Below, in pieces: positions 1 to 64,000 of a stretch of DNA of 64,000 bases. The DNA lies in the NCBI GenBank assembly GCA_035294085.1, contig DATGLP010000014.1:1-64000 (forward strand), in the 5' to 3' direction. Origin of the DNA: Acidimicrobiales bacterium. Lineage in GTDB: Bacteria; Actinomycetota; Acidimicrobiia; Acidimicrobiales; Bog-793. Made by a program: the position numbers and the translations under genes. How positions within the stretch are numbered: position 1 is the stretch's first letter; each line of letters opens with the position of its first letter. The notes beneath the pieces are model-generated. The model had not been told where the DNA came from. It saw only the letters and a list, made by a program, of their open reading frames with translations, and searched no databases.

Positions 1-600
1 GTCCTCGTCGCGGCGCGCGGCCCGAGGATGCTCGAGCTCGCCGGCGAGCTCGCCGACATCGTCCACATCGCCGCCCCCTTCCTCGGCGAGCGCTACATCG
101 ACGGCTGCATCGAGCGCATCGCGACCGGCGCCGCTCGCGCCCGACGCCGGCTCGACGACCTCGAGATCGACCTCAGCCTCTCGGCCGCCGTGCTCGAGGA
201 CGGCGAGGAGGCCCGCCGGCTCGCCAAGGTCGTCACCGCCTACGGCATCATCTGGATGGCCGGCGTCGAGCGCTACGCCCGCCAGCGGCCGAGCTGGACC
301 GTGCCCGACGAGCTCGCCGTGCCCGGCGAGCTCGTCGAGCGCCTCGCGACGAGCTGGGACATGTGGAGCGGCGACCCGCTGCCCGACGAGTGCGCGGCGC
401 TGATGGACGACGCCGTCCTCGCCCTCTTCGGGGTGGCCGGCACCCCCGCAGAGTGCGCGCCGAGGCTGCGGGCGCTGCTCGCGCGCCACCCCGAGGTCAC
501 CGGGCTGCGCCTGAAGCTGCCGCCGCTGAGCGGGCCGACGAGCGCCCCCGGCTACGGCGCGCTCGTCGAGGGCGTCGCCGCCGCACTGGCGGACGCCTGA
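1..600 (+). CDS. LLM-class flavin/F420-dependent oxidoreductase, C-terminal part (5' end outside window)
   Basis: The reading frame is open from the first base, so the gene begins before the window; about 199 C-terminal residues are visible. The segment LADIVHIAAPFLGERYIDGCIERI matches the barrel region of luciferase-like monooxygenases of the F420-dependent methylenetetrahydromethanopterin-reductase type. Further on, a substrate-domain region ends in a typical tail (HPEVTGLRLKLP, then GYGALVEGVAAAL). Such enzymes oxidise or reduce small organic substrates using F420 or FMN, but the substrate cannot be told from this part. It is followed by a convergent glycosidase gene. Family assignment is fairly secure; the cofactor is inferred from the actinobacterial setting. 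Confidence 0.7.
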   Translation, partial: VLVAARGPRMLELAGELADIVHIAAPFLGERYIDGCIERIATGAARARRRLDDLEIDLSLSAAVLEDGEEARRLAKVVTAYGIIWMAGVERYARQRPSWTVPDELAVPGELVERLATSWDMWSGDPLPDECAALMDDAVLALFGVAGTPAECAPRLRALLARHPEVTGLRLKLPPLSGPTSAPGYGALVEGVAAALADA

Positions 601-637
601 GGCCGACCCGCCGGCGTCGACGGGCGCGCCGGGGCAC

Positions 638-1363
638 TCAGCCGGCGCAGGCCGGCATGGCGCACTCGACGCTGCCGACGCCCGGGTGCTGGAAGACCTC
701 GATCGAGCGCACCTCGAACGACGCCGGGTAGCTCGGGCTCGAAGGCACGGTCCCGGCCTGCACGGCCAGGTCGGCGAGGAGGTACATCGTGACGGGGAGG
801 CTGGCGCGCACCTGGAAGGTCCTGCGCCCGTCGACGAACCAGGTGACCGAGTGCGGTTCCCAGTCGACGGCGAAGCGGTGGAAGCGCGTCCCGAGCGAGG
901 CGACCCGCACCACCTGCTGGTCGATGCGGTCGTCGGCGCCGAGATGCAGCGTCTGGATGATCGACCCCGGAGCGGAGCCGTAGAACTCCATGATGTCGAT
1001 CTCGGGAGGCCACGTGCCATCGGCGGGCAGCATCCACAGCGCCGGCCAGGCGCCCGGGACGACGGGCACCTTCGCCGTGACGACGACGAGCCCGTAGCGG
1101 AAGTCGAAGCCGCGCCGAGACTGGACCATGCCCGAGGTGAACGGCCGGCCGTGGACCCGCTGCGCCCGGGCGGTCAGCGCGAGCGCCGAGGAGCGCACCG
1201 TGACGTTCGCCGCCTGGTACCACTCGACCTCGCCGCTCGTCGCGATCGTGCACGACCACGGGTAGCAGGTCCGCCAGCCGGCGCCGAGCTGGCGGCCGCT
1301 CGCGAAGCGCACGTCGAGGACGCGCACCCACGGCCCTCGAGGCAGTCCGGCGGGGACCGTCAC
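638..1363 (-). CDS. Secreted glycoside hydrolase family 16 (beta-glucanase-like)
   Basis: A concanavalin-fold glycosidase of about 241 residues from the first usual start codon (GTG). The catalytic signature PEIDIMEFYG is visible near residue 110, with the two glutamates and central aspartate of the GH16 ExDxxE motif. The nearby pattern PALWMLPADGTWPPEID and the later FHRFAVDWEPHSVTWFVDGR are typical of the family, which cleaves beta-1,3 or beta-1,3-1,4 glucans, galactans or similar. Upstream of the GTG the same frame stays open to a stop at 1571-1573 and encodes a lipoprotein-like signal (SLLALGALALGAC) without any ATG, GTG or TTG. The true start is therefore unresolved. Substrate unknown. 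Confidence 0.82.
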   Translation of the reverse strand: MTVPAGLPRGPWVRVLDVRFASGRQLGAGWRTCYPWSCTIATSGEVEWYQAANVTVRSSALALTARAQRVHGRPFTSGMVQSRRGFDFRYGLVVVTAKVPVVPGAWPALWMLPADGTWPPEIDIMEFYGSAPGSIIQTLHLGADDRIDQQVVRVASLGTRFHRFAVDWEPHSVTWFVDGRRTFQVRASLPVTMYLLADLAVQAGTVPSSPSYPASFEVRSIEVFQHPGVGSVECAMPACAG

Positions 1364-1711
1364 CGGCGGCGGCCGCGAGCTGGTCGAGCGCGCCGCGCCG
1401 CAGGCCCCGAGGGCGAGCGCGCCGAGCGCGAGCAGGCTCGCCGCCGCGGCACGGCCGGGCGGCGAGCGGCGGCGCGCCGTGCCGGCGCGGCGCGCGGGCT
1501 TCCTCCCTGACCCCGTTGCCGCTCCCTCCCGGGATCGAGCCGCGCCGTCTGCACGCGCTCCCGCTCGATGCTAGAGCTCGAAGCTCGGGAGCACGCAGTG
1601 CTCACCGCCAGGTGGCTCGGAGACCAGCCTCCCACCGGAGGCCGTTCCGCTCCCATCAGGAGCCCAGCGCGTGGGCGAGGCGTCGGGGAGCGGCTGGCGC
1701 GAGGATGGGCG
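1364..1711. other. Upstream region of the GH16 gene with an orphan lipoprotein signal sequence
   Basis: In the frame of the GH16 gene (minus strand) bases 1364 to about 1505 would encode a basic stretch, a hydrophobic run SLLALGALALGAC and then small residues, exactly what a lipoprotein signal with a lipobox cysteine looks like. No ATG, GTG or TTG lies in that frame before the stop at 1571-1573. A neighbouring frame has a GTG at 1554 and an ATG at 1656, so a single-base indel would connect them. The rest should hold the divergent promoters of the GH16 and Nudix genes; I see no clear boxes. Confidence 0.45.
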
Positions 1712-2305
1712 GTGGCCGCAGACGCCCTCCTCGTGGTCCTGGCGAGCGTGCGCCCCAGCGGGCCGGGCGAGGCCCGCGCCCTCGCCCGACTCGAAGCCCT
1801 GGCGCGAGGCGGCGACCCGTGGGCCCGCTCTCGCCCACTGCACGCGACCGCCTCGGCCCTCGTCGTCGACGAGCGAGGTGGGCGCGTCCTCCTCCGCTAC
1901 CACGAGCGCCTCGGCCAGCTCGCGCAGGTGGGCGGGCACGCCGAGGCAGGCGAGGACGACCCCTACGCCGTCGCGAGGCGGGAGGCACTCGAGGAGACGG
2001 GCCTCGCGGACCTCGTCGCCTGGCCGGAGCCGGGCGCGCCCCGGCCGGTCCAGGTCCAGGTGGTGCCTGCGAGGGCGCACGCCGACGAGCGAGCGCACGA
2101 GCACGCGGACGTGCGCTACCTGCTCGCCACGGCTCTCCCCGACACGAGCCGCCCCGAGCGTCCCGGCGCGGCGCTCGTGTGGCTCCCGTTCGACCGGGCG
2201 GCCGCCGCGGTCTCGGACCCGGGGCTGCGCCGGCTGGTGCGCCTCGCTGCACGCCTCGCCGCCTCGCGCCGCGAGGCGCGAGCGGAGCGGCCGGCCCGCG
2301 CCTGA
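1712..2305 (+). CDS. Nudix hydrolase
   Basis: About 197 residues. The Nudix box is present at roughly residues 73-97 as GGHAEAGED followed by ARREALEETGL. It carries one extra residue between the first glutamate and the REALEE part compared with the standard spacing. The preceding HATASALVVDERGGRVLLRY is the usual first strands of the fold. These enzymes hydrolyse nucleoside diphosphates linked to another moiety; the substrate cannot be predicted. The GTG at 1712 is chosen because GAGGA lies about 7 bases upstream and the protein length then fits relatives. An ATG at 1568 in the same frame gives 245 residues but would overlap the signal-peptide region of the divergent GH16 gene. Confidence 0.8.
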   Translation: MAADALLVVLASVRPSGPGEARALARLEALARGGDPWARSRPLHATASALVVDERGGRVLLRYHERLGQLAQVGGHAEAGEDDPYAVARREALEETGLADLVAWPEPGAPRPVQVQVVPARAHADERAHEHADVRYLLATALPDTSRPERPGAALVWLPFDRAAAAVSDPGLRRLVRLAARLAASRREARAERPARA

Positions 2306-2323
2306 ACGCTCGGCGGCGGCCGG

Positions 2324-2923
2324 TCAGGCGAGAACGACGACCGGCGCGGCGGACCTCCCCGTCAGGGCCCTGCACAGCTCGACGCCGCGCCCCTGCGCGC
2401 ACGCGGCGTCGACCAGGAGGTGGAGCACCTCCCCGAGCGCGCCCGAGGGCGGGGTGGCGCGCGAGCCGATGGCCGCAGCGAGATCGAGGCCGTGGACGAC
2501 GAGCTCGACCGTGCGCGTCGGGAGGTAGTCGTCGAGGCGCATGCCACCCGCGCGCGTCCCGACGAGCGCGTCGTCGTCGGCGCCCGCGACCGCGCTCGCG
2601 GCCGCCGCGGCGACCGCCCGGAGCTGCGCCACGGGGTCGTCGCCGAGCGCGACGGCCGCCTCGCGGCCGCGAGCCGCGATCGCCGCCCGGTCGGCACCGG
2701 AGGCGGCCACCAGGTAGCCCGCAGCGGTGAGCTCGGCGCGCTCGGCGGGCTGCCCGAGGTACTCGGTCACCGTCGACAGCGCCCTGCTCGCGTGGCCGAG
2801 CAGGTCCCGAACGCTCCACTCCCCGAGGGCGGGCAGCGACCACTGGTCGCTCGCCACCTCGGCGGCCACCTCGAGGAGGTAGGCCGAGGCTTCGACGAAC
2901 CGCTCCCGGGAACCAGCTGTCAC
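2324..2923 (-). CDS. Maleylpyruvate isomerase / DinB-like family protein (mycothiol-dependent type)
   Basis: About 199 residues with the four-helix DinB/MDMPI fold. Conserved pieces are WSVRDLLGHASRAL near residue 45 and TVELVVHGLDLAAA near residue 140; their histidines are the usual metal ligands of the family. Members include mycothiol-dependent maleylpyruvate isomerase and many uncharacterised mycothiol S-transferases, so a mycothiol-linked detoxifying or isomerase role is inferred, not shown. The GTG at 2923 is chosen because GGAGG stands about 8 bases before it; an in-frame GTG at 2938 is the alternative. The gene is divergent from the L,D-transpeptidase gene with about 115 bases between. 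Confidence 0.75.
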   Translation of the reverse strand: MTAGSRERFVEASAYLLEVAAEVASDQWSLPALGEWSVRDLLGHASRALSTVTEYLGQPAERAELTAAGYLVAASGADRAAIAARGREAAVALGDDPVAQLRAVAAAAASAVAGADDDALVGTRAGGMRLDDYLPTRTVELVVHGLDLAAAIGSRATPPSGALGEVLHLLVDAACAQGRGVELCRALTGRSAAPVVVLA

Positions 2924-3037
2924 GATCGGTCCTCCCACGAGCCGCCCGAGCGCCGGGCGGGGCCGCAACGGCGGGCCCGAGGGCGCGGCCTCGGTCGGGA
3001 CTGGCGTTCTTAGACTGCATCTTGCTGAGGAGGTCGC

Positions 3038-4228
3038 GTGGCACGCCAGTGGGTGAGGAGCGCCGCCCGGCTCGGGCTCGCGGCAGCGCTCGGCGCGGTG
3101 GTCGCCGGGGTCGCCGTCTACGCGGCGACCGACGTCCATGCCGGCCCGCCGCCAGGGCTCAGGCGCCGGCCGAGCGCCACGGCGCGGGACGGGGAGACGA
3201 GCTCGACGACCTCGGGCTCGACGGCGGCCAGCCCGCCGCTTCGCGTCCTTGGTGTCGCACCACCCGACGGCGCGACGGGCGTCGCCGGCAGCACTCCCAT
3301 CGAGATCGACCTGTCGGCGGCACCGGCGCGGGACAGCGCGCTGCCGACCATCTCGCCGCACGTGCCCGGCCGCTGGGACGTGAGCGGGACGACGCTCCGC
3401 TTCGTGCCGAGCGAGCCGTTCCTCCCGCTCACCGACGTCACGGTCACGGTCCCCGCCGGACCGCAGGGCCTGACCGGCGCCGACGGGGCCAGCCTCGCCG
3501 AGGCGGTCGTGACGCACTTCACCGTGCGCAACGGCTCGGTGCTGCGGCTCCAGGAGCTCCTCTCCCTGCTCGACTACTCGCCGCTCGCCTTCACGTCGGC
3601 AGCACCCGAGCCCGCCGCGTCCGACGAGCCAGCCCAGCGAGCGGCCCTCTTCGACCCGCCGCGCGGCCGCTTCGCGTGGCGCAACGCCGGCTGGCCGGTC
3701 CAGCTCCTGCGGCTGTGGCGCCCCGGGGCGGACAACGTGATGACCCGCGGGCTCGTCATGTCGTTCCAGGCCGACCACGGGCTCACGCCCAACGGCCAGC
3801 TGACGGAGGCGCTGTGGGCGAGCCTGCTCGGCGCCCTCGCCTCCGGTGACGTGAACACCGGGGGCTACAACTACGCCCTCGCGAACCAGCAGCCCCCCGA
3901 GACGCTCACCATCTGGCACGACGGCACCATCGTGCTGCGCAGCGCTGCCAACACGGGCATCCCCCAGTCCCCGACCGCGGACGGGACCTTCCCCGTCTAC
4001 TCCCGGCTGCGCAGCCAGGTCATGACCGGGACCAACCCCGACGGCTCGCACTACGCCGATCCGGTGCAGTACGTCGCGTACTTCAACGGCGGCGACGCCG
4101 TGCACTACCTCCCGCGAGCCGAGTACGGAATCCCCCAGAGCCTCGGGTGCATCGAGCTCCCGCTCCAGGCCGCTGCCCAGGCCTGGCCCTACCTCGCGTA
4201 CGGCACGCTCGTCACGGTCATCAACTGA
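3038..4228 (+). CDS. L,D-transpeptidase with N-terminal membrane anchor and Ig-like domain
   Basis: About 396 residues. An N-terminal hydrophobic helix (LGLAAALGAVVAGVAVYAA) acts as signal or anchor. Next is a Big_5-type Ig-like domain (residues about 70-165, with the pattern VAPPDGATGVAGSTPIEI), then a peptidoglycan-binding-like helix pair (LWRPGADNVMTRGLVMSFQADHGL), then a YkuD catalytic domain to the C-terminus. The catalytic cysteine is in PQSLGCIELP near residue 370, where the classical motif is SHGC; here leucine replaces histidine. The family forms 3-3 peptide cross-links or attaches proteins to peptidoglycan outside the cell. GTG start with AGGAGG 5 bases upstream. Confidence 0.85.
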   Translation: MARQWVRSAARLGLAAALGAVVAGVAVYAATDVHAGPPPGLRRRPSATARDGETSSTTSGSTAASPPLRVLGVAPPDGATGVAGSTPIEIDLSAAPARDSALPTISPHVPGRWDVSGTTLRFVPSEPFLPLTDVTVTVPAGPQGLTGADGASLAEAVVTHFTVRNGSVLRLQELLSLLDYSPLAFTSAAPEPAASDEPAQRAALFDPPRGRFAWRNAGWPVQLLRLWRPGADNVMTRGLVMSFQADHGLTPNGQLTEALWASLLGALASGDVNTGGYNYALANQQPPETLTIWHDGTIVLRSAANTGIPQSPTADGTFPVYSRLRSQVMTGTNPDGSHYADPVQYVAYFNGGDAVHYLPRAEYGIPQSLGCIELPLQAAAQAWPYLAYGTLVTVIN

Positions 4229-4272
4229 GCGCGGCGCCGGCGCCCGCAGGGAGGCGAGCGGATCGAAGAAGT

Positions 4273-4320
4273 GCAACCATAGGTTGCGCGTTACCTCCCC
4301 GAACCGCTACCATCGGTTGC
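4273..4320 (+). promoter_or_regulatory. Two palindromic operators framing a promoter for the SRPBCC-ArsR operon
   Basis: A perfect inverted repeat GCAACC-ATA-GGTTGC occupies 4273-4287. A near-copy GCTACC-ATC-GGTTGC occupies 4306-4320, with centres 33 bases apart. A plausible promoter uses TTGCGC (4284-4289) as -35 and TACCAT (4308-4313) as -10 with an 18-base spacer, so each element sits in one arm of an operator. The operon that follows ends in an ArsR-type repressor, so autorepression through these sites is the natural inference. Confidence 0.65.
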
Positions 4321-4360
4321 AGGTACGCCGCCCGGACGGTCGGCGGGAGAGGGGGACGCC

Positions 4361-4807
4361 ATGCACGCCATCCGCCACCACGTGGGGGTGAACGCCCCGA
4401 TCGGCGAGGTCTACGCGGCGTTCGCCAGCCGTGCCGGCCTGGCCGGCTGGTGGACGCGAGACGTCCGGGGCGAGGAGCACCCGGGCGGACGGCTCGCCTT
4501 CGGCTTCGGGGGCCCCGAGCCCGCCGCCGTCATGGAGGTCGCCGAGCTCGACCCGCCGTCGCTCGTGCGCTGGCGCTGCGTCGAGGGGCCAGACGAGTGG
4601 CGGGGCACCTCGCTCAGCTTCGAGCTGACGAACGACGGTGCCGAGACGGCGGTGCTGTTCACCCACGACGGCTGGCGCGACGCGGGGGTGTTCCTGCACC
4701 ACTGCAGCACGAAGTGGGCGTACTTCCTCCTCGGCCTCAAGTCGGGCTTCGAGGGGGGCGCGGCGACCCCCTGGCCGGACGACGCGCCCGTGAGCCGCTG
4801 GGGCTGA
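4361..4807 (+). CDS. SRPBCC (AHSA1/START-like) domain protein 1
   Basis: About 148 residues covering one SRPBCC domain. The start HHVGVNAPIGEVYAAFASRAGLAGWWTRDVRG is the typical first strand, helices and GWW turn. The C-terminal helix holds STKWAYFLLGLKSGFEGG. The fold makes a deep hydrophobic cavity that binds lipids or aromatic compounds; AHSA1-type members have no agreed enzymatic activity. It is the first gene of a three-gene operon with a second SRPBCC protein 3 bases downstream and an ArsR repressor after that, a common pairing in actinobacteria. ATG start behind a GAGAGGGGG stretch. Confidence 0.82.
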   Translation: MHAIRHHVGVNAPIGEVYAAFASRAGLAGWWTRDVRGEEHPGGRLAFGFGGPEPAAVMEVAELDPPSLVRWRCVEGPDEWRGTSLSFELTNDGAETAVLFTHDGWRDAGVFLHHCSTKWAYFLLGLKSGFEGGAATPWPDDAPVSRWG

Positions 4808-4810
4808 GCG

Positions 4811-5281
4811 GTGGCCGCCGACTCGGGCGCGCTCGCGATCGAGCACGAGGTGGTGATCGAGGCGCCGATCGAGGTGGTGTGGCGCCTGGTCACCCGAGCC
4901 GACGGGCTCGAGCGGTGGCTGGCCGACAGAGTCGAGCTCGACGCCCGGCCCCAAGGGCGCGGCCGGTTCGTGTTCCTCGGCGACGACGAGGTCGCGAGGG
5001 TCGTCCCGGTCGTCGTGGAGGCAGTCGAGGCGCCGCGGCGCTTCGCCTTCCGGTGGAGCCGCCCCGAGGACGGCGAACCCCAACCGGGCAGCTCGCTCTC
5101 CGTCGAGCTCACCCTCGTCGCCGAGGGCCCGGAGCGGACGCGCGTGCGCGTCGTCGAGCACGGCCTCGAGTCGCTCGGCTGGTCGAGGGCGGACAAGGAC
5201 CGCTACGTCGACGAGCACCGCAGCGGCTGGTCACGCCTGCTCGACCGCCTCGCCGGGCTGGCGCGCCGGCCCGGGGCGTGA
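4811..5281 (+). CDS. SRPBCC (AHSA1/START-like) domain protein 2
   Basis: About 156 residues. IEHEVVIEAPIEVVWRLVTRADGLERWLADRVELDARPQGR is the family's N-terminal pattern. A later strand carries SRPEDGEPQPGSSLSVELTLV and the C-terminal helix is DEHRSGWSRLLDRLAGLAR. It differs substantially from the preceding SRPBCC gene, so this is not a recent duplication. Begins at GTG three bases after the previous stop and ends one base before the repressor gene, so translation is probably coupled. Ligand unknown. Confidence 0.82.
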   Translation: MAADSGALAIEHEVVIEAPIEVVWRLVTRADGLERWLADRVELDARPQGRGRFVFLGDDEVARVVPVVVEAVEAPRRFAFRWSRPEDGEPQPGSSLSVELTLVAEGPERTRVRVVEHGLESLGWSRADKDRYVDEHRSGWSRLLDRLAGLARRPGA

Positions 5282-5282
5282 C

Positions 5283-5621
5283 GTGGCGCCGGACGACGAC
5301 CTCTGGGCGGCCGTCGCCGACCCGTCGCGCCGGCGCGTCCTCGACCTCCTCGTGCGCGACGGCGAGGCGACGGCCAGTTCGCTCGCGGCCCGGCTGCCGC
5401 TCTCGCGCCAGGCGGTGAGCAAGCACCTCGGCGTCCTCGAGGCCGCCGGACTCCTCGAGCGCCGCCGCCACGGTCGCGAGGTCCGCTACCGCGTCGTCCC
5501 CGCGCAGCTCGACGCCGCGACGCGCGCGCTCGCCGAGCTCGCGACCGACTGGAGCGAGCGGCTCGCCGCCTTGAAGCGGCTCGCGGAAGCCCAGGGCGCC
5601 GCGGACGCGAACGCCTCGTGA
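5283..5621 (+). CDS. ArsR-family winged-helix repressor
   Basis: About 112 residues with the standard ArsR helix-turn-helix: WAAVADPSRRRVLDLLVRDGEATASSLAARLPLSRQAVSKHLGVLEAAGLLERRRHGREVRYRV. The recognition helix LSRQAVSKHLGVLE is typical of the sub-group that sits beside SRPBCC genes. I see no cysteine cluster that would bind a metal, so the inducer is likely not a metal. It is the last gene of the operon and most likely represses it through the palindromes at 4273-4320. GTG start directly after the upstream stop. Confidence 0.88.
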   Translation: MAPDDDLWAAVADPSRRRVLDLLVRDGEATASSLAARLPLSRQAVSKHLGVLEAAGLLERRRHGREVRYRVVPAQLDAATRALAELATDWSERLAALKRLAEAQGAADANAS

Positions 5622-5704
5622 GCCGCGACGGCGCCCCTCCCCCGGACGCCGCGCCCGAGCAGCCGCCTCCGCCAGCACCGCGCGCGCCGAGCGCCGGCGC
5701 GCGC

Positions 5705-7906
5705 CTACGACGACGCGCGGGAGCCCTCGCCGCCGACGGCCCCCGGCCGCGGCGCCTCCACGACGACGACGTCGAGCAGGCGCGGGCCGTGCACCCCCTC
5801 GACCCGTGCGAGCTCGATGTCGCTCGTCGCCGACGGACCGCTGATCCAGGTCTGGTGCGCGCCCGGCGAGCACCGGGCGATGGCGTCGGGCACCGAGGCG
5901 ACGACGCTCGACGCCGCCACGACCACGACGTGCTGGTCGGGCAGCAGGCTGAGCGCACGCCGGCCCTGGGCGGGTCCGCCGTCGAGGACGATCGTCCCCG
6001 TCTCCGCGATCGCGACGGCGCAACCGGTGAGCGCCGCGTCGACGCTCGCCAGCGCCTTGGCCTCGAGCGGCGGCTCGTCGACCTCGATCGCGACGCCGCG
6101 ACCCTCGAGACCGGCGAGCCAGCCGGCCGGTGCGTCGGGCGGCACGACGACGCTCGTCGAGGAACGGCGCGAGATCGCGGCGGCGATCGCCCCGGGCAGG
6201 CCGGCCTCGTCGGTGCGCACGACGGTGGCGCCGTAGTCCTCGAGCCGGGCGACGAAGAGGTCCACGGTGCCCGGCGCGACCCCCTGCCCGGCGCGCCGGT
6301 AGCGGCGTTCGGGCGCCTCGGGCGCGAAGGGCGTCGTCGCGAGGGCCTCGCGCACCGAGGCGAGCACCGCCGCGCGCCCCGCCAGCGCTCGCGACGCCGC
6401 CGCGTGGACGGCGGGGCGCTGGCGGCGGCGCGCGCGCCGGGGCGCGCCGACCGGGTGGGGACCGACGTCGTCCGGACGCGTCGCGCGCCAGGAGGCGCGG
6501 AAGGGCTGCGGCGCGACGAGCGGCGCGTCGCGGGCATCGGTCCAGGCACGCAGCGGCCCCGGGAGCCGGCGCAGGAGGCCGGCGCGCCGGAGCATCCGGC
6601 TGGCGCGCCCGGCGAGCGCCTCGGCAGCCTCGAGACGGCGCGCGTCCTCGAGGACGAAGCCGAGGGCTCGCATCGCGCCCGCCTCGAGCGCCGAACGAGC
6701 GCCCGACTCGACGACCTCGGCGCGCAGGCGGACGAGGAGGCGGGGGATGTCGATCCGCACCGGGCAGACCTCGAGGCACGCACCGCACAGCGTCGAGGCG
6801 AAGGGGAGCGAGGCGGCGACCCGGTCGGTGGCGACGTGCTCGAGCTGGGGCGTGAGCACGGCGCCGATGGGACCAGGGTAGACCGAGCCGTAGGCGTGGC
6901 CGCCGACCCGCTCGTACACGGGGCAGACGTTCAGGCAGGCCGCGCAGCGGATGCAGCGCAGGACCTGCCGGCCGAGGCGGTCGGCGAGCGCGCGCGAGCG
7001 CCCGTTGTCGAGGAGGACGAGGTGGAACGCCCGGGGACCGTCGCCCGGGACGACCCCTCGCCAGACCGAGGTGTAGGGGTTCATGCGCTCGCCGGTGGCC
7101 GACCGGGCGAGCAGCTGGAGGAAGACCTCGAGGTCCGAGAAACGGGGGACGACCTTGTCGATGCCCACCACCGAGATGAGCGTCTCCGGCAGGGTGAGGC
7201 ACATCCGCCCGTTGCCCTCGGACTCGACGACGACGAGCGAGCCCGACTCGGCGACGGCGAAGTTCGCTCCCGAGATCGCCACCCTCGCCGTCAGGAAGCG
7301 CTCCCGCAGGTGCGCCCGGGCGGCCGCCGCGAGCTCTGCCGGGCGGTCGGACAGGTCGGGGGGCGCGGGCACGCCGTGCCGGCCCATCTCGGCGAGGAAG
7401 GTGGCGCGGATCTCGGCACGGTTGCGGTGGATGGCGGGCACCACGATGTGGCTCGGGAGGTCGCCCGCGAGCTGCACGATGAGCTCGGCCAGGTCGGTCT
7501 CGTGGACCTCGATGCCTGCCGCCTCGAGCGCCGCGTTCGTGCCGATCTCGGCCGTCGTCATCGACTTCACCTTGACGACGCTGCGCTCGCCGGTCGCCTC
7601 GACGAGGGAGACGATCGCCCGGTTCGCCTCGTCGGCGTCTCGAGCGAAGGTGACGGTCCCGCCGGCGGCGACGACCTGCGCCTCGAGCTGCTCCAGGAGC
7701 TCGGGCAGGCGCGCCTGCGCCTCGTCCTTGATCGCCGCGGCGGCGTCGCGCAGCGCCTCGAAGTCCTCGAGCTCGCCCACCGCGGCGTCGCGGCGGGCGC
7801 GGATCGTCGCGGTGGCCCGCCCGAGGTTGCGCCGCAGCTGCGCGTCTCGCAGCGCCCGACGGGCGCCGTCGGGGAAGGCGGGCGCTGCCTCGAAGGAGGC
7901 GCTCAC
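5705..7906 (-). CDS. lutB: Fused lactate utilisation protein LutB-LutC
   Basis: About 733 residues. Residues 1 to about 480 are LutB: the central part includes ISGANFAVAESGSLVVVESEGNG, and two ferredoxin-type clusters follow, CIRCAACLNVCP near residue 318 and CGACLEVCP near residue 373. From about residue 500 the protein becomes LutC (LUD domain), with AIAETGTIVLDGGPAQGRRALSLLPDQH near residue 660. LutA, LutB and LutC together oxidise L-lactate to pyruvate; LutB and LutC are normally separate proteins of about 470 and 200-240 residues, and here no stop lies between them. The GTG start overlaps the lutA stop by 4 bases. Confidence 0.88.
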   Translation of the reverse strand: MSASFEAAPAFPDGARRALRDAQLRRNLGRATATIRARRDAAVGELEDFEALRDAAAAIKDEAQARLPELLEQLEAQVVAAGGTVTFARDADEANRAIVSLVEATGERSVVKVKSMTTAEIGTNAALEAAGIEVHETDLAELIVQLAGDLPSHIVVPAIHRNRAEIRATFLAEMGRHGVPAPPDLSDRPAELAAAARAHLRERFLTARVAISGANFAVAESGSLVVVESEGNGRMCLTLPETLISVVGIDKVVPRFSDLEVFLQLLARSATGERMNPYTSVWRGVVPGDGPRAFHLVLLDNGRSRALADRLGRQVLRCIRCAACLNVCPVYERVGGHAYGSVYPGPIGAVLTPQLEHVATDRVAASLPFASTLCGACLEVCPVRIDIPRLLVRLRAEVVESGARSALEAGAMRALGFVLEDARRLEAAEALAGRASRMLRRAGLLRRLPGPLRAWTDARDAPLVAPQPFRASWRATRPDDVGPHPVGAPRRARRRQRPAVHAAASRALAGRAAVLASVREALATTPFAPEAPERRYRRAGQGVAPGTVDLFVARLEDYGATVVRTDEAGLPGAIAAAISRRSSTSVVVPPDAPAGWLAGLEGRGVAIEVDEPPLEAKALASVDAALTGCAVAIAETGTIVLDGGPAQGRRALSLLPDQHVVVVAASSVVASVPDAIARCSPGAHQTWISGPSATSDIELARVEGVHGPRLLDVVVVEAPRPGAVGGEGSRASS

Positions 7907-8646
7907 CGGCCGGCCCTCGTGCCGTCGCTGGCGAGGATCTCGGCGAGGTGCATCGTGCGCACCCCCGTCGCGAGCCGGGAGGCGACCCCGCCCAGGTGCA
8001 TGAGGCAGGAGTTGTCCGCTGCGCAGACGACCTCGGCGCGCGTCTCGAGGATGCGGGCGAGCTTGTCCGCGCCCATCGCGACCGAGGTGTCGGGGTTCTT
8101 CACGGCGAAGGTGCCCCCGAAGCCGCAGCACTGGTCGCCCTCGGCGAGGTCGACGAGCTCGAGGCCGCGCACCGCCCGCAGCAGGCGCAGCGGCCGGTCG
8201 CCGAGGCGCAGCACCCGCAGGGAGTGGCAGGTGGCGTGGTAGGTGACGCGATGGGGGAAGCTGGCGCCGACGTCGACGACCCCGAGCACGTCGACGAGGA
8301 GCTCGCTCAGCTCGTGAACCCGGGGCGCGAGCGCCCGCGCGTCGCTCGCCAGGCGCGTGTCGCCCGCGTCCTCGGCGAGGTCGGCGTAGGCGTCGACGAC
8401 GGTGCCGGCGCAGGAGGCCGAGGGAGCGACGACGGCGTCGAAGGGGGCGAAGGTCGCGACGAAGCGGCGGGCGAGGGCGAGCGCCTCGCGCCGGTAGCCG
8501 GAGTTGAGGTGCATCTGCCCGCAGCAGGTCTGGTCGAGCGGGAACACGACGCGCTGGCCGAGGCGCTCGAGGAGGCGCACGACGGCTCGGCCCGTCTCGG
8601 GGAACAGGGCGTCGTTGAGGCAGGTCACGAAGAGGGCGATCTCCAC
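7903..8646 (-). CDS. lutA: Lactate utilisation protein LutA (CCG-domain iron-sulfur protein)
   Basis: About 247 residues with two cysteine-rich CCG domains: the first has PLDQTCCGQMHLNSGYR, the second EGDQCCGFGGTFAVK, with further cysteines in PSASCAGTV, YHATCHSL and DNSCLMHLGG. These match the heterodisulfide-reductase-like Fe-S protein of the LutABC lactate oxidation complex. It precedes the LutB-LutC fusion, with which it overlaps by 4 bases, so the pair is one operon. GTG start. No lactate permease or LldR regulator is visible nearby. Confidence 0.88.
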   Translation of the reverse strand: MEIALFVTCLNDALFPETGRAVVRLLERLGQRVVFPLDQTCCGQMHLNSGYRREALALARRFVATFAPFDAVVAPSASCAGTVVDAYADLAEDAGDTRLASDARALAPRVHELSELLVDVLGVVDVGASFPHRVTYHATCHSLRVLRLGDRPLRLLRAVRGLELVDLAEGDQCCGFGGTFAVKNPDTSVAMGADKLARILETRAEVVCAADNSCLMHLGGVASRLATGVRTMHLAEILASDGTRAGR

Positions 8647-8917
8647 GTCGCGCCGGCCCGCCGCTCAGCAGGGACGCGCCACGGCGCGCTCGGCCCGAGC
8701 ACCCTCGCGGCGCCACTCCCCGGCGCTCGCCGGCGCGCCCGCACGGGAGGCTTCCATCGCAGCGCTCCTTCGCGTCACCTCGACCGCCTCGCCGGCGGCG
8801 CCCGGACCGAGGTCCGAGGCCGGCGTCGGCGCGCCGAGCCTACCCCTCGCGCCCGGGCCGCCGACGGCGCGCCGGCGCTATGCTCGGCTCGCCTTGACAA
8901 GCGAGACCGCCGATCGA

Positions 8918-9095
8918 GCCCGGGCGGGAGAGTCCTCCAGCAGGCACCGAAGGAGCAATCCTCCCCGAATCTCTCAGGTCCCCCGACCGTCCGGGCGAGG
9001 CGACTCTGGAAAGCGGGCGCCGGGCGCCCCACCGAAGGTGCAAGCCGCGAGGCTCGCGGCGAAGCTCTCAGGTCCGATGACAGAGCGGGGAGAGA
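8918..9095 (+). promoter_or_regulatory. Tandem glycine riboswitch (two aptamers) upstream of gcvP
   Basis: Two successive copies of the glycine-aptamer pattern. Copy 1 (about 8922-8990) has GCGGGAGAGTCC, ACCGAAGGAGCAA and CTCTCAGGTCC. Copy 2 (about 8996-9095) has GGCGACTCTGGA, ACCGAAGGTGCAAGCC and CTCTCAGGTCC. These are the conserved core strings of gcvT-type RNA, and the gene downstream is a glycine cleavage gene, so the match is firm. A 16-base perfect palindrome (9107-9122) follows the second aptamer just before the ribosome site of gcvP and may belong to the expression platform. A possible -10 (TATGCT) lies at 8879-8884. Confidence 0.92.
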
Positions 9096-9142
9096 CCACG
9101 TGAGGAGCCGGACGCGTCCGGCCTTGGAACGAGGAGTCTCCC

Positions 9143-12007
9143 CTGCCGCCTTCCACGACGAGTCACCGGTCCCCGCTGCCTTTCTCGCGCCGCCACATCG
9201 GCCCCTCGCCGGCCGAGCAGTCGAAGATGCTCGCCGCGCTCGGCTTCGGCTCGCTCGACGAGCTCGCCGCGGCCGCCGTCCCCCCGGCGATCCGTAGCGC
9301 GCGCCCGCTCGAGCTGCCGGCGCCCCTCGGCGAGCGCGAGGCCCTCGAGCGGCTGCGCGACCTCGCGACGCGCAACACCGTGCGCCGTTCGATGATCGGC
9401 CTCGGCTACCACGACACGGTGACGCCCGAGGTCATCCGCCGGGACGTCCTGGAGGGTCCGGGGTGGTTCAGCGCGTACACCCCCTACCAGCCCGAGATCA
9501 GCCAGGGGCGCCTCGAGGCGCTCCTCAACTTCCAGACGACGGTGGCCGACCTGAGCGGGCTGCCGGTCTCGAACGCGTCGCTGCTCGACGAGGCGAGCGC
9601 GGCAGCCGAGGCGATGCTCCTCATCCGCCGCGCGACGCGAGGCGCGTCGCGCCGCTTCCTCGTGGACGCCGACGCGCTGCCCCAGACGATCGCCGTCCTC
9701 GAGACGCGCGCCGCGCCGCTCGGGATCGAGCTCGAGGTCGTCGAGCCCTCGGCCCCCCTGCCAGCCGGAGAGTTCTTCGGACTCCTCCTGCAGTACCCCG
9801 GAGCGTCGGGGGCGCTGCGCGACCTCGCGCCGGTCGTGGCCGCCGCGCACGAGCGGGGTGCCCTCGTCGCCGTCGCGGCGGACCTGCTGGCGCTCACGCT
9901 GTGCCGCCCGCCCGGCGAGCTCGGTGCCGACGTGGCCCTCGGCAGCGCCCAGCGCTTCGGCGTCCCGATGGGCTACGGCGGACCGCACGCCGCCTACCTC
10001 GCGGTGCGCACCGGCCTCGAGCGCCAGCTGCCCGGGCGGCTCGTCGGCGTGAGCGTCGACGCCGCCGGCCGGCCCGCCCTGCGCCTCGCGCTGCAGGCCC
10101 GGGAGCAGCACATCCGGCGCGAGCGGGCGACGTCCAACATCTGCACCGCCCAGGTCCTGCTCGCCGTCGTCGCCGGCATGTACGCCGTCTACCACGGCCC
10201 CGAGGGCCTCGAGGCGATCGCGGCGCGTGTCCACGGGCTCGCCCGGCGCCTCGCCGAGGGGCTGCGCGCTGGCGGGATCCGCGTCGTCCACGAGGCGTTC
10301 TTCGACACCGTGCTGGCCGCCGTCCCCGGACGCGCTCGCGAGGTGGTGGCGCGCGCCCGCGAGCGGGGGATCCTGCTGCGCCTCGTCGACGACGACCACG
10401 TCGCCGTCGCCTGCGACGAGACGACGAGCGAGGCCGACCTCAAGGCGGTGTGGGAGGCCTTCGGCGTCCCGCCGGCGCCCGCGACGGACGGCGAGGGGGT
10501 GGACGCGATCCCCGCGACCCTCCGGCGCACGAGCGCGTTCCTCACCCACCCCGTCTTCCACGCCTACCGCTCCGAGACCGAGCTCCTGCGCTACCTCCGC
10601 CGCCTCGCCGATCGCGACTACGCCCTCGACCGGGGCATGATCCCGCTCGGCTCGTGCACGATGAAGCTGAACGCGGCCGCCGAGCTGGCGCCCGTGTCCT
10701 GGCGCGAGTTCGCCGACCTCCACCCGCTGTGCCCCCCCGAGGACGCAGCCGGCTACCGGCTGCTCGGCGCGCAGCTCGAGGCGGCCCTCGCCGAGATCAC
10801 CGGCTACGACGCCGTCTCACTCCAGCCGAACGCCGGCAGCCAGGGAGAGCTCGCCGGCCTGCTCGCGATCCGTGCCTACCTCCGCTCGCGCGGCGAGGAG
10901 CGCCGCGACGTCTGCCTCGTCCCCGAGAGCGCCCACGGGACGAACGCGGCGAGCGCCGTGCTGGCGGGGATGCGCGTCGTCGCCGTCGCCTGCTCGGCCA
11001 ACGGCGACGTCGACGTCGACGACCTCGAGGGCAAGGTCGCCGCCCACGCCGGCGAGCTCGCCGCGGTGATGCTCACCTACCCCTCGACGCACGGCGTCTT
11101 CGAGGAGGGGGTCTCCCGCATCTGCGAGCTCGTCCACGAGGCGGGCGGTCAGGTCTACATCGACGGCGCCAACCTGAACGCGCTCATCGGCCTCGTCCGG
11201 CCGGGCGAGATCGGCGGCGACGTGTCGCACCTCAACCTGCACAAGACCTTCTGCATCCCCCACGGCGGGGGTGGGCCCGGCGTCGGGCCGGTCGCGGCGC
11301 GCCGCCACCTCGCGCCCTTCCTGCCCACGCACCCGGCACATCCCGACCCCGGACGGCGCGAAGGGGTCGGGCCGGTCGCGGCCGCCCCCTACGGCTCGGC
11401 CGGGATCCTGCCGATCGCGTGGACGTACCTCGCCATGATGGGTGCCGACGGCCTCGCCGAGGCGACGAAGGTGGCCCTCCTCGCCGCCAACTACGTCGCG
11501 CGCCGCCTCGCCCCCTACTTCCCCGTCCTGTACACCGGGCGCGGCGGGCTCGTCGCCCACGAGTGCATCCTCGACCTGCGCCCGGCGACGAGGGCGAGCG
11601 GCGTGACCGCCGAGGACGTCGCCAAGCGCCTCATCGACTACGGCTTCCACGCCCCGACGCTCTCGTTCCCCGTCGCCGGCACCCTCATGGTCGAGCCGAC
11701 CGAGAGCGAGAGCCTCGCCGAGCTCGACCGCTTCTGCGAGGCGATGATCGCCATCCGCGCCGAGATCGACCGCGTCGCGGCCGGCGAGTGGCCGAGGGAG
11801 GACAACCCCCTGCGCAACGCCCCCCACCCCGTCGAGGCGCTCGCCGCCAGCGACTGGACGCACCCCTACTCGCGCGAGGAGGCCGTCTTCCCCCTGCCGT
11901 CGCTCCGCACGAGGTCGTACTTCCCGCCCACCCGCCGCATCGACGCCGCCTACGGCGACCGCCACCTCGTGTGCGCCTGCCCGCCGGTCGCCGACCTCGC
12001 CGGCTAG
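9143..12007 (+). CDS. gcvP: Glycine dehydrogenase (decarboxylating), P-protein
   Basis: PLP enzyme that decarboxylates glycine and passes the aminomethyl group to the H-protein lipoyl arm. The single chain (about 954 residues) holds both halves: the N-terminal half with [21 protein letters not shown], and the C-terminal half with the PLP lysine in [18 protein letters not shown]. The first ATG in frame (9227) falls inside the conserved N-terminal motif [17 protein letters not shown], so translation must begin earlier. The frame is closed by a stop at 9101-9103 and holds no ATG, GTG or TTG before 9227. A CTG at 9143 has GAGGAG 6 bases upstream and is the likely start. Controlled by the glycine riboswitch; gcvT follows 4 bases downstream. 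Confidence 0.95.
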
Positions 12008-12011
12008 GGCG

Positions 12012-13100
<1,089 letters not shown>

Positions 13101-13259
13101 GGCCCGACGCGCGAGCGGGGCGGTCCGGCGGCCGCTCCCCTCGCGACCGGCCGGTCGGGCGTCGCGAACCCGCCTGCTCGTCCCACGGCCGCGAGCCGCC
13201 GGCGTCGAGGTGGCGAGGAGGCGGCTCGCTCGTCGCCGACCTCGCCGCCGCCGACCTCA

Positions 13260-13300
13260 CCGACCGCCCGGTCCGCCCCCTCGGCGGACCGAGCGGTCGG
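13260..13300. terminator. Bidirectional hairpin between gcvT and the htrA-like gene
   Basis: A long inverted repeat: CCGACCGC and GGTCCGCC on the left arm pair with GGCGGACC and GCGGTCGG on the right, around the loop CCCTC, with a two-base mismatch inside. It lies between two convergent genes, about 160 bases after gcvT and 6 bases before the end of the protease gene. No T-run is present, so it is a GC-hairpin type terminator at best. Confidence 0.6.
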
Positions 13301-13306
13301 CACGCC

Positions 13307-14701
13307 TCAGCGCGGGATCCCCGCGAGGACGACCGACACCGTGTGGCTCGTGCCGCCGGTGTCGACGTAGCTCACCTGGATCGTCTGGCCCGGCCGGTGC
13401 GCCTCGACCTGGCGGACGAGTGCGTTCCAGGTGGGCGTCTGGTGGCCGTCGATGGCCGTGATGACGTCCCCCTCGCTCAGGCCGGCGCGCTCGGCGGGAC
13501 CGCCTTGGATCACCGGGCCGATGGTGACCCCCGAGACGCTCGGCTGGGTCCCCGTGCCGGTCCCGCCGAAGCCGAAGCCGAAGCCGAAGCCGAAGCCGCC
13601 GTAGCTCGGCTGCTCGGTGATGCCGAGGAAGGGGGACTCCCCGATGATCACGCCGTTGCCGGCCTGCCCGCGCTCGATCTGGTGGACGTCGGCGGCGGCC
13701 TGGTTGATCGGGATCGCGAAGCCGATCGAGGCGCCGGTCCCGTCCGCCGACGCGGCCGCGGTGTCCATCCCGATGACCTGGCCGCGCAGGTTGACGAGGG
13801 GACCACCGGAGTCACCCGGCGAGATCGGCGCCGAGGTCTGGATCAGGTTGTGCAGCGTCTCGGGGTTGCCGCCCCCGGCGTCGCTCGCGCTGATCGTCCG
13901 ACCGACGGCGGAGACGATCCCGCTCACGACCGACGGCGAGCCGCCGAGCCCGAGGGCGTTGCCGATGGCGACCACGGGGTCGCCGACCGCGACGGTCGAG
14001 GAGTCCCCGAGCGACACGGTCGGCAGGCCCGAGGCCCCCTCGAGCTGCAGGAGGGCGATGTCGTGCACCGGGTCCACGCCGAGGACGCGCGCCGCGTAGG
14101 TGCGCGACCCGCCGACGCTCACCCGGATGCTCGTCGCGTCCTCGACGACGTGGTTGTTCGTCAGCACCTCGCCGCTCGGCGTGAGGATCATCCCGGTCCC
14201 CTCGGCCGGCGACGGCGGCGAGCCGACCTCGGTCGCGATCGTCGTCGAGATGTCGACCACGGCCGGCTTGACGAGGGCGGCCACCCGGGCGACCGAGCCG
14301 GGCGCGCTGAGCGGCGCCGTCGGCGTCGACGGGAGCGACGACCTCGCCGGCGCGAGCGAGGCCGAGCCGCCGAAGGCGGCGCCGAGGCCGGCGCCGAGGC
14401 CGCCGGCCACGAGGGTGGCGGCGGCGACGGCCGCGGCGACGAGGGCCCGCCTGCGGCGCGGCGGCACCGGCGGTGCGCCGGACGCGGGCGACCATGCGCC
14501 GGGGGGAGGCGGCGGCTGGTCGCCCGCGAACAGCGCGGCGCCCTCGGGCAGGAAGCCGTAGGGGGGGGCGGCCTCCTGCCCGGTCGGCGCGGCCTGGACC
14601 TCCGTCGTCGGCTCGTCGAGCGGCGCCGCCTCGGCCGCGGTGGCCGGAGCCTCGGCCGGCTCGCTCGCCTCGGGGGGCACCTCGTCGTGGCTCTCGTTCA
14701 T
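13307..14701 (-). CDS. HtrA/DegP-type membrane-anchored serine protease with PDZ domain
   Basis: About 464 residues. An acidic, proline-rich cytoplasmic tail precedes RRRRALVAAAVAAATLVAGGLGAGLGAAF, a single membrane helix (about residues 80-110). The trypsin-like domain shows all three catalytic residues: histidine in NNHVVEDA, aspartate in VHDIALLQL and serine in SPGDSGGPL. A PDZ domain (about 375-460) contains GPVIQGGPAERAGLSEGDVITAIDGH. Between them is a low-complexity GFGFGFGFGFGG linker. The family degrades or processes misfolded envelope proteins. The ATG at 14701 is preceded by GGAGG at 8 bases. The gene ends next to a terminator hairpin shared with gcvT. Confidence 0.9.
   Translation of the reverse strand: MNESHDEVPPEASEPAEAPATAAEAAPLDEPTTEVQAAPTGQEAAPPYGFLPEGAALFAGDQPPPPPGAWSPASGAPPVPPRRRRALVAAAVAAATLVAGGLGAGLGAAFGGSASLAPARSSLPSTPTAPLSAPGSVARVAALVKPAVVDISTTIATEVGSPPSPAEGTGMILTPSGEVLTNNHVVEDATSIRVSVGGSRTYAARVLGVDPVHDIALLQLEGASGLPTVSLGDSSTVAVGDPVVAIGNALGLGGSPSVVSGIVSAVGRTISASDAGGGNPETLHNLIQTSAPISPGDSGGPLVNLRGQVIGMDTAAASADGTGASIGFAIPINQAAADVHQIERGQAGNGVIIGESPFLGITEQPSYGGFGFGFGFGFGGTGTGTQPSVSGVTIGPVIQGGPAERAGLSEGDVITAIDGHQTPTWNALVRQVEAHRPGQTIQVSYVDTGGTSHTVSVVLAGIPR
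13565..13594. repeat. Five-copy GCCGAA hexanucleotide repeat in the protease gene
   Basis: Five perfect copies of the 6-base unit GCCGAA, encoding the Gly-Phe dipeptide run in the linker between protease and PDZ domains. Because the unit is two codons, gain or loss of copies would change linker length without a frameshift. Confidence 0.9.
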
Positions 14702-14900
14702 CGCACGTCCTCCGTCGTCGGGACCGCACGCCCGTCGTGTCGCCGTGCGGTCCTCCTCCTCCGCACCAGCATTCCGGGGCGATCTCCGACCGAGCTTTGG
14801 CTTCGCTGAGAACTTCCTGTGGGAAGTGCGCAGCCGCCGCTGCTCGCCACGGTAGCGGTGCCGGCCGGCGAACCCGCCGTCCGCCGGCCGGCAGCTGCCG

Positions 14901-17135
14901 CTAGGGCGTCGACGACAGCCCGACGACGGGCGCCGGGAGGGCAACGTGCACGGGAGACCCGAAGAAGCGGGCGTCGCCGAAGTTGAAGACGTTGCCCCGC
15001 GAGCTCACGAGCCAGTAGCCGAGGCCGTCGACGGTCGGCTCGAAGCCGACGACCGGGGCGGGCAGGCGGACCCTCGCCTTCGAGCCGTAGAAGGCGGCGT
15101 CGCCGAAGTTGAAGACGTTGCCGCGCGAGCTCACGAGCCAGTAGCCGCGGCCGTCGGGCGTCGAGCCCATCGCGACGATCGGGCGCACCCGCGGGTTCAC
15201 CGACACGGTGCTCGTCGCCGCAAGGGCGCTCCCGAAGGCGTAGACGGTCCCGGAGCGGGTCACGAGCCAGTAGCCCTTGCCGTCCGGCGTCGGGGCGAAG
15301 GCGGCGACGGGCTCGCTGAGGTGGTCGTGGACCGCGGAGCCGTAGAAGGCGGCGTCGCCGAAGTTCCAGACGTTGCCGCCCGCGCTCACCAGCCAGTAGC
15401 CCTTGGCGTCAGGGGTCGGGGCGAAGGCCACGACCGGGTGCGGCAGGCGGCGCAGGCCCGCGACCGAGCCGTAGAAGGCGGCGTCGCCGAAGTTGAAGAC
15501 GTTGCCGCGCGAGCTCACGAGCCAGTAGCCGTGGCCGTCAGGGGTCGTCGCCACCGCCACGATCGGACGGATCCCGACGTTGACCGTGAGGTTCGAGGTC
15601 GCCGAGGCGTCCCCGTAGGCGAAGACCGTCCCCGATCTCGTGGCGATCAGGTAGCCGTTCGCCGGCGAGAAGACGACGTCGATCACGAGCCGGGCGCTCG
15701 CGGCGGGACCCACGCCGTTCGAGGCGAACACGGTGATCGGGTACGAGCCGACCGTCCCGCTCGCCGGCGCACCGCTGATCGTGGCGCCGCCCGCGCCCGT
15801 GGCGCTGAAGCGCAGCCCTGCCGGGAGCAGCCCGACCTCCGAGAGCACCGGCGTGGGCTGCCCGGTCGCCGAGAGCGAGACCGTCGAGGACACGCCGACG
15901 AGGAAGGTGGCGCTCGGCTTCACCGCGAGCTGCGGCGCGACGCCGCCGTCGTAGAGCTCCGCGCTCGCCGTCGGCCCGCCGCTCGAGGCACCGCCGGCGA
16001 CGAGGACGAAGCCGTCGGCGAACGCCGCGATCCCCGCGCCGGACCGCGCGGTCGCCATCGAGCCGGTCGGCGAGAAGGTGCCGGTCGACGGGTCGTAGAG
16101 CTCGGCGGTCGCGAGCGGGGTGCCGAGGGTCGTCTCGCCGCCGGCGACGAGGACGTCGCCGTCGGGCAAGAGCGCGGCCGAGGCCGAGGCGCGCGCCGTG
16201 CCGAGCGAGCCGGTCGCCGAGAAGCTCCCCGTCGAGGGGTCGTAGAGCTCCGCAGAGGCGAGCGCGGCGCCGAGGGCGCTCGCCCCGCCGGCGACGAGGA
16301 CGTCGCCGTCGGGCAGCGGGCTCGCCACCGCGTCGGTCCTCGCGGTCGCCATCGAGCCGGTCGGCGAGAACGTGCCGGTCGACGGGTCGTAGAGCTCGGC
16401 GGTCGCGAGCGCGCCGGTCGTAGCGCCCGATCCGCCGGCGACGAGGACGTCGCCGTTCCCGAGCACCGTGGCGGTCGCCGAGGCCCGCGCGCTCGCCATC
16501 GAGCCGGTCGGGCTGAAGGTGTTCGTCGCCGGGTCGTACAGCTCGGTTGACGCCGTCGGCGCGCCGGCGAGCGTCGTGTCGCCGCCGGCGACGAGGACGT
16601 CGCCGTTCGGCAGGAGCGTGGCCGTCGCGTCGTAGCGAGGCGTGGCGAGCGAGCCCGCCGGCGAGAACGTGCCGGTCGAGGGATCGTAGAGCTCGGCCGT
16701 CCCCGTCACGCTCTGCGTCGTGCCGCTCGTCGTGATGCCGCCGCAGATGAGGACCTTCCCACTCGGCAGGAGGGTGGCCGTCGCGTCGTAGCGGGGCGTC
16801 GCGAGCGAGCCCGTCGGCGAGAACGTGCCGGTCGTCTCGCTGTAGACCTCGGCGGCGGCGAGCGCCTGGCCGGAGGCGCTCTCGCCGCCCGCCACGAGCA
16901 CCGACCCGTTGTCGAGGAGCGTCGTCGTCGCGCCGGTCAGCGCCGTCGGCAGCGACCCCGTCGTCGAGAAGGTCCCGAGCGTGGCCGCCGCGGCTGGCGC
17001 CTCGGCGAGCAGCCCGGCCGATCCCGCGAGGAGCCCCACGAGCGAGCACGCGGCGAGGGCGCGCGCCCACGGGGGGCGCCGGCGCGGGCCGAGCCCGCGC
17101 GGCTCCGGCGAACGTCGTCCACTTCGCTCAGGCAT
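14901..17135 (-). CDS. Secreted kelch-like repeat protein with C-terminal GYWLVSSRGNVFNFGD repeats
   Basis: About 744 residues. After a twin-arginine-rich basic start comes a signal peptide hydrophobic run (ALAACSLVGLLAGSAGLLA). Residues about 50-400 contain seven kelch-like blades, each with the pattern TGTFSPTGSMATAR, then a strand like NGDVLVAGG, then AELYDPST. A putative Ig-like cadherin-type domain follows (ISGAPASGTVGSYPITVFASNGVG). The last 280 residues are six copies of a unit of about 45 residues, GYWLVSSRGNVFNFGDAAFYGS and variants, also beta-propeller-like. No catalytic motif is visible; a cell-surface binding or structural role is inferred. The start is the ATG just before the basic region; a run of GTG codons lies slightly upstream. 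Confidence 0.7.
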   Translation of the reverse strand: MPERSGRRSPEPRGLGPRRRPPWARALAACSLVGLLAGSAGLLAEAPAAAATLGTFSTTGSLPTALTGATTTLLDNGSVLVAGGESASGQALAAAEVYSETTGTFSPTGSLATPRYDATATLLPSGKVLICGGITTSGTTQSVTGTAELYDPSTGTFSPAGSLATPRYDATATLLPNGDVLVAGGDTTLAGAPTASTELYDPATNTFSPTGSMASARASATATVLGNGDVLVAGGSGATTGALATAELYDPSTGTFSPTGSMATARTDAVASPLPDGDVLVAGGASALGAALASAELYDPSTGSFSATGSLGTARASASAALLPDGDVLVAGGETTLGTPLATAELYDPSTGTFSPTGSMATARSGAGIAAFADGFVLVAGGASSGGPTASAELYDGGVAPQLAVKPSATFLVGVSSTVSLSATGQPTPVLSEVGLLPAGLRFSATGAGGATISGAPASGTVGSYPITVFASNGVGPAASARLVIDVVFSPANGYLIATRSGTVFAYGDASATSNLTVNVGIRPIVAVATTPDGHGYWLVSSRGNVFNFGDAAFYGSVAGLRRLPHPVVAFAPTPDAKGYWLVSAGGNVWNFGDAAFYGSAVHDHLSEPVAAFAPTPDGKGYWLVTRSGTVYAFGSALAATSTVSVNPRVRPIVAMGSTPDGRGYWLVSSRGNVFNFGDAAFYGSKARVRLPAPVVGFEPTVDGLGYWLVSSRGNVFNFGDARFFGSPVHVALPAPVVGLSSTP

Positions 17136-17330
17136 GCGCACCACCACCTCGTCGCTATCACACTTCGCTAACGGACGGCACGGCATCTCCTAACAATTTG
17201 CAAGGCCGTGCCATTAGCACCCTACGGGGCGGCTGCCGGCGATGCAACGCGCCCCGGGTGCCCGCACCGCCCGCCCAGGCGCCGCCGAGCGCCCCGCCTG
17301 CCCGGCGGGTGTGCCGGTAGGGTGGCGGCC

Positions 17331-18056
17331 GTGGCGGGGCCGATCGCGCTCGTCGGCAGCGGCGAGTTCCTCGAGGCGATGCGCGCCGTCGACGAGCAGC
17401 TGCTCGCCGGCCGGCGCCGCGTCGTCGCCGTCCTCGCGACGGCGGCAGCCGAGGAGGGGCCGGCGCGCGTCGCCTACTGGTTCGACCTCGCTCGCGCCCA
17501 CTACGCCGAGCTCGAGGCCGAGGTGCTCGCGCTCCCCGTGCTCGAGCGGGCCGACGCCGAGCGCGCCGATCTCGCGTCGCTCCTGCACGGTGCCGGCCTC
17601 GTCTACCTCTCCGGCGGCAACCCCGGCTACCTCGCCGCGACGCTGCGCTCGAGCGCGTGCTGGGAGGCGATCTGCGCTGCCCACCGCGCTGGGGCGGCGC
17701 TCGCCGGCTGCTCGGCCGGGGCCATGGCGCTCGGTGCCGTCGCGCCCGACGTGCGCCGGGCCAGCCGCGTCGAGCCCGGGCTCGGGCTGCTCCCGACGCT
17801 CGCGGTCGTGCCCCACTTCGACCACCCGTCCGGCTTCGCCGAGCGCCTCCTCGGGCGCGTCCGGGCGGCGAGCGGGCCCGAGGTGCACGTCGTCGGCATC
17901 GAGGAGGAGACCGCCCTCGTCGGCGGCCCGCACCGCTTCGCCGTCGCCGGGCGCGGCGCGGCGTGGGTGATCGGGCCCGGCGCTGCTCGCCGCCGCTACG
18001 GACGAGGCGAGCTCCTCGAGATCGGCGGCCGCCTCGAGGAGGGTGCGCTGGCCTGA
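17331..18056 (+). CDS. Peptidase S51 / type 1 glutamine amidotransferase-like protein
   Basis: About 241 residues. The nucleophile elbow GCSAGAMALG near residue 125, preceded by LVYLSGGNPGYLAATL, is the signature of the S51 family (cyanophycinase, dipeptidase E and relatives), whose catalytic residue is the serine of GxSAGA. The histidine of VVPHFDHPSGF could complete the catalytic set. Substrate unknown: cyanophycin-like polymers, aspartyl peptides or other amides are all possible. The GTG at 17331 is chosen because GGTAGGG lies upstream; another GTG at 17322 is in frame. Divergent from the kelch protein. Confidence 0.75.
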   Translation: MAGPIALVGSGEFLEAMRAVDEQLLAGRRRVVAVLATAAAEEGPARVAYWFDLARAHYAELEAEVLALPVLERADAERADLASLLHGAGLVYLSGGNPGYLAATLRSSACWEAICAAHRAGAALAGCSAGAMALGAVAPDVRRASRVEPGLGLLPTLAVVPHFDHPSGFAERLLGRVRAASGPEVHVVGIEEETALVGGPHRFAVAGRGAAWVIGPGAARRRYGRGELLEIGGRLEEGALA

Positions 18057-18583
18057 GCGCCGCGACCGGGGAGCGGCCCGCCGGCGTCGAGCCGCGCGCC
18101 TCGCGCGACCTGGGCCGGGACCACGGCCCGGTCGTGGAGCGCCCCACGAACCCCGATCCCGCCCCGCCCCCGACCCTGGCGCACGCCCGCACACGGCGGG
18201 ATCGCCGGCGAGGCCGAACCCGAGGCCCTCGCGAGGAGCCGCTCGCAGGACGGGCCGAGATCCCCCCGAGCGACGGCCTGCGGGCTGCGACGACGACCGC
18301 GCGCCGCGCGGCGGGATCGTCGAGCGTCGGTCCGTGCCGCGCGGTGGCGTCGACGCGCCACGACGCAGTGCCGCTGCGACGCCGCAACCGCCGCCTCCCC
18401 GGGACCGTCAGGCCCCGGGGAGGCGAGCCAGCGACCCGCCTGTCGCCACCCAGCCGGGGCACCGGGGGAAGGCGCCGGCTCCCTCGACTCGCCGCGACCC
18501 GGCCGTCGCGCTCGCCCGGCCGGGCCGCGCCCGGCGAGCACGGGCCGGCGCCGTGCGGCCGGTCCCCCTCCCTCGGCGCCGGC
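18057..18583. other. Intergenic stretch, no gene recognised
   Basis: About 530 very GC-rich bases between the peptidase gene and the end of the desaturase gene. Frames are open here by composition only; the translations are arginine, proline and alanine rich with no recognisable motif. I see no tRNA, repeat array or clear terminator. Confidence 0.5.
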
Positions 18584-19546
18584 TCAGGCGCGTGCGACCC
18601 GGGCGCGCTGCGCGGCGGTCGGGAGGGAGACGGCCGAGGCGAGGCGCAGGCGGGCGAGGAGCGCGATGACGAGGTAGGAGACATCGAGCTGGTACGGCTC
18701 GAGGCCGTGGCGCGCCGAGCGGGGGAACGCGTGGTGGTTGTTGTGCCACCCCTCGCCGAAGGTGAGGAGGGCGACGAGGAGGTTGTTGCGGCTGCGGTCG
18801 CCGACGTCGTAGGCACGCCGGCCGAAGGTGTGGCACACGGAGTTCACGGCGAAGGTGGCGTGCTCGAAGGCGAAGATGCGCACGAGCCCCGCCCACACGA
18901 GCGCCTCGACGCCCCGGGCGACGCTCCCGGTGGCCGCGAGGCCGATGAGGAAGGGGGCGCCGACCGAGAGCGCCACCCACAGGAGGTAGCAGCGGTCGAC
19001 GACGCGAAGGGCGCGGTCCTCGAACAGGTCGCGCCCGTACTCGAGCCCGCGCTCCATCCCCTTCGTCGAGAAGAGCCAGCCGACGTGGGCGTGCGCCAGC
19101 CCGCGCACCGCCGCGAGCACCCCCTCGCCCTGCGGCCGCGGCGAGTGGGGGTCGCCCGGCTCGTCGGAGCGGGCGTGGTGCTTGCGGTGGTCCGTCGCCC
19201 ACTGCGTGAGCGGCCCCTGCAGCGTCATCGCGCCGAGCACGGCGAGCGCGACGCGCACCGGCTGGACCGCCCGGAACGAGCGGTGGGTGAACAGGCGGTG
19301 GTAGCCGACGGTGATGCCGAGGCCCGTGGCCACGTAGAACGCGAGGAAGAGGGCGAGGTCGAGCGGGCGGAAGGCGACGCCCCAGGCGAGCCCGGCGGCC
19401 GACACGACGCCGAGCGGCGGGACCACGACGGCGACGAGGGTGACGGCCTGGCTCACCCGGGACGTGCGCGAACGCACCGTGGCGATCGGGGCCGCGAGCG
19501 CCGCTGCCGCCTCGCCGGGCCGGGTCTCGGCGGCGCACTCGATCAC
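18584..19546 (-). CDS. Acyl-CoA / fatty acid delta-9 desaturase
   Basis: About 320 residues, an integral membrane di-iron desaturase. All three histidine boxes are visible: HRLFTH near residue 80, HRKHH near 118 and HNNHH near 265; the last follows FGEGWHNNHHAFPRSAR, the usual C-terminal pattern. Hydrophobic spans include VTLVAVVVPPLGVVSAAGLAWG and LDLALFLAFYVATGLGITVGY. It inserts a double bond into saturated acyl chains with O2 and electrons from a reductase not seen here. The GTG at 19546 gives the normal N-terminus. Divergent from an acetyltransferase gene 47 bases away. Confidence 0.9.
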   Translation of the reverse strand: MIECAAETRPGEAAAALAAPIATVRSRTSRVSQAVTLVAVVVPPLGVVSAAGLAWGVAFRPLDLALFLAFYVATGLGITVGYHRLFTHRSFRAVQPVRVALAVLGAMTLQGPLTQWATDHRKHHARSDEPGDPHSPRPQGEGVLAAVRGLAHAHVGWLFSTKGMERGLEYGRDLFEDRALRVVDRCYLLWVALSVGAPFLIGLAATGSVARGVEALVWAGLVRIFAFEHATFAVNSVCHTFGRRAYDVGDRSRNNLLVALLTFGEGWHNNHHAFPRSARHGLEPYQLDVSYLVIALLARLRLASAVSLPTAAQRARVARA

Positions 19547-19593
19547 GGGGCCATCCTCGCACGCCTCGCAGGGACCCGGCCTATCCTGCGCCC

Positions 19594-20064
19594 GTGCGCC
19601 TGGAGATCGAGCCGGTCGCCCCCGCGACGGTGCGCGCGCTGCGCCGGGACCTGCTGTACCCGGACGCGCCGGGCGACGGGATCGACTACCCGGGGGACGG
19701 CGCGCCCGGGAGCGTCGCGCTCGCCGCCTTCGAGGGGGAGGCCCGCCGCCTCGTGGGCACGGCCACCGTCCTCGTCGAGGCGCCACCCCGCCCCCTCGGC
19801 GGCCGCGTCTCGCCGGCGTGGCGGCTGCGCGGGGTCGCGACCGTCCCCGACCGACGCAACGAGGGCATCGGCACCCGCCTCGTGGTCGCGGCGCTCGAGC
19901 ACGTCGCGGCCGCGGGCGGCGGCCTCGTGTGGTGCAACGCGCGCCTCGCCGCGCGCGCCGTCTACGAGCGCCTCGGCTTCAGCGCCGACGGGGAGGCGTT
20001 CGAGCTGCCCGGGGTCGGCCCGCACCTCGTCATGTGGCGGTCGGTCGCGCCGCTCGGCGGCTGA
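19594..20064 (+). CDS. GNAT-family N-acetyltransferase
   Basis: About 156 residues. The acetyl-CoA binding motif A is visible as WRLRGVATVPDRRNEGIGTRLVVAALEHV at about residues 75-103 (the RNEGIG corresponds to the Q/RxxGxG/A loop). It is followed by the typical C-terminal ARAVYERLGFSADGEAF. Substrate not predictable. GTG start; promoter region is shared with the divergent desaturase gene. Confidence 0.82.
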   Translation: MRLEIEPVAPATVRALRRDLLYPDAPGDGIDYPGDGAPGSVALAAFEGEARRLVGTATVLVEAPPRPLGGRVSPAWRLRGVATVPDRRNEGIGTRLVVAALEHVAAAGGGLVWCNARLAARAVYERLGFSADGEAFELPGVGPHLVMWRSVAPLGG

Positions 20065-20067
20065 GCC

Positions 20068-20343
20068 TCAGGTCGAGGCGCCGGGGCCCTCGGGGGTGAG
20101 CGGCTCGTACTCCGCCTCGTACTGGCGGAGCTGCTCGACCAGGTCGCCCGCCCGGCGCTCGTCGCCCGGGGCGGCCCGCCCGACCCGGCTGGCGTAGGCG
20201 ATCCGCCCGAGCTCGTTCAGCAGCCCCTCGGCGCGCCGGCGCGCGGCGAGGGCGTCGAGCTTGGCCTGGCCCGCCTTGCCGGCCTCCTGCGCCTTCTCGG
20301 CGAGCTGGGTCGCCTGCGCCTTCACCTTGTCCATCAAGCCCAT
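20068..20343 (-). CDS. Small hypothetical protein, helical
   Basis: About 91 residues starting MGLMDKVKAQATQLAEKAQEAGKAGQAKLD, an alanine-, lysine- and glutamine-rich amphipathic helix, then a second helix RRAEGLLNELGRIAYASRVG and an acidic proline-rich tail. Similar short proteins beginning MGLMDKVKAQA are, from memory, frequent in actinobacteria, but I know no function. The ATG has GGGAGGTGCCGC just upstream (GGAGG), which supports expression. It lies 15 bases downstream of another hypothetical gene in the same direction. Confidence 0.65.
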   Translation of the reverse strand: MGLMDKVKAQATQLAEKAQEAGKAGQAKLDALAARRRAEGLLNELGRIAYASRVGRAAPGDERRAGDLVEQLRQYEAEYEPLTPEGPGAST

Positions 20344-20358
20344 GCGGCACCTCCCGTG

Positions 20359-20868
20359 CTAGGCCCCGAGGAGCTCGCGCCACGCAGCAAGCTTCGCGCG
20401 TGCCGTCTCGGGGGTGAGCGCCAGGCTCTCCTCGGGCACGCTCGCGGCGAGCTCGCGGCGTCGCCCGTAGTCGTGGGCGACGCCGGCGAAGGCCGCCCGC
20501 CGGTGCTCGACGAGGTCGCTCGGCGCGTCCGAGAGGAAGCCGAAGAGCTCCGCGGCGAGCTCGAGGTCGGCGAGGACCGGCGCTCTCCCGGCGCGCGCCG
20601 CGCGCCGCATCGCGATGGCGACGATCCCGGCGACCACGTCCTCCCGGTGCTCGCCCGGCTCGAGCACGAGGCGGTCCTCGAGCCGCCGGGCGAGGCGAAG
20701 CGCGTAGCCCTGGTCGGGGCCGGGGACGCCGCCGCCCCGGCGCCAGGGGGGCCTGGCCGGGAGCACCTCGGCCGGCCGGTGGAAGGTCCACGGCCGCGGC
20801 GGCGCGAGCCGGGTCGTCGGGCGGACCTCGTCCTCGACGAGGATCGGGGCGAACTTCGGCTGGGTCAT
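20359..20868 (-). CDS. Conserved hypothetical protein
   Basis: About 169 residues beginning MTQPKFAPILVEDEVRPTTRLAPPRPW, a proline-rich start, followed by an all-helical part with ALRLARRLEDRLVLEPGEHREDVVAGIVAIAMRRAAR and a C-terminal helix. No membrane span or enzyme motif seen. It sits between cimA and the small MGLMDK protein, all leftward, with 31 bases to cimA. I do not recognise a function; codon use matches the surrounding genes. Confidence 0.65.
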   Translation of the reverse strand: MTQPKFAPILVEDEVRPTTRLAPPRPWTFHRPAEVLPARPPWRRGGGVPGPDQGYALRLARRLEDRLVLEPGEHREDVVAGIVAIAMRRAARAGRAPVLADLELAAELFGFLSDAPSDLVEHRRAAFAGVAHDYGRRRELAASVPEESLALTPETARAKLAAWRELLGA

Positions 20869-20899
20869 CGGCGGCCTCGTGTGCTCGGCGCGCCCGAGG

Positions 20900-22588
20900 C
20901 TAGCCGACCGCCTCGCCGACGCGCCGCCCGCGCTCGCTCGCCCGCAGCAGGCCGAAGACGAAGGCGTCGACGAGCGCCTGGAAGGACGACTCGATGACGT
21001 TCTCGGACACGCCGATGGTCGACCAGGTCCCCTCCGCGTCCGCCGTGTCGATGAGGACGCGCGTCGTCGCGGCGGTCCCCTTGCCGGTGTCGAGGACGCG
21101 CACCCGGTAGTCGGTGAGGTGCAGCGCCCCGAGCGCGGGGAAGTGCGCCCCGAGCGCCTGGCGCAGCGCCGCGTCGAGGGCGTTCACCGGGCCGTTGCCC
21201 TCGGCCGTGGCGACGACGCGCTCGTCGCCGACGTGGACCTTGACGGTCGCCTCGGTCGTGAGCTCGCCCGGGCTCGACCACGGGTGGACGAGGCGCTCGC
21301 CGCCTGGCTCCTCGTCGGGCGCCGCCCGCCAGTCCGAGATCACCCGGAACGACTCGATCGTGAAGAAGCGCCCGGGCGGCTCCCCGCCCGCCGCCGCGCG
21401 CATCAGCAGCTCGAGGGAGCCGTCGGCGACCTCGAAGTGGTAGCCGGCGTGCTCGAGCCGCTTCAAGGTGTCGAGGACGCGCGCGAGCGCGTCGTCGCCG
21501 AGGCGGATCCCGAGCTCGGCGGCCTTGAGGGCGAGCGTCGAGCGACCGGCGAGCTCGCTCACCACCACGCGCCGGCCGTTGCCGACGATCGCCGGGTCGA
21601 CGTGCTCGTAGGCGTCCGAGCGGCGCACGATGGCGCTCGTGTGCAGCCCGGCCTTGTGGGCGAAGGCCGCCGTGCCGACGTAGGGGCGCTGGGGGTCGAG
21701 CGGGAGGTTGACCACCTCGGCGACGTGACGAGCGACGGGCGTGACGAGCTCGAGGCGCTCGCGCGGGATCGTCTCGACGCCCATCTTCACGGTGAGGTTC
21801 GGGATGGTGGCGCACAGGTCCGCGTTGCCGGCGCGCTCGCCGTAGCCGTTGATGCAGCCCTGCACCTGGGTGGCGCCCTGGCGCACCGCGGCGAGGCTGT
21901 TCGCCACGGCGCAGCCGGCGTCGTTGTGGAAGTGGACCCCGAGCGTGGCGGACGTCTCCCGGCGCACGGCCGCGACGATGGCCTCGACGTCGTGCGGGAG
22001 CGTGCCGCCGTTCGTGTCGCACAGCACGAGCGCCTCGGCGCCCGCGGACTCGGCGGCGGCGAGCACCCGCAGCGCGAAGTCGCGGTCGCGGCGGAAGCCG
22101 TCGAAGAAGTGCTCCGCGTCGAGGAAGACCCGCAGCCCGCTCGCCACGAGGAAGGCGACCGAGTCGGCCACCATCGCTACGCCCTCCTCGAGGCTCGTGC
22201 GCAGCGCCTCGCGCACGTGCAGGTCGGAGGACTTCGCCACGATGCAGACCACCTCGGTGCCGGCCGCCACGAGCTGGCGCAGCGTGGCGTCCTCGCCGGC
22301 GCGCACCCCGGCGCGGCGCGTCGAGCCGAAGGCGACGAGGGTCGCCCGCTCGAGGCGCAGCTCGCTCGGCACGCGCCGGAAGAACTCCTCGTCCTTCGGG
22401 TTCGCGCCCGGCCAGCCGCCCTCGATGTAGGCGACGCCGAGGTGGTCGAGCTGGCGGGCGACGCGCAGCTTGTCCTCGACGCTGAGCGACATGCCCTCCT
22501 GCTGGGAGCCGTCGCGAAGCGTCGTGTCGTAGACGTCGACCGACGCCGGCAGCGTCGGCAGGTCGAAGGCGGCGTGACCGCCCGGCAC
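20900..22588 (-). CDS. cimA: Citramalate synthase
   Basis: About 562 residues. The HMGL-like TIM barrel begins VDVYDTTLRDGSQQEGMSLS, and metal-binding HFHNDAGCAVANSLAAV and NGYGERAGNADL follow. A LeuA-type C-terminal regulatory domain covers about the last 130 residues (ALHLTDYRVRVLDTGKG). The length and GSQQEG signature fit the CimA subgroup of the isopropylmalate/homocitrate synthase family. It condenses acetyl-CoA with pyruvate to (R)-citramalate, opening a threonine-independent route to isoleucine. The GTG at 22588 follows AGGG by 5 bases; an upstream GTG at 22606 overlaps ilvE. Third gene of leuB-ilvE-cimA. Confidence 0.9.
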   Translation of the reverse strand: MPGGHAAFDLPTLPASVDVYDTTLRDGSQQEGMSLSVEDKLRVARQLDHLGVAYIEGGWPGANPKDEEFFRRVPSELRLERATLVAFGSTRRAGVRAGEDATLRQLVAAGTEVVCIVAKSSDLHVREALRTSLEEGVAMVADSVAFLVASGLRVFLDAEHFFDGFRRDRDFALRVLAAAESAGAEALVLCDTNGGTLPHDVEAIVAAVRRETSATLGVHFHNDAGCAVANSLAAVRQGATQVQGCINGYGERAGNADLCATIPNLTVKMGVETIPRERLELVTPVARHVAEVVNLPLDPQRPYVGTAAFAHKAGLHTSAIVRRSDAYEHVDPAIVGNGRRVVVSELAGRSTLALKAAELGIRLGDDALARVLDTLKRLEHAGYHFEVADGSLELLMRAAAGGEPPGRFFTIESFRVISDWRAAPDEEPGGERLVHPWSSPGELTTEATVKVHVGDERVVATAEGNGPVNALDAALRQALGAHFPALGALHLTDYRVRVLDTGKGTAATTRVLIDTADAEGTWSTIGVSENVIESSFQALVDAFVFGLLRASERGRRVGEAVG

Positions 22589-22595
22589 CGCAGCC

Positions 22596-23522
22596 CTAGC
22601 CGACACGCTCGAGCCAGTCCTTGTACTCGTCGACCTCGCCGCGCACCGTCGCGAAGAAGCGCTCCTGCAGGAGGCGCGTCAGCGGCCCGGGCGCCCCCGC
22701 GCCAAGGCGCCGGTCGTCGACCGAGGCGATCGGGCACAGCTCGGCTGCCGTCCCGGTGAGGAACGCCTCGTCCGCGAGGTACAGGTCGGCGCGCCGCAGC
22801 AGCGCCTCGCGCACCTCGATGCCGAGGTCGCGGGCGATCGTCGTCACCGTCGCCGCGGTGATGCCCTCGAGGGCGGCGACCGCCGCGGCCGGCGGGGTGA
22901 GGAGGACGCCGTCTCGCACGAGGAAGAGGTTCTCGCCGGTCCCCTCGGCGAGGTAGCCGTCGGTGGTGAGCAGCACCGCCTCGTCGTAGCCGGCGCGCAG
23001 CGCCTCGACCTTCGCCAGGGAGGAGTTGATGTACATCCCCGTCGCCTTCGCCGCCGTCGGCAGGGCGCGCGGGTCGTGGCGAGCCCACGAGCTCACCTTG
23101 AGGCGGATGCCGTGGGCGATCCCCTCCTCGCCGAGGTAGGCGCCCCACGGCCACACCGCGACGGCGGCGTGCACCTCGCACGGCAGGGGGTTGAGCCCCA
23201 TCTCGCCGTAGCCGAGGTAGACGATCGGGCGGATGTAGCAGCTCGCGAGGCCGCTGGCGAGAACCGTCTCGCGCACCGCCGCGCACAGCTCCTCCTCGCT
23301 GAAGGGGAGCTCGATGGCGAGCAGGTGCGCGGAGCGCGCGAGGCGGGCGACGTGGTCGCGAAGTCGGAAGATCGCGGGGCCGGCGGCCGTCTCGTAGGCG
23401 CGGATCCCCTCGAACACCGCCGTGCCGTAGTGGAGGCTGTGGGTGAGCACGTGCACCTTCGCCTCCTCCCAGGCGACGAGCTCGCCGTCCATCCAGATCT
23501 TCGGGGTCGGGGTGATCGGCAT
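22596..23522 (-). CDS. ilvE: Branched-chain amino acid aminotransferase
   Basis: About 308 residues, class IV PLP aminotransferase. Recognisable are IWMDGELVAWEEAKVHVLTHSLHYGTAVFEGIRAYET at the N-terminus, the PLP lysine in ALPTAAKATGMYINSSLAKVEA near residue 158, and DGYLAEGTGENLF further on. It transfers the amino group between glutamate and leucine, isoleucine or valine, the last step of all three pathways. Its ATG overlaps the leuB stop in a TGATG arrangement, so translation is coupled. It lies under the attenuator ahead of leuB. Confidence 0.94.
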   Translation of the reverse strand: MPITPTPKIWMDGELVAWEEAKVHVLTHSLHYGTAVFEGIRAYETAAGPAIFRLRDHVARLARSAHLLAIELPFSEEELCAAVRETVLASGLASCYIRPIVYLGYGEMGLNPLPCEVHAAVAVWPWGAYLGEEGIAHGIRLKVSSWARHDPRALPTAAKATGMYINSSLAKVEALRAGYDEAVLLTTDGYLAEGTGENLFLVRDGVLLTPPAAAVAALEGITAATVTTIARDLGIEVREALLRRADLYLADEAFLTGTAAELCPIASVDDRRLGAGAPGPLTRLLQERFFATVRGEVDEYKDWLERVG

Positions 23523-24544
23523 CACAACCTCCCTGCGACGGCGTCGCCGATCTCGCTCGTCGTCCTCGCCGGCGCGGCGGCGAGGGAGCCCTGGGTCTCG
23601 AGCACGGCGCGCTCGATGCGCCGGGCCGCCTCCGCCTCGCCGAGGTGCTCGAGCATCATCGCGGCCGAGCGGATGGCGGCGAGGGGGTTCGCGAGGTTCT
23701 TCCCGGCGATGTCGTGGGCCGCGCCGTGCACCGGCTCGAAGATCGACGGCCCGGTACGCGCCGGGTTGAGGTTCGCCGACGCGGCGAGGCCGATGCCCCC
23801 CGTGACCGCCGCGGCGAGGTCCGTGAGGATGTCCCCGAAGAGGTTGTCGGTGACGACGACGTCGTAGCGGCTCGCGTCCTCCACGAGGTAGATGCAGGCC
23901 GCGTCGACGTGCTGGTAGGAGGTGCGGACGGACGGGTGCTCCCGGCCCACGTCCTCGAAGGTCCGCTGCCACAGGTCGCCCGCGAAGGTGAGGACGTTCG
24001 TCTTGTGCACGAGCGTGAGCGAGGTCCGCGGCCGGCGGGCGGCGAGCTCGTAGGCGAAGCGGACGCAGCGCTCGACGCCGAAGCGCGTGTTCACCGAGCC
24101 CTGGGTGGCCACCTCCTCCGGCGTCCCCCGGCGCAGCTGCCCGCCCTCGCCGACGTAGGGGCCCTCGGTGTTCTCCCGCACCACGACGAAGTCGGCCTCC
24201 GGCGCGAGCGAGCCCGGCACGCCGTTGAACGGGCGGAGGTTGACGTAGCAGTCGAGGGCGAAGCGCAGCGCGAGGAGCAGGCCGCGCTCGAGCACCCCGG
24301 AGGGCACCGCGCTCGAGCCGATCGGCGGCCCGATGGCGCCGAGCAGGATGGCGTCCGCGCCCCGCAGCTCCTCGAGCACCGACGCCGGCAGCACGTCGCC
24401 GGTGCGCACGTAGCGGTCGGCACCGAGGTCGTACTCGGTGGTGTCGAGCTTCACCCCGGCGGCGGCGACGACCTTCAGCGCCTCGGCGAGGACCTCGGGA
24501 CCGATCCCGTCCCCGCCGATCACCGCCACCTTGTAGCTCGCCAC
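23522..24544 (-). CDS. leuB: 3-isopropylmalate dehydrogenase
   Basis: About 340 residues of the isocitrate/isopropylmalate dehydrogenase family. The start [20 protein letters not shown], the substrate loop [16 protein letters not shown], and [22 protein letters not shown] followed by [20 protein letters not shown] are all standard. It oxidises 3-isopropylmalate to 2-oxoisocaproate in leucine synthesis, with NAD. The GTG at 24544 is used. First structural gene of leuB-ilvE-cimA, preceded by a leader peptide and an intrinsic terminator on the same strand. Confidence 0.94.
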
Positions 24545-24614
24545 CTCGCACCTTCCTCTCGTCGCCCGTCCGCCGCCCGCGCACGGCGGCGGCCGGAGCG
24601 GCTCCCTCGGGAAA

Positions 24615-24643
24615 CAAAAAGACCGCCCACTTCGTGGACGGCC
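24615..24643 (-). terminator. Attenuator terminator ahead of leuB
   Basis: On the minus strand GGCCGTCCAC, loop GAA, GTGGGCGGTC forms a 10-pair stem (two G-U pairs) directly followed by TTTTTG and then TTTCCC. It stands between the leader peptide and leuB, so it would stop transcription before the operon. A preceding hairpin (arms 24647-24653 and 24664-24670) touches the leader stop codon. Confidence 0.85.
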
Positions 24644-24671
24644 GACGACGCGCACCCGACGGGGCGCGTCT

Positions 24672-24704
24672 TCAGGGAATGGCTACGGTCGCTGCGGCGG
24701 GCAT
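24672..24704 (-). CDS. Leader peptide of the leuB-ilvE-cimA attenuator
   Basis: A 10-residue reading frame, [10 protein letters not shown], ending 28 bases before the terminator hairpin. It includes Val (GTA) and Ile (ATT) codons, which are rare in this GC-rich genome, plus three alanines. The promoter at 24714-24742 would start the transcript about 2 bases before its ATG, so it is nearly leaderless. Its place and size match leader peptides that sense charged tRNA by ribosome stalling; Val and Ile control suits an operon with ilvE and cimA. Confidence 0.65.
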
Positions 24705-24713
24705 CTGCCCGTA

Positions 24714-24742
24714 AGTCTTGCCAGCAGCGCCGCCCCCGTCAA
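24714..24742 (-). promoter_or_regulatory. Promoter of the leuB-ilvE-cimA operon
   Basis: Minus-strand -35 TTGACG (24737-24742) and -10 AAGACT (24714-24719) with a 17-base spacer. The leader peptide ATG follows 9 bases after the -10. Confidence 0.65.
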
Positions 24743-24785
24743 CTCTGGCCGCGAGGCGACCTTGTCCGCCGGGCGCAGCGGCACC

Positions 24786-25259
24786 ATGATGGGCACGGTG
24801 CCCGGCTCCACCAAGCGACGCGACCTGCGAGCCTCCGACGCCGACCGGGACGCGGCCGTCGACGAGCTGCGCCGGCACGCGAGCGTCGGCCGCCTCACGA
24901 TCGACGAGCTCGACGAGCGCATCGGACGCGCGCTGCGGTCGAAGACCCTCGGCGAGCTCGAGGACCTGCTCGCCGACCTGCCCGTCGAGCCACCCGAGCC
25001 GGTCGTCCCGAGGCCCCAGCCCCTCTGGACGCGGCCCGCCGTGCGCGCCGCGGCGCTGCGCCTCGGGGCCCTCGACCTCTTCTGCGTCCTGGCCTGGGCG
25101 CTGAGCGGGCACCCCGTCCAGTTCTGGCCGGCGTGGGTCATCCTCTTCAGCGTCTGGCGTCTCGGGCGCACGAGCCGGAACGAGGCGCGCCGCGAGGAGG
25201 CCGAGCGACGCCGGGCGCTCGCCACCGCCCCGCCGCGGCGGCGCATCGGCCCACCCTAG
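24786..25259 (+). CDS. DUF1707 (SHOCT-like) protein with two membrane segments
   Basis: About 157 residues. The N-terminal DUF1707 domain reads RDLRASDADRDAAVDELRRHASVGRLTIDELDERIGRALRSKTLGELEDLLADLP, the very characteristic actinobacterial form. After a proline-rich linker come two hydrophobic segments, LGALDLFCVLAWALS and FWPAWVILFSVWRLG, then a basic tail. Function unknown; SHOCT-like domains are thought to bind or tether proteins. The ATG at 24786 is taken; a TTG at 24762 is also in frame. Divergent from the leuB leader. Confidence 0.78.
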   Translation: MMGTVPGSTKRRDLRASDADRDAAVDELRRHASVGRLTIDELDERIGRALRSKTLGELEDLLADLPVEPPEPVVPRPQPLWTRPAVRAAALRLGALDLFCVLAWALSGHPVQFWPAWVILFSVWRLGRTSRNEARREEAERRRALATAPPRRRIGPP

Positions 25260-25301
25260 GGCCGTCCCGCGGGCGCGCCCCCAGCCGCTACCCTCAGACA
25301 G

Positions 25302-25766
25302 GTGAGCGAGATCCACCTGAGCGCCGAGACCTACGCCCGCCTCGCCGCCGAGCTCGAGGAGCTGACGACGCGCGGGCGCGTCGAGATCGCCCGCCAGATC
25401 GAGGCGGCGCGGGCGCTCGGCGACCTGTCGGAGAACGGCGACTACCACGCCGCCAAGGACGCCCAGGGCCGGATGGAGGCCCGCATCCGCCAGCTCCAGG
25501 CGACGCTCGAGCGCGCCGTCATCGTCGAGCCCGGCGCGAGCGGCGGCGAGGTCGTGGCCGGCGCCGTCGTCTCGCTGCGCTACGAGGGCGAGGAGGAGCC
25601 CGAGCGCTACCTCGTCGGCTCCATCGAGGAGCGCCGCGACGACGTCGCGGTCATCTCCACCGGCTCGCCCCTCGGACAGGCCCTCCTCGGCCGGCGCGCC
25701 GGGGAGTCGGTCGAGTTCCAGGCGCCGACCGGCACGCAGCGGGTCGAGATCGTGTCGGTCGACTGA
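25302..25766 (+). CDS. greA: Transcription elongation factor GreA
   Basis: About 154 residues. The N-terminal coiled coil carries LGDLSENGDYHAAKDAQGRMEARIRQLQATLERA, with the acidic tip residues that reach into the RNA polymerase secondary channel. The C-terminal FKBP-like domain ends in GSPLGQALLGRRAGESVEFQAPTGTQRVEIVSV. It stimulates transcript cleavage to rescue backtracked polymerase. GTG start. It lies 30 bases before leuC, so the two could be co-transcribed. Confidence 0.93.
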   Translation: MSEIHLSAETYARLAAELEELTTRGRVEIARQIEAARALGDLSENGDYHAAKDAQGRMEARIRQLQATLERAVIVEPGASGGEVVAGAVVSLRYEGEEEPERYLVGSIEERRDDVAVISTGSPLGQALLGRRAGESVEFQAPTGTQRVEIVSVD

Positions 25767-25796
25767 GCCGGCGCGGGGACGAGGACGGAGGCCGAG

Positions 25797-27209
25797 GTGG
25801 CGACGGGTCGCACGCTGGCGGACAAGGTCTGGGACGCGCACGTCGTGCGTGCCGGCGAGGGACCCGCGGAGCCGGACCTGCTCTACATCGACCTCCACCT
25901 CGTGCACGAGGTGACCTCGCCGCAGGCCTTCGAGGGGCTGCGCCTGGCCGGCCGCCGCGTCAGGCGGCCCGAGCTCACCGTGGCGACCGCCGACCACAAC
26001 GTGCCCACCACCGAGCTCGACGAGCCGGTCGCCGATCCGGTGTCGCGTCGCCAGCTCGAGGCGCTCCGGGCCAACTGCGACGAGTTCGGCGTCACGCTCT
26101 TCCCGAGAGGGCACGCCAACCAGGGGATCGTGCACGTCATCGGTCCCGAGCTCGGGCTCACGCTCCCGGGAACGACGATCGTGTGCGGCGACAGCCACAC
26201 CTCGACGCACGGCGCCTTCGGCGCCCTCGCCTTCGGCATCGGGACCTCCGAGGTCGAGCACGTGCTCGCCACCCAGACGCTGCCCCAGCTGCGGCCGAGG
26301 ACGATGGCGGTCGAGGTGGTCGGCGAGCTGCCCGCGCAGGTCACGGCGAAGGACCTGGCGCTCGCCGTCGTGGGGCGCCTCGGCACCGGCGGCGGCATCG
26401 GGCACGTCATCGAGTACCGCGGACCCGCGGTCGCGGCGCTCTCGATGGAGGGGCGGATGACGCTGTGCAACATGTCCATCGAGGGCGGCGCGCGCGCCGG
26501 CATGGTCGCCCCCGACGACACCACCTTCGCCTACCTCGAGGGACGTCCGTACGCGCCGCGGGGCGCGGAGCTCGAGCGCGCCGTCGAGGCCTGGCGGGCG
26601 CTGCGCACCGACGAGGACGCGCGCTTCGACACGCTCGTGCGCGTCGAGGTCGGCGGGCTGCGTCCGCAGGTCACCTGGGGGACGAACCCGGCGCAGGTGG
26701 TGGCGATCGACGGGGCCGTGCCGAGCCCCGACGACTTCGAGGAGCCGGCGGAGCGGGAGAGCGCCGAGCGCGCTCTGCGCTACATGGGCCTCGAGCCCGG
26801 CACGCGGATCGCCGAGATCCCCGTCGACACGGTGTTCATCGGGTCGTGCACGAACTCGCGCCTCGAGGACCTCCGCCTCGCGGCGAGCGTGCTCGAGGGC
26901 CGCAGGGTCCACGAGCGGGTCCGCGCCCTCGTGGTGCCCGGGTCGCGGCGGGTGCGCGAGCAGGCCGAGGCCGAGGGGCTCGACCGGGTCTTCCGCGCCG
27001 CGGGGCTCGAGTGGCGCCAGCCCGGCTGCTCGATGTGCCTCGGCATGAACCCCGACCGGCTCTCGCCCGGCGAGCGCTGCGCGTCGACCTCGAACCGCAA
27101 CTTCGAGGGCCGCCAGGGGCGGGGCGGGCGGACCCACCTCGTCTCCCCGGCGGTCGCCGCGGCGACGGCGGTGGCGGGGCACTTCGCCACACCCGACGAG
27201 CTCGACTGA
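25797..27209 (+). CDS. leuC: 3-isopropylmalate dehydratase large subunit
   Basis: About 470 residues of the aconitase superfamily. Cluster-binding cysteines are in [16 protein letters not shown] near residue 345 and [15 protein letters not shown] near residue 410. Also visible are [43 protein letters not shown] and the late [19 protein letters not shown]. With LeuD it isomerises 2-isopropylmalate to 3-isopropylmalate in leucine synthesis. GTG start; leuD follows after 21 bases. Confidence 0.95.
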
Positions 27210-27230
27210 GGGCGCGAGGAGGCCTCGACG

Positions 27231-27830
27231 ATGGAGCCCGTGCGCATCGTGAGCGGGAGGGCGGCACCCCTCGACCGCGCCGACGTCGACACCGACCAGA
27301 TCATCCCGAGCGAGTGGCTGAAGCGGATCGAGCGGACCGGCTTCGGCGCCGGGCTGTTCGCGCAGTGGCGCGACGAGCCGGGCTTCGTCCTCAACCGCCC
27401 CGAGTACCAGGGCGCGAGGATCCTCGTCGCGGGGCCGAACTTCGGCACCGGCTCGTCGCGCGAGCACGCCGTGTGGGCCCTCGTCGACTACGGCTTCCGG
27501 GCGGTCGTCAGCCCGCGCATCGCGGACATCCTGCGGAACAACGCCACCCGCTCGGGGCTCGTGCCCGCCGAGGTGAGCGCCGAGGCGGGACGGGCGATCC
27601 TCGACGCCGTCGAGCGGGACCCCAGCCTCGAGGTGACCGTCGACGTGGACCGGCGCGTCGTCGAGATCGCCGCCCTCGGCTTCTCGGCGCCCTTCCGCCT
27701 CGACGACGTGGCGCGCCGGCGCCTGCTCGAGGGGCTCGACGACATCGGCGCCACCCTCGAGCACGGCGGGGAGATCGACGCCTACGAGGCGCGCCGGGAA
27801 CGCTGGCGCCTCCCGAGCCTGGCGAGCTGA
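27231..27830 (+). CDS. leuD: 3-isopropylmalate dehydratase small subunit
   Basis: About 199 residues. VDTDQIIPSEWLKRIERTGF near residue 20 and GPNFGTGSSREHAVWALVDYGFRAVVSPRIADILRNNATRSGLVP around residues 65-110 are the LeuD swivel-domain signature. Partner of LeuC in leucine synthesis. ATG start preceded by a GAGGAGG stretch. The gene ends 13 bases from the end of the convergent leuA. Confidence 0.95.
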   Translation: MEPVRIVSGRAAPLDRADVDTDQIIPSEWLKRIERTGFGAGLFAQWRDEPGFVLNRPEYQGARILVAGPNFGTGSSREHAVWALVDYGFRAVVSPRIADILRNNATRSGLVPAEVSAEAGRAILDAVERDPSLEVTVDVDRRVVEIAALGFSAPFRLDDVARRRLLEGLDDIGATLEHGGEIDAYEARRERWRLPSLAS

Positions 27831-27843
27831 GCGACCCGAGCGC

Positions 27844-29637
<1,794 letters not shown>

Positions 29638-29682
29638 CTAGGTAAGGAGGAGCTCGCTCGAGATCGTTGCCAGTGCTCGCAC
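29638..29682 (-). CDS. leuL: Leucine leader peptide of the leuA attenuator
   Basis: A 14-residue frame, MRALATISSELLLT, starting at GTG. It has four leucines, three in a row just before the end (CTC CTC CTT), as in leucine-sensing leader peptides. Stalling on these codons when leucyl-tRNA is scarce would alter folding of the two hairpins that follow. The GTG lies 7 bases after the promoter -10, so the transcript should begin at or next to the start codon. Confidence 0.85.
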   Translation of the reverse strand: MRALATISSELLLT

Positions 29683-29689
29683 GAAGCCA

Positions 29690-29718
29690 AGTCTCGCGGA
29701 GGCGCCGCGGCCCGTCAA
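29690..29718 (-). promoter_or_regulatory. Promoter of leuA
   Basis: Minus-strand -35 TTGACG (29713-29718) and -10 GAGACT (29690-29695), 17-base spacer. The leader peptide GTG follows after 7 bases, predicting a leaderless leader peptide. Confidence 0.65.
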
Positions 29719-29777
29719 GGCGACCAGGTGCCGATCCTCGCTAGTCTCGGCGCCAGCCGAGGGGAGGAGGCGACGCG

Positions 29778-30035
29778 ATGGCAGGCACACGGCGCACGGC
29801 GTGGCGCGTCGGCGTCGCCGCCGGGCTCGGCGCGGGGCTCGTCCTCGCCGGCGTGCGCCTCGCGGGCGGCGTCGCCCGCCGGCGCCGGCACCGGCGCGAG
29901 CGCGCCTTCGCCCGGGCGGCCCGAGACCTGTGGCCCGCACTCCCCGGGCGTGCCGCCTCCCCGCTGCGCGTCGCCGCCGAGCGGGTCGACGCCGGGGCGC
30001 GAGGCGACCAGGCCGGGGAGGTGCAGGAGACCTAG
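29778..30035 (+). CDS. Small hypothetical membrane protein
   Basis: About 85 residues. One hydrophobic span (VGVAAGLGAGLVLAGVRLAGGVA) is followed by a strongly basic stretch RRRRHRRERAF and a helical tail. The ATG has an excellent ribosome site, GGGGAGGAGG, 7 bases upstream, which is the main reason to accept it. It runs divergently from leuA and overlaps the end of serA by 4 bases. I do not recognise a family. Confidence 0.5.
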   Translation: MAGTRRTAWRVGVAAGLGAGLVLAGVRLAGGVARRRRHRRERAFARAARDLWPALPGRAASPLRVAAERVDAGARGDQAGEVQET

Positions 30036-31594
30036 GCCCCGAAGACCTGGTAGACGGCGTGGATCCCGGCCGCCGAGCGGAGCCTCGAGAGGGTGGCCGC
30101 CTCGAGCGGCCGCTCCACCGCGAGGACCATGAGCGCCGTGCCCGTCCCGAGCGTCTGGCCGACGGCCATGTCCGAGATGCTCACGCCGGCGTCGCCGATC
30201 GCCGTGCCGACCACGCCGATCATCCCCGGCCGGTCGTCGTTGCGGACGACGAGCATGTACGGCGCCGGCCGCACGTCGACGGGGTGGTCCTCGACGAGGA
30301 TGATCCGCTCGTCGCTGCCGACGAGCGATCCCGCGACCGAGTGCTCCCGCGAGCGCACCGTGATCGCGCTCACCCGGTCGGCGGAGGCGGCCGTCTGCAC
30401 CTCCCGCACGGTGAGGCCGCGCTCGTCCGCCAGCCGGGGGGCGTTCACGTAGGACACCGGCTCGTCGCTGCCCGCCGCGAAGACGCCCTTCAGCGCCGCG
30501 AGCGTGAGGATCTTCACGTCCTCCCCTGCGAGCGCCCCCCGGTACTCGACCTCGAGCTCGTCGGGGAGCCCCTCGCACAGGCAGGCGAGGAAGCGCCCGA
30601 GGCGCTCGGCGAGGCCGAGGAAGGGGCGGACGGCCTCGGAGGCGCCGGACGCCGCGACGTTGACCGCGTAGGGGGCGAAGTCGCCGGCGAGCGCCAGCAG
30701 CACCTGCTCGGCGATCTGCTCGCCCGCCCGGTCCTGCGCCTCCCCGGTGCTCGCGCCGAGGTGGGGCGTGACGACCACCTGGTCGAGCGCGAAGAGGGGC
30801 GACGAGGTGGTCGGCTCGGTGGCGAAGACGTCGATCGCCGCCCCGGCGACCTGCCCGGCGGCGACGGCCTCGGCGAGCGCCTCCTCGTCGACGATGCCGC
30901 CGCGCGCCGCGTTCACGATGCGCACGCCGCGTCGGCAGCGGCCGAGCAGCTCCGCCCCGAACAGGCCCTTCGTCTCGGGAGTCTTCGGCAGGTGGATGGT
31001 GATGAAGTCGGCCCGCGCGACGAGCTCGTCGAGCGAGCACAGCTCCACGCCCATGCGCTTGGCACGCTCGGGCGCCACGTAGGGGTCGTAGGCGAGGAGG
31101 TGCATCCCGAACGCCGAGGCCCGCTGCGCGACGAGGGCGCCGATGCGGCCGAGCCCCACGATGCCGAGCGTCTTGCCGTGCAGCTCGACGCCCTCCCAGC
31201 GCGAGCGCTCCCAGCGGCCGGCCTTGAGCGCGGCGTGCGCCTGGGGGATGTTGCGCGCCTGGGCGAGGAGCAGGGCGAGGGCGTGCTCGGCAGCCGAGAC
31301 GACGTTCGACTCCGGGGCGTTCACGACCAGCACGCCCCGCCTCGTCGCCGCCTCGACGTCGACGTTGTCGAGGCCCACGCCGGCGCGACCGACGACGACG
31401 AGGTCGCGCCCGGCCTCGAGGACCCGGTCGGTGACCTTCGTCGCCGAACGCACGACGAGCGCCGCCGCCCCGGGGAGCGCCGCGAGCAGCTCCTCCTCGG
31501 AGAGCCCGAGCCGCACGTCGACCTCGTGGCCCGCCGCGGCCATCGCCTCGAGCCCGCTCGCCGCCAGCTCCTCGGTCACGAGGATCCGAGCCAC
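30032..31594 (-). CDS. serA: D-3-phosphoglycerate dehydrogenase (long form with ACT domain)
   Basis: About 520 residues, the long actinobacterial form. The Rossmann NAD site is GKTLGIVGLGRIGALVAQRA near residue 145. The catalytic arginine is in NAARGGIVDE and the histidine in VVTPHLGASTGEAQDRAG. An intervening ASB domain (about 320-440) and a C-terminal ACT domain (YMLVVRNDDRPGMIGVVGTAIGDAGV) provide serine feedback. It oxidises 3-phosphoglycerate to start serine synthesis. In many actinobacteria it stands close to ilvC; here about 11.6 kb of other genes lies between. Confidence 0.95.
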   Translation of the reverse strand: MARILVTEELAASGLEAMAAAGHEVDVRLGLSEEELLAALPGAAALVVRSATKVTDRVLEAGRDLVVVGRAGVGLDNVDVEAATRRGVLVVNAPESNVVSAAEHALALLLAQARNIPQAHAALKAGRWERSRWEGVELHGKTLGIVGLGRIGALVAQRASAFGMHLLAYDPYVAPERAKRMGVELCSLDELVARADFITIHLPKTPETKGLFGAELLGRCRRGVRIVNAARGGIVDEEALAEAVAAGQVAGAAIDVFATEPTTSSPLFALDQVVVTPHLGASTGEAQDRAGEQIAEQVLLALAGDFAPYAVNVAASGASEAVRPFLGLAERLGRFLACLCEGLPDELEVEYRGALAGEDVKILTLAALKGVFAAGSDEPVSYVNAPRLADERGLTVREVQTAASADRVSAITVRSREHSVAGSLVGSDERIILVEDHPVDVRPAPYMLVVRNDDRPGMIGVVGTAIGDAGVSISDMAVGQTLGTGTALMVLAVERPLEAATLSRLRSAAGIHAVYQVFGA

Positions 31595-31621
31595 GCCCGC
31601 CTCCCTGCCGTCCCGGCCCGC

Positions 31622-34058
<2,437 letters not shown>

Positions 34059-34149
34059 GCGAGTCCCCTCGCCGGGCGCGCGCCCAGCGGCGCGGCCGAC
34101 CGTCGTCGCCGCGCACTACCGTGGCCACGACGGCCTCGTAGGAGGAGAC

Positions 34150-34530
34150 GTGGCGAGGCGGCTGGTCGCGGGGCAACGGGTCGGTGAGCTCGAGAGCGAC
34201 GTCCTCGAGCTCCTGTGGTCGGCCCGCTCCTGGCTGAGCGGCCGCGAGGTGTGGGAGCGCCTCGGGGGGGAGCCGCGGGCGTACACGACGGTGCTCACGG
34301 TGCTGGGCCGCCTCGTCGACAAGGGGCTCGTCGAGCGCTCGACGCACGACGGCGCACACCGCTTCCGCGCCGCCGGCGACGTCGACGAGCTGACGGCCCA
34401 GGCGATCCGGTCGCTGCTCGCGGCGACGGAGAATCCCCGCGCCGTGCTCGCCCACTTCGTCGACGGCCTCGACGACCCGCAGCTGCTCGCGGACCTCGCC
34501 GACGCGCTGCGCCGGGTCCGGCCGCGGTGA
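34150..34530 (+). CDS. BlaI/MecI/CopY-type transcriptional repressor
   Basis: About 126 residues. The winged helix reads LESDVLELLWSARSWLSGREVWERLG then AYTTVLTVLGRLVDKGLVERSTHDGAHRFRA, the standard BlaI pattern. A dimerisation part follows. It lies directly in front of an M56 membrane metalloprotease with a 4-base GTGA overlap, the classical repressor and sensor-protease arrangement. The palindrome at 35594-35611 is the best candidate operator. GTG start behind AGGAGGAG. Confidence 0.88.
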   Translation: MARRLVAGQRVGELESDVLELLWSARSWLSGREVWERLGGEPRAYTTVLTVLGRLVDKGLVERSTHDGAHRFRAAGDVDELTAQAIRSLLAATENPRAVLAHFVDGLDDPQLLADLADALRRVRPR

Positions 34531-35588
34531 TCTCGCCTGCGCTGGCGCTCGGCGCCGGCCTCTTCGGCTTGCTGGTCGCGGCCGGGGCGCTCGCCCGTCG
34601 CGCCAGGGGAGCTTCGCCGCTCGCCGCCGCCGGCGCCCACCTCGTGAGCCTCCTCGGCTGGGGGATCCTGCCGGTGCTGTGGCTCGCCTGCCTCGGCGCG
34701 ACGCTCGGCTCGCACCTCGCGCGCCTGCCGGCCCGAGGCGGTGGCTGCCTGGCCGGCCTCGACCACCTCGAGTGGCAGCTGCTCGACCTCGTGCCGGCCA
34801 CCCTGGTGCTCGGCGTGCTCGTCTGGCGCTCCGTCGCCGCCGCCGGCGCGACCCGCCGGATCGAGCTGCGCCGAGGGGTGCGGGCGTCGTCGGTGCGGCG
34901 TCCGACGCGAGCGGGCGCGGTGTGGATCGTCCCGGTGTCGCGGCCCGTGGCGTTCGCTGCGGGGATCCTGCGCCCGAGGGCGGTCGTGTCCGCTGGGCTC
35001 CTCGCGTCGCTCGACGCCGCGCAGCGGCAGGCGGTCCTGACGCACGAGGCGGCCCACGTGCGCCTCGGCCACCCCCGCCTGCTCCTCCTCGGCGGCGCCG
35101 TCGCCGCCGCCTACGGCCGGTTCGGGCCCGTGCGCTCCGCCTGGCAGGGGCTGCGCCAGGCCTTCGAGGCGGCCGCCGACGACGAGGCCGCCGCGGCCGC
35201 GGGGACCGGCGTCCTCGTCTCCGCGATCCGGCGCCTCGCGCGCAGCGCGGGGGCCGGCACCGGGCGCGACGGCGGCGCCGAGGAGGTGCACTACCGCGTC
35301 GCCCGGCTCCGCACCGCCCGTCCCGTCGCGCTCGCACCGAGCCTCCTCGTCGGCGCCTTCGCGGTGCTCGTCGGCCTCGCGCTGGCGCTCGACGCCTGCC
35401 TCCTCACGGGGGTACCCGCCACCTCCCTGCGTGTCGGCGCCTGCTTCGCCGTGCTCGCGGCGGTCGGCCTCCGACCGGCGTGGCGGGGGGCCGCCGTCGG
35501 CCGTCGGACGAGTCGCCAGCGGTGCCTCCCCCGCTGCAACGAACCGAGCCCCCCGCCGGCACCGGCGGACGCCTCGGCGTCCGATTGA
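34527..35588 (+). CDS. M56-family membrane metalloprotease (BlaR1-like, no sensor domain)
   Basis: About 353 residues. Several membrane helices (ALGAGLFGLLVAAGALA, LVSLLGWGILPVLWLACLGATLG, LLDLVPATLVLGVLVW, LLVGAFAVLVGLALALDACLL) surround a zinc protease core with VLTHEAAHVRLGH, the HExxH motif, near residue 175, and downstream EAAADDEAAA. It lacks the penicillin-binding sensor domain of BlaR1 proper. In such pairs the protease is thought to inactivate the BlaI repressor on a signal. GTG start overlapping the repressor stop. Confidence 0.85.
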   Translation: MISPALALGAGLFGLLVAAGALARRARGASPLAAAGAHLVSLLGWGILPVLWLACLGATLGSHLARLPARGGGCLAGLDHLEWQLLDLVPATLVLGVLVWRSVAAAGATRRIELRRGVRASSVRRPTRAGAVWIVPVSRPVAFAAGILRPRAVVSAGLLASLDAAQRQAVLTHEAAHVRLGHPRLLLLGGAVAAAYGRFGPVRSAWQGLRQAFEAAADDEAAAAAGTGVLVSAIRRLARSAGAGTGRDGGAEEVHYRVARLRTARPVALAPSLLVGAFAVLVGLALALDACLLTGVPATSLRVGACFAVLAAVGLRPAWRGAAVGRRTSRQRCLPRCNEPSPPPAPADASASD

Positions 35589-35612
35589 CTCGCTACTACG
35601 AATACGTAGTAA
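35585..35612 (+). promoter_or_regulatory. Candidate BlaI operator overlapping a promoter
   Basis: A perfect inverted repeat TACTACG-AATA-CGTAGTA (35594-35611) sits between TTGACT (35585-35590, -35) and TAGTAA (35607-35612, -10 with a 16-base spacer). The TACTA/TAGTA half-site type is what I would expect of an actinobacterial BlaI protein. A repressor bound here would cover the promoter of the Cys-pair/thioredoxin operon that starts at 35673. The -35 overlaps the end of the M56 gene. Confidence 0.65.
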
Positions 35613-35672
35613 GCTGGCGCCGACGGCGCGAGGCGGCAGGAGGCCGCCGAGCACCTGAGCGGAGGCGGGGTG

Positions 35673-35969
35673 GTGACGGGATCGACCGCTCGTGCGCCGA
35701 GCACCGACGCTGCCGAGGGCCGGCTGGACGCCGGAGGCGATCGCACGGCGCGCGAGCGCGGCGGCCTCGGAGCGGGGCTCGTCGTCCTCGCCCTCCCCGT
35801 GCTGTGCTGTGCCGGGCCGGTGCTCGTCGCCGCGCTGGCCGCAGCGAGCGCCGCGGTGCTCGGCCTCGTCGCAGGCCTGGTCGGCGTGGCGCTCGCCGCG
35901 CTCGCCGCCGCCCTGGTGCTCCGGCGGCGACGTCGGGAGGGCTGCACCCGGCCCCTCCACCGGGCATGA
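35673..35969 (+). CDS. Small membrane protein with Cys-Cys pair
   Basis: About 98 residues. A polar N-terminus of about 33 residues is followed by two membrane spans: GLVVLALPVLCCAGPVLVAALAAAS and VLGLVAGLVGVALAALAAALVL. It ends RRRRREGC. The cysteine pair inside the first span recalls the CC pair of MerT/MerF-type mercury carriers, but overall similarity is too weak to name it so. The GTG at 35673 is 7 bases after GGAGG. First gene behind the candidate BlaI operator; it overlaps the next gene by 4 bases (ATGA). Confidence 0.6.
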   Translation: MTGSTARAPSTDAAEGRLDAGGDRTARERGGLGAGLVVLALPVLCCAGPVLVAALAAASAAVLGLVAGLVGVALAALAAALVLRRRRREGCTRPLHRA

Positions 35970-36658
35970 CGCCGAGCGAGCCGCCCGCTCGTCGGGTCAC
36001 CGCCCGGGTGCGCCAGGGCACGAGAGCGCTCGGCGACGTCCTCGGCACTCGCTGGCGCATCGCCGGCTTCGCGCTCGTGTCAGGGAGCGTCGCGTTCTGC
36101 TACACGCTGCTCCTGCCCTTCGACGACACCCAGCGGATCGGCTTCGCCAACTGGGACTACCTCAGCGCCTCCCTGCTCGCCTGGTCGCTCGCCCTCGGCC
36201 TCGCGATGGGCCTCGTCGTGAGCGTGCAGGCCTACGCGCTGCGCAGGGTCGTCGCCGCGCGCACCGCGGCCGGGGCGACGGGCCCCCTGGCGTTCGTGGC
36301 CAGCCTCCTGCCGAGCTTCCTCTGCTGCACCCCGGTCGTCCCGTCGTTCCTCGCCTTCGTCGGCGTCTCTGGCGCAGGGCTGTACGCGACGACCGGGACG
36401 CTCCAGCACTTCTTCGCCGTGCACCAGCACGAGTTCCTCGCCGCGAGCCTGGCGCTCGTGCTCGTGGCGAGCGCGTGGGGACTCGACAAGCTGGGCCGGG
36501 CCGCCTGCGCCGCCGGCGGCTGCGAGCCCGGGACCCGGCCGGAGGAGCGGGCCGGTCGCACGCGCTGGATCGCTCGAAGCTCGCCGACCCCGTCACGGCT
36601 CGCCGGCGAGGGGCCGGGACGCCGGCGAGCGCCGTCGCCCGCGGGGGCGAAGCGATGA
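35966..36658 (+). CDS. Membrane protein with Cys-Cys motif in a transmembrane helix
   Basis: About 230 residues with four likely membrane spans: IAGFALVSGSVAFCYTLLL, LSASLLAWSLALGLAMGLVV, LAFVASLLPSFLCCTPVVPSFLAFV and FLAASLALVLVASAWGL. The third contains SFLCCTPVVPS, a cysteine pair flanked by prolines, and after the fourth comes CAAGGC. Such pairs are used by metal carriers and by membrane thiol-redox proteins. I do not recognise the family by name. ATG overlaps the previous stop; a thioredoxin-fold gene follows after 100 bases. Confidence 0.6.
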   Translation: MTPSEPPARRVTARVRQGTRALGDVLGTRWRIAGFALVSGSVAFCYTLLLPFDDTQRIGFANWDYLSASLLAWSLALGLAMGLVVSVQAYALRRVVAARTAAGATGPLAFVASLLPSFLCCTPVVPSFLAFVGVSGAGLYATTGTLQHFFAVHQHEFLAASLALVLVASAWGLDKLGRAACAAGGCEPGTRPEERAGRTRWIARSSPTPSRLAGEGPGRRRAPSPAGAKR

Positions 36659-36728
36659 GCCGCAGGCGTTGCAGGCGATGGACCGGCGGTCACCAGGGGT
36701 GCGACGCCAGCCTGACGACCAGCGACCT

Positions 36729-36758
36729 GGGAGTGGTGGACGAGGGAGTGGTGGACGA
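36729..36758 (+). repeat. 15-base tandem duplication before the thioredoxin-like gene
   Basis: Two perfect copies of GGGAGTGGTGGACGA (36729-36743 and 36744-36758), the second ending exactly at the GTG start at 36759. It duplicates the purine-rich ribosome-site region. Confidence 0.85.
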
Positions 36759-37394
36759 GTGAGCGAGGCCGTCGCGAAACGGCGCCCGCCGCGGCGGCGC
36801 ACGCCGGCGCGCCGGCGACGCCGGGCAGCGCTCACGGCGGGCGTCGCCGTCGCTGCGCTCGCCGGCGTGCTGGTCGGGCTGCACGAGACGACGAGCGCTC
36901 CCGCGTCGCCCGGCGCGGCGAGGCGGGCCGTCGCGTCGAGGGTGCTCGCGCCGGGGACGGTGGCGCCGCCGGCGACCTTCACCACGCTCGCGGGACGCAC
37001 CGAGTCCCTCGCCGCGCTGCGAGGCGAGCCGGTCCTGCTCTGGCTCGTCACGACCTGGTGCCCCTCGTGCCAGGCGGGCACACGGGAGCTGGCGCGGCAC
37101 CTCGAGGCGCTGCGCGCCGACGGCGTCCGGGTCGTCGAGCTCGAGAACTACGGCGACCTCGGCGCCTCCGGACCTTCGATGGCCACCTTCAGCGCCGACC
37201 TCGCCGGCAGGGCCGTCGACGACCCCGACTGGACCTTCGGACAGGCTTCCTGGGGCCTCACGCGCACGTACAACCCGCAGGCCTTCCTCGACGTCTACTA
37301 CCTCATCGACGCGAGGGGACGGATCGCGTACGTGAACGGCTCGCCCGCCTCGACCATGCCCGAGCTGCTCGCCGCGGCGAAGGCGCTCCCCTGA
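36759..37394 (+). CDS. Membrane-anchored thioredoxin-like (TlpA/redoxin) protein, CPSC
   Basis: About 211 residues. A basic start (KRRPPRRRTPARRRRR) precedes one membrane span (AALTAGVAVAALAGVLVGL). The thioredoxin fold carries the active site TTWCPSCQAGTRELARHL near residue 99, and near its end NPQAFLDVYYLIDARGRIAYVNGSPASTMPELLAAAKAL. It should face outside the membrane and reduce or oxidise disulfides, perhaps those of the Cys-pair membrane proteins before it. GTG start. The stop overlaps the next start by one base. Confidence 0.8.
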   Translation: MSEAVAKRRPPRRRTPARRRRRAALTAGVAVAALAGVLVGLHETTSAPASPGAARRAVASRVLAPGTVAPPATFTTLAGRTESLAALRGEPVLLWLVTTWCPSCQAGTRELARHLEALRADGVRVVELENYGDLGASGPSMATFSADLAGRAVDDPDWTFGQASWGLTRTYNPQAFLDVYYLIDARGRIAYVNGSPASTMPELLAAAKALP

Positions 37395-38037
37395 TGGCGT
37401 CCGGTACCCGGCGAGGATCGACGAGGCGCCGGCGGGTCGCGACAGCCGGGGCGTTCGCCGCCCTCGTCGCCGCCGGGCTCGGCGCGTCCCTCGCGGCGGG
37501 GACGCGCACCGGGGACCGCACGGGCGCGACCGTGCTCGCCGCCCCAGCTGCACCCCTCGCCCCGAACGGCACCTACACGACGCCGTCGGGAGCGACCGCC
37601 ACCATCGCGTCGCTGCGGGGCACGCCGACGATGGTCTGGTTCGTGGCCGGCGGCTGCGCGAGCTGCGCAGCGAGCATCCCGGCCGTCGCCACGCACCTCG
37701 CCGCCCTGCGGCGCGACGGACTGCGCGTGCTCCCCTCGGGCTCGCCGGCGCCTTCGCGCCGGGGCGCACCGGCGCGACCGAGCTGCTCCGCTTCGCGCAG
37801 GCCGCAGCGAGCACGCGCGTGCGCCGCCCCGGCTGGTCGTGGGGGATGGCGTCGCGCTCGCTCAGCCTCGCCTACGACCCCGACCGGGTCCCCGACGTGT
37901 ACGTCCTCATCGACCGGAACGGCCGCCTCCGCTACCGCGGCAGCGTCCCCGTCTCGACCATGCCCGAGCTCCTCGCCGCGGCGGCCCGGCTCGGCCGGGA
38001 CGCCCGTACCGGCGACCCGGGCGCGACGACGCCGTGA
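37394..38037 (+). pseudogene. Second thioredoxin-like gene, interrupted by a one-base frameshift
   Basis: From ATG 37394 the protein has a membrane anchor (AGAFAALVAAGLGASLAAG) and a thioredoxin domain with GGCASCAASIPAVATHLAALRRDGLRVL, a CASC active site. At about 37732-37735, in a run of four C, the frame is lost. The correct continuation lies in another frame, LGLAGAFAPGRTGATELLRF, then RRPGWSWGMA and PDVYVLIDRNGRLRYRGSVPVSTMPELLAAAARL, ending at 38037. One more C in the run would restore a 214-residue protein parallel to the upstream gene. Either a true frameshift or a sequencing error. Confidence 0.75.
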
Positions 38038-38080
38038 CCCCGCTCGGACCGCGCCGCCGGGGCGCCTCGCCCGGGGCCGA

Positions 38081-38452
38081 TCAGGCCGGCGCGTCCACCC
38101 TCGTGCACGCCGCGACCCCGGCGGCGTGGTCGGCGACGATCGAGGCGCCGAGCGCGACGAGCTCGACGACGCGTGGATCGCGGGTTCGGTAGTAGGCGAA
38201 GCGCCCGGCACGGCGCACCTCGAGGAGCCCGCAGGAGACGAGGCAGGCGAGGTGCGCCGAGACGCGGCCCTGGGAGAGGCCGGCGTGGTGGACGCACTCG
38301 GTGCCCGTGCGCTCGGCCTCGGCGCAGAACGCGAGCAGCGCGAGGCGCGTCGGGTCGCCGAGGGCGCGGTAGAAGCGGGCGAGCAGGTCCCGCCCGGCGG
38401 GGTCCTCGGGAACCGGCGGCGTGGGGCTCGCGTCGAGCGTCGCGGTGCTCAT
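38081..38452 (-). CDS. merR: ArsR-family regulator of the mercury resistance pair (MerR-like role)
   Basis: About 123 residues. The winged helix is FYRALGDPTRLALLAFC then GLSQGRVSAHLACLVSCGLLEVRRAGRFAYYRTRDPRVVEL. Cysteines in LLAFCAEAERTGTECVHH, HLACLVSC and near the C-terminus (VAACTRVD) are candidates for Hg(II) binding. In actinobacterial mer operons the regulator called MerR is of the ArsR family, unlike the Gram-negative one, and this protein fits. Its ATG overlaps the merA stop by 4 bases, so it is translated from the merA transcript. Confidence 0.82.
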   Translation of the reverse strand: MSTATLDASPTPPVPEDPAGRDLLARFYRALGDPTRLALLAFCAEAERTGTECVHHAGLSQGRVSAHLACLVSCGLLEVRRAGRFAYYRTRDPRVVELVALGASIVADHAAGVAACTRVDAPA

Positions 38453-39834
38453 GCGGCGCAGCAGGAGAGCCTCGCGACGTCGGTCGCGAAGGACTGGGCG
38501 GCGAGCTTGAGGCCCTCGCCCATCGTCAGGTACGGCGCCCAGGTCGAGGCCAGCTGCTCGACCGTCATGCCCGCCTCGAGGGCGTAGGTGGCCGCGAGGA
38601 TGACGTCGCCGGCTCCCTCGGCGGCCAGGTGCACGCCGACCACCCGCCCCGTCGCGGCGTCGGCCACGATCTTCACCACCCCGCGAGTATCGCGGCTCAC
38701 GATCGCCCGCGGCACGTACGACAGCGGCAGCACCCGGCAGCTGCACGCGAGACCGGCCTTCGCCGCCTGGGCGTCGGTGAGGCCGACCGAGGCGAGGTTC
38801 GGGGCGGTGAAGGTCACCCGGGGCAGGTGCGTCCAGTCCAGGCGGCGCCTCGCGCCGCCGAACGCGTTCTCGACGGCCGTCGTGCCCTGCGCGGCGGCGA
38901 CGTAGACGAACTGCGGCGCACCGGTCACGTCGCCCGCCGCCCAGATCCGCGGGTTCCCGCTGCGCAGGAAGTCGTCGACGACGACGGCGCCCGACGGGGC
39001 CGTCTCGACGCCGACCGCAGCGAGGTCGAGCCCCGCGGTCACCGGACGGCGCCCGGTCGCCACGAGGAGCTGGTCGGCGCGCGCCTCCCGACCGTCCGCC
39101 GTGCGGACGCGCACGCCGCCGGCGTCCCGGGCCACCTCGGCGAGACGGGCCGAGGTCCAGACCTCGACCCCCTCGTCGGCGAGCACCTCGGCGATGACCG
39201 CCGAGAGCTCGGGCTCCTCGCCGGGGGCCACGCGGTCGAGCGCCTCGACGATGGTGACCCGGCACCCGAGGCGCGAGAAGAGCTGGCCGAGCTCGAGCCC
39301 CACGTAGTTGCCGCCGACGACGACGAGCGAGGCAGGCAGCTCGCGCAGCGCGAGGGCGCTCGTCGACGTGAGGTACCCGGCCTCGGCGAGGCCGGGTACC
39401 GGCGGCACCGAGGGCGACGCGCCCGTCGCGACGAGGTAGTGCGCCGCCTCGATGCGCTCGCCGGCGACCTCGAGGGCGGGCCCGGCCACGAAGCGGGCGT
39501 CGCCGTGGACGATCCGCCAGCCGTAGTCGGCGGCGAGGTCCTCGTACCGCTCGGCGCGCAGCGCCTCGACGAGCTCGTCCTTGCCGGCCACGAGCGCCGC
39601 CAGGTCGACCGGTCCTGCGCTCGTCGCGAGCCCGGGGAAGCGGCCGTCGAGGGCCGCACGGCGGGCCGCAGCGGCGGCGAGGAGGGCCTTGGACGGGATG
39701 CACCCGACGTTGACGCACGTCCCGCCCGTCGTCGCACGCTCCACCATCACGACCGACAGCCCCCGGCGTCGGGCCGCGATCGCCGCGGCGAAGCCCGCGC
39801 CCCCCGAGCCGACGATGGCGAGGTCGTAGAGCAT
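38449..39834 (-). CDS. merA: Mercuric reductase (short form, no N-terminal HMA domain)
   Basis: About 461 residues of the class I pyridine nucleotide-disulfide oxidoreductases. FAD site YDLAIVGSGGAGFAAAIAARRRG, redox-active TGGTCVNVGCIPSKALL, NAD site SLVVVGGNYVGLELGQLFSRLG, and the dimer domain with ASVGLTDAQAAKAGL. The C-terminus ends ARLSCCAA, the vicinal cysteine pair that hands Hg(II) to the active site, which separates MerA from dihydrolipoamide dehydrogenase. It reduces Hg(II) to volatile Hg(0) with NADPH. ATG with AAGGAG 7 bases upstream; a palindromic operator covers the start of the transcript. Confidence 0.93.
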   Translation of the reverse strand: MLYDLAIVGSGGAGFAAAIAARRRGLSVVMVERATTGGTCVNVGCIPSKALLAAAAARRAALDGRFPGLATSAGPVDLAALVAGKDELVEALRAERYEDLAADYGWRIVHGDARFVAGPALEVAGERIEAAHYLVATGASPSVPPVPGLAEAGYLTSTSALALRELPASLVVVGGNYVGLELGQLFSRLGCRVTIVEALDRVAPGEEPELSAVIAEVLADEGVEVWTSARLAEVARDAGGVRVRTADGREARADQLLVATGRRPVTAGLDLAAVGVETAPSGAVVVDDFLRSGNPRIWAAGDVTGAPQFVYVAAAQGTTAVENAFGGARRRLDWTHLPRVTFTAPNLASVGLTDAQAAKAGLACSCRVLPLSYVPRAIVSRDTRGVVKIVADAATGRVVGVHLAAEGAGDVILAATYALEAGMTVEQLASTWAPYLTMGEGLKLAAQSFATDVARLSCCAA

Positions 39835-39845
39835 GGAAGTCTCCT

Positions 39846-39872
39846 TACACCCGGATATCCGGATGTATCGTA
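39846..39872 (-). promoter_or_regulatory. Operator and -10 region of the merA-merR operon
   Basis: A 22-base near-perfect palindrome (39846-39867, ACACCCGGAT next to ATCCGGATGT with one mismatch, core CGGATATCCG) lies between the merA ribosome site and a minus-strand -10 box TACGAT (39867-39872). Its place over the transcription start is right for an ArsR-type repressor such as the co-transcribed merR product. Confidence 0.65.
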
Positions 39873-40264
39873 CCGCACCTCGCACGCGCCTGCCACGCCG
39901 CCGGCGTCGCGTCGATCGGCGGGCCCGCCGCGACCGCCGAGGCCCCGCCCTCCCGCACCACGGATCGGCGCCGCTCGCGGGCGGCGCGCCGCGCGGCCCG
40001 AGAGCCGTCGGCGAGGAGGGCGAGCGCGAGCGCCCCCCGGACCGGGAGGGTCGGGACAGCGCCGTCGCCTCGCGGGCCGGATCGACGCCCGAGCGCGGCG
40101 AGGCGGGCGAGGGCCGCCCCGTCCCGGCGGCGCACGCCGCGACGCTCGGCGAGGACCCACGAACGCCCGGGCGCACCTCAGGCGCGTGCCCGCCGCGACG
40201 GCTCACGGCTCCCCGAGCCGACGGGGGCGCCGCCAGCTCGGTGCCGGCCCGGGTCGCAGCCTCC
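39873..40264. other. Intergenic stretch, no gene recognised
   Basis: About 390 GC-rich bases between the merA promoter and the end of the YbjQ-type operon. Open frames here give only arginine- and alanine-rich translations without motifs. It should contain the upstream part of the merA promoter; no hairpin terminator stood out. Confidence 0.45.
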
Positions 40265-41095
40265 TCAGCGCGCCGTGCGCAGCGAGCGCGCCTCGAAGGC
40301 GCGTGCCGGGTCGTCGAGCGGGAGGACGAGCTCGGGCTCGAGGCGGCGGGGCCGCTCGGCCGCGAGGCGCAGCGCGGTGCCGTAGCAGACGAAGGCGAGG
40401 ACGTGACGGGCGTGCCCCAGGGGGGCGTCCAGGATGGACACGTCGACGACGCCCGTGGCGCCGGCGCCGAGCGCCGAGCGCTGCAGGCGCTCCATCGCCC
40501 GCTCGCGCGCGTCCTGGAGGGCGCGCGTCAGGTTGTCGAGCTCGACGTTCTGGCCCGCCTGGGCGACGAGCTGACGGAGGGACCGCAGTGGCGCGGCGAC
40601 GAGGCTCGCCCCGGACACGAGGTCGACGGGCTCGAAGCCCGCCCGGGCGAGGAGCACGTAGTCCTGGACCGAGAGGTCGGTCACGAAGGGGCGCACGCCG
40701 CCTGGCCGCCTGGCACCGAGCGGGCGGACGGCCGTCCCGCACAGCGAGACCTGGACCGCGAGCCGCCCGATGCCGAGCTCGACGTCGACGCCGACCACGC
40801 CGGCACCCCCTGCCGCTGCGCACTCGGCGCGCAGTCGCTCGGCGCTCGCCCGGAAGGCGCCCGTCACCGCCTCGGTGGCAGCGGCGAGCTCGACGGGCTC
40901 GCGCTGGCCCACCACGGCGCCGAAGCTGCCGAAGGGGATGGACTGGATCGACACGCCGCTCACGAGGTCGGCGGGCTCGAACCCGGCGCCGTGGAGGAGG
41001 AGGGACTCGTCGACCGACAGGTCGGACGTCGCGGCGCGCCCGGCCGGCGGCGGCGCGCCGAGCGCCGCGAGCGCGGCGCGCAGGTCCTCGCTCAC
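40265..41095 (-). CDS. Double YbjQ/heavy-metal-binding domain protein C
   Basis: About 276 residues with two copies of the YbjQ (Pfam 'heavy-metal binding') fold. Copy 1 begins TSDLSVDESLLLHGAGFEPADLVSGVS, copy 2 VTDLSVQDYVLLARAGFEPVDLVSGAS. Each continues with a helix such as LTRALQDARERAMERLQ and a strand ending in a GTAV or GTAL turn. YbjQ proteins form pentamers; metal binding was proposed from structure and their role is unknown. Last gene of a four-gene leftward operon. GTG start overlapping the previous stop (41092) by 4 bases. Confidence 0.78.
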   Translation of the reverse strand: MSEDLRAALAALGAPPPAGRAATSDLSVDESLLLHGAGFEPADLVSGVSIQSIPFGSFGAVVGQREPVELAAATEAVTGAFRASAERLRAECAAAGGAGVVGVDVELGIGRLAVQVSLCGTAVRPLGARRPGGVRPFVTDLSVQDYVLLARAGFEPVDLVSGASLVAAPLRSLRQLVAQAGQNVELDNLTRALQDARERAMERLQRSALGAGATGVVDVSILDAPLGHARHVLAFVCYGTALRLAAERPRRLEPELVLPLDDPARAFEARSLRTAR

Positions 41096-41934
41096 CGGTC
41101 CACGAGCCGCACGACCGGACGCGGCGGCGGGAGCGGCTCGACGTCCTTGAAGCGCCGGACCCGGTTCCCGCGCAGCTCCGCCTCGACCTGGGGACCGCCG
41201 GCGGCCTCGACCTCGCGCACGACGAGGCGTGCCGCGTGCAGCACGTCGCCCCCGAGCTGGTCGCGCACGCGCTCGCGCGCGAGCGCACGAGCCTGGGTGT
41301 GCGCCCGGACGAGCTGGTCGATCTCGCCGACCGGCGCCGCGCCGTAGGTCACGGTGCCGACGCCGCGCAGCTGGTACTCGGTGACGCACGAGGCGAGCAC
41401 CCCCACCGAGGCGAAGCCGACGGCGATCGCGACCGGCGCGAAGCCCGCCTCGACGAGCTTGCGCAGCTTCTGGCCGGCGAGGAAGGTCGTGAAGGGCGCG
41501 CCCGGCGCCGCAGACCCCTCGAGGGCGACCGCGGTGCCCGAGAGCGAGAACTCGACGGCGGGCGGCGCCGCGAGGCGCTCCACGCGTGCCGAGACGCCGA
41601 TCACCCCGTGCGCCTCGTAGCGGCGGGCCTCGTCGAGGAGGCGATCGTAGGCGGCGCGAAGGCCGCCGAACCAGGCCTCTTCGAGCCAGGTCTGCTCGTA
41701 GTTGTAGCCGTAGAGGCGGTGGTCGGCCGAGACGAAGCCGTGCGGGCAGGGGAACTGCTCGTAGTAGCCGCGGGCGCCGGGCGCACCGGCGCCGAGGAAG
41801 CCCCAGGAGACGACCGAGCAGCCCTGGACGAAGGCGAGCGGCTGCAGCCCCATCGCTCTCGTCGCGGCGAAGTCGTTCGTCGACAGCGCCGAGGACCACG
41901 CCCCGGTGCGCGCCGTGCGGCTGGGCTCGGTCAC
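41092..41934 (-). CDS. Double YbjQ-like domain protein B (divergent)
   Basis: About 280 residues. The first domain starts ALSTNDFAATRAMGLQPLAFVQGCSVVSWGFLG and has a long insertion (YYEQFPCPHGFVSADHRLYGYNYEQTWLEEAW) before RLLDEARRYEAHGVIGVSARVE. The second starts PFTTFLAGQKLRKLVEAGFAPVAIAVGFASVGV. It keeps the alternating pattern of its neighbours but is the most diverged of the three. Same operon; its GTG overlaps the stop of gene A by 4 bases. Function unknown. Confidence 0.75.
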   Translation of the reverse strand: MTEPSRTARTGAWSSALSTNDFAATRAMGLQPLAFVQGCSVVSWGFLGAGAPGARGYYEQFPCPHGFVSADHRLYGYNYEQTWLEEAWFGGLRAAYDRLLDEARRYEAHGVIGVSARVERLAAPPAVEFSLSGTAVALEGSAAPGAPFTTFLAGQKLRKLVEAGFAPVAIAVGFASVGVLASCVTEYQLRGVGTVTYGAAPVGEIDQLVRAHTQARALARERVRDQLGGDVLHAARLVVREVEAAGGPQVEAELRGNRVRRFKDVEPLPPPRPVVRLVDR

Positions 41935-42740
41935 AGGTCGAGGGAGATGACCGACTGCGGCGTCGGCGGGGGCGGGGCGCCCGGCGCGGCGGCCACCGCC
42001 GTCCCGAGCGCGAGGAACTCGATCGTGTGGCTCCCCCACGTGTGGGACTTCTCCACGAGCTTCACCTCGACGACGCCCGAGGCCTCGAGCCGGTTCGCCT
42101 CGTCCTGCATGCGCGTCATGGCGAGCTCGCGCGCGTCGTAGAGCGCCTGGGTGTAGTTCGGAAGCTCCACGTTGCGACCGAGCTGGGACAGCGACTGGGA
42201 CAGCCCGCGGTGCGCGATGTGGTAGACGCAGGTGCCCATCACGAGGCCGAGCGGCACGTGCCCGACGCGCAGCAGGGTCCAGAAGGCCTGGCCCGACAGG
42301 TCGGAGGTGAAGGGCTTGCCGGCCACGTTCCGGTAGGAGCGGCCGTCCTCGGCGCGGATCGCCGTGCCCATCGCGATGAACTCGGCCGCGTCCGAGCCGA
42401 ACTCGTAGTAGTTGACGTCGAGGCGCACGCCGACGACGCCGTCGGCGCCGAGGGCGTCGGCCTCCTCCTCCATGCGGTTCATCGCCAGCTCGCGCGCCTC
42501 GTACATCGCCGAGGTGAGCTTCGTCAGCTCCTGGCTCCGCCCCCAGCGCCGCGCCTGCAGCCCGATGTGGTAGATCGACGAGCCCATCACGAAGCCGAGG
42601 GGGTGGAAGCCGGCTTCCTTCACGAGGAGGAACTCGTTCACCGACAGGTCCGAGGTGAACAGGCCCCGCTCGAGCTCGGCGAGGCGGCGACCGGCGTCGG
42701 CCGGGAGGTCCGCCGGCAGGCGGCCCGGCTCGGCGGCCAT
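41931..42740 (-). CDS. Double YbjQ/heavy-metal-binding domain protein A
   Basis: About 269 residues, two clear YbjQ domains: FTSDLSVNEFLLVKEAGFHPLGFVMGSSIYHIG then MYEARELAMNRMEEEADALGADGVVGVRLDV, and again FTSDLSGQAFWTLLRVGHVPLGLVMGTCVYHIA then LYDARELAMTRMQDEANRLEASGVVEVKLVE. The shared phrase YxARELAMxRMxxEA with a following Gly-Val strand is the family hallmark. No signal peptide, so it should act in the cytoplasm. It follows the 132-residue protein in a TGATG overlap. Confidence 0.8.
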   Translation of the reverse strand: MAAEPGRLPADLPADAGRRLAELERGLFTSDLSVNEFLLVKEAGFHPLGFVMGSSIYHIGLQARRWGRSQELTKLTSAMYEARELAMNRMEEEADALGADGVVGVRLDVNYYEFGSDAAEFIAMGTAIRAEDGRSYRNVAGKPFTSDLSGQAFWTLLRVGHVPLGLVMGTCVYHIAHRGLSQSLSQLGRNVELPNYTQALYDARELAMTRMQDEANRLEASGVVEVKLVEKSHTWGSHTIEFLALGTAVAAAPGAPPPPTPQSVISLDL

Positions 42741-43138
42741 CAGCCCGCCCCGATGACGATCGCCTCGAGCGCCTGGCGCGTCGTCGCCGAGTGCGCGGCC
42801 TCGGCCGCGAGATCGTCGAGGAGGCGGCGCAGCCAGGCGGCGGCGTCGGTGCGCTCGGTCCGGATGCGCACGCCGCCGGAGATGCGCCCGACGGTGAAGC
42901 GCGGCGCGCCGCCCCCGAGCTCGGCGACGAGCTCGTCGTCGCCGACGCGCACGGCGACGCGCCGGATGGCGTCCCCCCGCCGCAGCAGGCCCCCGCCCCG
43001 CTCGACGCGCAGCCGCTCGCCGAGCGCCCCGGCGAGCCGCTCGACGAGGAGGCGCACCATGAGCTCGGTGTCCCGGCCGTCGGCCGCGAGCGAGGCGACC
43101 GCGAGGTCGAGGTCGAGGGCGTCGCCGGCCTCGGACAT
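42740..43138 (-). CDS. Hypothetical protein, first gene of the YbjQ operon
   Basis: About 132 residues: LDLDLAVASLAADGRDTELMVRLLVERLAGALGERLRVERG, then strands AIRRVAVRVGDDELVAELGG and RISGGVRIRTERTDAAAWLRRLLDDLAAEA with a C-terminal helix. An alpha-beta fold of one domain; no catalytic or metal motif. Its stop overlaps the start of the double YbjQ gene A (TGATG), so it is very likely a functional partner of the three YbjQ proteins. I do not recognise the family. Confidence 0.65.
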   Translation of the reverse strand: MSEAGDALDLDLAVASLAADGRDTELMVRLLVERLAGALGERLRVERGGGLLRRGDAIRRVAVRVGDDELVAELGGGAPRFTVGRISGGVRIRTERTDAAAWLRRLLDDLAAEAAHSATTRQALEAIVIGAG

Positions 43139-43178
43139 CGCGCCGATGCTACAGCGCCGGCTCGCCGGGACCGCCGCG

Positions 43179-44204
43179 CTAGCCCCCGGAGACCTCCTCG
43201 AGGCGCTGGCGGCCCCTCGTGATGAAGGGCATCATCGCCCGCAGCTCGGCGCCGACCTTCTCGATGGGGTGCTCGCGCCCGCGTGCGCGCAGCTCGGCGA
43301 AGCGGGGGCGCCCGGCCTCGTTCTCGGCGATCCACTCCCGGGCGAAGCGGCCGTCTCGGATCTCGGCGAGGATCGCCCGCATCTCCTCGCGCACCGCCGG
43401 CGAGATGACGCGCGGACCGCGCGTCAGGTCCCCGTACTCCGCGGTGTCCGAGATGGAGAAGCGCATCCCGGAGATGCCCTGCTCGTACATGAGGTCGACG
43501 ATGAGCTTCAGCTCGTGCAGGCACTCGAAGTACGCCGACTCCGGCTGGTAGCCGGCGTCGACGAGCGTCTCGAAGGCCGCGGTGACGAGGGCGGTCAGCC
43601 CGCCGCAGAGCACGACCTGCTCGCCGAACAGGTCAGTCTCGGTCTCCTCGGTGAAGGTCGTCTCGAGCACCCCGGCGCGCGTCGCCCCGAGGGCGTCGGC
43701 GTACGAGAGGGCGAGCGCCATCGCCTTGCCCGAGGCGTCCTGCTCGACGGCGATGAGGGCCGGCACCCCGCCGCCCTCGACGTAGGTGCGGCGCACGAGG
43801 TGGCCCGGTCCCTTCGGCGCGACCATCGCCACGTCGACGCCGGCAGGGGGAGAGATCGTCCGGTAGCGGATGTTGAAGCCGTGCGCGAAGAACAGGGCGT
43901 CGCCGTCGCGCAGGTGCGGCGCGATCTCGGCCTCGTAGACGGCGGCCTGCTCGGTGTCGGGGAGGAGCACCATGACGAGGTCCGCCTCCGCGCAGGCGTC
44001 GGCCACCGACGCCGTGGCGAGGCCCTGCGCCTCCGCCTTGGCGCGAGACGCCGAGCCCGGGCGCAGCCCGACGCGCACGTCGACGCCCGAGTCGCGCAGG
44101 TTGAGGGCGTGCGCGTGCCCCTGCGAGCCGTAGCCGATGATCGCCACCTTGCGCTCGGCGACGAGGGCGCGATCGGCGTCCTTCGCGTAGTACAGCCTGG
44201 CCAT
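43179..44204 (-). CDS. ilvC: Ketol-acid reductoisomerase (class I)
   Basis: About 341 residues, the short class I form. The NADPH site [32 protein letters not shown] is at residues 20-50. [27 protein letters not shown] and [41 protein letters not shown] provide the Mg-binding and knotted domain residues. It isomerises and reduces acetolactate or acetohydroxybutyrate in valine, leucine and isoleucine synthesis. 33 bases after ilvN, so part of ilvB-ilvN-ilvC under the ilvB attenuator. Confidence 0.96.
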
Positions 44205-44237
44205 GGTCCCGCTCCCTCGCTCGTGCCCGCTGCGGCG

Positions 44238-44765
44238 CTACCCGCCGGGTCTGCCCCGGCCCGGACCGCCAAGTGTAGGGAGGCCGACGCGCCCGGTGCG
44301 CTGGACCTCGACGATCCCGTGCGGCGCGAGGGCCGCGGCGAAGGCGTCGAGCGCCTCGGGGGCGCCGGCGAGCAGCACCGTGAGCGCGTCCTCGCTCTCG
44401 TCGACGACGGTCGCGCCGGCGGCGGCGACGGCCTCCTCGAGCGCCCGGCGGCCCTCGGGGCTCCGGCGCACGGTGGCGAGCAAGAGCTCGGCGACGTGGG
44501 CGCGCTCGGGGTCGAGCTCGGTGATCTCGACGACGTTCACGAGCTTCGCGATCTGGTCGAGGATCTGCTGGAGCGGCGCCGACTCCACGTCGACGACGAC
44601 GGCGATGCGCGAGAAGCGCTCGTCGTCGGTCGGCGCGACGGCGAGGGAGTAGATGTTGTAGCCGCGCCGGGAGAACAGGCTGGCGACGCGCGCCAGCACC
44701 CCCGCCTTGTTCTCGACGCGCAGCGTCACGAGGTGGTGGCGCGCGGCGGCCGCGGGCGCGCTCAC
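44238..44765 (-). CDS. ilvN: Acetolactate synthase small (regulatory) subunit
   Basis: About 175 residues. The N-terminal ACT domain HHLVTLRVENKAGVLARVASLFSRRGYNIYSLAVAPTDDERFSRIAVVV binds valine and gives feedback inhibition. LNVVEI-type strand KLVNVVEITELDPERAHVAELLLATVR leads to the second domain. It activates and regulates IlvB. GTG start overlapping the ilvB stop by 4 bases, so the two subunits are translationally coupled. Confidence 0.95.
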   Translation of the reverse strand: MSAPAAAARHHLVTLRVENKAGVLARVASLFSRRGYNIYSLAVAPTDDERFSRIAVVVDVESAPLQQILDQIAKLVNVVEITELDPERAHVAELLLATVRRSPEGRRALEEAVAAAGATVVDESEDALTVLLAGAPEALDAFAAALAPHGIVEVQRTGRVGLPTLGGPGRGRPGG

Positions 44766-46492
44766 CGAGGCGCCACCTGGCTCGGGTGGACGACGATGTC
44801 GTCGTTGGCGGCCCCCGCCGGCACCATCGGGAAGACCTGCTCCATCGAGTCGGTGCGGAAGTCGATCACGACGGGGCGGTCGTCGATCTCGTTCGCCTTC
44901 TCGATGGCGGGGGTGACCTCCTCGGGCGTGCTCACCCGGAGGCCGATGCAGCCCATCGCCTCGGCCCAGCGCACGTAGTCGGGCAGGTCGGGCGAGAGGT
45001 AGACCTCCGAGTAGCGCTCCTCGTAGAACATGTGCTGCCACTGGCGGACCATCCCGAGGTAGGCGTTGTTGAGGATCGCCACCTTCACCGGGATGCGCTC
45101 GGCCGAGGCGGTGACGAGCTCCTGGGCGGTCATCTGGAAGCAGCCGTCGCCGTCGATCGCCCAGACCATGCGGTCCGGCCGGCCCACCTTCGCGCCGATC
45201 GCCGCGGGGACGGCGTAGCCCATCGTGCCGAGGCCGCCCGAGTTGATCCACGTCCTCGGGTGGTCGAAGCGCCAGAACTGCGAGGCCCACATCTGGTGCT
45301 GGCCGACGCCGGCGACGAGGATCGTGTCGTCGGGCGTCGCCTCGCGCAGGCGCTCGACGACGAGCTGCGGCTTGAGCGGTCCCTCGGCGTCGCGCTCGTA
45401 GACGAGGGGGAAGCGCCGGCGCCACTCGTCGAGCTGCGCCCACCACGGCGCGAGGCGCTCGGGGGAGAGCGATGCCGGGTCCGCCTGGCGGCGGGCCTCG
45501 AGGCGCGCCGTCAGCGCCTCGATCGCGACGCGGCAGTCCGCGGCGATCGCGACGTCCGGCCGTCGCACCTTGCCGAGCTCGGCGCGGTCCACGTCGACGT
45601 GGATCACCTTGGCTCCGGGGGCGAACGCCGCGACCTTGCCGGTGACCCGGTCGTCGAAGCGGGCGCCGAAGGCGACGAGCAGGTCGGCGCGCTGGAGCGC
45701 CGTCACCGCCGTGTAGCTGCCGTGCATCCCCGGCATCCCGAGACAGCGGCGGTCCGAGTCCGGGAAGGCGCCGCGCGCCATGAGCGTCGTCACGACCGGC
45801 ATGCCGGTGCACTCGACGAAGCGGGCGAGCGCCTCGCTGGCGCCGGCCTTCACCACGCCGCCGCCCACGTAGCACACCGGGCGGCGCGAGGCGGCGACGA
45901 GCTCGGCCGCGGCCTCGAGGACCTGCGGGTCGGGTGCGCCCGGCAGCACGTAGCCGGGCAGGTCCACCTCGTCGTCCCAGTACCAGCGCATCGTGGCGTT
46001 CGCCACGTCCTTCGGGAGGTCGATGACGACCGGACCGGGCCGCCCGGTCGTCGCCACGTGGAAGGCCTCGGCGACCGTGCGCGGGATGTCGGCGGCGTCG
46101 GTGACGAGCCAGTTGTGCTTCGTCACCCCCGCGGTGATCCCCGTCGTGTCGACCTCCTGGAAGGCGTCCGTGCCGATGGCCGTCGTCGCCACCTGGCCGG
46201 TGACGACGACGAGGGGGACCGAGTCCATGTAGGCGTTGGCGAGGGGGGTCATGATGTTCGTCGCCCCGGGCCCGCTCGTCACCATCGCGACGCCCGGCCG
46301 GCCGGTCGCCTGGGCGTAGCCCTCCGCGGCGTGGCCCGCCCCCTGCTCGTGGCGAACGAGGATGTGTCGGATCGACGAGTCGATGATCGGGTCGTAGACG
46401 GGGAGGATGGCCCCGCCGGGCAGGCCGAAGACGACCTCGACCCCCTCGGTCTCGAGGCTCTTGATGAGCGCCTGGGCGCCGGTGAGCTCCAT
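44762..46492 (-). CDS. ilvB: Acetolactate synthase large (catalytic) subunit
   Basis: About 576 residues, a ThDP-dependent enzyme. MELTGAQALIKSLETEGVEVVFGLPGGAILPVYD holds the catalytic region, including the glutamate in VRHEQGAGHAAEGYAQATG. The ThDP/Mg site is WAIDGDGCFQMTAQELVTASAERIPVKVAILNN near residue 445. It joins two pyruvates to acetolactate, or pyruvate and 2-oxobutyrate to acetohydroxybutyrate. ATG start. Preceded by its own promoter, a leader peptide (MALATSLVVIT) and a terminator, although it follows ilvD on the same strand. Confidence 0.96.
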   Translation of the reverse strand: MELTGAQALIKSLETEGVEVVFGLPGGAILPVYDPIIDSSIRHILVRHEQGAGHAAEGYAQATGRPGVAMVTSGPGATNIMTPLANAYMDSVPLVVVTGQVATTAIGTDAFQEVDTTGITAGVTKHNWLVTDAADIPRTVAEAFHVATTGRPGPVVIDLPKDVANATMRWYWDDEVDLPGYVLPGAPDPQVLEAAAELVAASRRPVCYVGGGVVKAGASEALARFVECTGMPVVTTLMARGAFPDSDRRCLGMPGMHGSYTAVTALQRADLLVAFGARFDDRVTGKVAAFAPGAKVIHVDVDRAELGKVRRPDVAIAADCRVAIEALTARLEARRQADPASLSPERLAPWWAQLDEWRRRFPLVYERDAEGPLKPQLVVERLREATPDDTILVAGVGQHQMWASQFWRFDHPRTWINSGGLGTMGYAVPAAIGAKVGRPDRMVWAIDGDGCFQMTAQELVTASAERIPVKVAILNNAYLGMVRQWQHMFYEERYSEVYLSPDLPDYVRWAEAMGCIGLRVSTPEEVTPAIEKANEIDDRPVVIDFRTDSMEQVFPMVPAGAANDDIVVHPSQVAPR

Positions 46493-46544
46493 CTTCCCCT
46501 TCCCTCTCGCTGCCGGGGCACCCGCTGCGAGGCGGCGCGCCCGG

Positions 46545-46574
46545 GAAACAAAACGACCTCCCTTCCGGGAGGCC
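46545..46574 (-). terminator. Attenuator terminator ahead of ilvB
   Basis: Minus-strand GGCCTCCC, loop GGAA, GGGAGGTC (8 pairs, one G-U), followed by GTTTTGTTTCCC. A second hairpin (arms 46578-46585 and 46601-46608, AGCGCACG with CGTGCGCT, perfect) overlaps the leader peptide stop codon. Confidence 0.85.
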
Positions 46575-46606
46575 GCGAGCGCACGGACGGCGAGAGCCGA
46601 CGTGCG

Positions 46607-46642
46607 CTAGGTGATGACTACGAGGCTGGTCGCCAGGGCCAC
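46607..46642 (-). CDS. ilvL: Branched-chain leader peptide of the ilvB attenuator
   Basis: An 11-residue frame from GTG, MALATSLVVIT, with two Leu, two Val and one Ile codon, five of ten residues after the start. Val-Val-Ile stands directly before the final Thr and stop. This composition is expected of a peptide that senses all three branched-chain amino acids. The GTG lies 7 bases after the -10 box, so the message should start at or next to the codon. Confidence 0.85.
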   Translation of the reverse strand: MALATSLVVIT

Positions 46643-46649
46643 GGCGCCG

Positions 46650-46678
46650 ATCTTGCCAGACGGCGCCCGACCAGGCAA
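46650..46678 (-). promoter_or_regulatory. Promoter of ilvB-ilvN-ilvC
   Basis: Minus-strand -35 TTGCCT (46673-46678) and -10 CAAGAT (46650-46655), spacer 17, just after the ilvD stop codon. Confidence 0.6.
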
Positions 46679-46689
46679 GGCGCGCGCCC

Positions 46690-48390
46690 TCACGCCTCGG
46701 TGATCGCCCCCCGATCCGCCCCCGTCGCGAGGCGGGCGAACTTCGCGAGCACGCCCGTCGTGTAGCGCGGGGCGGGCGCCTTCCAGCTGCTGCGGCGCTC
46801 CTCGAGCTCGCGCTCGGTGACGTCGAGGTGGATCGTGCCCGCGTCGGCGTCGATGACGATGCGGTCGCCGTCGCGCACGAGGGCGATCGGGCCGCCGACG
46901 GCCGCCTCGGGCGCGACGTGCCCGACGCACAGGCCCCGCGTCCCACCCGAGAAGCGGCCGTCGGTGACGAGCGCGCAGTCGGCGCCCCGGCCCGCCCCGG
47001 TGAGCGCGCCGGTGACCGCGAGCATCTCGCGCATGCCTGGGCCGCCCTTCGGTCCCTCGTAGCGGATGACGAGGACCGTGCCCGGCTCGATCGAACCGGC
47101 GAGGATCGCCTCCATCGCCGCGTCCTCGCCGTCGAAGACCCGTGCCCGGCCGTCGAAGGTCGTGAGGTCCGTGCCGGCGATCTTCACGACCGCGCCGTCC
47201 GGGGCGAGCGAGCCGCGCAGCACGACGATCCCGCCGCGGACGTGGATCGGTCGGGCGAGGGGGCGGACGACGTCGCCGTCGGGGTCCGGCGGGCGCAGGA
47301 GGGCGAGGTTCTCGGCGAGCGTCCTTCCCGTCACGGTGAGGCAGTCGCCGTCGAGGAGCCCTGCCTCGAGGAGCACCCGCATCACGACCGGGACGCCGCC
47401 GATGCGGTCGAGGTCCACCATGTGGTAGCGGCCGTGCGGCTTCATGTCGGCGAGGTGGGGGACGCGGCGCGAGATGCGGTCGAAGTCGTCGATGCGGAGC
47501 TCGACGCGCGCCTCGTTGGCGATGGCGAGCAGGTGCAAGACGGCGTTCGTCGAGCCGCCGAGCGCCATCGTGACCGCGATGGCGTTCTCGAAGGCGGCCT
47601 TCGTCATGATCTGGCGGGGCCGCAGGTCGCGCTCGAGCAGCTCGACCACGGCGCGTCCCGAGTCGAACGCGACGTCGTCGCGGCGCCGGTCGACGGCGGG
47701 CGGCGACGCGCCGGCCGGGAGCGACATCCCGAGCGCCTCGGCCACCGCGGCCATCGTGTTGGCCGTGAACATGCCGGCGCACGCGCCCTCCGTCGGACAG
47801 GCGTTGCGCTCGATCTCCGCCAGGCCCGCGTCGTCGAGCTCGCCCGCGGCGTGCTCGCCGAGCGCCTCGAAGACGCTCACGATGTCGATCGCCCGGCCGC
47901 GCAGGTGCCCGGGCAGGATCGAGCCGGCGTAGACGAAGACCATCGGCAGGTCGAGGCGCGCCGCCGCCATGAGCATGGCGGGGAGCGACTTGTCGCACCC
48001 GGCGAGACCGACGAAGCCGTCGAAGCGCTCGGCGTGCATCACCGTCTCGACCGAGTCGGCGATCACCTCCCGGCTGACGAGGGAGGCGCGCATCCCCTCG
48101 TGCCCCATCGAGATCCCGTCGGAGACGGTGATCGAGACGAACTCGAGCGGGAAGCCGCCGGCACGGCGCACGCCCGCCTTCGCCGCCTTGGCGAGCCGGG
48201 CGAGCGGCAGGTTGCACGGCGTCACCTCGTTCCACGTCGAGGCGATGCCGATCTGGGGCTTGTCGAAGTCCTCGTCGGTCATGCCGACCGCGCGCAGCAT
48301 GGCGCGGGCCGCGGCGCGCCGTGGGAACTCGGTGACGTCCTGGCTCCGGATCTTGCGGCGTGCGCCGTGACCGGCCGCGGCGTCGGGCAT
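46690..48390 (-). CDS. ilvD: Dihydroxy-acid dehydratase
   Basis: About 566 residues of the IlvD/Edd family. Iron-sulfur cysteines in [30 protein letters not shown] and [27 protein letters not shown]. The C-terminal domain has [25 protein letters not shown] and [21 protein letters not shown]. It dehydrates dihydroxy acids to 2-oxo acids in isoleucine and valine synthesis. ATG start. 10 bases follow gatB's end; downstream, ilvB has its own promoter and attenuator, so ilvD may be less tightly controlled. Confidence 0.96.
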
Positions 48391-48400
48391 GCGCCCGAGC

Positions 48401-49858
48401 CTAGGCCGTCGCAGGCGACCGGCGCCGGGCGAGCGCCGCGGCGACCGCCCGGCCGTTCGCCCTGCCCCTCGTCGCCCGCATCACCTGGCCGAGGAGGAAC
48501 TGGGCCACCTTCTCGTCGCCGGCGACGTAGCGCGCCCAGGCGTCGGGGTTCGCCGCGAGGACCTCGTCGAGCGCCGCCTCGAGGTCGCCGGGTGCGAGCG
48601 CCTCGAAGCCGAGCCGCCGCGCGACCTCCTCGGGCTCGCCCCCGTTCGACAGCAGCTCGGCGAGGACCGCCTTGGACTGGGTGGCCGACAGCGCCCCGGA
48701 GGACTCCAGTCGGACGAGCGCGGCGAACGACGACGCCGCGAGTCGGCGGGCCTCGGCGGGGTGCTGCGCCGCCTCGTTGGCGGCCCGGGCGAGGGCGAGG
48801 CGAGGCTCCGCGCCGAGCTCGGCGGCGGCGACGACGAGGTCGTCGAGGCCGAGGGCGACGACCGTGGCGATCTGGTCGGCGAGCGCGTCGCCGTCCCCGC
48901 AGCGCGTCGCGAGCCGGCGGCGGCGGTCGGCGGGGAGGAGGCCGACCGAGGCGCGCGCCGCGGCGACGGCCTCCTCGGACGGCACGAGGGGCACGAGGTC
49001 GGGCTCGGGGAAGTAGCGGTAGTCGTAGGCCTCCTCCTTCGAGCGCATGGCGCGCGTCGTGCCGGTCGCGTCGTCGAAGTGGCGCGTCTCCTGGACGACC
49101 GGGGCGCCGGCGTCGAGCAGCGCCGCCTGGCGCGCCGCCTCGTGCTCGATCGCGCGAGCGAGGCTGCGCAGCGAGTTGAGGTTCTTCACCTCGCAGCGCG
49201 TCCCGAGCGCGACGGCGCCCGCCGGCCGCAGCGAGACGTTGGCGTCGACGCGCAGCGACCCCTCCTCCATGCGCCCGTCGGAGGTGCCCGTCGCGACGAG
49301 GATGGCGCGCAGCTCCTCCACGTAGCGGCGGGCCTCCTCGGCGCTCGACAGCTCGGGGGCCGAGACGATCTCGACGAGGGGGACGCCGGCGCGGTTGTAG
49401 TCGACGAGCGAGTACTCCGCCCCCTGGATCCGGCCCCCGCCGCCCACGTGGGTCGTCTTGCCGGTGTCCTCCTCGAGGTGCGCCCGGACGATCCCGACCC
49501 GCTTGCCGCTCGGCAGCTCGAGGTAGCCGTTCACGTTGATCGGCGCGTCGTACTGGCTGATCTGGTAGTCCTTCGGCATGTCCGGGTAGAAGTAGTTCTT
49601 CCGGTGGAAGAGCGAGGGCCGGATCTCGCAGTGGAGGGCCGCGCCGATGCGCATCGCGTACTCGACGGCGCGCGCGTTCAGCACCGGCAGCGAGCCCGGC
49701 AGGCCGAGGCAGACCGGGCACACGTTCGTGTTCGGCTCCCCGCCGAACGCGTTCGGGCACCCGCAGAACAGCTTCGTCGCGGTGGAGAGCTCGGCGTGGA
49801 CCTCGAGGCCGACGACGACCTCGTAGCGGCCACGCAGCGCGCGGGCCGCCGCGGTCAC
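48401..49858 (-). CDS. gatB: Asp/Glu-tRNA(Asn/Gln) amidotransferase subunit B
   Basis: About 485 residues. [23 protein letters not shown] at the start, [52 protein letters not shown] and the C-terminal GatB/YqeY tail ([17 protein letters not shown]) identify it. It binds misacylated Glu-tRNA(Gln) or Asp-tRNA(Asn) and phosphorylates the side chain before amidation. Zinc-site cysteines are present. GTG overlaps the gatA stop by 4 bases. Confidence 0.96.
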
Positions 49859-51318
49859 CGGTCCGCCCCCACCGCTCGGCCTCGGGCGGGCGCTCGCCCC
49901 GCGGGATCGGCGGCGGCCTCGAGGACCCGGCCGACGCGCAGCATCGTCGCCTCGCCGAGGGCCGGGGCGAGGACCTGGACGCCGACGGGCAGCCCGCCCT
50001 CCCCGCGGGCGAACGGCACGCTCAGGGCCGGGTGCCCGGCGAGGTTCGTGGGGATCGTGTACAGGTCCGACAGGTACATCTCGAGCGGGTCGTCGACCTT
50101 CGCCCCGAGCGGGAAGGCGACCGACGGGGTCGTCGGCGCCAGGAGGACGTCCACCCGCTCGTAGGCGCGGGCGAAGGCCCGGACGACGAGCGTGCGGACG
50201 CGCTGCGCCATCACGTAGTAGGCGTCGTAGTAGCCCGCGGAGAGGACGTAGGTGCCGAGCATGATCCGCCGCTTGACCTCGGGACCGAAGCCCGCGGCGC
50301 GCGTCCGGGCGTTCATCGACTCGACGTCGTCGGCGTCGACGCGCAGGCCGTAGCGCACGCCGTCGTAGCGCGCGAGGTTCGAGGACGCCTCGGCCGGGGC
50401 GATGAGGTAGTAGGCGGACAGCCCGTGCAGGAGCTCGGGCAGCTCGAGCGGCTCGACCCGGGCGCCGGCCGCTGCGAGCGCCTCGGCCGCCTCGGCGACC
50501 GCCGCCGCGCAGCTCGGGCTCGCGTCCCGGAGGAAGTCGTCGATCACCCCGACGCGCAGGCCCTCGACGCCGTCGTCGAGGAAGCGGCGCAGCGCCGGCG
50601 CCTCGCCGGGCAGCGACGTCGAGTCCGCCGGGTCGTGGCCAGCGATCGCCTCGAGGACCGCCGCCGCGTCGGCGACCGTCGCGGCGAGCGGGCCCACCTG
50701 GTCGAGGGAGCTCGCGAAGGCGACGAGCCCGTAGCGGGAGACGAGGCCGTAGGTCGGCTTCAGGCCGACGACGCCGCAGAGCGCGGCCGGCTGGCGGATC
50801 GAGCCCCCCGTGTCCGAGCCGAGGGCGACCGGCACGAACCCGGCCGCGACCGCGGCCGCGCTCCCCCCCGAGGAGCCGCCGGGGACCCGGCTCGCGTCGA
50901 GCGGGTTGCGCGTCGGGCCGAAGGCGGAGTTCTCCGTCGAGGAGCCCATGGCGAACTCGTCGAGGTTCGTCTTGCCGACCGGCACCGCCCCCGCCGCGAC
51001 GAGCCGGCGCACGACCGTCGCGTCGTACGGCGGGCGCCAGCCCTCCAAGATGCGCGACGCGCAGGTCGTCGGGACGCCCTTCGTGCACAGGTTGTCCTTC
51101 AAGGCGACCGGGACCCCGGCGAGCGCGCCGGGGTCCTCGCCGGCAGCGACGCGCCGGTCCACCTCGTCGGCGGCGGCGAGCGCCTGCGCGGCCGTCACCT
51201 CGAGGAAGGCGTGGAGCGCGCCGTCGCCCGCCTCGATCGCCGCGAGCGCCTCCTCGGCGACCGACCGCGCGCTGCGCTCGCCGGCGCGCACCGCGGCCGC
51301 GATCTCGAGCGCCGTCAC
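49855..51318 (-). CDS. gatA: Asp/Glu-tRNA(Asn/Gln) amidotransferase subunit A
   Basis: About 487 residues, amidase-signature enzyme. The catalytic Lys is in [78 protein letters not shown] holds both catalytic serines. It frees ammonia from glutamine for the transamidation. GTG start; 4-base overlaps with gatC before and gatB after. Confidence 0.96.
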
Positions 51319-51635
51319 GGCTCCTCCGCGAGGATGCGCCCGACCCGGAAGCACCCGGCCTCGACCGCCGGCGCGCCCGCGAGCGCCTCGTCGCGCGCGA
51401 GCCCCGGGCGCACCTCGTCCGGACGCACGACGTTGGCGAGCTCGAAGGCGTGCGCGGCGGGCGGCACCCCGGCCAGGTCGAGGCGACGGAGCGCCTCGAC
51501 GTGGCCGAGCACGGCCGACAGCTGGGCGGCGAAGCGACGGCGCTCCTCCTCGGTGAGCTCGAGGCGGGCGAGGCGCGCGACGTAGGCGACGGCGTCCTCG
51601 CCGAGCGGCCCGGGGCCGGAAGGCTCGGACGTCAC
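51315..51635 (-). CDS. gatC: Asp/Glu-tRNA(Asn/Gln) amidotransferase subunit C
   Basis: About 106 residues. [64 protein letters not shown] is the standard GatC sequence; the protein wraps between GatA and GatB and stabilises them. GTG start, 4-base overlap with the upstream esterase gene. Confidence 0.95.
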
Positions 51636-52387
51636 GTCGCCGCGAGCTTCTGGACGAAGCCGACCGAACGCGCCTCGACCTCCGCCGCGTCGTGGTCGAC
51701 GGTGGCGAGGTGGTAGCTGCGCTCGAGGACGACGCGCTCGACGGGGCCACCGAGGCGCTCGACGAGGTAGTCGCCTGACTCGGTCGGCACGACGTGGTCG
51801 ACCCGGCTCGACAGGAGCAGGACCGGACAGGAGATCTCCCCGTAGCGCCGCTCGAGCGCGGCGGTGGCGCGAAACAGCGAGAGCAGGGCCGAGACCGGCG
51901 TCGCGTCGTAGCCGACCGGGACCGGGCCGGGGCGCGCGACGTCGCCGCCGATCGAGGGGATGCGGCGCGCCCCGCCCGCGAGCCCCGCCTCGAGCGTCGC
52001 GACGAGCTCGGGCACGGGCGCCTTGGCGAAGGGGTTGACGAGGACGAGGCCGGCGAGGTCCGCGTGCGCGAGGGCGAGCGCGAGGGCGAGGGTCCCCCCC
52101 ATCGACAGCCCGGCCACGGCGACGAGGTCGCAGCGAGCCGCGAGGCCGGCGTAGGCGGCGTCGGCGGCGGCCAGCCAGTCGTCGAAGGTCGTCTCCTCGA
52201 GGTCCTCGGGGCTCGTCCCGTGCCCGGGCAGCAGGGGCGCCTCGACGCTGAAGCCGGCGTCGGCGAAGCACTCCGCGAGGGAGCGCACCGAGGCCGGCGT
52301 ACCGGTCAGGCCGTGCAGGACGAGGACCCCGCACGGGCCGTTCGAGGCCGCGAAGGGCTCGGCACCCGGGAGCAGGTCGGCCGGCAC
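51632..52387 (-). CDS. Alpha/beta hydrolase (carboxylesterase / monoacylglycerol lipase type)
   Basis: About 251 residues. [45 protein letters not shown] has the oxyanion turn. The nucleophile is in [17 protein letters not shown] near residue 100, the acid probably in [16 protein letters not shown] and the histidine in [16 protein letters not shown]. This matches the Est30-like carboxylesterases. Substrate likely short-chain esters. GTG start at 52387; it overlaps gatC by 4 bases, so it is co-transcribed with the amidotransferase genes. Confidence 0.85.
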
Positions 52388-52444
52388 GGTCCGTATGCTA
52401 CCGAGGCCGGCGGGTGGGTCCCCCGGCGGTCCTGGAGGCACGGC

Positions 52445-52852
52445 ATGGCGAAGCACCCCTTCCTCAGCCCGGGCTGGATCGCCGCGGCACGCGAGGTGCA
52501 CGAGGAGTACCTGCGGCGCGCCAGCCCGCCCACCGACGCCGTGCGGATGAACCTCGTCGTCGTGGAGGTGCCCTTCGAGGAGGACCAGCTCCACGCCCAC
52601 CTCGACACCTCGGGGGGGATCGTCGAGATCGACCTCGGGCACCTCGAGGACGCCGACGTGCAGGTGAGCCTCGACTACGCGACGGCGAAGGCCATCCTCG
52701 TCGACGGCGACGCGCAGATCGCGCTGCAGGCGTTCCTCGCCGGCAAGATCCGCGTCGAGGGCGACCTCACGAAGCTCCTCGCCTTCCAGGCGGCCCCGCC
52801 CTCGCCGACCCAGGCCGCCGTCGCCGCAGCGCTCCAGGCGATCACGACCTGA
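52445..52852 (+). CDS. SCP2 sterol-binding-like domain protein
   Basis: About 135 residues. MAKHPFLSPGWIAAAREVHEEYLRR is followed by the SCP2-type strands (AHLDTSGGIVEIDLGHLEDADVQVSLDYATAKAILVDGD) and the hallmark AFLAGKIRVEGDLTKLLAFQ. The fold binds lipids or acyl-CoA in a cavity. A stand-alone rightward gene among leftward ones; the ATG has GGAGG 6-7 bases upstream. Lipid partner unknown. Confidence 0.78.
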   Translation: MAKHPFLSPGWIAAAREVHEEYLRRASPPTDAVRMNLVVVEVPFEEDQLHAHLDTSGGIVEIDLGHLEDADVQVSLDYATAKAILVDGDAQIALQAFLAGKIRVEGDLTKLLAFQAAPPSPTQAAVAAALQAITT

Positions 52853-52868
52853 GGCGCCGGCAGCGGCG

Positions 52869-53744
52869 CTACCCGACGATGGCGGGCAGCTCCCGCGCCA
52901 GCTCGTCGATCTCCCAGCGCCCCTCCTTCTCGATCGACGCGCCGAGGTGCCACGGCTCGTAGAGGTGGATCCTGCCGCCCTCGACGTAGAAGACGCGACC
53001 CGTCACCGTGCACGCCGACGAGGCGAGGTAGGCGACGAGCGGGGAGACGTTCGCCGGGTCGAACGGGTCGAAGGCCCCGGGGACCGGCGCGGAGAGGAGC
53101 TCGGCGAGGCCCGGCACCGTCGCGGTCATGCGCGTGCGCACGAGCGGGGCGATGGCGTTCACCCGGACGCCGTAGCGGGCGAGCTCCTGCGCCGCGATGA
53201 TCGTCAGCGCGGCGATCCCCGCCTTCGCGGCGCCGTAGTTGGCCTGGCCCGGGTTCCCCTTGAGGCCCGAGGTCGACGACGAGTTGACGATCGCGGCCTC
53301 GACCCGCCGACCGGCCTTGGCCTCGGCGCGCCAGTGGGCGGCGGCGAAGCGGGTGAGCGCGAAGTGCCCCTTCAGGTGGACCGCGATGACGGCGTCCCAC
53401 TCCTGCTCGCTCATGTTGACGAGCATCCGGTCGCGCAGGATCCCGGCGTTGTTGACGACGACGTCGAGGCGCCCGAAGGCCTCGAGCGCGAGGTTGACGA
53501 GCCGCTCGCCCGTCTCGAAGCGGGAGACGTCCGCGCTGTCCGCCACGGCCTCGCCGCCGAGGGCGCGCACCTCGTCGGCGACCGCCGCCGCCGCGGCGGC
53601 GTCCCGGCCGGTCCCGTCGGGCGAGGTGCCGGCGTCGTTCAGGACGAGGCGCGCTCCCTCCCGGGCGAAGAGCAGGGCGTGGGCACGCCCGAGGCCGCGC
53701 CCTGCGCCGGTGATGATCGCCACCCGCCCCTCGAGGGCACCCAC
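52869..53744 (-). CDS. Short-chain dehydrogenase/reductase
   Basis: About 291 residues. NAD(P) site VAIITGAGRGLGRAHALLFAREGARLVLNDAG, the NNAGI motif in RLDVVVNNAGILRDRM, catalytic serine in IVNSSSTSGLKGNPGQ and the YGAAK tetrad tyrosine and lysine. The sequence resembles the actinobacterial (3R)-hydroxyacyl-CoA dehydrogenase-like group with a C-terminal extension ending in YVEGGRIHLYEPWHLG. GTG at 53744 with GGAGG at a good distance. Convergent with the SCP2-like gene, which would suit a lipid role, but that is inference. Confidence 0.88.
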   Translation of the reverse strand: MGALEGRVAIITGAGRGLGRAHALLFAREGARLVLNDAGTSPDGTGRDAAAAAAVADEVRALGGEAVADSADVSRFETGERLVNLALEAFGRLDVVVNNAGILRDRMLVNMSEQEWDAVIAVHLKGHFALTRFAAAHWRAEAKAGRRVEAAIVNSSSTSGLKGNPGQANYGAAKAGIAALTIIAAQELARYGVRVNAIAPLVRTRMTATVPGLAELLSAPVPGAFDPFDPANVSPLVAYLASSACTVTGRVFYVEGGRIHLYEPWHLGASIEKEGRWEIDELARELPAIVG

Positions 53745-54203
53745 GCTCGCCTCCCTCCCTCGACGGGCGCGCCCGCCGCCGGCCACGACGTTCGCGAACG
53801 CCGCCTCGGGCGGTCAAGGCCCGCCGCTCCCGGGACGGCCCCTGGGCGCGTCGGCGCAGCACCGGGAGGCCCCGCCCGCCGCCGCCTACCGCCGGGACCT
53901 CGACGGACGCGCCGGGCACGTGCCGGCTCGCGCCGGGCCCGCGACGAGGCGGGGGCCGACCTCGGCCGTCGCGGCCGTCGGGCGGCGGCGAGCCTCGCCG
54001 GGTGCCGTCGCGCTCGGCCGCGAGGGCCGCAGCGCGTCCACGCTGGCGCTCCGGCGGACGCCCGCGGCCATCGGGGCGCAGCGGCTCGTCGCTCGGAGTC
54101 CTCCGACGGCCCCGTCTGGCGTCGCGGCGACCTCCTCGGGGTCCGGACCGCCGTCGCGTCGCCGGGCGCCCGCCCCGCCCCCGGCGGCCCCTCGCCAGAC
54201 AGG
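53745..54203. other. Intergenic stretch, no gene recognised
   Basis: About 460 bases between the dehydrogenase and the kinase, both leftward. Open frames give low-complexity arginine, proline and alanine translations. No tRNA, repeat or clear terminator seen; it presumably carries the dehydrogenase promoter. Confidence 0.45.
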
Positions 54204-56063
54204 TCAGGCCGCGTAGAGGGTGACGGACGAGCCCGGCGCCACGAGCGCGCCCGGGGCCGGGTCGGTGGTGGTCGCCTTCGTGGCGAAGGGCGGTCCCACC
54301 TGCTCGGTGACGTCGAGGCCTGCGGCGCGCAGGGCCGCGACGGCGGCGGCGATCGTGTCGCCGGCGACGTCGGGGACCCGCACGAGCCGGGGGCCGCGCG
54401 ACACGACCACGACGACCTCGCTGCCCACCGGGACGCCTGCGGTCCCCGGCGCCGGTGTCGTCGCGACGACGTCGCCGCGCGCCACGCTCGAGGAGTAGGC
54501 GAGGCGCTCGATCGGCTCGAGCCGCTCGCGCCGCAGCGTCGCGCTCACGACCTGCCAGGAGGACCCCGCCAACCCGACCGGGACGGTGCGCGGGTGCGGA
54601 CCGAGGGACACGACGAGCACGACGCTGCTGCCGTAGGGGGCGCGGCCACCCGCGGGGCGCGTCGCCACGACGGTGCCCGCCGGGATCGTCTCGGAGTAGC
54701 GGTGCACGATCGAGGCGCGCAGGTGCGCTCCCTCGAGGCGCGCCGTCGCGCGCGAGGCGGGCTCGCCTGCCAGCGCGGGGACCTCGACGGGCGCGTGCCC
54801 GAGGGAGACCACGATCGCGACCGTGGCGCCGCGCCGCACGTGGCGGCCGGCAGCGGGCGACTGCACGAGCACGTCCCCGGCCGGCACCCGCGCCGAGTAG
54901 CGCCGTCCCGAGACGTCCAGGTGCAGCCCGGCGGCGAGGGCGAGGCGGCGGGCGCTGGCGAGCGAGGCGCCGAGGAGCGGCGGGACGCGCTCGCCGTAGA
55001 GGACGAAGCGGTAGTAGGCGCCGGCGCCGGCGCCGGCGGCGAGGAGGACGAGGACGAGCGCCACCGCGAGCGGCAGCCGACGCCGGCGGGCGGGAGCGGC
55101 CTCGAAGACCTCCTCCACCTCGGCCTGCCCGTCGAACAGGACCGGCGCGCCGGCGGGCGAGCCGGCGGCGGACGCGATCGGCTCGGGCCTCGTCGGGGCG
55201 CGCGGCCGTCGCGGCGCGAGCGGCAGCGGCGCGGGAGGCGGCAGGCTCGCGCGCAGGATCTCGAGGTGCGCGGCGAGCTCCTCGGCGTCGAGGCGGCCGA
55301 GGGGGTCGGCGATCGCCGCCTGGGCGAGGATCGGCGCGAGCGGGCCGAGCTCGGCGGCTGGCGGCAGCGCGGCTCCGACCCGGGCCATCAGCGTCGCGAC
55401 GGTCGTGTCGCCCGAGAAGGGCACCCGGCCGGTCACCGCCTCGTACAGGGTGAGCGCGAGGGAGTAGACGTCCGAGCGGCCGTCCAGGGGGCGCCCCTCG
55501 GCCTGCTCGGGCGAGGCGTAGCGGGCGGTGCCGAGCACGGCGCCGAAGGGCTCGGTCGAGGCGGCCTCCGACAGCGCTCGCGCCAGGCCGAAGTCCGCGA
55601 TGCGCACCCGCCCCTCCTCGTCGAACAGGAGGTTCGCCGGCTTCACGTCGCGATGCACGAGGCCGCGGCGGTGCGCGTAGGCGAGGCCGGCGGCGGCCTG
55701 GCGCCCGATCGCGGCCGCCTGCGCGGGGCTGAGGCGGGCGCCGGCGTCGAGGAGGTCGCGCAGGCTGCCGCCGCCGAGGTACTCGAGGACGAGGAACGGC
55801 CCGTCGGGCTCCTCCCCCCAGTCGTAGACGCCGAGCACGCTCGGGTGGCTGAGCGCGGCCGCGGCCTGCGCCTCGGCCCGGAAGCGGCGGAGGAAGGCCC
55901 CGTCGGCCGCCAGCCACGGGTGCAGCACCTTCACCGCGACGCGCCGGGACAGGCGCGCGTCGAAGGCGAGGTAGACGTGGCCGGACGAGCCGGTGCCGAT
56001 GCCGGCGTCGAGCCGGTAGCGGCCGGCGAGCACGCGGCCCAGCTGGTCGGTCATGGTCGCCAT
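54204..56063 (-). CDS. Ser/Thr protein kinase with four PASTA domains (PknB-like)
   Basis: About 619 residues. The kinase domain (about 15-270) shows the P-loop AGIGTGSSGHVYLAFD, VAVKVL lysine, HRDVKPANLLF and IADFGLARA, with ASPEQAE. A membrane helix LPLAVALVLVLLAAGAGAGAYY (about 330-352) follows a linker. Four extracellular PASTA repeats come next (each with a VPxLxG-like start and a DVxVxxPxxG middle), ending near SVTLYAA. PASTA kinases sense muropeptides or lipid II and control cell-wall synthesis and division. The ATG at 56063 (or 56054) is used; TAGGAT (56077-56082) may be the -10. Confidence 0.93.
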   Translation of the reverse strand: MATMTDQLGRVLAGRYRLDAGIGTGSSGHVYLAFDARLSRRVAVKVLHPWLAADGAFLRRFRAEAQAAAALSHPSVLGVYDWGEEPDGPFLVLEYLGGGSLRDLLDAGARLSPAQAAAIGRQAAAGLAYAHRRGLVHRDVKPANLLFDEEGRVRIADFGLARALSEAASTEPFGAVLGTARYASPEQAEGRPLDGRSDVYSLALTLYEAVTGRVPFSGDTTVATLMARVGAALPPAAELGPLAPILAQAAIADPLGRLDAEELAAHLEILRASLPPPAPLPLAPRRPRAPTRPEPIASAAGSPAGAPVLFDGQAEVEEVFEAAPARRRRLPLAVALVLVLLAAGAGAGAYYRFVLYGERVPPLLGASLASARRLALAAGLHLDVSGRRYSARVPAGDVLVQSPAAGRHVRRGATVAIVVSLGHAPVEVPALAGEPASRATARLEGAHLRASIVHRYSETIPAGTVVATRPAGGRAPYGSSVVLVVSLGPHPRTVPVGLAGSSWQVVSATLRRERLEPIERLAYSSSVARGDVVATTPAPGTAGVPVGSEVVVVVSRGPRLVRVPDVAGDTIAAAVAALRAAGLDVTEQVGPPFATKATTTDPAPGALVAPGSSVTLYAA

Positions 56064-56121
56064 ACAGCCGGGCGCGATCCTAGTGTTGCACGAGCGCGCA
56101 TCGTTGCTCACGATGCGGCCG

Positions 56122-59298
<3,177 letters not shown>

Positions 59299-60456
59299 TC
59301 AGTCTCCCAGGCCCCCGGCGCGCAGCTGCGCGACGGCACGGGGAATGGCCTCGAGGGCGTGGTCGATCTCCTCGGGCCGACTGGCGGCGCCGAGGCTGAG
59401 GCGCAGTGCGCCGCGTGCCTGGCTCGGCGCGAGGCCGATGGCCGCGAGCACGTGGCTCTCCTCGTGCGCCCCGCTCGCGCACGACGAGCCGATCGAGGCG
59501 GCGACGCCCCGGGCGTCGAGGGCGAGGAGGAGCTCCTCGCCCTCGACCCCCTCGACGAGGAGCGGGCAGGCGCCCGGTACCCGCAGGCTCCTCGGGACGC
59601 TCGGACGCAGGCCGGCGACGGCGGCCACGAGGCCGTCCTCGAGGCGGTCACGCAGCGCACGGACGCGCGCCGCCGTCTCGGCTCGACTGGCGGCGGTCGC
59701 CTCCGCCGCGGCGGCCATGGCGACGGCGCCGGCGACGTTCTGCGTCCCGGCGCGCAGGGCCGATTCCTGGCCGCCGCCGAGGAGCAGCGGGCGCAGGGCC
59801 GCTCGCGCGCGTCGCGACGCGATGAGGGCCCCGATCCCCTTCGGCCCGCCGAACTTGTGCGCCGACAGGCTCACGAGGTCGCACCCTCCCAGCACGGCGG
59901 GCAGGTCGAGCCAGGCGAACGCCTGGACGGCGTCGGTGTGCACGAGGGCCTCCGGAGCGAGCTCGCGCACGAGCGCGACGACCTCGGCGACCGGCTGGAT
60001 GGTGCCGAGCTCGTTGTTCACCGCCATCACCGACACGAGGCGCACCCCCGGGTGCAAGGACTCGGCGAGCGCGTCGAGGTCGACGACGCCGTCGGGACGG
60101 GCCGGCACGGTGCGCGCGTCGCGCCGGCTCGCGGGGCGCAGCACGGCTCGGTGCTCGATCGCGCTCACGACGAGCGCCGCGCCGCTCGCCTCGACGCCGG
60201 CGACGGCGAGGTTGTCCGCCTCGCTGCCCCCGGAGGTGAAGACGACGTCCTCCGGCTCGCGCCCGACCAGGCGCGCGACGCGCTGGCGCGCCTCGTCGAG
60301 GGACCGGCGCGCCGCGCGCGCGAGGCGGTGCGCCCCGGAGGGGTTGGCGAAGGTCTCGCGCTCGGCGCGCACGAGCGCCTCGAGGGCGGCCGGGGCGATC
60401 GGCGTCGTCGCCGCGTGGTCGAGGTAGGCGGTCCGTGCGGCGGCCGGGCCGCGCAC
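59299..60456 (-). CDS. iscS: Cysteine desulfurase (IscS/NifS type)
   Basis: About 385 residues. TAYLDHAATTPIAPAALEALVRA at the start, the PLP lysine in LVSLSAHKFGGPKGIGALI near residue 200, and the mobile catalytic loop IGSSCASGAHEESHVLAAIGL near residue 325. It strips sulfur from cysteine for tRNA thiolation and iron-sulfur assembly. The GTG at 60456 follows the upstream stop by 4 bases; a GTG at 60486 would overlap that gene. Confidence 0.92.
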   Translation of the reverse strand: MRGPAAARTAYLDHAATTPIAPAALEALVRAERETFANPSGAHRLARAARRSLDEARQRVARLVGREPEDVVFTSGGSEADNLAVAGVEASGAALVVSAIEHRAVLRPASRRDARTVPARPDGVVDLDALAESLHPGVRLVSVMAVNNELGTIQPVAEVVALVRELAPEALVHTDAVQAFAWLDLPAVLGGCDLVSLSAHKFGGPKGIGALIASRRARAALRPLLLGGGQESALRAGTQNVAGAVAMAAAAEATAASRAETAARVRALRDRLEDGLVAAVAGLRPSVPRSLRVPGACPLLVEGVEGEELLLALDARGVAASIGSSCASGAHEESHVLAAIGLAPSQARGALRLSLGAASRPEEIDHALEAIPRAVAQLRAGGLGD

Positions 60457-60460
60457 CCCC

Positions 60461-61639
60461 TCAGCCGGCGTAGCAGGCCGCTGCACTCTGGACGAGGTCG
60501 GGCAGCGCCGGCGCGCGCGGACCCGTCGTCAGGCGCGCGAGCCGGGGGGCGGGATCGACGCCGCGGGCGAAGCCGCTGAGCGACCGGGCGCGAAGCGAGA
60601 GCTCGAAGAAGCGCGTCGTGGCCCGTGCGACGACGGCGAAGGCGGCGCGATCGGCGCCGTCGTACGGACCGAGGTGCGGGGCGCGCTCGAGCGCGAGGAA
60701 CCACTTGTCGGCGATCGGCACGGCGTCGTAGAGCGCGACGGAGTCCTGCGGCGGGTTGCAGGCGTCGGTGGCGCTCTGCACGACGAGGAGGGCGGGCGCG
60801 TCCGGCGGCGCCCCGTAGGCGCTCGGGCCGATCTCGATCTCGGCGCCCGACAGCACCGCGACCGACCGGAAGCGCAGGCCCGGCGCCAGAAAGCGCCGGT
60901 CGAAGGCGAGGGCGCCGACCGTCTCCCCGCCGTCGGACTGGCCGGCGAGGCCGACGTCGTCCGGCTCGACGAGGCCCCGCAGGACCCGGCAGGCGGGGTT
61001 GGCACCTCGCGCCGCGGCGGCGACCTGGCGCGTGACGAAGGCGACGTCGGCGGGCTGGTTCGCCACGTCCTCCTCCGCGCCGTCCCCCTCGGCGAGCACC
61101 GCTGCCCGGTTCGTGTCGGGGAAGATCGGGGCCACGACGACGAAGCCGTGGACCGTCCACGTGTCCAGCAGGGGCGCGTAGGTGTCGGGCGTGACCGCGA
61201 AGCCGTGGGCGAAGACGATGACCGGGTAGGGACCGTGGCGGTAGGCGGGGTGCGCGGCGCGCGTCTCGACGCCGGGGGCGCCGTTCGTCGTCGGGTAGCG
61301 GACCTCGGTCTCGAGGACCCTCCCCGGGCTCACCTGCCCAGTCGCGTAGTCGGTCGTCGGGCGCGTCGGGTCGACGAAGCGGCAGCGAGCCAGTCCGACG
61401 TGGAAGACGACGCGTCCCGGGGTGGTCGGGACGAGCCGGCGGGCGCCGACCGGGGCGGGCACGTCGGCCCGGCTGGCGTGCACGGCGACGAGGGCGCCGA
61501 GCACGACGAGGGCGCCGGCAGCGCCGGCGACGAAACGGCGCAGGCCGTAGCGGGGCGGTCGGGACGCGCCCGGCGGGCGGCGGCGCGGCGCGCTGGCGCG
61601 CGCCGGTGGGCGGCGCGCTGGGCGCCGTGGCGGCGGCAC
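60461..61639 (-). CDS. Alpha/beta hydrolase of the dienelactone/PET-hydrolase-like group
   Basis: About 392 residues. An N-terminal basic region and hydrophobic segment (FVAGAAGALVVLGALVAVHA) suggest export or anchoring. The hydrolase core has YPVIVFAHGFAVTPDTYAPLLDTW, the nucleophile in VGLAGQSDGGETVGALAF near residue 250, and the late ALERAPHLGPYDGADR with a likely catalytic histidine. The acid may be in SATDACNPPQDS. Extracellular esterase or lipase activity is inferred. GTG start; ends 4 bases before the desulfurase gene. Confidence 0.75.
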   Translation of the reverse strand: MPPPRRPARRPPARASAPRRRPPGASRPPRYGLRRFVAGAAGALVVLGALVAVHASRADVPAPVGARRLVPTTPGRVVFHVGLARCRFVDPTRPTTDYATGQVSPGRVLETEVRYPTTNGAPGVETRAAHPAYRHGPYPVIVFAHGFAVTPDTYAPLLDTWTVHGFVVVAPIFPDTNRAAVLAEGDGAEEDVANQPADVAFVTRQVAAAARGANPACRVLRGLVEPDDVGLAGQSDGGETVGALAFDRRFLAPGLRFRSVAVLSGAEIEIGPSAYGAPPDAPALLVVQSATDACNPPQDSVALYDAVPIADKWFLALERAPHLGPYDGADRAAFAVVARATTRFFELSLRARSLSGFARGVDPAPRLARLTTGPRAPALPDLVQSAAACYAG

Positions 61640-61682
61640 GGTCCGCCAGGCTACCGAGGACGCGCCGCCGAGGGCACGAGCC

Positions 61683-62147
61683 TCACGCCGGCTGGGCGAC
61701 CATGACGACGAGCGCGGCGAGGAAGCACAGCGTCGTCCCGGCGGCGCCGAGGACGACGCGGCGCGCCGGCGCGCCGAGCGGCCCCGGCGGGCCGGCGCGG
61801 CGAGCGGCGAGGCCCGCCTGCAGCTCGCGCTCTGCCGGCCAGACGACCGCCGACGCGATCGCCACGGCGGCGAGCCACAGGCCGAGGCCGATCCACGGGA
61901 AGGCGCGGCGGGCGTCGGCCGGGTCGAGACCCAAGAGCGCGCCCCCGAAGACGGGCACGAGGAGGACGGCCCGGCTGGCGAGGTTGCGCCCCGGCGAGAA
62001 GTACCGGCGCGCGGCGTCGAGGGCGGCGAGGTCGCGGGCGCGCGCGACGGCGAGCGCGAAGGCGCCGCTCGCGCCGAGCGCGCCGAAGCCGACGAGCCCG
62101 GCGAGGACGTGGCACGCGAGGAGGGTCGCGAAGCCCGGTCCGGTCAC
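61683..62147 (-). CDS. Small integral membrane protein (DUF2269-like)
   Basis: About 154 residues with four membrane spans: LLACHVLAGLVGFGALGASGAFALAVA, RAVLLVPVFGGALLGL, FPWIGLGLWLAAVAIASAVVW and RVVLGAAGTTLCFLAALVVMVAQ. The order and the ER-L-Q motif between spans three and four resemble DUF2269-type proteins; function unknown. GTG or ATG-type start at 62147. It is divergent from the galT-like gene. Confidence 0.6.
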   Translation of the reverse strand: MTGPGFATLLACHVLAGLVGFGALGASGAFALAVARARDLAALDAARRYFSPGRNLASRAVLLVPVFGGALLGLDPADARRAFPWIGLGLWLAAVAIASAVVWPAERELQAGLAARRAGPPGPLGAPARRVVLGAAGTTLCFLAALVVMVAQPA

Positions 62148-62209
62148 GGCGTGCCGCGTGGTCGCCGCCGCACACGGCTAGCGTTGTAGCTAGTGAGTAG
62201 GTGGCGTTG

Positions 62210-63235
62210 ATGGAGAAGGGGAGCGGGAACCAGCTCCGCCTCGACCCCCTCTCGGGGCGGTGGGTGGCCGTGTCCACGAGGCGCTCGGAGCGAGCTGCCG
62301 CCTTCCTCCCGCGCCAGCCGACGCCGGTCGACGTCGTGACGAGCTGCCCGTTCTGCCCGGGAAACGAGGACGCCACGCCGCCGGCGCTCGAGACCTACGG
62401 CAACGAGGGCGAGTGGCTCGTGCGCGTCGTTCCGAACCGCTACCCGGCCTTCGAGGGCAACGAGCCCTTCGTCGTCGTCCACCGCGGGCCGGTGTTCACC
62501 CAGGCGCCCGCCAGCGGGATCCACGAGGTGCTCGTCTTCTCCCCCGACCACCACCGCCAGTGGGCCTCCTTCGACGACCACCAGAGCGACCTCGTCATGG
62601 CCGCGATCCGGGACCGCATCGAGGAGCACGAGTCGACGCCGGGCCTGCGCTACAGCCAGCTCTTCGTGAACTTCGGCCGAGAGGCGGGGGCCTCCCTCGA
62701 GCACCCGCACGGCCAGCTGCTCGGGATCCCCTTCGTCCCGCGCGAGCTCGTCGACGAGCAGGGCGGCTTCGCCCGCTTCGCGGGCGGCTGTCTGCTGTGC
62801 ACCGCGGCGGAGGCCGAGGAGCGCGCCGGCTACCGCCTGATCGAGGCGGGCGAGCACGCCGTCACCTTCGCCCCGTTCTGGAGCGGGACGCCCTACGAGA
62901 TGCTCATCGTGCCGCGCGCGCACGAGGCGCACCTGCACCGGGCGAGCCCGCTCGACCTGTTCGGCGTCGGCATCGCGGTGCGCAACGCCCTCGCGGCGCT
63001 CGAGGCGCACTGCGGCGACCTCGCCTACAACGCCGTCTTCCACGCCGCCCCCTACCGGGCCTCGTCGCCGTTCCACTGGCACGTGCACATCCTGCCGAAG
63101 CTGACGACGCGCGCGGGCTTCGAGCTCGGCACCGGGGTCTACATCAACGTCGTCTCGCCCGAGCACGCCGCCGAGGACCTGCGGCGCGCGCTCGGCGAGC
63201 TCGCCCGTCAGCCCTCGGCAGGGCTCGCCTCGTAG
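62210..63235 (+). CDS. galT: Galactose-1-phosphate uridylyltransferase-like protein
   Basis: About 341 residues. LRLDPLSGRWVAVSTRRSERA and CPFCPGNEDATPP form the first part with a zinc-type Cys pair; a second pair is in GGCLLCTAAEAEE. The HIT-fold active sites are SLEHPHGQLLGIPFVP near residue 165 and FHWHVHILPKLTTRAGFE near residue 288. It should transfer UMP between UDP-glucose and a hexose 1-phosphate, though some relatives use other nucleotides. The ATG at 62210 has AGGTGG upstream; a GTG at 62201 is also in frame. It overlaps the convergent gene by 28 bases. Confidence 0.88.
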   Translation: MEKGSGNQLRLDPLSGRWVAVSTRRSERAAAFLPRQPTPVDVVTSCPFCPGNEDATPPALETYGNEGEWLVRVVPNRYPAFEGNEPFVVVHRGPVFTQAPASGIHEVLVFSPDHHRQWASFDDHQSDLVMAAIRDRIEEHESTPGLRYSQLFVNFGREAGASLEHPHGQLLGIPFVPRELVDEQGGFARFAGGCLLCTAAEAEERAGYRLIEAGEHAVTFAPFWSGTPYEMLIVPRAHEAHLHRASPLDLFGVGIAVRNALAALEAHCGDLAYNAVFHAAPYRASSPFHWHVHILPKLTTRAGFELGTGVYINVVSPEHAAEDLRRALGELARQPSAGLAS

Positions 63236-64000
63236 CGACGGTCGCGCACGAGGGCGAACGCCTCGAGCAGGAGACCTGCCGCGGCCGGGTGCCCCGGCAG
63301 GAGGCGGTCGATGCCGGGAGCGGCGCGGTAGCCCTCGAGGAAGGCCTCCTGGTTGCGCCGCGCCCAGGCGCCGGCGAGCGCCTCGGCGAGCTCGGCCTCG
63401 TCGCTCGGCCGCAGCTGCGCGGCCTCCCGGGCGACCTGGCGCAGCGAGAAGCACATGTCGGCGACGTCCTCGAGCGGCGAGCCCGTGCGCGCCGGGAGCG
63501 AGGTGTGCGGCCGGCGCGACGCGTAGAGCGGGTCGTCGGAGAAGCCGGCGACGACCCACCCCGGCTCGGCGCGCATCACGCGGCGCAGGTGGTAGTCGCC
63601 GTGCAGTCGGATGGCGCGCCCCGTCGTCCCCGGCTCGAGCGCCGCGATCGCCCCGACGAGCGAGCGGGCGCGCTCGAGGCGCTCGAGCCCCTCGCCGCAC
63701 CCCGCCGCCACGATGGCCGCCAGGGCCTCCGGCGTCGCGACCCGGTCGCCGAAGGCAGCGGCGAGGGCGAGGTGGAGGGAGCCGGTCATCGCCCCGAGGC
63801 GGCGCATCTCCGAGGCGAGGTCGCCGCCGGTCGCCGAGGTCGCCTCCTCGAGGTCCTCGGCCGGCGCGCCCGAGGCCTCGCGCACCTCCGCGGCGCGCGC
63901 GAGGAGGTCGCGAAGCGACGTCAGGGCGAGCAGGCGTCCCTCGAGGGCGCCCGGGAGGAACTCGCGCACGAGGGCGACGTCGAAGCCCTCGGCGCGCCAG
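63208..64000 (-). CDS. Maltokinase-like protein, C-terminal part (5' end outside window)
   Basis: The frame is open to the window edge, with residues WRAEGFDVALVREFLPGALEGRLLALTSLRD before the first in-frame GTG, so the gene starts further right. RLHGDYHLRRVMRAEPGWVVAGFSDDPLYASRRPHTSLPARTGSPLEDVADMCFSLRQVA corresponds to the phosphotransferase core of maltokinase (Pep2/Mak), which phosphorylates maltose for the GlgE glucan pathway. The metal-binding DFEGEP motif of true maltokinases is replaced by GFSDDP, losing the aspartate. So this may be a divergent or inactive relative; pairing with a GalT-like gene also hints at another sugar. Confidence 0.7.
   Translation of the reverse strand, partial: WRAEGFDVALVREFLPGALEGRLLALTSLRDLLARAAEVREASGAPAEDLEEATSATGGDLASEMRRLGAMTGSLHLALAAAFGDRVATPEALAAIVAAGCGEGLERLERARSLVGAIAALEPGTTGRAIRLHGDYHLRRVMRAEPGWVVAGFSDDPLYASRRPHTSLPARTGSPLEDVADMCFSLRQVAREAAQLRPSDEAELAEALAGAWARRNQEAFLEGYRAAPGIDRLLPGHPAAAGLLLEAFALVRDRRYEASPAEG

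What the first reader, a model, noticed from the sequence alone, without database searches (positions are those of the whole stretch)
35585..38037. Candidate BlaI regulon: Cys-pair membrane proteins with thioredoxins
The only BlaI-like palindrome I found near the blaI-M56 pair (TACTACG-AATA-CGTAGTA) does not lie in front of blaI itself but over the promoter of a downstream operon. Its genes place a Cys-Cys in a membrane helix (LPVLCCAGP and SFLCCTPVVPS) beside two exported thioredoxin-like proteins (CPSC, CASC). This looks like a membrane thiol relay or metal carrier controlled by a protease-sensed repressor without a beta-lactam sensor domain.
Basis: partly seen in the sequence, partly recalled or inferred. 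Interest (0 to 1): 0.58.

Follow-up and report, generated by a model that had tools for sequence, protein, structure and literature searches.

The report
Protease-controlled mercury uptake genes
Next to a mercury-detoxifying enzyme, this bacterium carries a set of membrane and thioredoxin-like genes that look like a mercury uptake chain, apparently switched by a repressor and membrane protease pair best known from antibiotic resistance, which would be a new way of controlling mercury resistance.

Summary
The palindrome is real (35594-35611, exact, between TTGACT and TAAGCT) and is the only exact copy in the genome. Relatives keep the order BlaI, M56 protease, palindrome, two CC membrane proteins, two TlpA-like proteins. 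A palindrome scoring at least 9 of 12 lies before the CC operon in all 9 clusters with adjacent BlaI and in 0 of 10 without. In clusters then found from the membrane protein alone, 4 of 4 with BlaI carry a perfect 12/12 site there and 3 without BlaI (one a repeat) carry none. merA passes its family cut-off in 9 of 10 genomes with the membrane protein against 3 of 40 others; merB sits beside two relatives. The M56 proteases are a separate subfamily with an extra cysteine pair (C55, C291) absent from 39 other M56 proteins. Best reading: BlaI represses a MerF/MerT-like uptake operon; a sensor-less BlaR1-like protease relieves repression, perhaps by sensing Hg(II) itself. Binding, cleavage and sensing are inferred. 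The window copy has one frameshifted thioredoxin gene.

The parts
34126..34143 (.). Degenerate second BlaI-type site (CACGACGGCCTCGTAGGA, 9 of 12) before blaI, right half in the Shine-Dalgarno region
   Evidence: site at this position in 9 of 9 adjacent-BlaI clusters (9-10 of 12 in 8, 7 of 12 in L033)
34150..34530 (+). BlaI/MecI-family repressor, 126 aa, no cysteine
   Evidence: PF03965 65.4 bits; PDB 2g9w E 2.8e-12
34527..35588 (+). BlaR1-like M56/M48 zinc protease, 353 aa, HEAAH, no C-terminal sensor domain; cysteines C55, C74, C291, C306
   Evidence: PF01435 35.2 bits over cut-off, PF05569 22.9 bits under cut-off; model of relative L010 aligns to BlaR1 8ext Z 11.1, 210 aa; Cys columns
35585..35590 (+). 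-35-like TTGACT
   Evidence: conserved in most relatives
35594..35611 (.). Operator TACTACGAATACGTAGTA (TACTAC-N6-GTAGTA)
   Evidence: GTAGTA invariant in 16 of 16 aligned sites
35610..35615 (+). -10-like TAAGCT (TANNNT), 19-base spacer
   Evidence: T at the last -10 position in 15 of 16
35670..35969 (+). CC99: two-helix membrane protein, Cys-Cys in helix 1; most relatives have a second Cys-Cys after helix 2, the window copy one Cys
   Evidence: no curated family; MerE model E 0.053, far under cut-off
35966..36658 (+). CC231: membrane protein, Cys-Cys (C120, C121) in a membrane helix, invariant C181
36759..37394 (+). Membrane-anchored or exported TlpA/ResA-like thioredoxin, CPSC (CSSC in most relatives)
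   Evidence: PF00578 33.8 bits, cut-off 26
37394..38037 (+). Second TlpA-like thioredoxin, GGCASCAASIP motif, frameshifted near 37735
38081..38452 (-). ArsR/SmtB-family regulator, CmtR-like cysteines (HLACLVSCG, C-terminal C)
   Evidence: NF033788 71.2 bits, cut-off 55; alignment
38449..39834 (-). Mercuric reductase MerA, C-terminal Cys-Cys, no N-terminal metal-binding domain
   Evidence: TIGR02053 572.9 bits, cut-off 454.45; start codon
39848..39865 (.). Near-perfect palindrome CATCCGGATATCCGGGTG before merA; candidate ArsR site, unlike the BlaI site

Best explanation
This is a mercury-resistance locus with split regulation. merA and arsR form one unit with its own palindrome, presumably under the CmtR-like ArsR. 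The uptake part (two small membrane proteins with Cys-Cys in a membrane helix, and two exported thioredoxin-fold proteins) is a separate operon whose promoter carries a BlaI operator. BlaI represses this operon and its own blaI-M56 operon. The BlaR1-like protease, which has no beta-lactam sensor domain, is activated by an envelope signal, most likely Hg(II) or thiol damage by Hg(II), removes BlaI, and the uptake chain is made: exported CxxC proteins capture Hg(II), hand it to the membrane Cys pairs and on to MerA in the cytoplasm. Shown here: gene identities, conserved order, operator conservation and its link to BlaI, association with merA/merB, protease fold, subfamily-specific cysteines. 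Inferred: DNA binding, BlaI cleavage, the signal, Hg transport.
For: MerA over cut-off, ArsR adjacent; merB beside two relatives, 120.6 and 110.1 bits, both clusters of one MAG. merA over cut-off in 9 of 10 CC231-positive genomes against 3 of 40 others (Fisher 8e-7). Site before the CC operon: at least 9 of 12 in 9 of 9 clusters with adjacent BlaI, 0 of 10 without (Fisher 1e-5). Held-out clusters found by CC231 only: 4 of 4 with BlaI have 12/12 between M56 and CC99 and 10-11 of 12 before blaI; 3 without BlaI, one a repeat of L008/L009, have none there. Conexibacter (L022) has two tandem dyads before a Trx-CC-CC-Trx-BlaI-M56 operon. M56 hits of 158 bits or more occur in 6 of 395 class genomes, all 6 CC231-positive; the 29 genomes with weaker hits (50.6 bits or less) are all CC231-negative. 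C55 is in 15 of 15 cluster-linked M56 and 0 of 35 aligned controls; C291 in 14 of 15 and 0 of 38.
Against: No binding, cleavage or mercury data exist. One genome (G093) has CC231 and a close BlaI-M56 pair on another short contig, but no canonical site before the CC operon (7 of 12) or blaI. CC99 and CC231 match no curated family at cut-off and CC231 matches no solved fold, so the transport role rests on Cys placement and context. The N19 spacer is also typical of MerR-type promoters (recalled). The clusters are related, so counts are not independent. In the window copy one thioredoxin gene is frameshifted, CC99 lacks the second Cys pair and the blaI-proximal site is weak.
Confidence: 0.72

Rival explanations
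1. The palindrome is bound by the ArsR protein or by a MerR-family activator, and the BlaI-M56 pair is only a neighbour.
For: TTGACT-N19-TANNNT geometry recalls MerR promoters (recalled); the own genome holds 7 MerR_1-family matches; ArsR is adjacent.
Against: Site presence follows BlaI presence and the same motif sits before blaI. Clusters with ArsR/MerA but no BlaI lack it. merA has a different palindrome, seen at 10-12 of 12 before merA or arsR in several loci. None of the 7 MerR_1 matches lies on contig C14, which holds the window.
Confidence: 0.06
2. A general envelope thiol/disulfide stress system (Dsb- or cytochrome-maturation-like) that travels with merA but does not handle mercury.
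For: Two TlpA/ResA-like CxxC proteins; transport families not assigned; a second MerA-like flavoprotein lies between M56 and the operator in three related clusters.
Against: merA over cut-off in 9 of 10 CC231-positive genomes against 3 of 40 others; merA directly upstream of CC99-CC231 in several clusters without BlaI; merB beside two clusters; Cys-Cys in membrane helices as described for MerT and MerE (PMC5715351, passages).
Confidence: 0.13
3. The pair senses beta-lactams or cell-wall damage, as classical BlaI-BlaR1 does, and mercury genes were drawn into that regulon by chance.
For: BlaI family and BlaR1-like fold; M. tuberculosis BlaR1 also lacks a sensor domain (PMC9834060, passages).
Against: No sensor domain; no second operator found at another gene of the own genome; the protease subfamily is confined to CC231 genomes in the class sample.
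Confidence: 0.03
4. The system is real in relatives but decaying in this genome.
For: Frameshift in the second thioredoxin gene, second Cys pair of CC99 reduced to one Cys, weak blaI-proximal site, AVCEHE cysteine absent.
Against: The main operator is perfect; MerA, ArsR, BlaI, M56, CC99 and CC231 are intact; one indel in a MAG may be a sequencing error.
Confidence: 0.12

Closest known systems
mer operons with ArsR-type control (Streptomyces lividans, Bacteroidetes, Archaea; PMC3466566, passages)
   Same: MerA plus an ArsR regulator; merB in relatives
   Different: No merT/merP; unassigned CC membrane proteins and TlpA-like proteins instead; the uptake part is under BlaI-M56. In that survey of 272 operons all but two had merR or arsR and BlaI is not mentioned.
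BlaI-BlaR1 / MecI-MecR1 of Staphylococcus aureus
   Same: Repressor plus membrane zinc protease of the same fold (Z 11.1), adjacent genes, inverted-repeat operators, autoregulation
   Different: No extracellular beta-lactam sensor domain; regulated genes are mercury genes; extra Cys pair
BlaI-BlaR (Rv1846c-Rv1845c) of Mycobacterium tuberculosis
   Same: BlaI structure 2g9w is the only PDB sequence match (that 2g9w is the M. tuberculosis BlaI is recalled); the protease lacks a sensor domain (PMC9834060, passages)
   Different: Regulon there is blaC, ATP synthase and others (recalled; partly PMC12565901, passages); here a single mercury locus
MerF / MerE / MerT mercury transporters
   Same: Cys-Cys in a membrane helix; CC99 has two helices and in most relatives a second Cys pair at the end
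   Different: No significant sequence match; CC231 has two extra N-terminal helices

Membership tests
mer (mercury resistance) locus | Mercuric reductase MerA | tested here: met
   TIGR02053 572.9 bits against cut-off 454.45
mer (mercury resistance) locus | MerR or ArsR metalloregulator | tested here: met
   ArsR/SmtB NF033788 71.2 bits, cut-off 55
mer (mercury resistance) locus | MerT/MerP, MerC, MerF, MerE or MerH transport proteins | tested here: not met
   No Pfam or NCBIfam match at cut-off for CC99 or CC231
mer (mercury resistance) locus | Hg(II)-inducible resistance | not testable with these tools
   needs culture or heterologous expression
BlaI/MecI/CopY repressor family | Penicillinase_R domain | tested here: met
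   PF03965 65.4 bits, cut-off 22.6
BlaI/MecI/CopY repressor family | Inverted-repeat operator at own and target promoters | tested here: met
   (sequence conservation only, no binding)
BlaR1 | M56 zinc protease with membrane helices, HExxH | tested here: met
   H, E and H of HExxH invariant; BlaR1 8ext Z 11.1, rmsd 5.1, 210 aa, model of L010. PF05569 itself 22.9 bits under cut-off 31, PF01435 over cut-off
BlaR1 | C-terminal extracellular penicillin-binding sensor domain | tested here: not met
   353 aa; no such domain in Pfam or NCBIfam; alignment ends after the last helix. Hence filed as BlaR1-like, not BlaR1
MerF/MerE/MerT | Family profile score over curated cut-off | tested here: not met
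   Window CC99 MerE 13.5 bits against 80; CC231 no match, MerTP model E 0.02 in 1 of 20 members; MerF PF11431 E 1.4 in one member
MerF/MerE/MerT | Vicinal Cys pair in a membrane helix | tested here: met
   CC invariant in 14 of 14 CC99 and 20 of 20 CC231

The most novel reading that the evidence does not exclude
The M56 protease is itself a mercury receptor: a BlaR1-type protease that, in place of the beta-lactam sensor domain, uses an added pair of membrane cysteines (C55 in helix 2, C291 at the outer end of the helix after the protease domain), next to the family-wide extracytoplasmic pair C74/C306, to bind Hg(II) and trigger BlaI removal. This would be protease-coupled metal sensing across the membrane and a third class of mer regulator beside MerR and ArsR.
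Probability: 0.35. Interest if true: 0.82.

Novelty: new variant of a known kind. Interest (0 to 1): 0.62.

Why it matters
Known mer operons are read from inside the cell by MerR or ArsR. Here the uptake half appears to be gated by a membrane protease that faces outward, so a cell could tune mercury import to what is outside while ArsR tunes reduction to what is inside. It also gives the many sensor-less BlaR1 homologues, including that of M. tuberculosis whose signal is unclear, a concrete ligand class and residues to test. CC99, CC231 and the paired TlpA-like proteins are candidate new mercury transport parts.

Tried and rejected
Sigma-70 promoter and terminator scan of the region: nothing found (it allows spacers of 16-18 only). 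Other own-genome operator targets: the only other full-core match lies inside an rpsF-like frame, rejected as chance. MerB in the own genome: no match, but the control set did not ring either, so absence is not shown. Fold search of CC231: no useful match. Foldseek on the M56 model alone: no E under 0.001; VIA-align then ranked BlaR1 first. CC231 on plasmids: no match. PDB profile searches with CC231 and CC99 alignments: nothing meaningful. A broader thiol count (Cys per 100 aa) separates cluster-linked from other M56 only weakly (1.98 against 1.62); the two specific columns do. A different palindrome before blaI in G093 (TGCACATATGTGCA, L088 1828-1841) was not found before its CC operon. Literature: searches listed no paper on BlaI/M56 control of mercury genes; the four papers (among them PMC7239810, with one mention of BlaI and 11 of mercuric) were seen in the listing only. 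The Sala et al. 2009 BlaI motif paper was not seen beyond its entry in a reference list.
Full report
Observation. The palindrome TACTACGAATACGTAGTA lies at 35594-35611, between a TTGACT at 35585-35590 and a TAAGCT at 35610-35615, 58 bases before the first gene of the operon. It is the only exact copy in the 2.42 Mb genome. The relaxed core CTACGN4YGTAGKA has one further full match in the genome, inside an S6-like ribosomal protein frame (the S6 naming is recalled). The genome holds one clear BlaI (64.9 bits; two more matches at 21.5-22.9 bits sit at the cut-off).

What the genes are. BlaI is PF03965 (65.4 bits). The protease scores over cut-off as Peptidase_M48 and under cut-off as M56; a model of its relative L010 (pLDDT 83) aligns best to S. 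aureus BlaR1 (8ext, Z 11.1, rmsd 5.1, 210 residues). It ends soon after its last helix, so there is no beta-lactam sensor domain. CC99 and CC231 match no curated family at cut-off. The thioredoxin-fold proteins are TlpA/ResA-like, with conserved WCSSCQAGT-like and GGCASCAASIP-like motifs in most relatives; the second is frameshifted in the window. Convergent to the operon, on the minus strand, lie arsR (38081-38452) and merA (38449-39834; TIGR02053 572.9 bits against 454.45). The ArsR protein has the HLxCLxxCG and C-terminal cysteines of CmtR-type sensors (CmtR model 48.1 bits, under its cut-off of 150; the residue assignment is recalled). merA has its own near-perfect palindrome at 39848-39865; similar sites at 10-12 of 12 precede merA or arsR in several relatives.

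Mercury. Of 50 genomes searched for MerA, 12 pass the cut-off: 9 of the 10 that have CC231 (the tenth, G047, has only a doubtful CC231 match, E 2.7e-4) and 3 of 40 that do not (Fisher 8e-7; relatedness not corrected). In several clusters without BlaI, merA stands directly upstream of CC99-CC231. Two clusters of one MAG (L006, L011) carry merB nearby (110.1 and 120.6 bits). This is why I name mercury rather than an unspecified metal.

Operator and BlaI. First set (loci): in the 200 bases before CC99, or before CC231 where no CC99 was found, 9 of 9 clusters with adjacent BlaI score 9-12 of 12 against TACTAC-N6-GTAGTA (at most 1.8% of shuffles reach this, taking all 12 printed rows), while 10 of 10 without adjacent BlaI score 6-8 (at least 8% of shuffles). 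Three further loci (L012, L014, L015) carry the site without BlaI in the DNA held. Two of them, L012 and L014, come from MAGs that hold another cluster with BlaI (L016 and L017), as expected for action in trans. Second set, found by the CC231 profile alone and not used to define the motif: 4 of 4 with BlaI (L089, from a genome related only at phylum level, L106, L107, L108) have a perfect 12/12 site between M56 and CC99 and a 10-11 of 12 site before blaI (in L108 about 270 bases before it); L109, L110 and L105 (the last repeats L008/L009) have no BlaI and no such site before the CC genes (weak 9-10 of 12 matches occur elsewhere in these loci, one of 9 some 250 bases before merA in L105). In the Conexibacter genome L022 the order is Trx, CC99, CC231, Trx, BlaI, M56, and two tandem dyads (10 and 9 of 12) lie before the first gene. 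Across 16 aligned sites GTAGTA is invariant and T ends a TANNNT -10 in 15, with TTGACT 19 bases upstream in most. The exception is G093: CC231 and a close BlaI-M56 pair on another short contig, but no canonical site.

The protease. In 395 genomes of the class, hits to this protease of 158 bits or more occur in 6, all among the 11 with CC231; the other 29 genomes with a hit stay at or under 50.6 bits and none has CC231. So it is a subfamily tied to this cluster. Against 39 other BlaR-type M56 proteins (one counted twice), two cysteines are shared by nearly all (C74 in 31 of 32 aligned, C306 in 28 of 29), but C55 (15 of 15 cluster-linked, 0 of 35 aligned controls) and C291 (14 of 15, and 15 of 15 within three columns; 0 of 38) belong to the mercury clusters. 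Five of 39 controls have some Cys within three columns of C55. By the helix positions of the model and the BlaR1 topology, C74, C291 and C306 should lie at the outer face and C55 in the outer half of helix 2. That placement is inference; no distances were computed. C55 held in all four held-out proteins.

Mechanism. PMC5715351 (passages) describes the classical route: Hg(II) passes from the MerP cysteines to the Cys pair in the first helix of MerT, to cytoplasmic MerT cysteines, to the C-terminal Cys pair of MerA. The cluster can supply each station with other parts: exported CxxC proteins, Cys-Cys in a helix of CC231 and CC99, terminal cysteines, and MerA with its terminal Cys-Cys. This is what it works like; membership of MerT/MerF/MerE was tested and not met. 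Regulation would be double: ArsR inside for merA, BlaI-M56 for uptake.

Known and new. The survey PMC3466566 (passages) found merR or arsR in all but two of 272 mer operons and does not mention BlaI. My searches listed no paper on BlaI/M56 control of mercury genes in the held library; subscription papers are missing from it. PMC9834060 (passages) notes that the M. tuberculosis homologue lacks a sensor domain and that it is unclear how it detects its signal. BlaI operators reported elsewhere are inverted repeats at own and target promoters (PMC8457756, passages; TACA/TGTA in PMC4549145, passages), consistent in kind with the site here.

Verdict. I know of no experiment on this system. Confidence: BlaI-operator link about 0.9, mercury function about 0.85, direct Hg sensing by the protease about 0.35.

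Noticed in passing
L006 3299-4648, L011 3635-4984, L013 4511-5407 (minus strand): A second MerA-like flavoprotein (338 bits to TIGR02053 in L006, under the cut-off) lies between M56 and the operator, divergent from the CC operon; it may share the BlaI promoter region.
   Followed up: partly
window 37394-38037: Second thioredoxin gene frameshifted near 37735; pseudogene or assembly error not decided.
   Followed up: partly
L088 1828-1841 (G093): Perfect palindrome TGCACATATGTGCA before a divergent BlaI-M56 pair of the same subfamily; possibly a changed operator.
   Followed up: partly
window 39848-39865; L036, L038, L011, L016, L006: ATCCGNNTANNCGGAT-like palindrome before merA or arsR; candidate operator of the mercury ArsR.
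   Followed up: partly
L016 8132-8809 and L011 8193-8846: Conserved 217-225 aa protein of unknown family with one N-terminal helix, following the second thioredoxin gene in these clusters.
   Followed up: no
window 40203-42740 (minus strand): Several ORFs with repeated TSDLSVxExLLxxxAGFxPxxxVxG-like units beyond merA; look like YbjQ-type domains (recalled, not tested).
   Followed up: no
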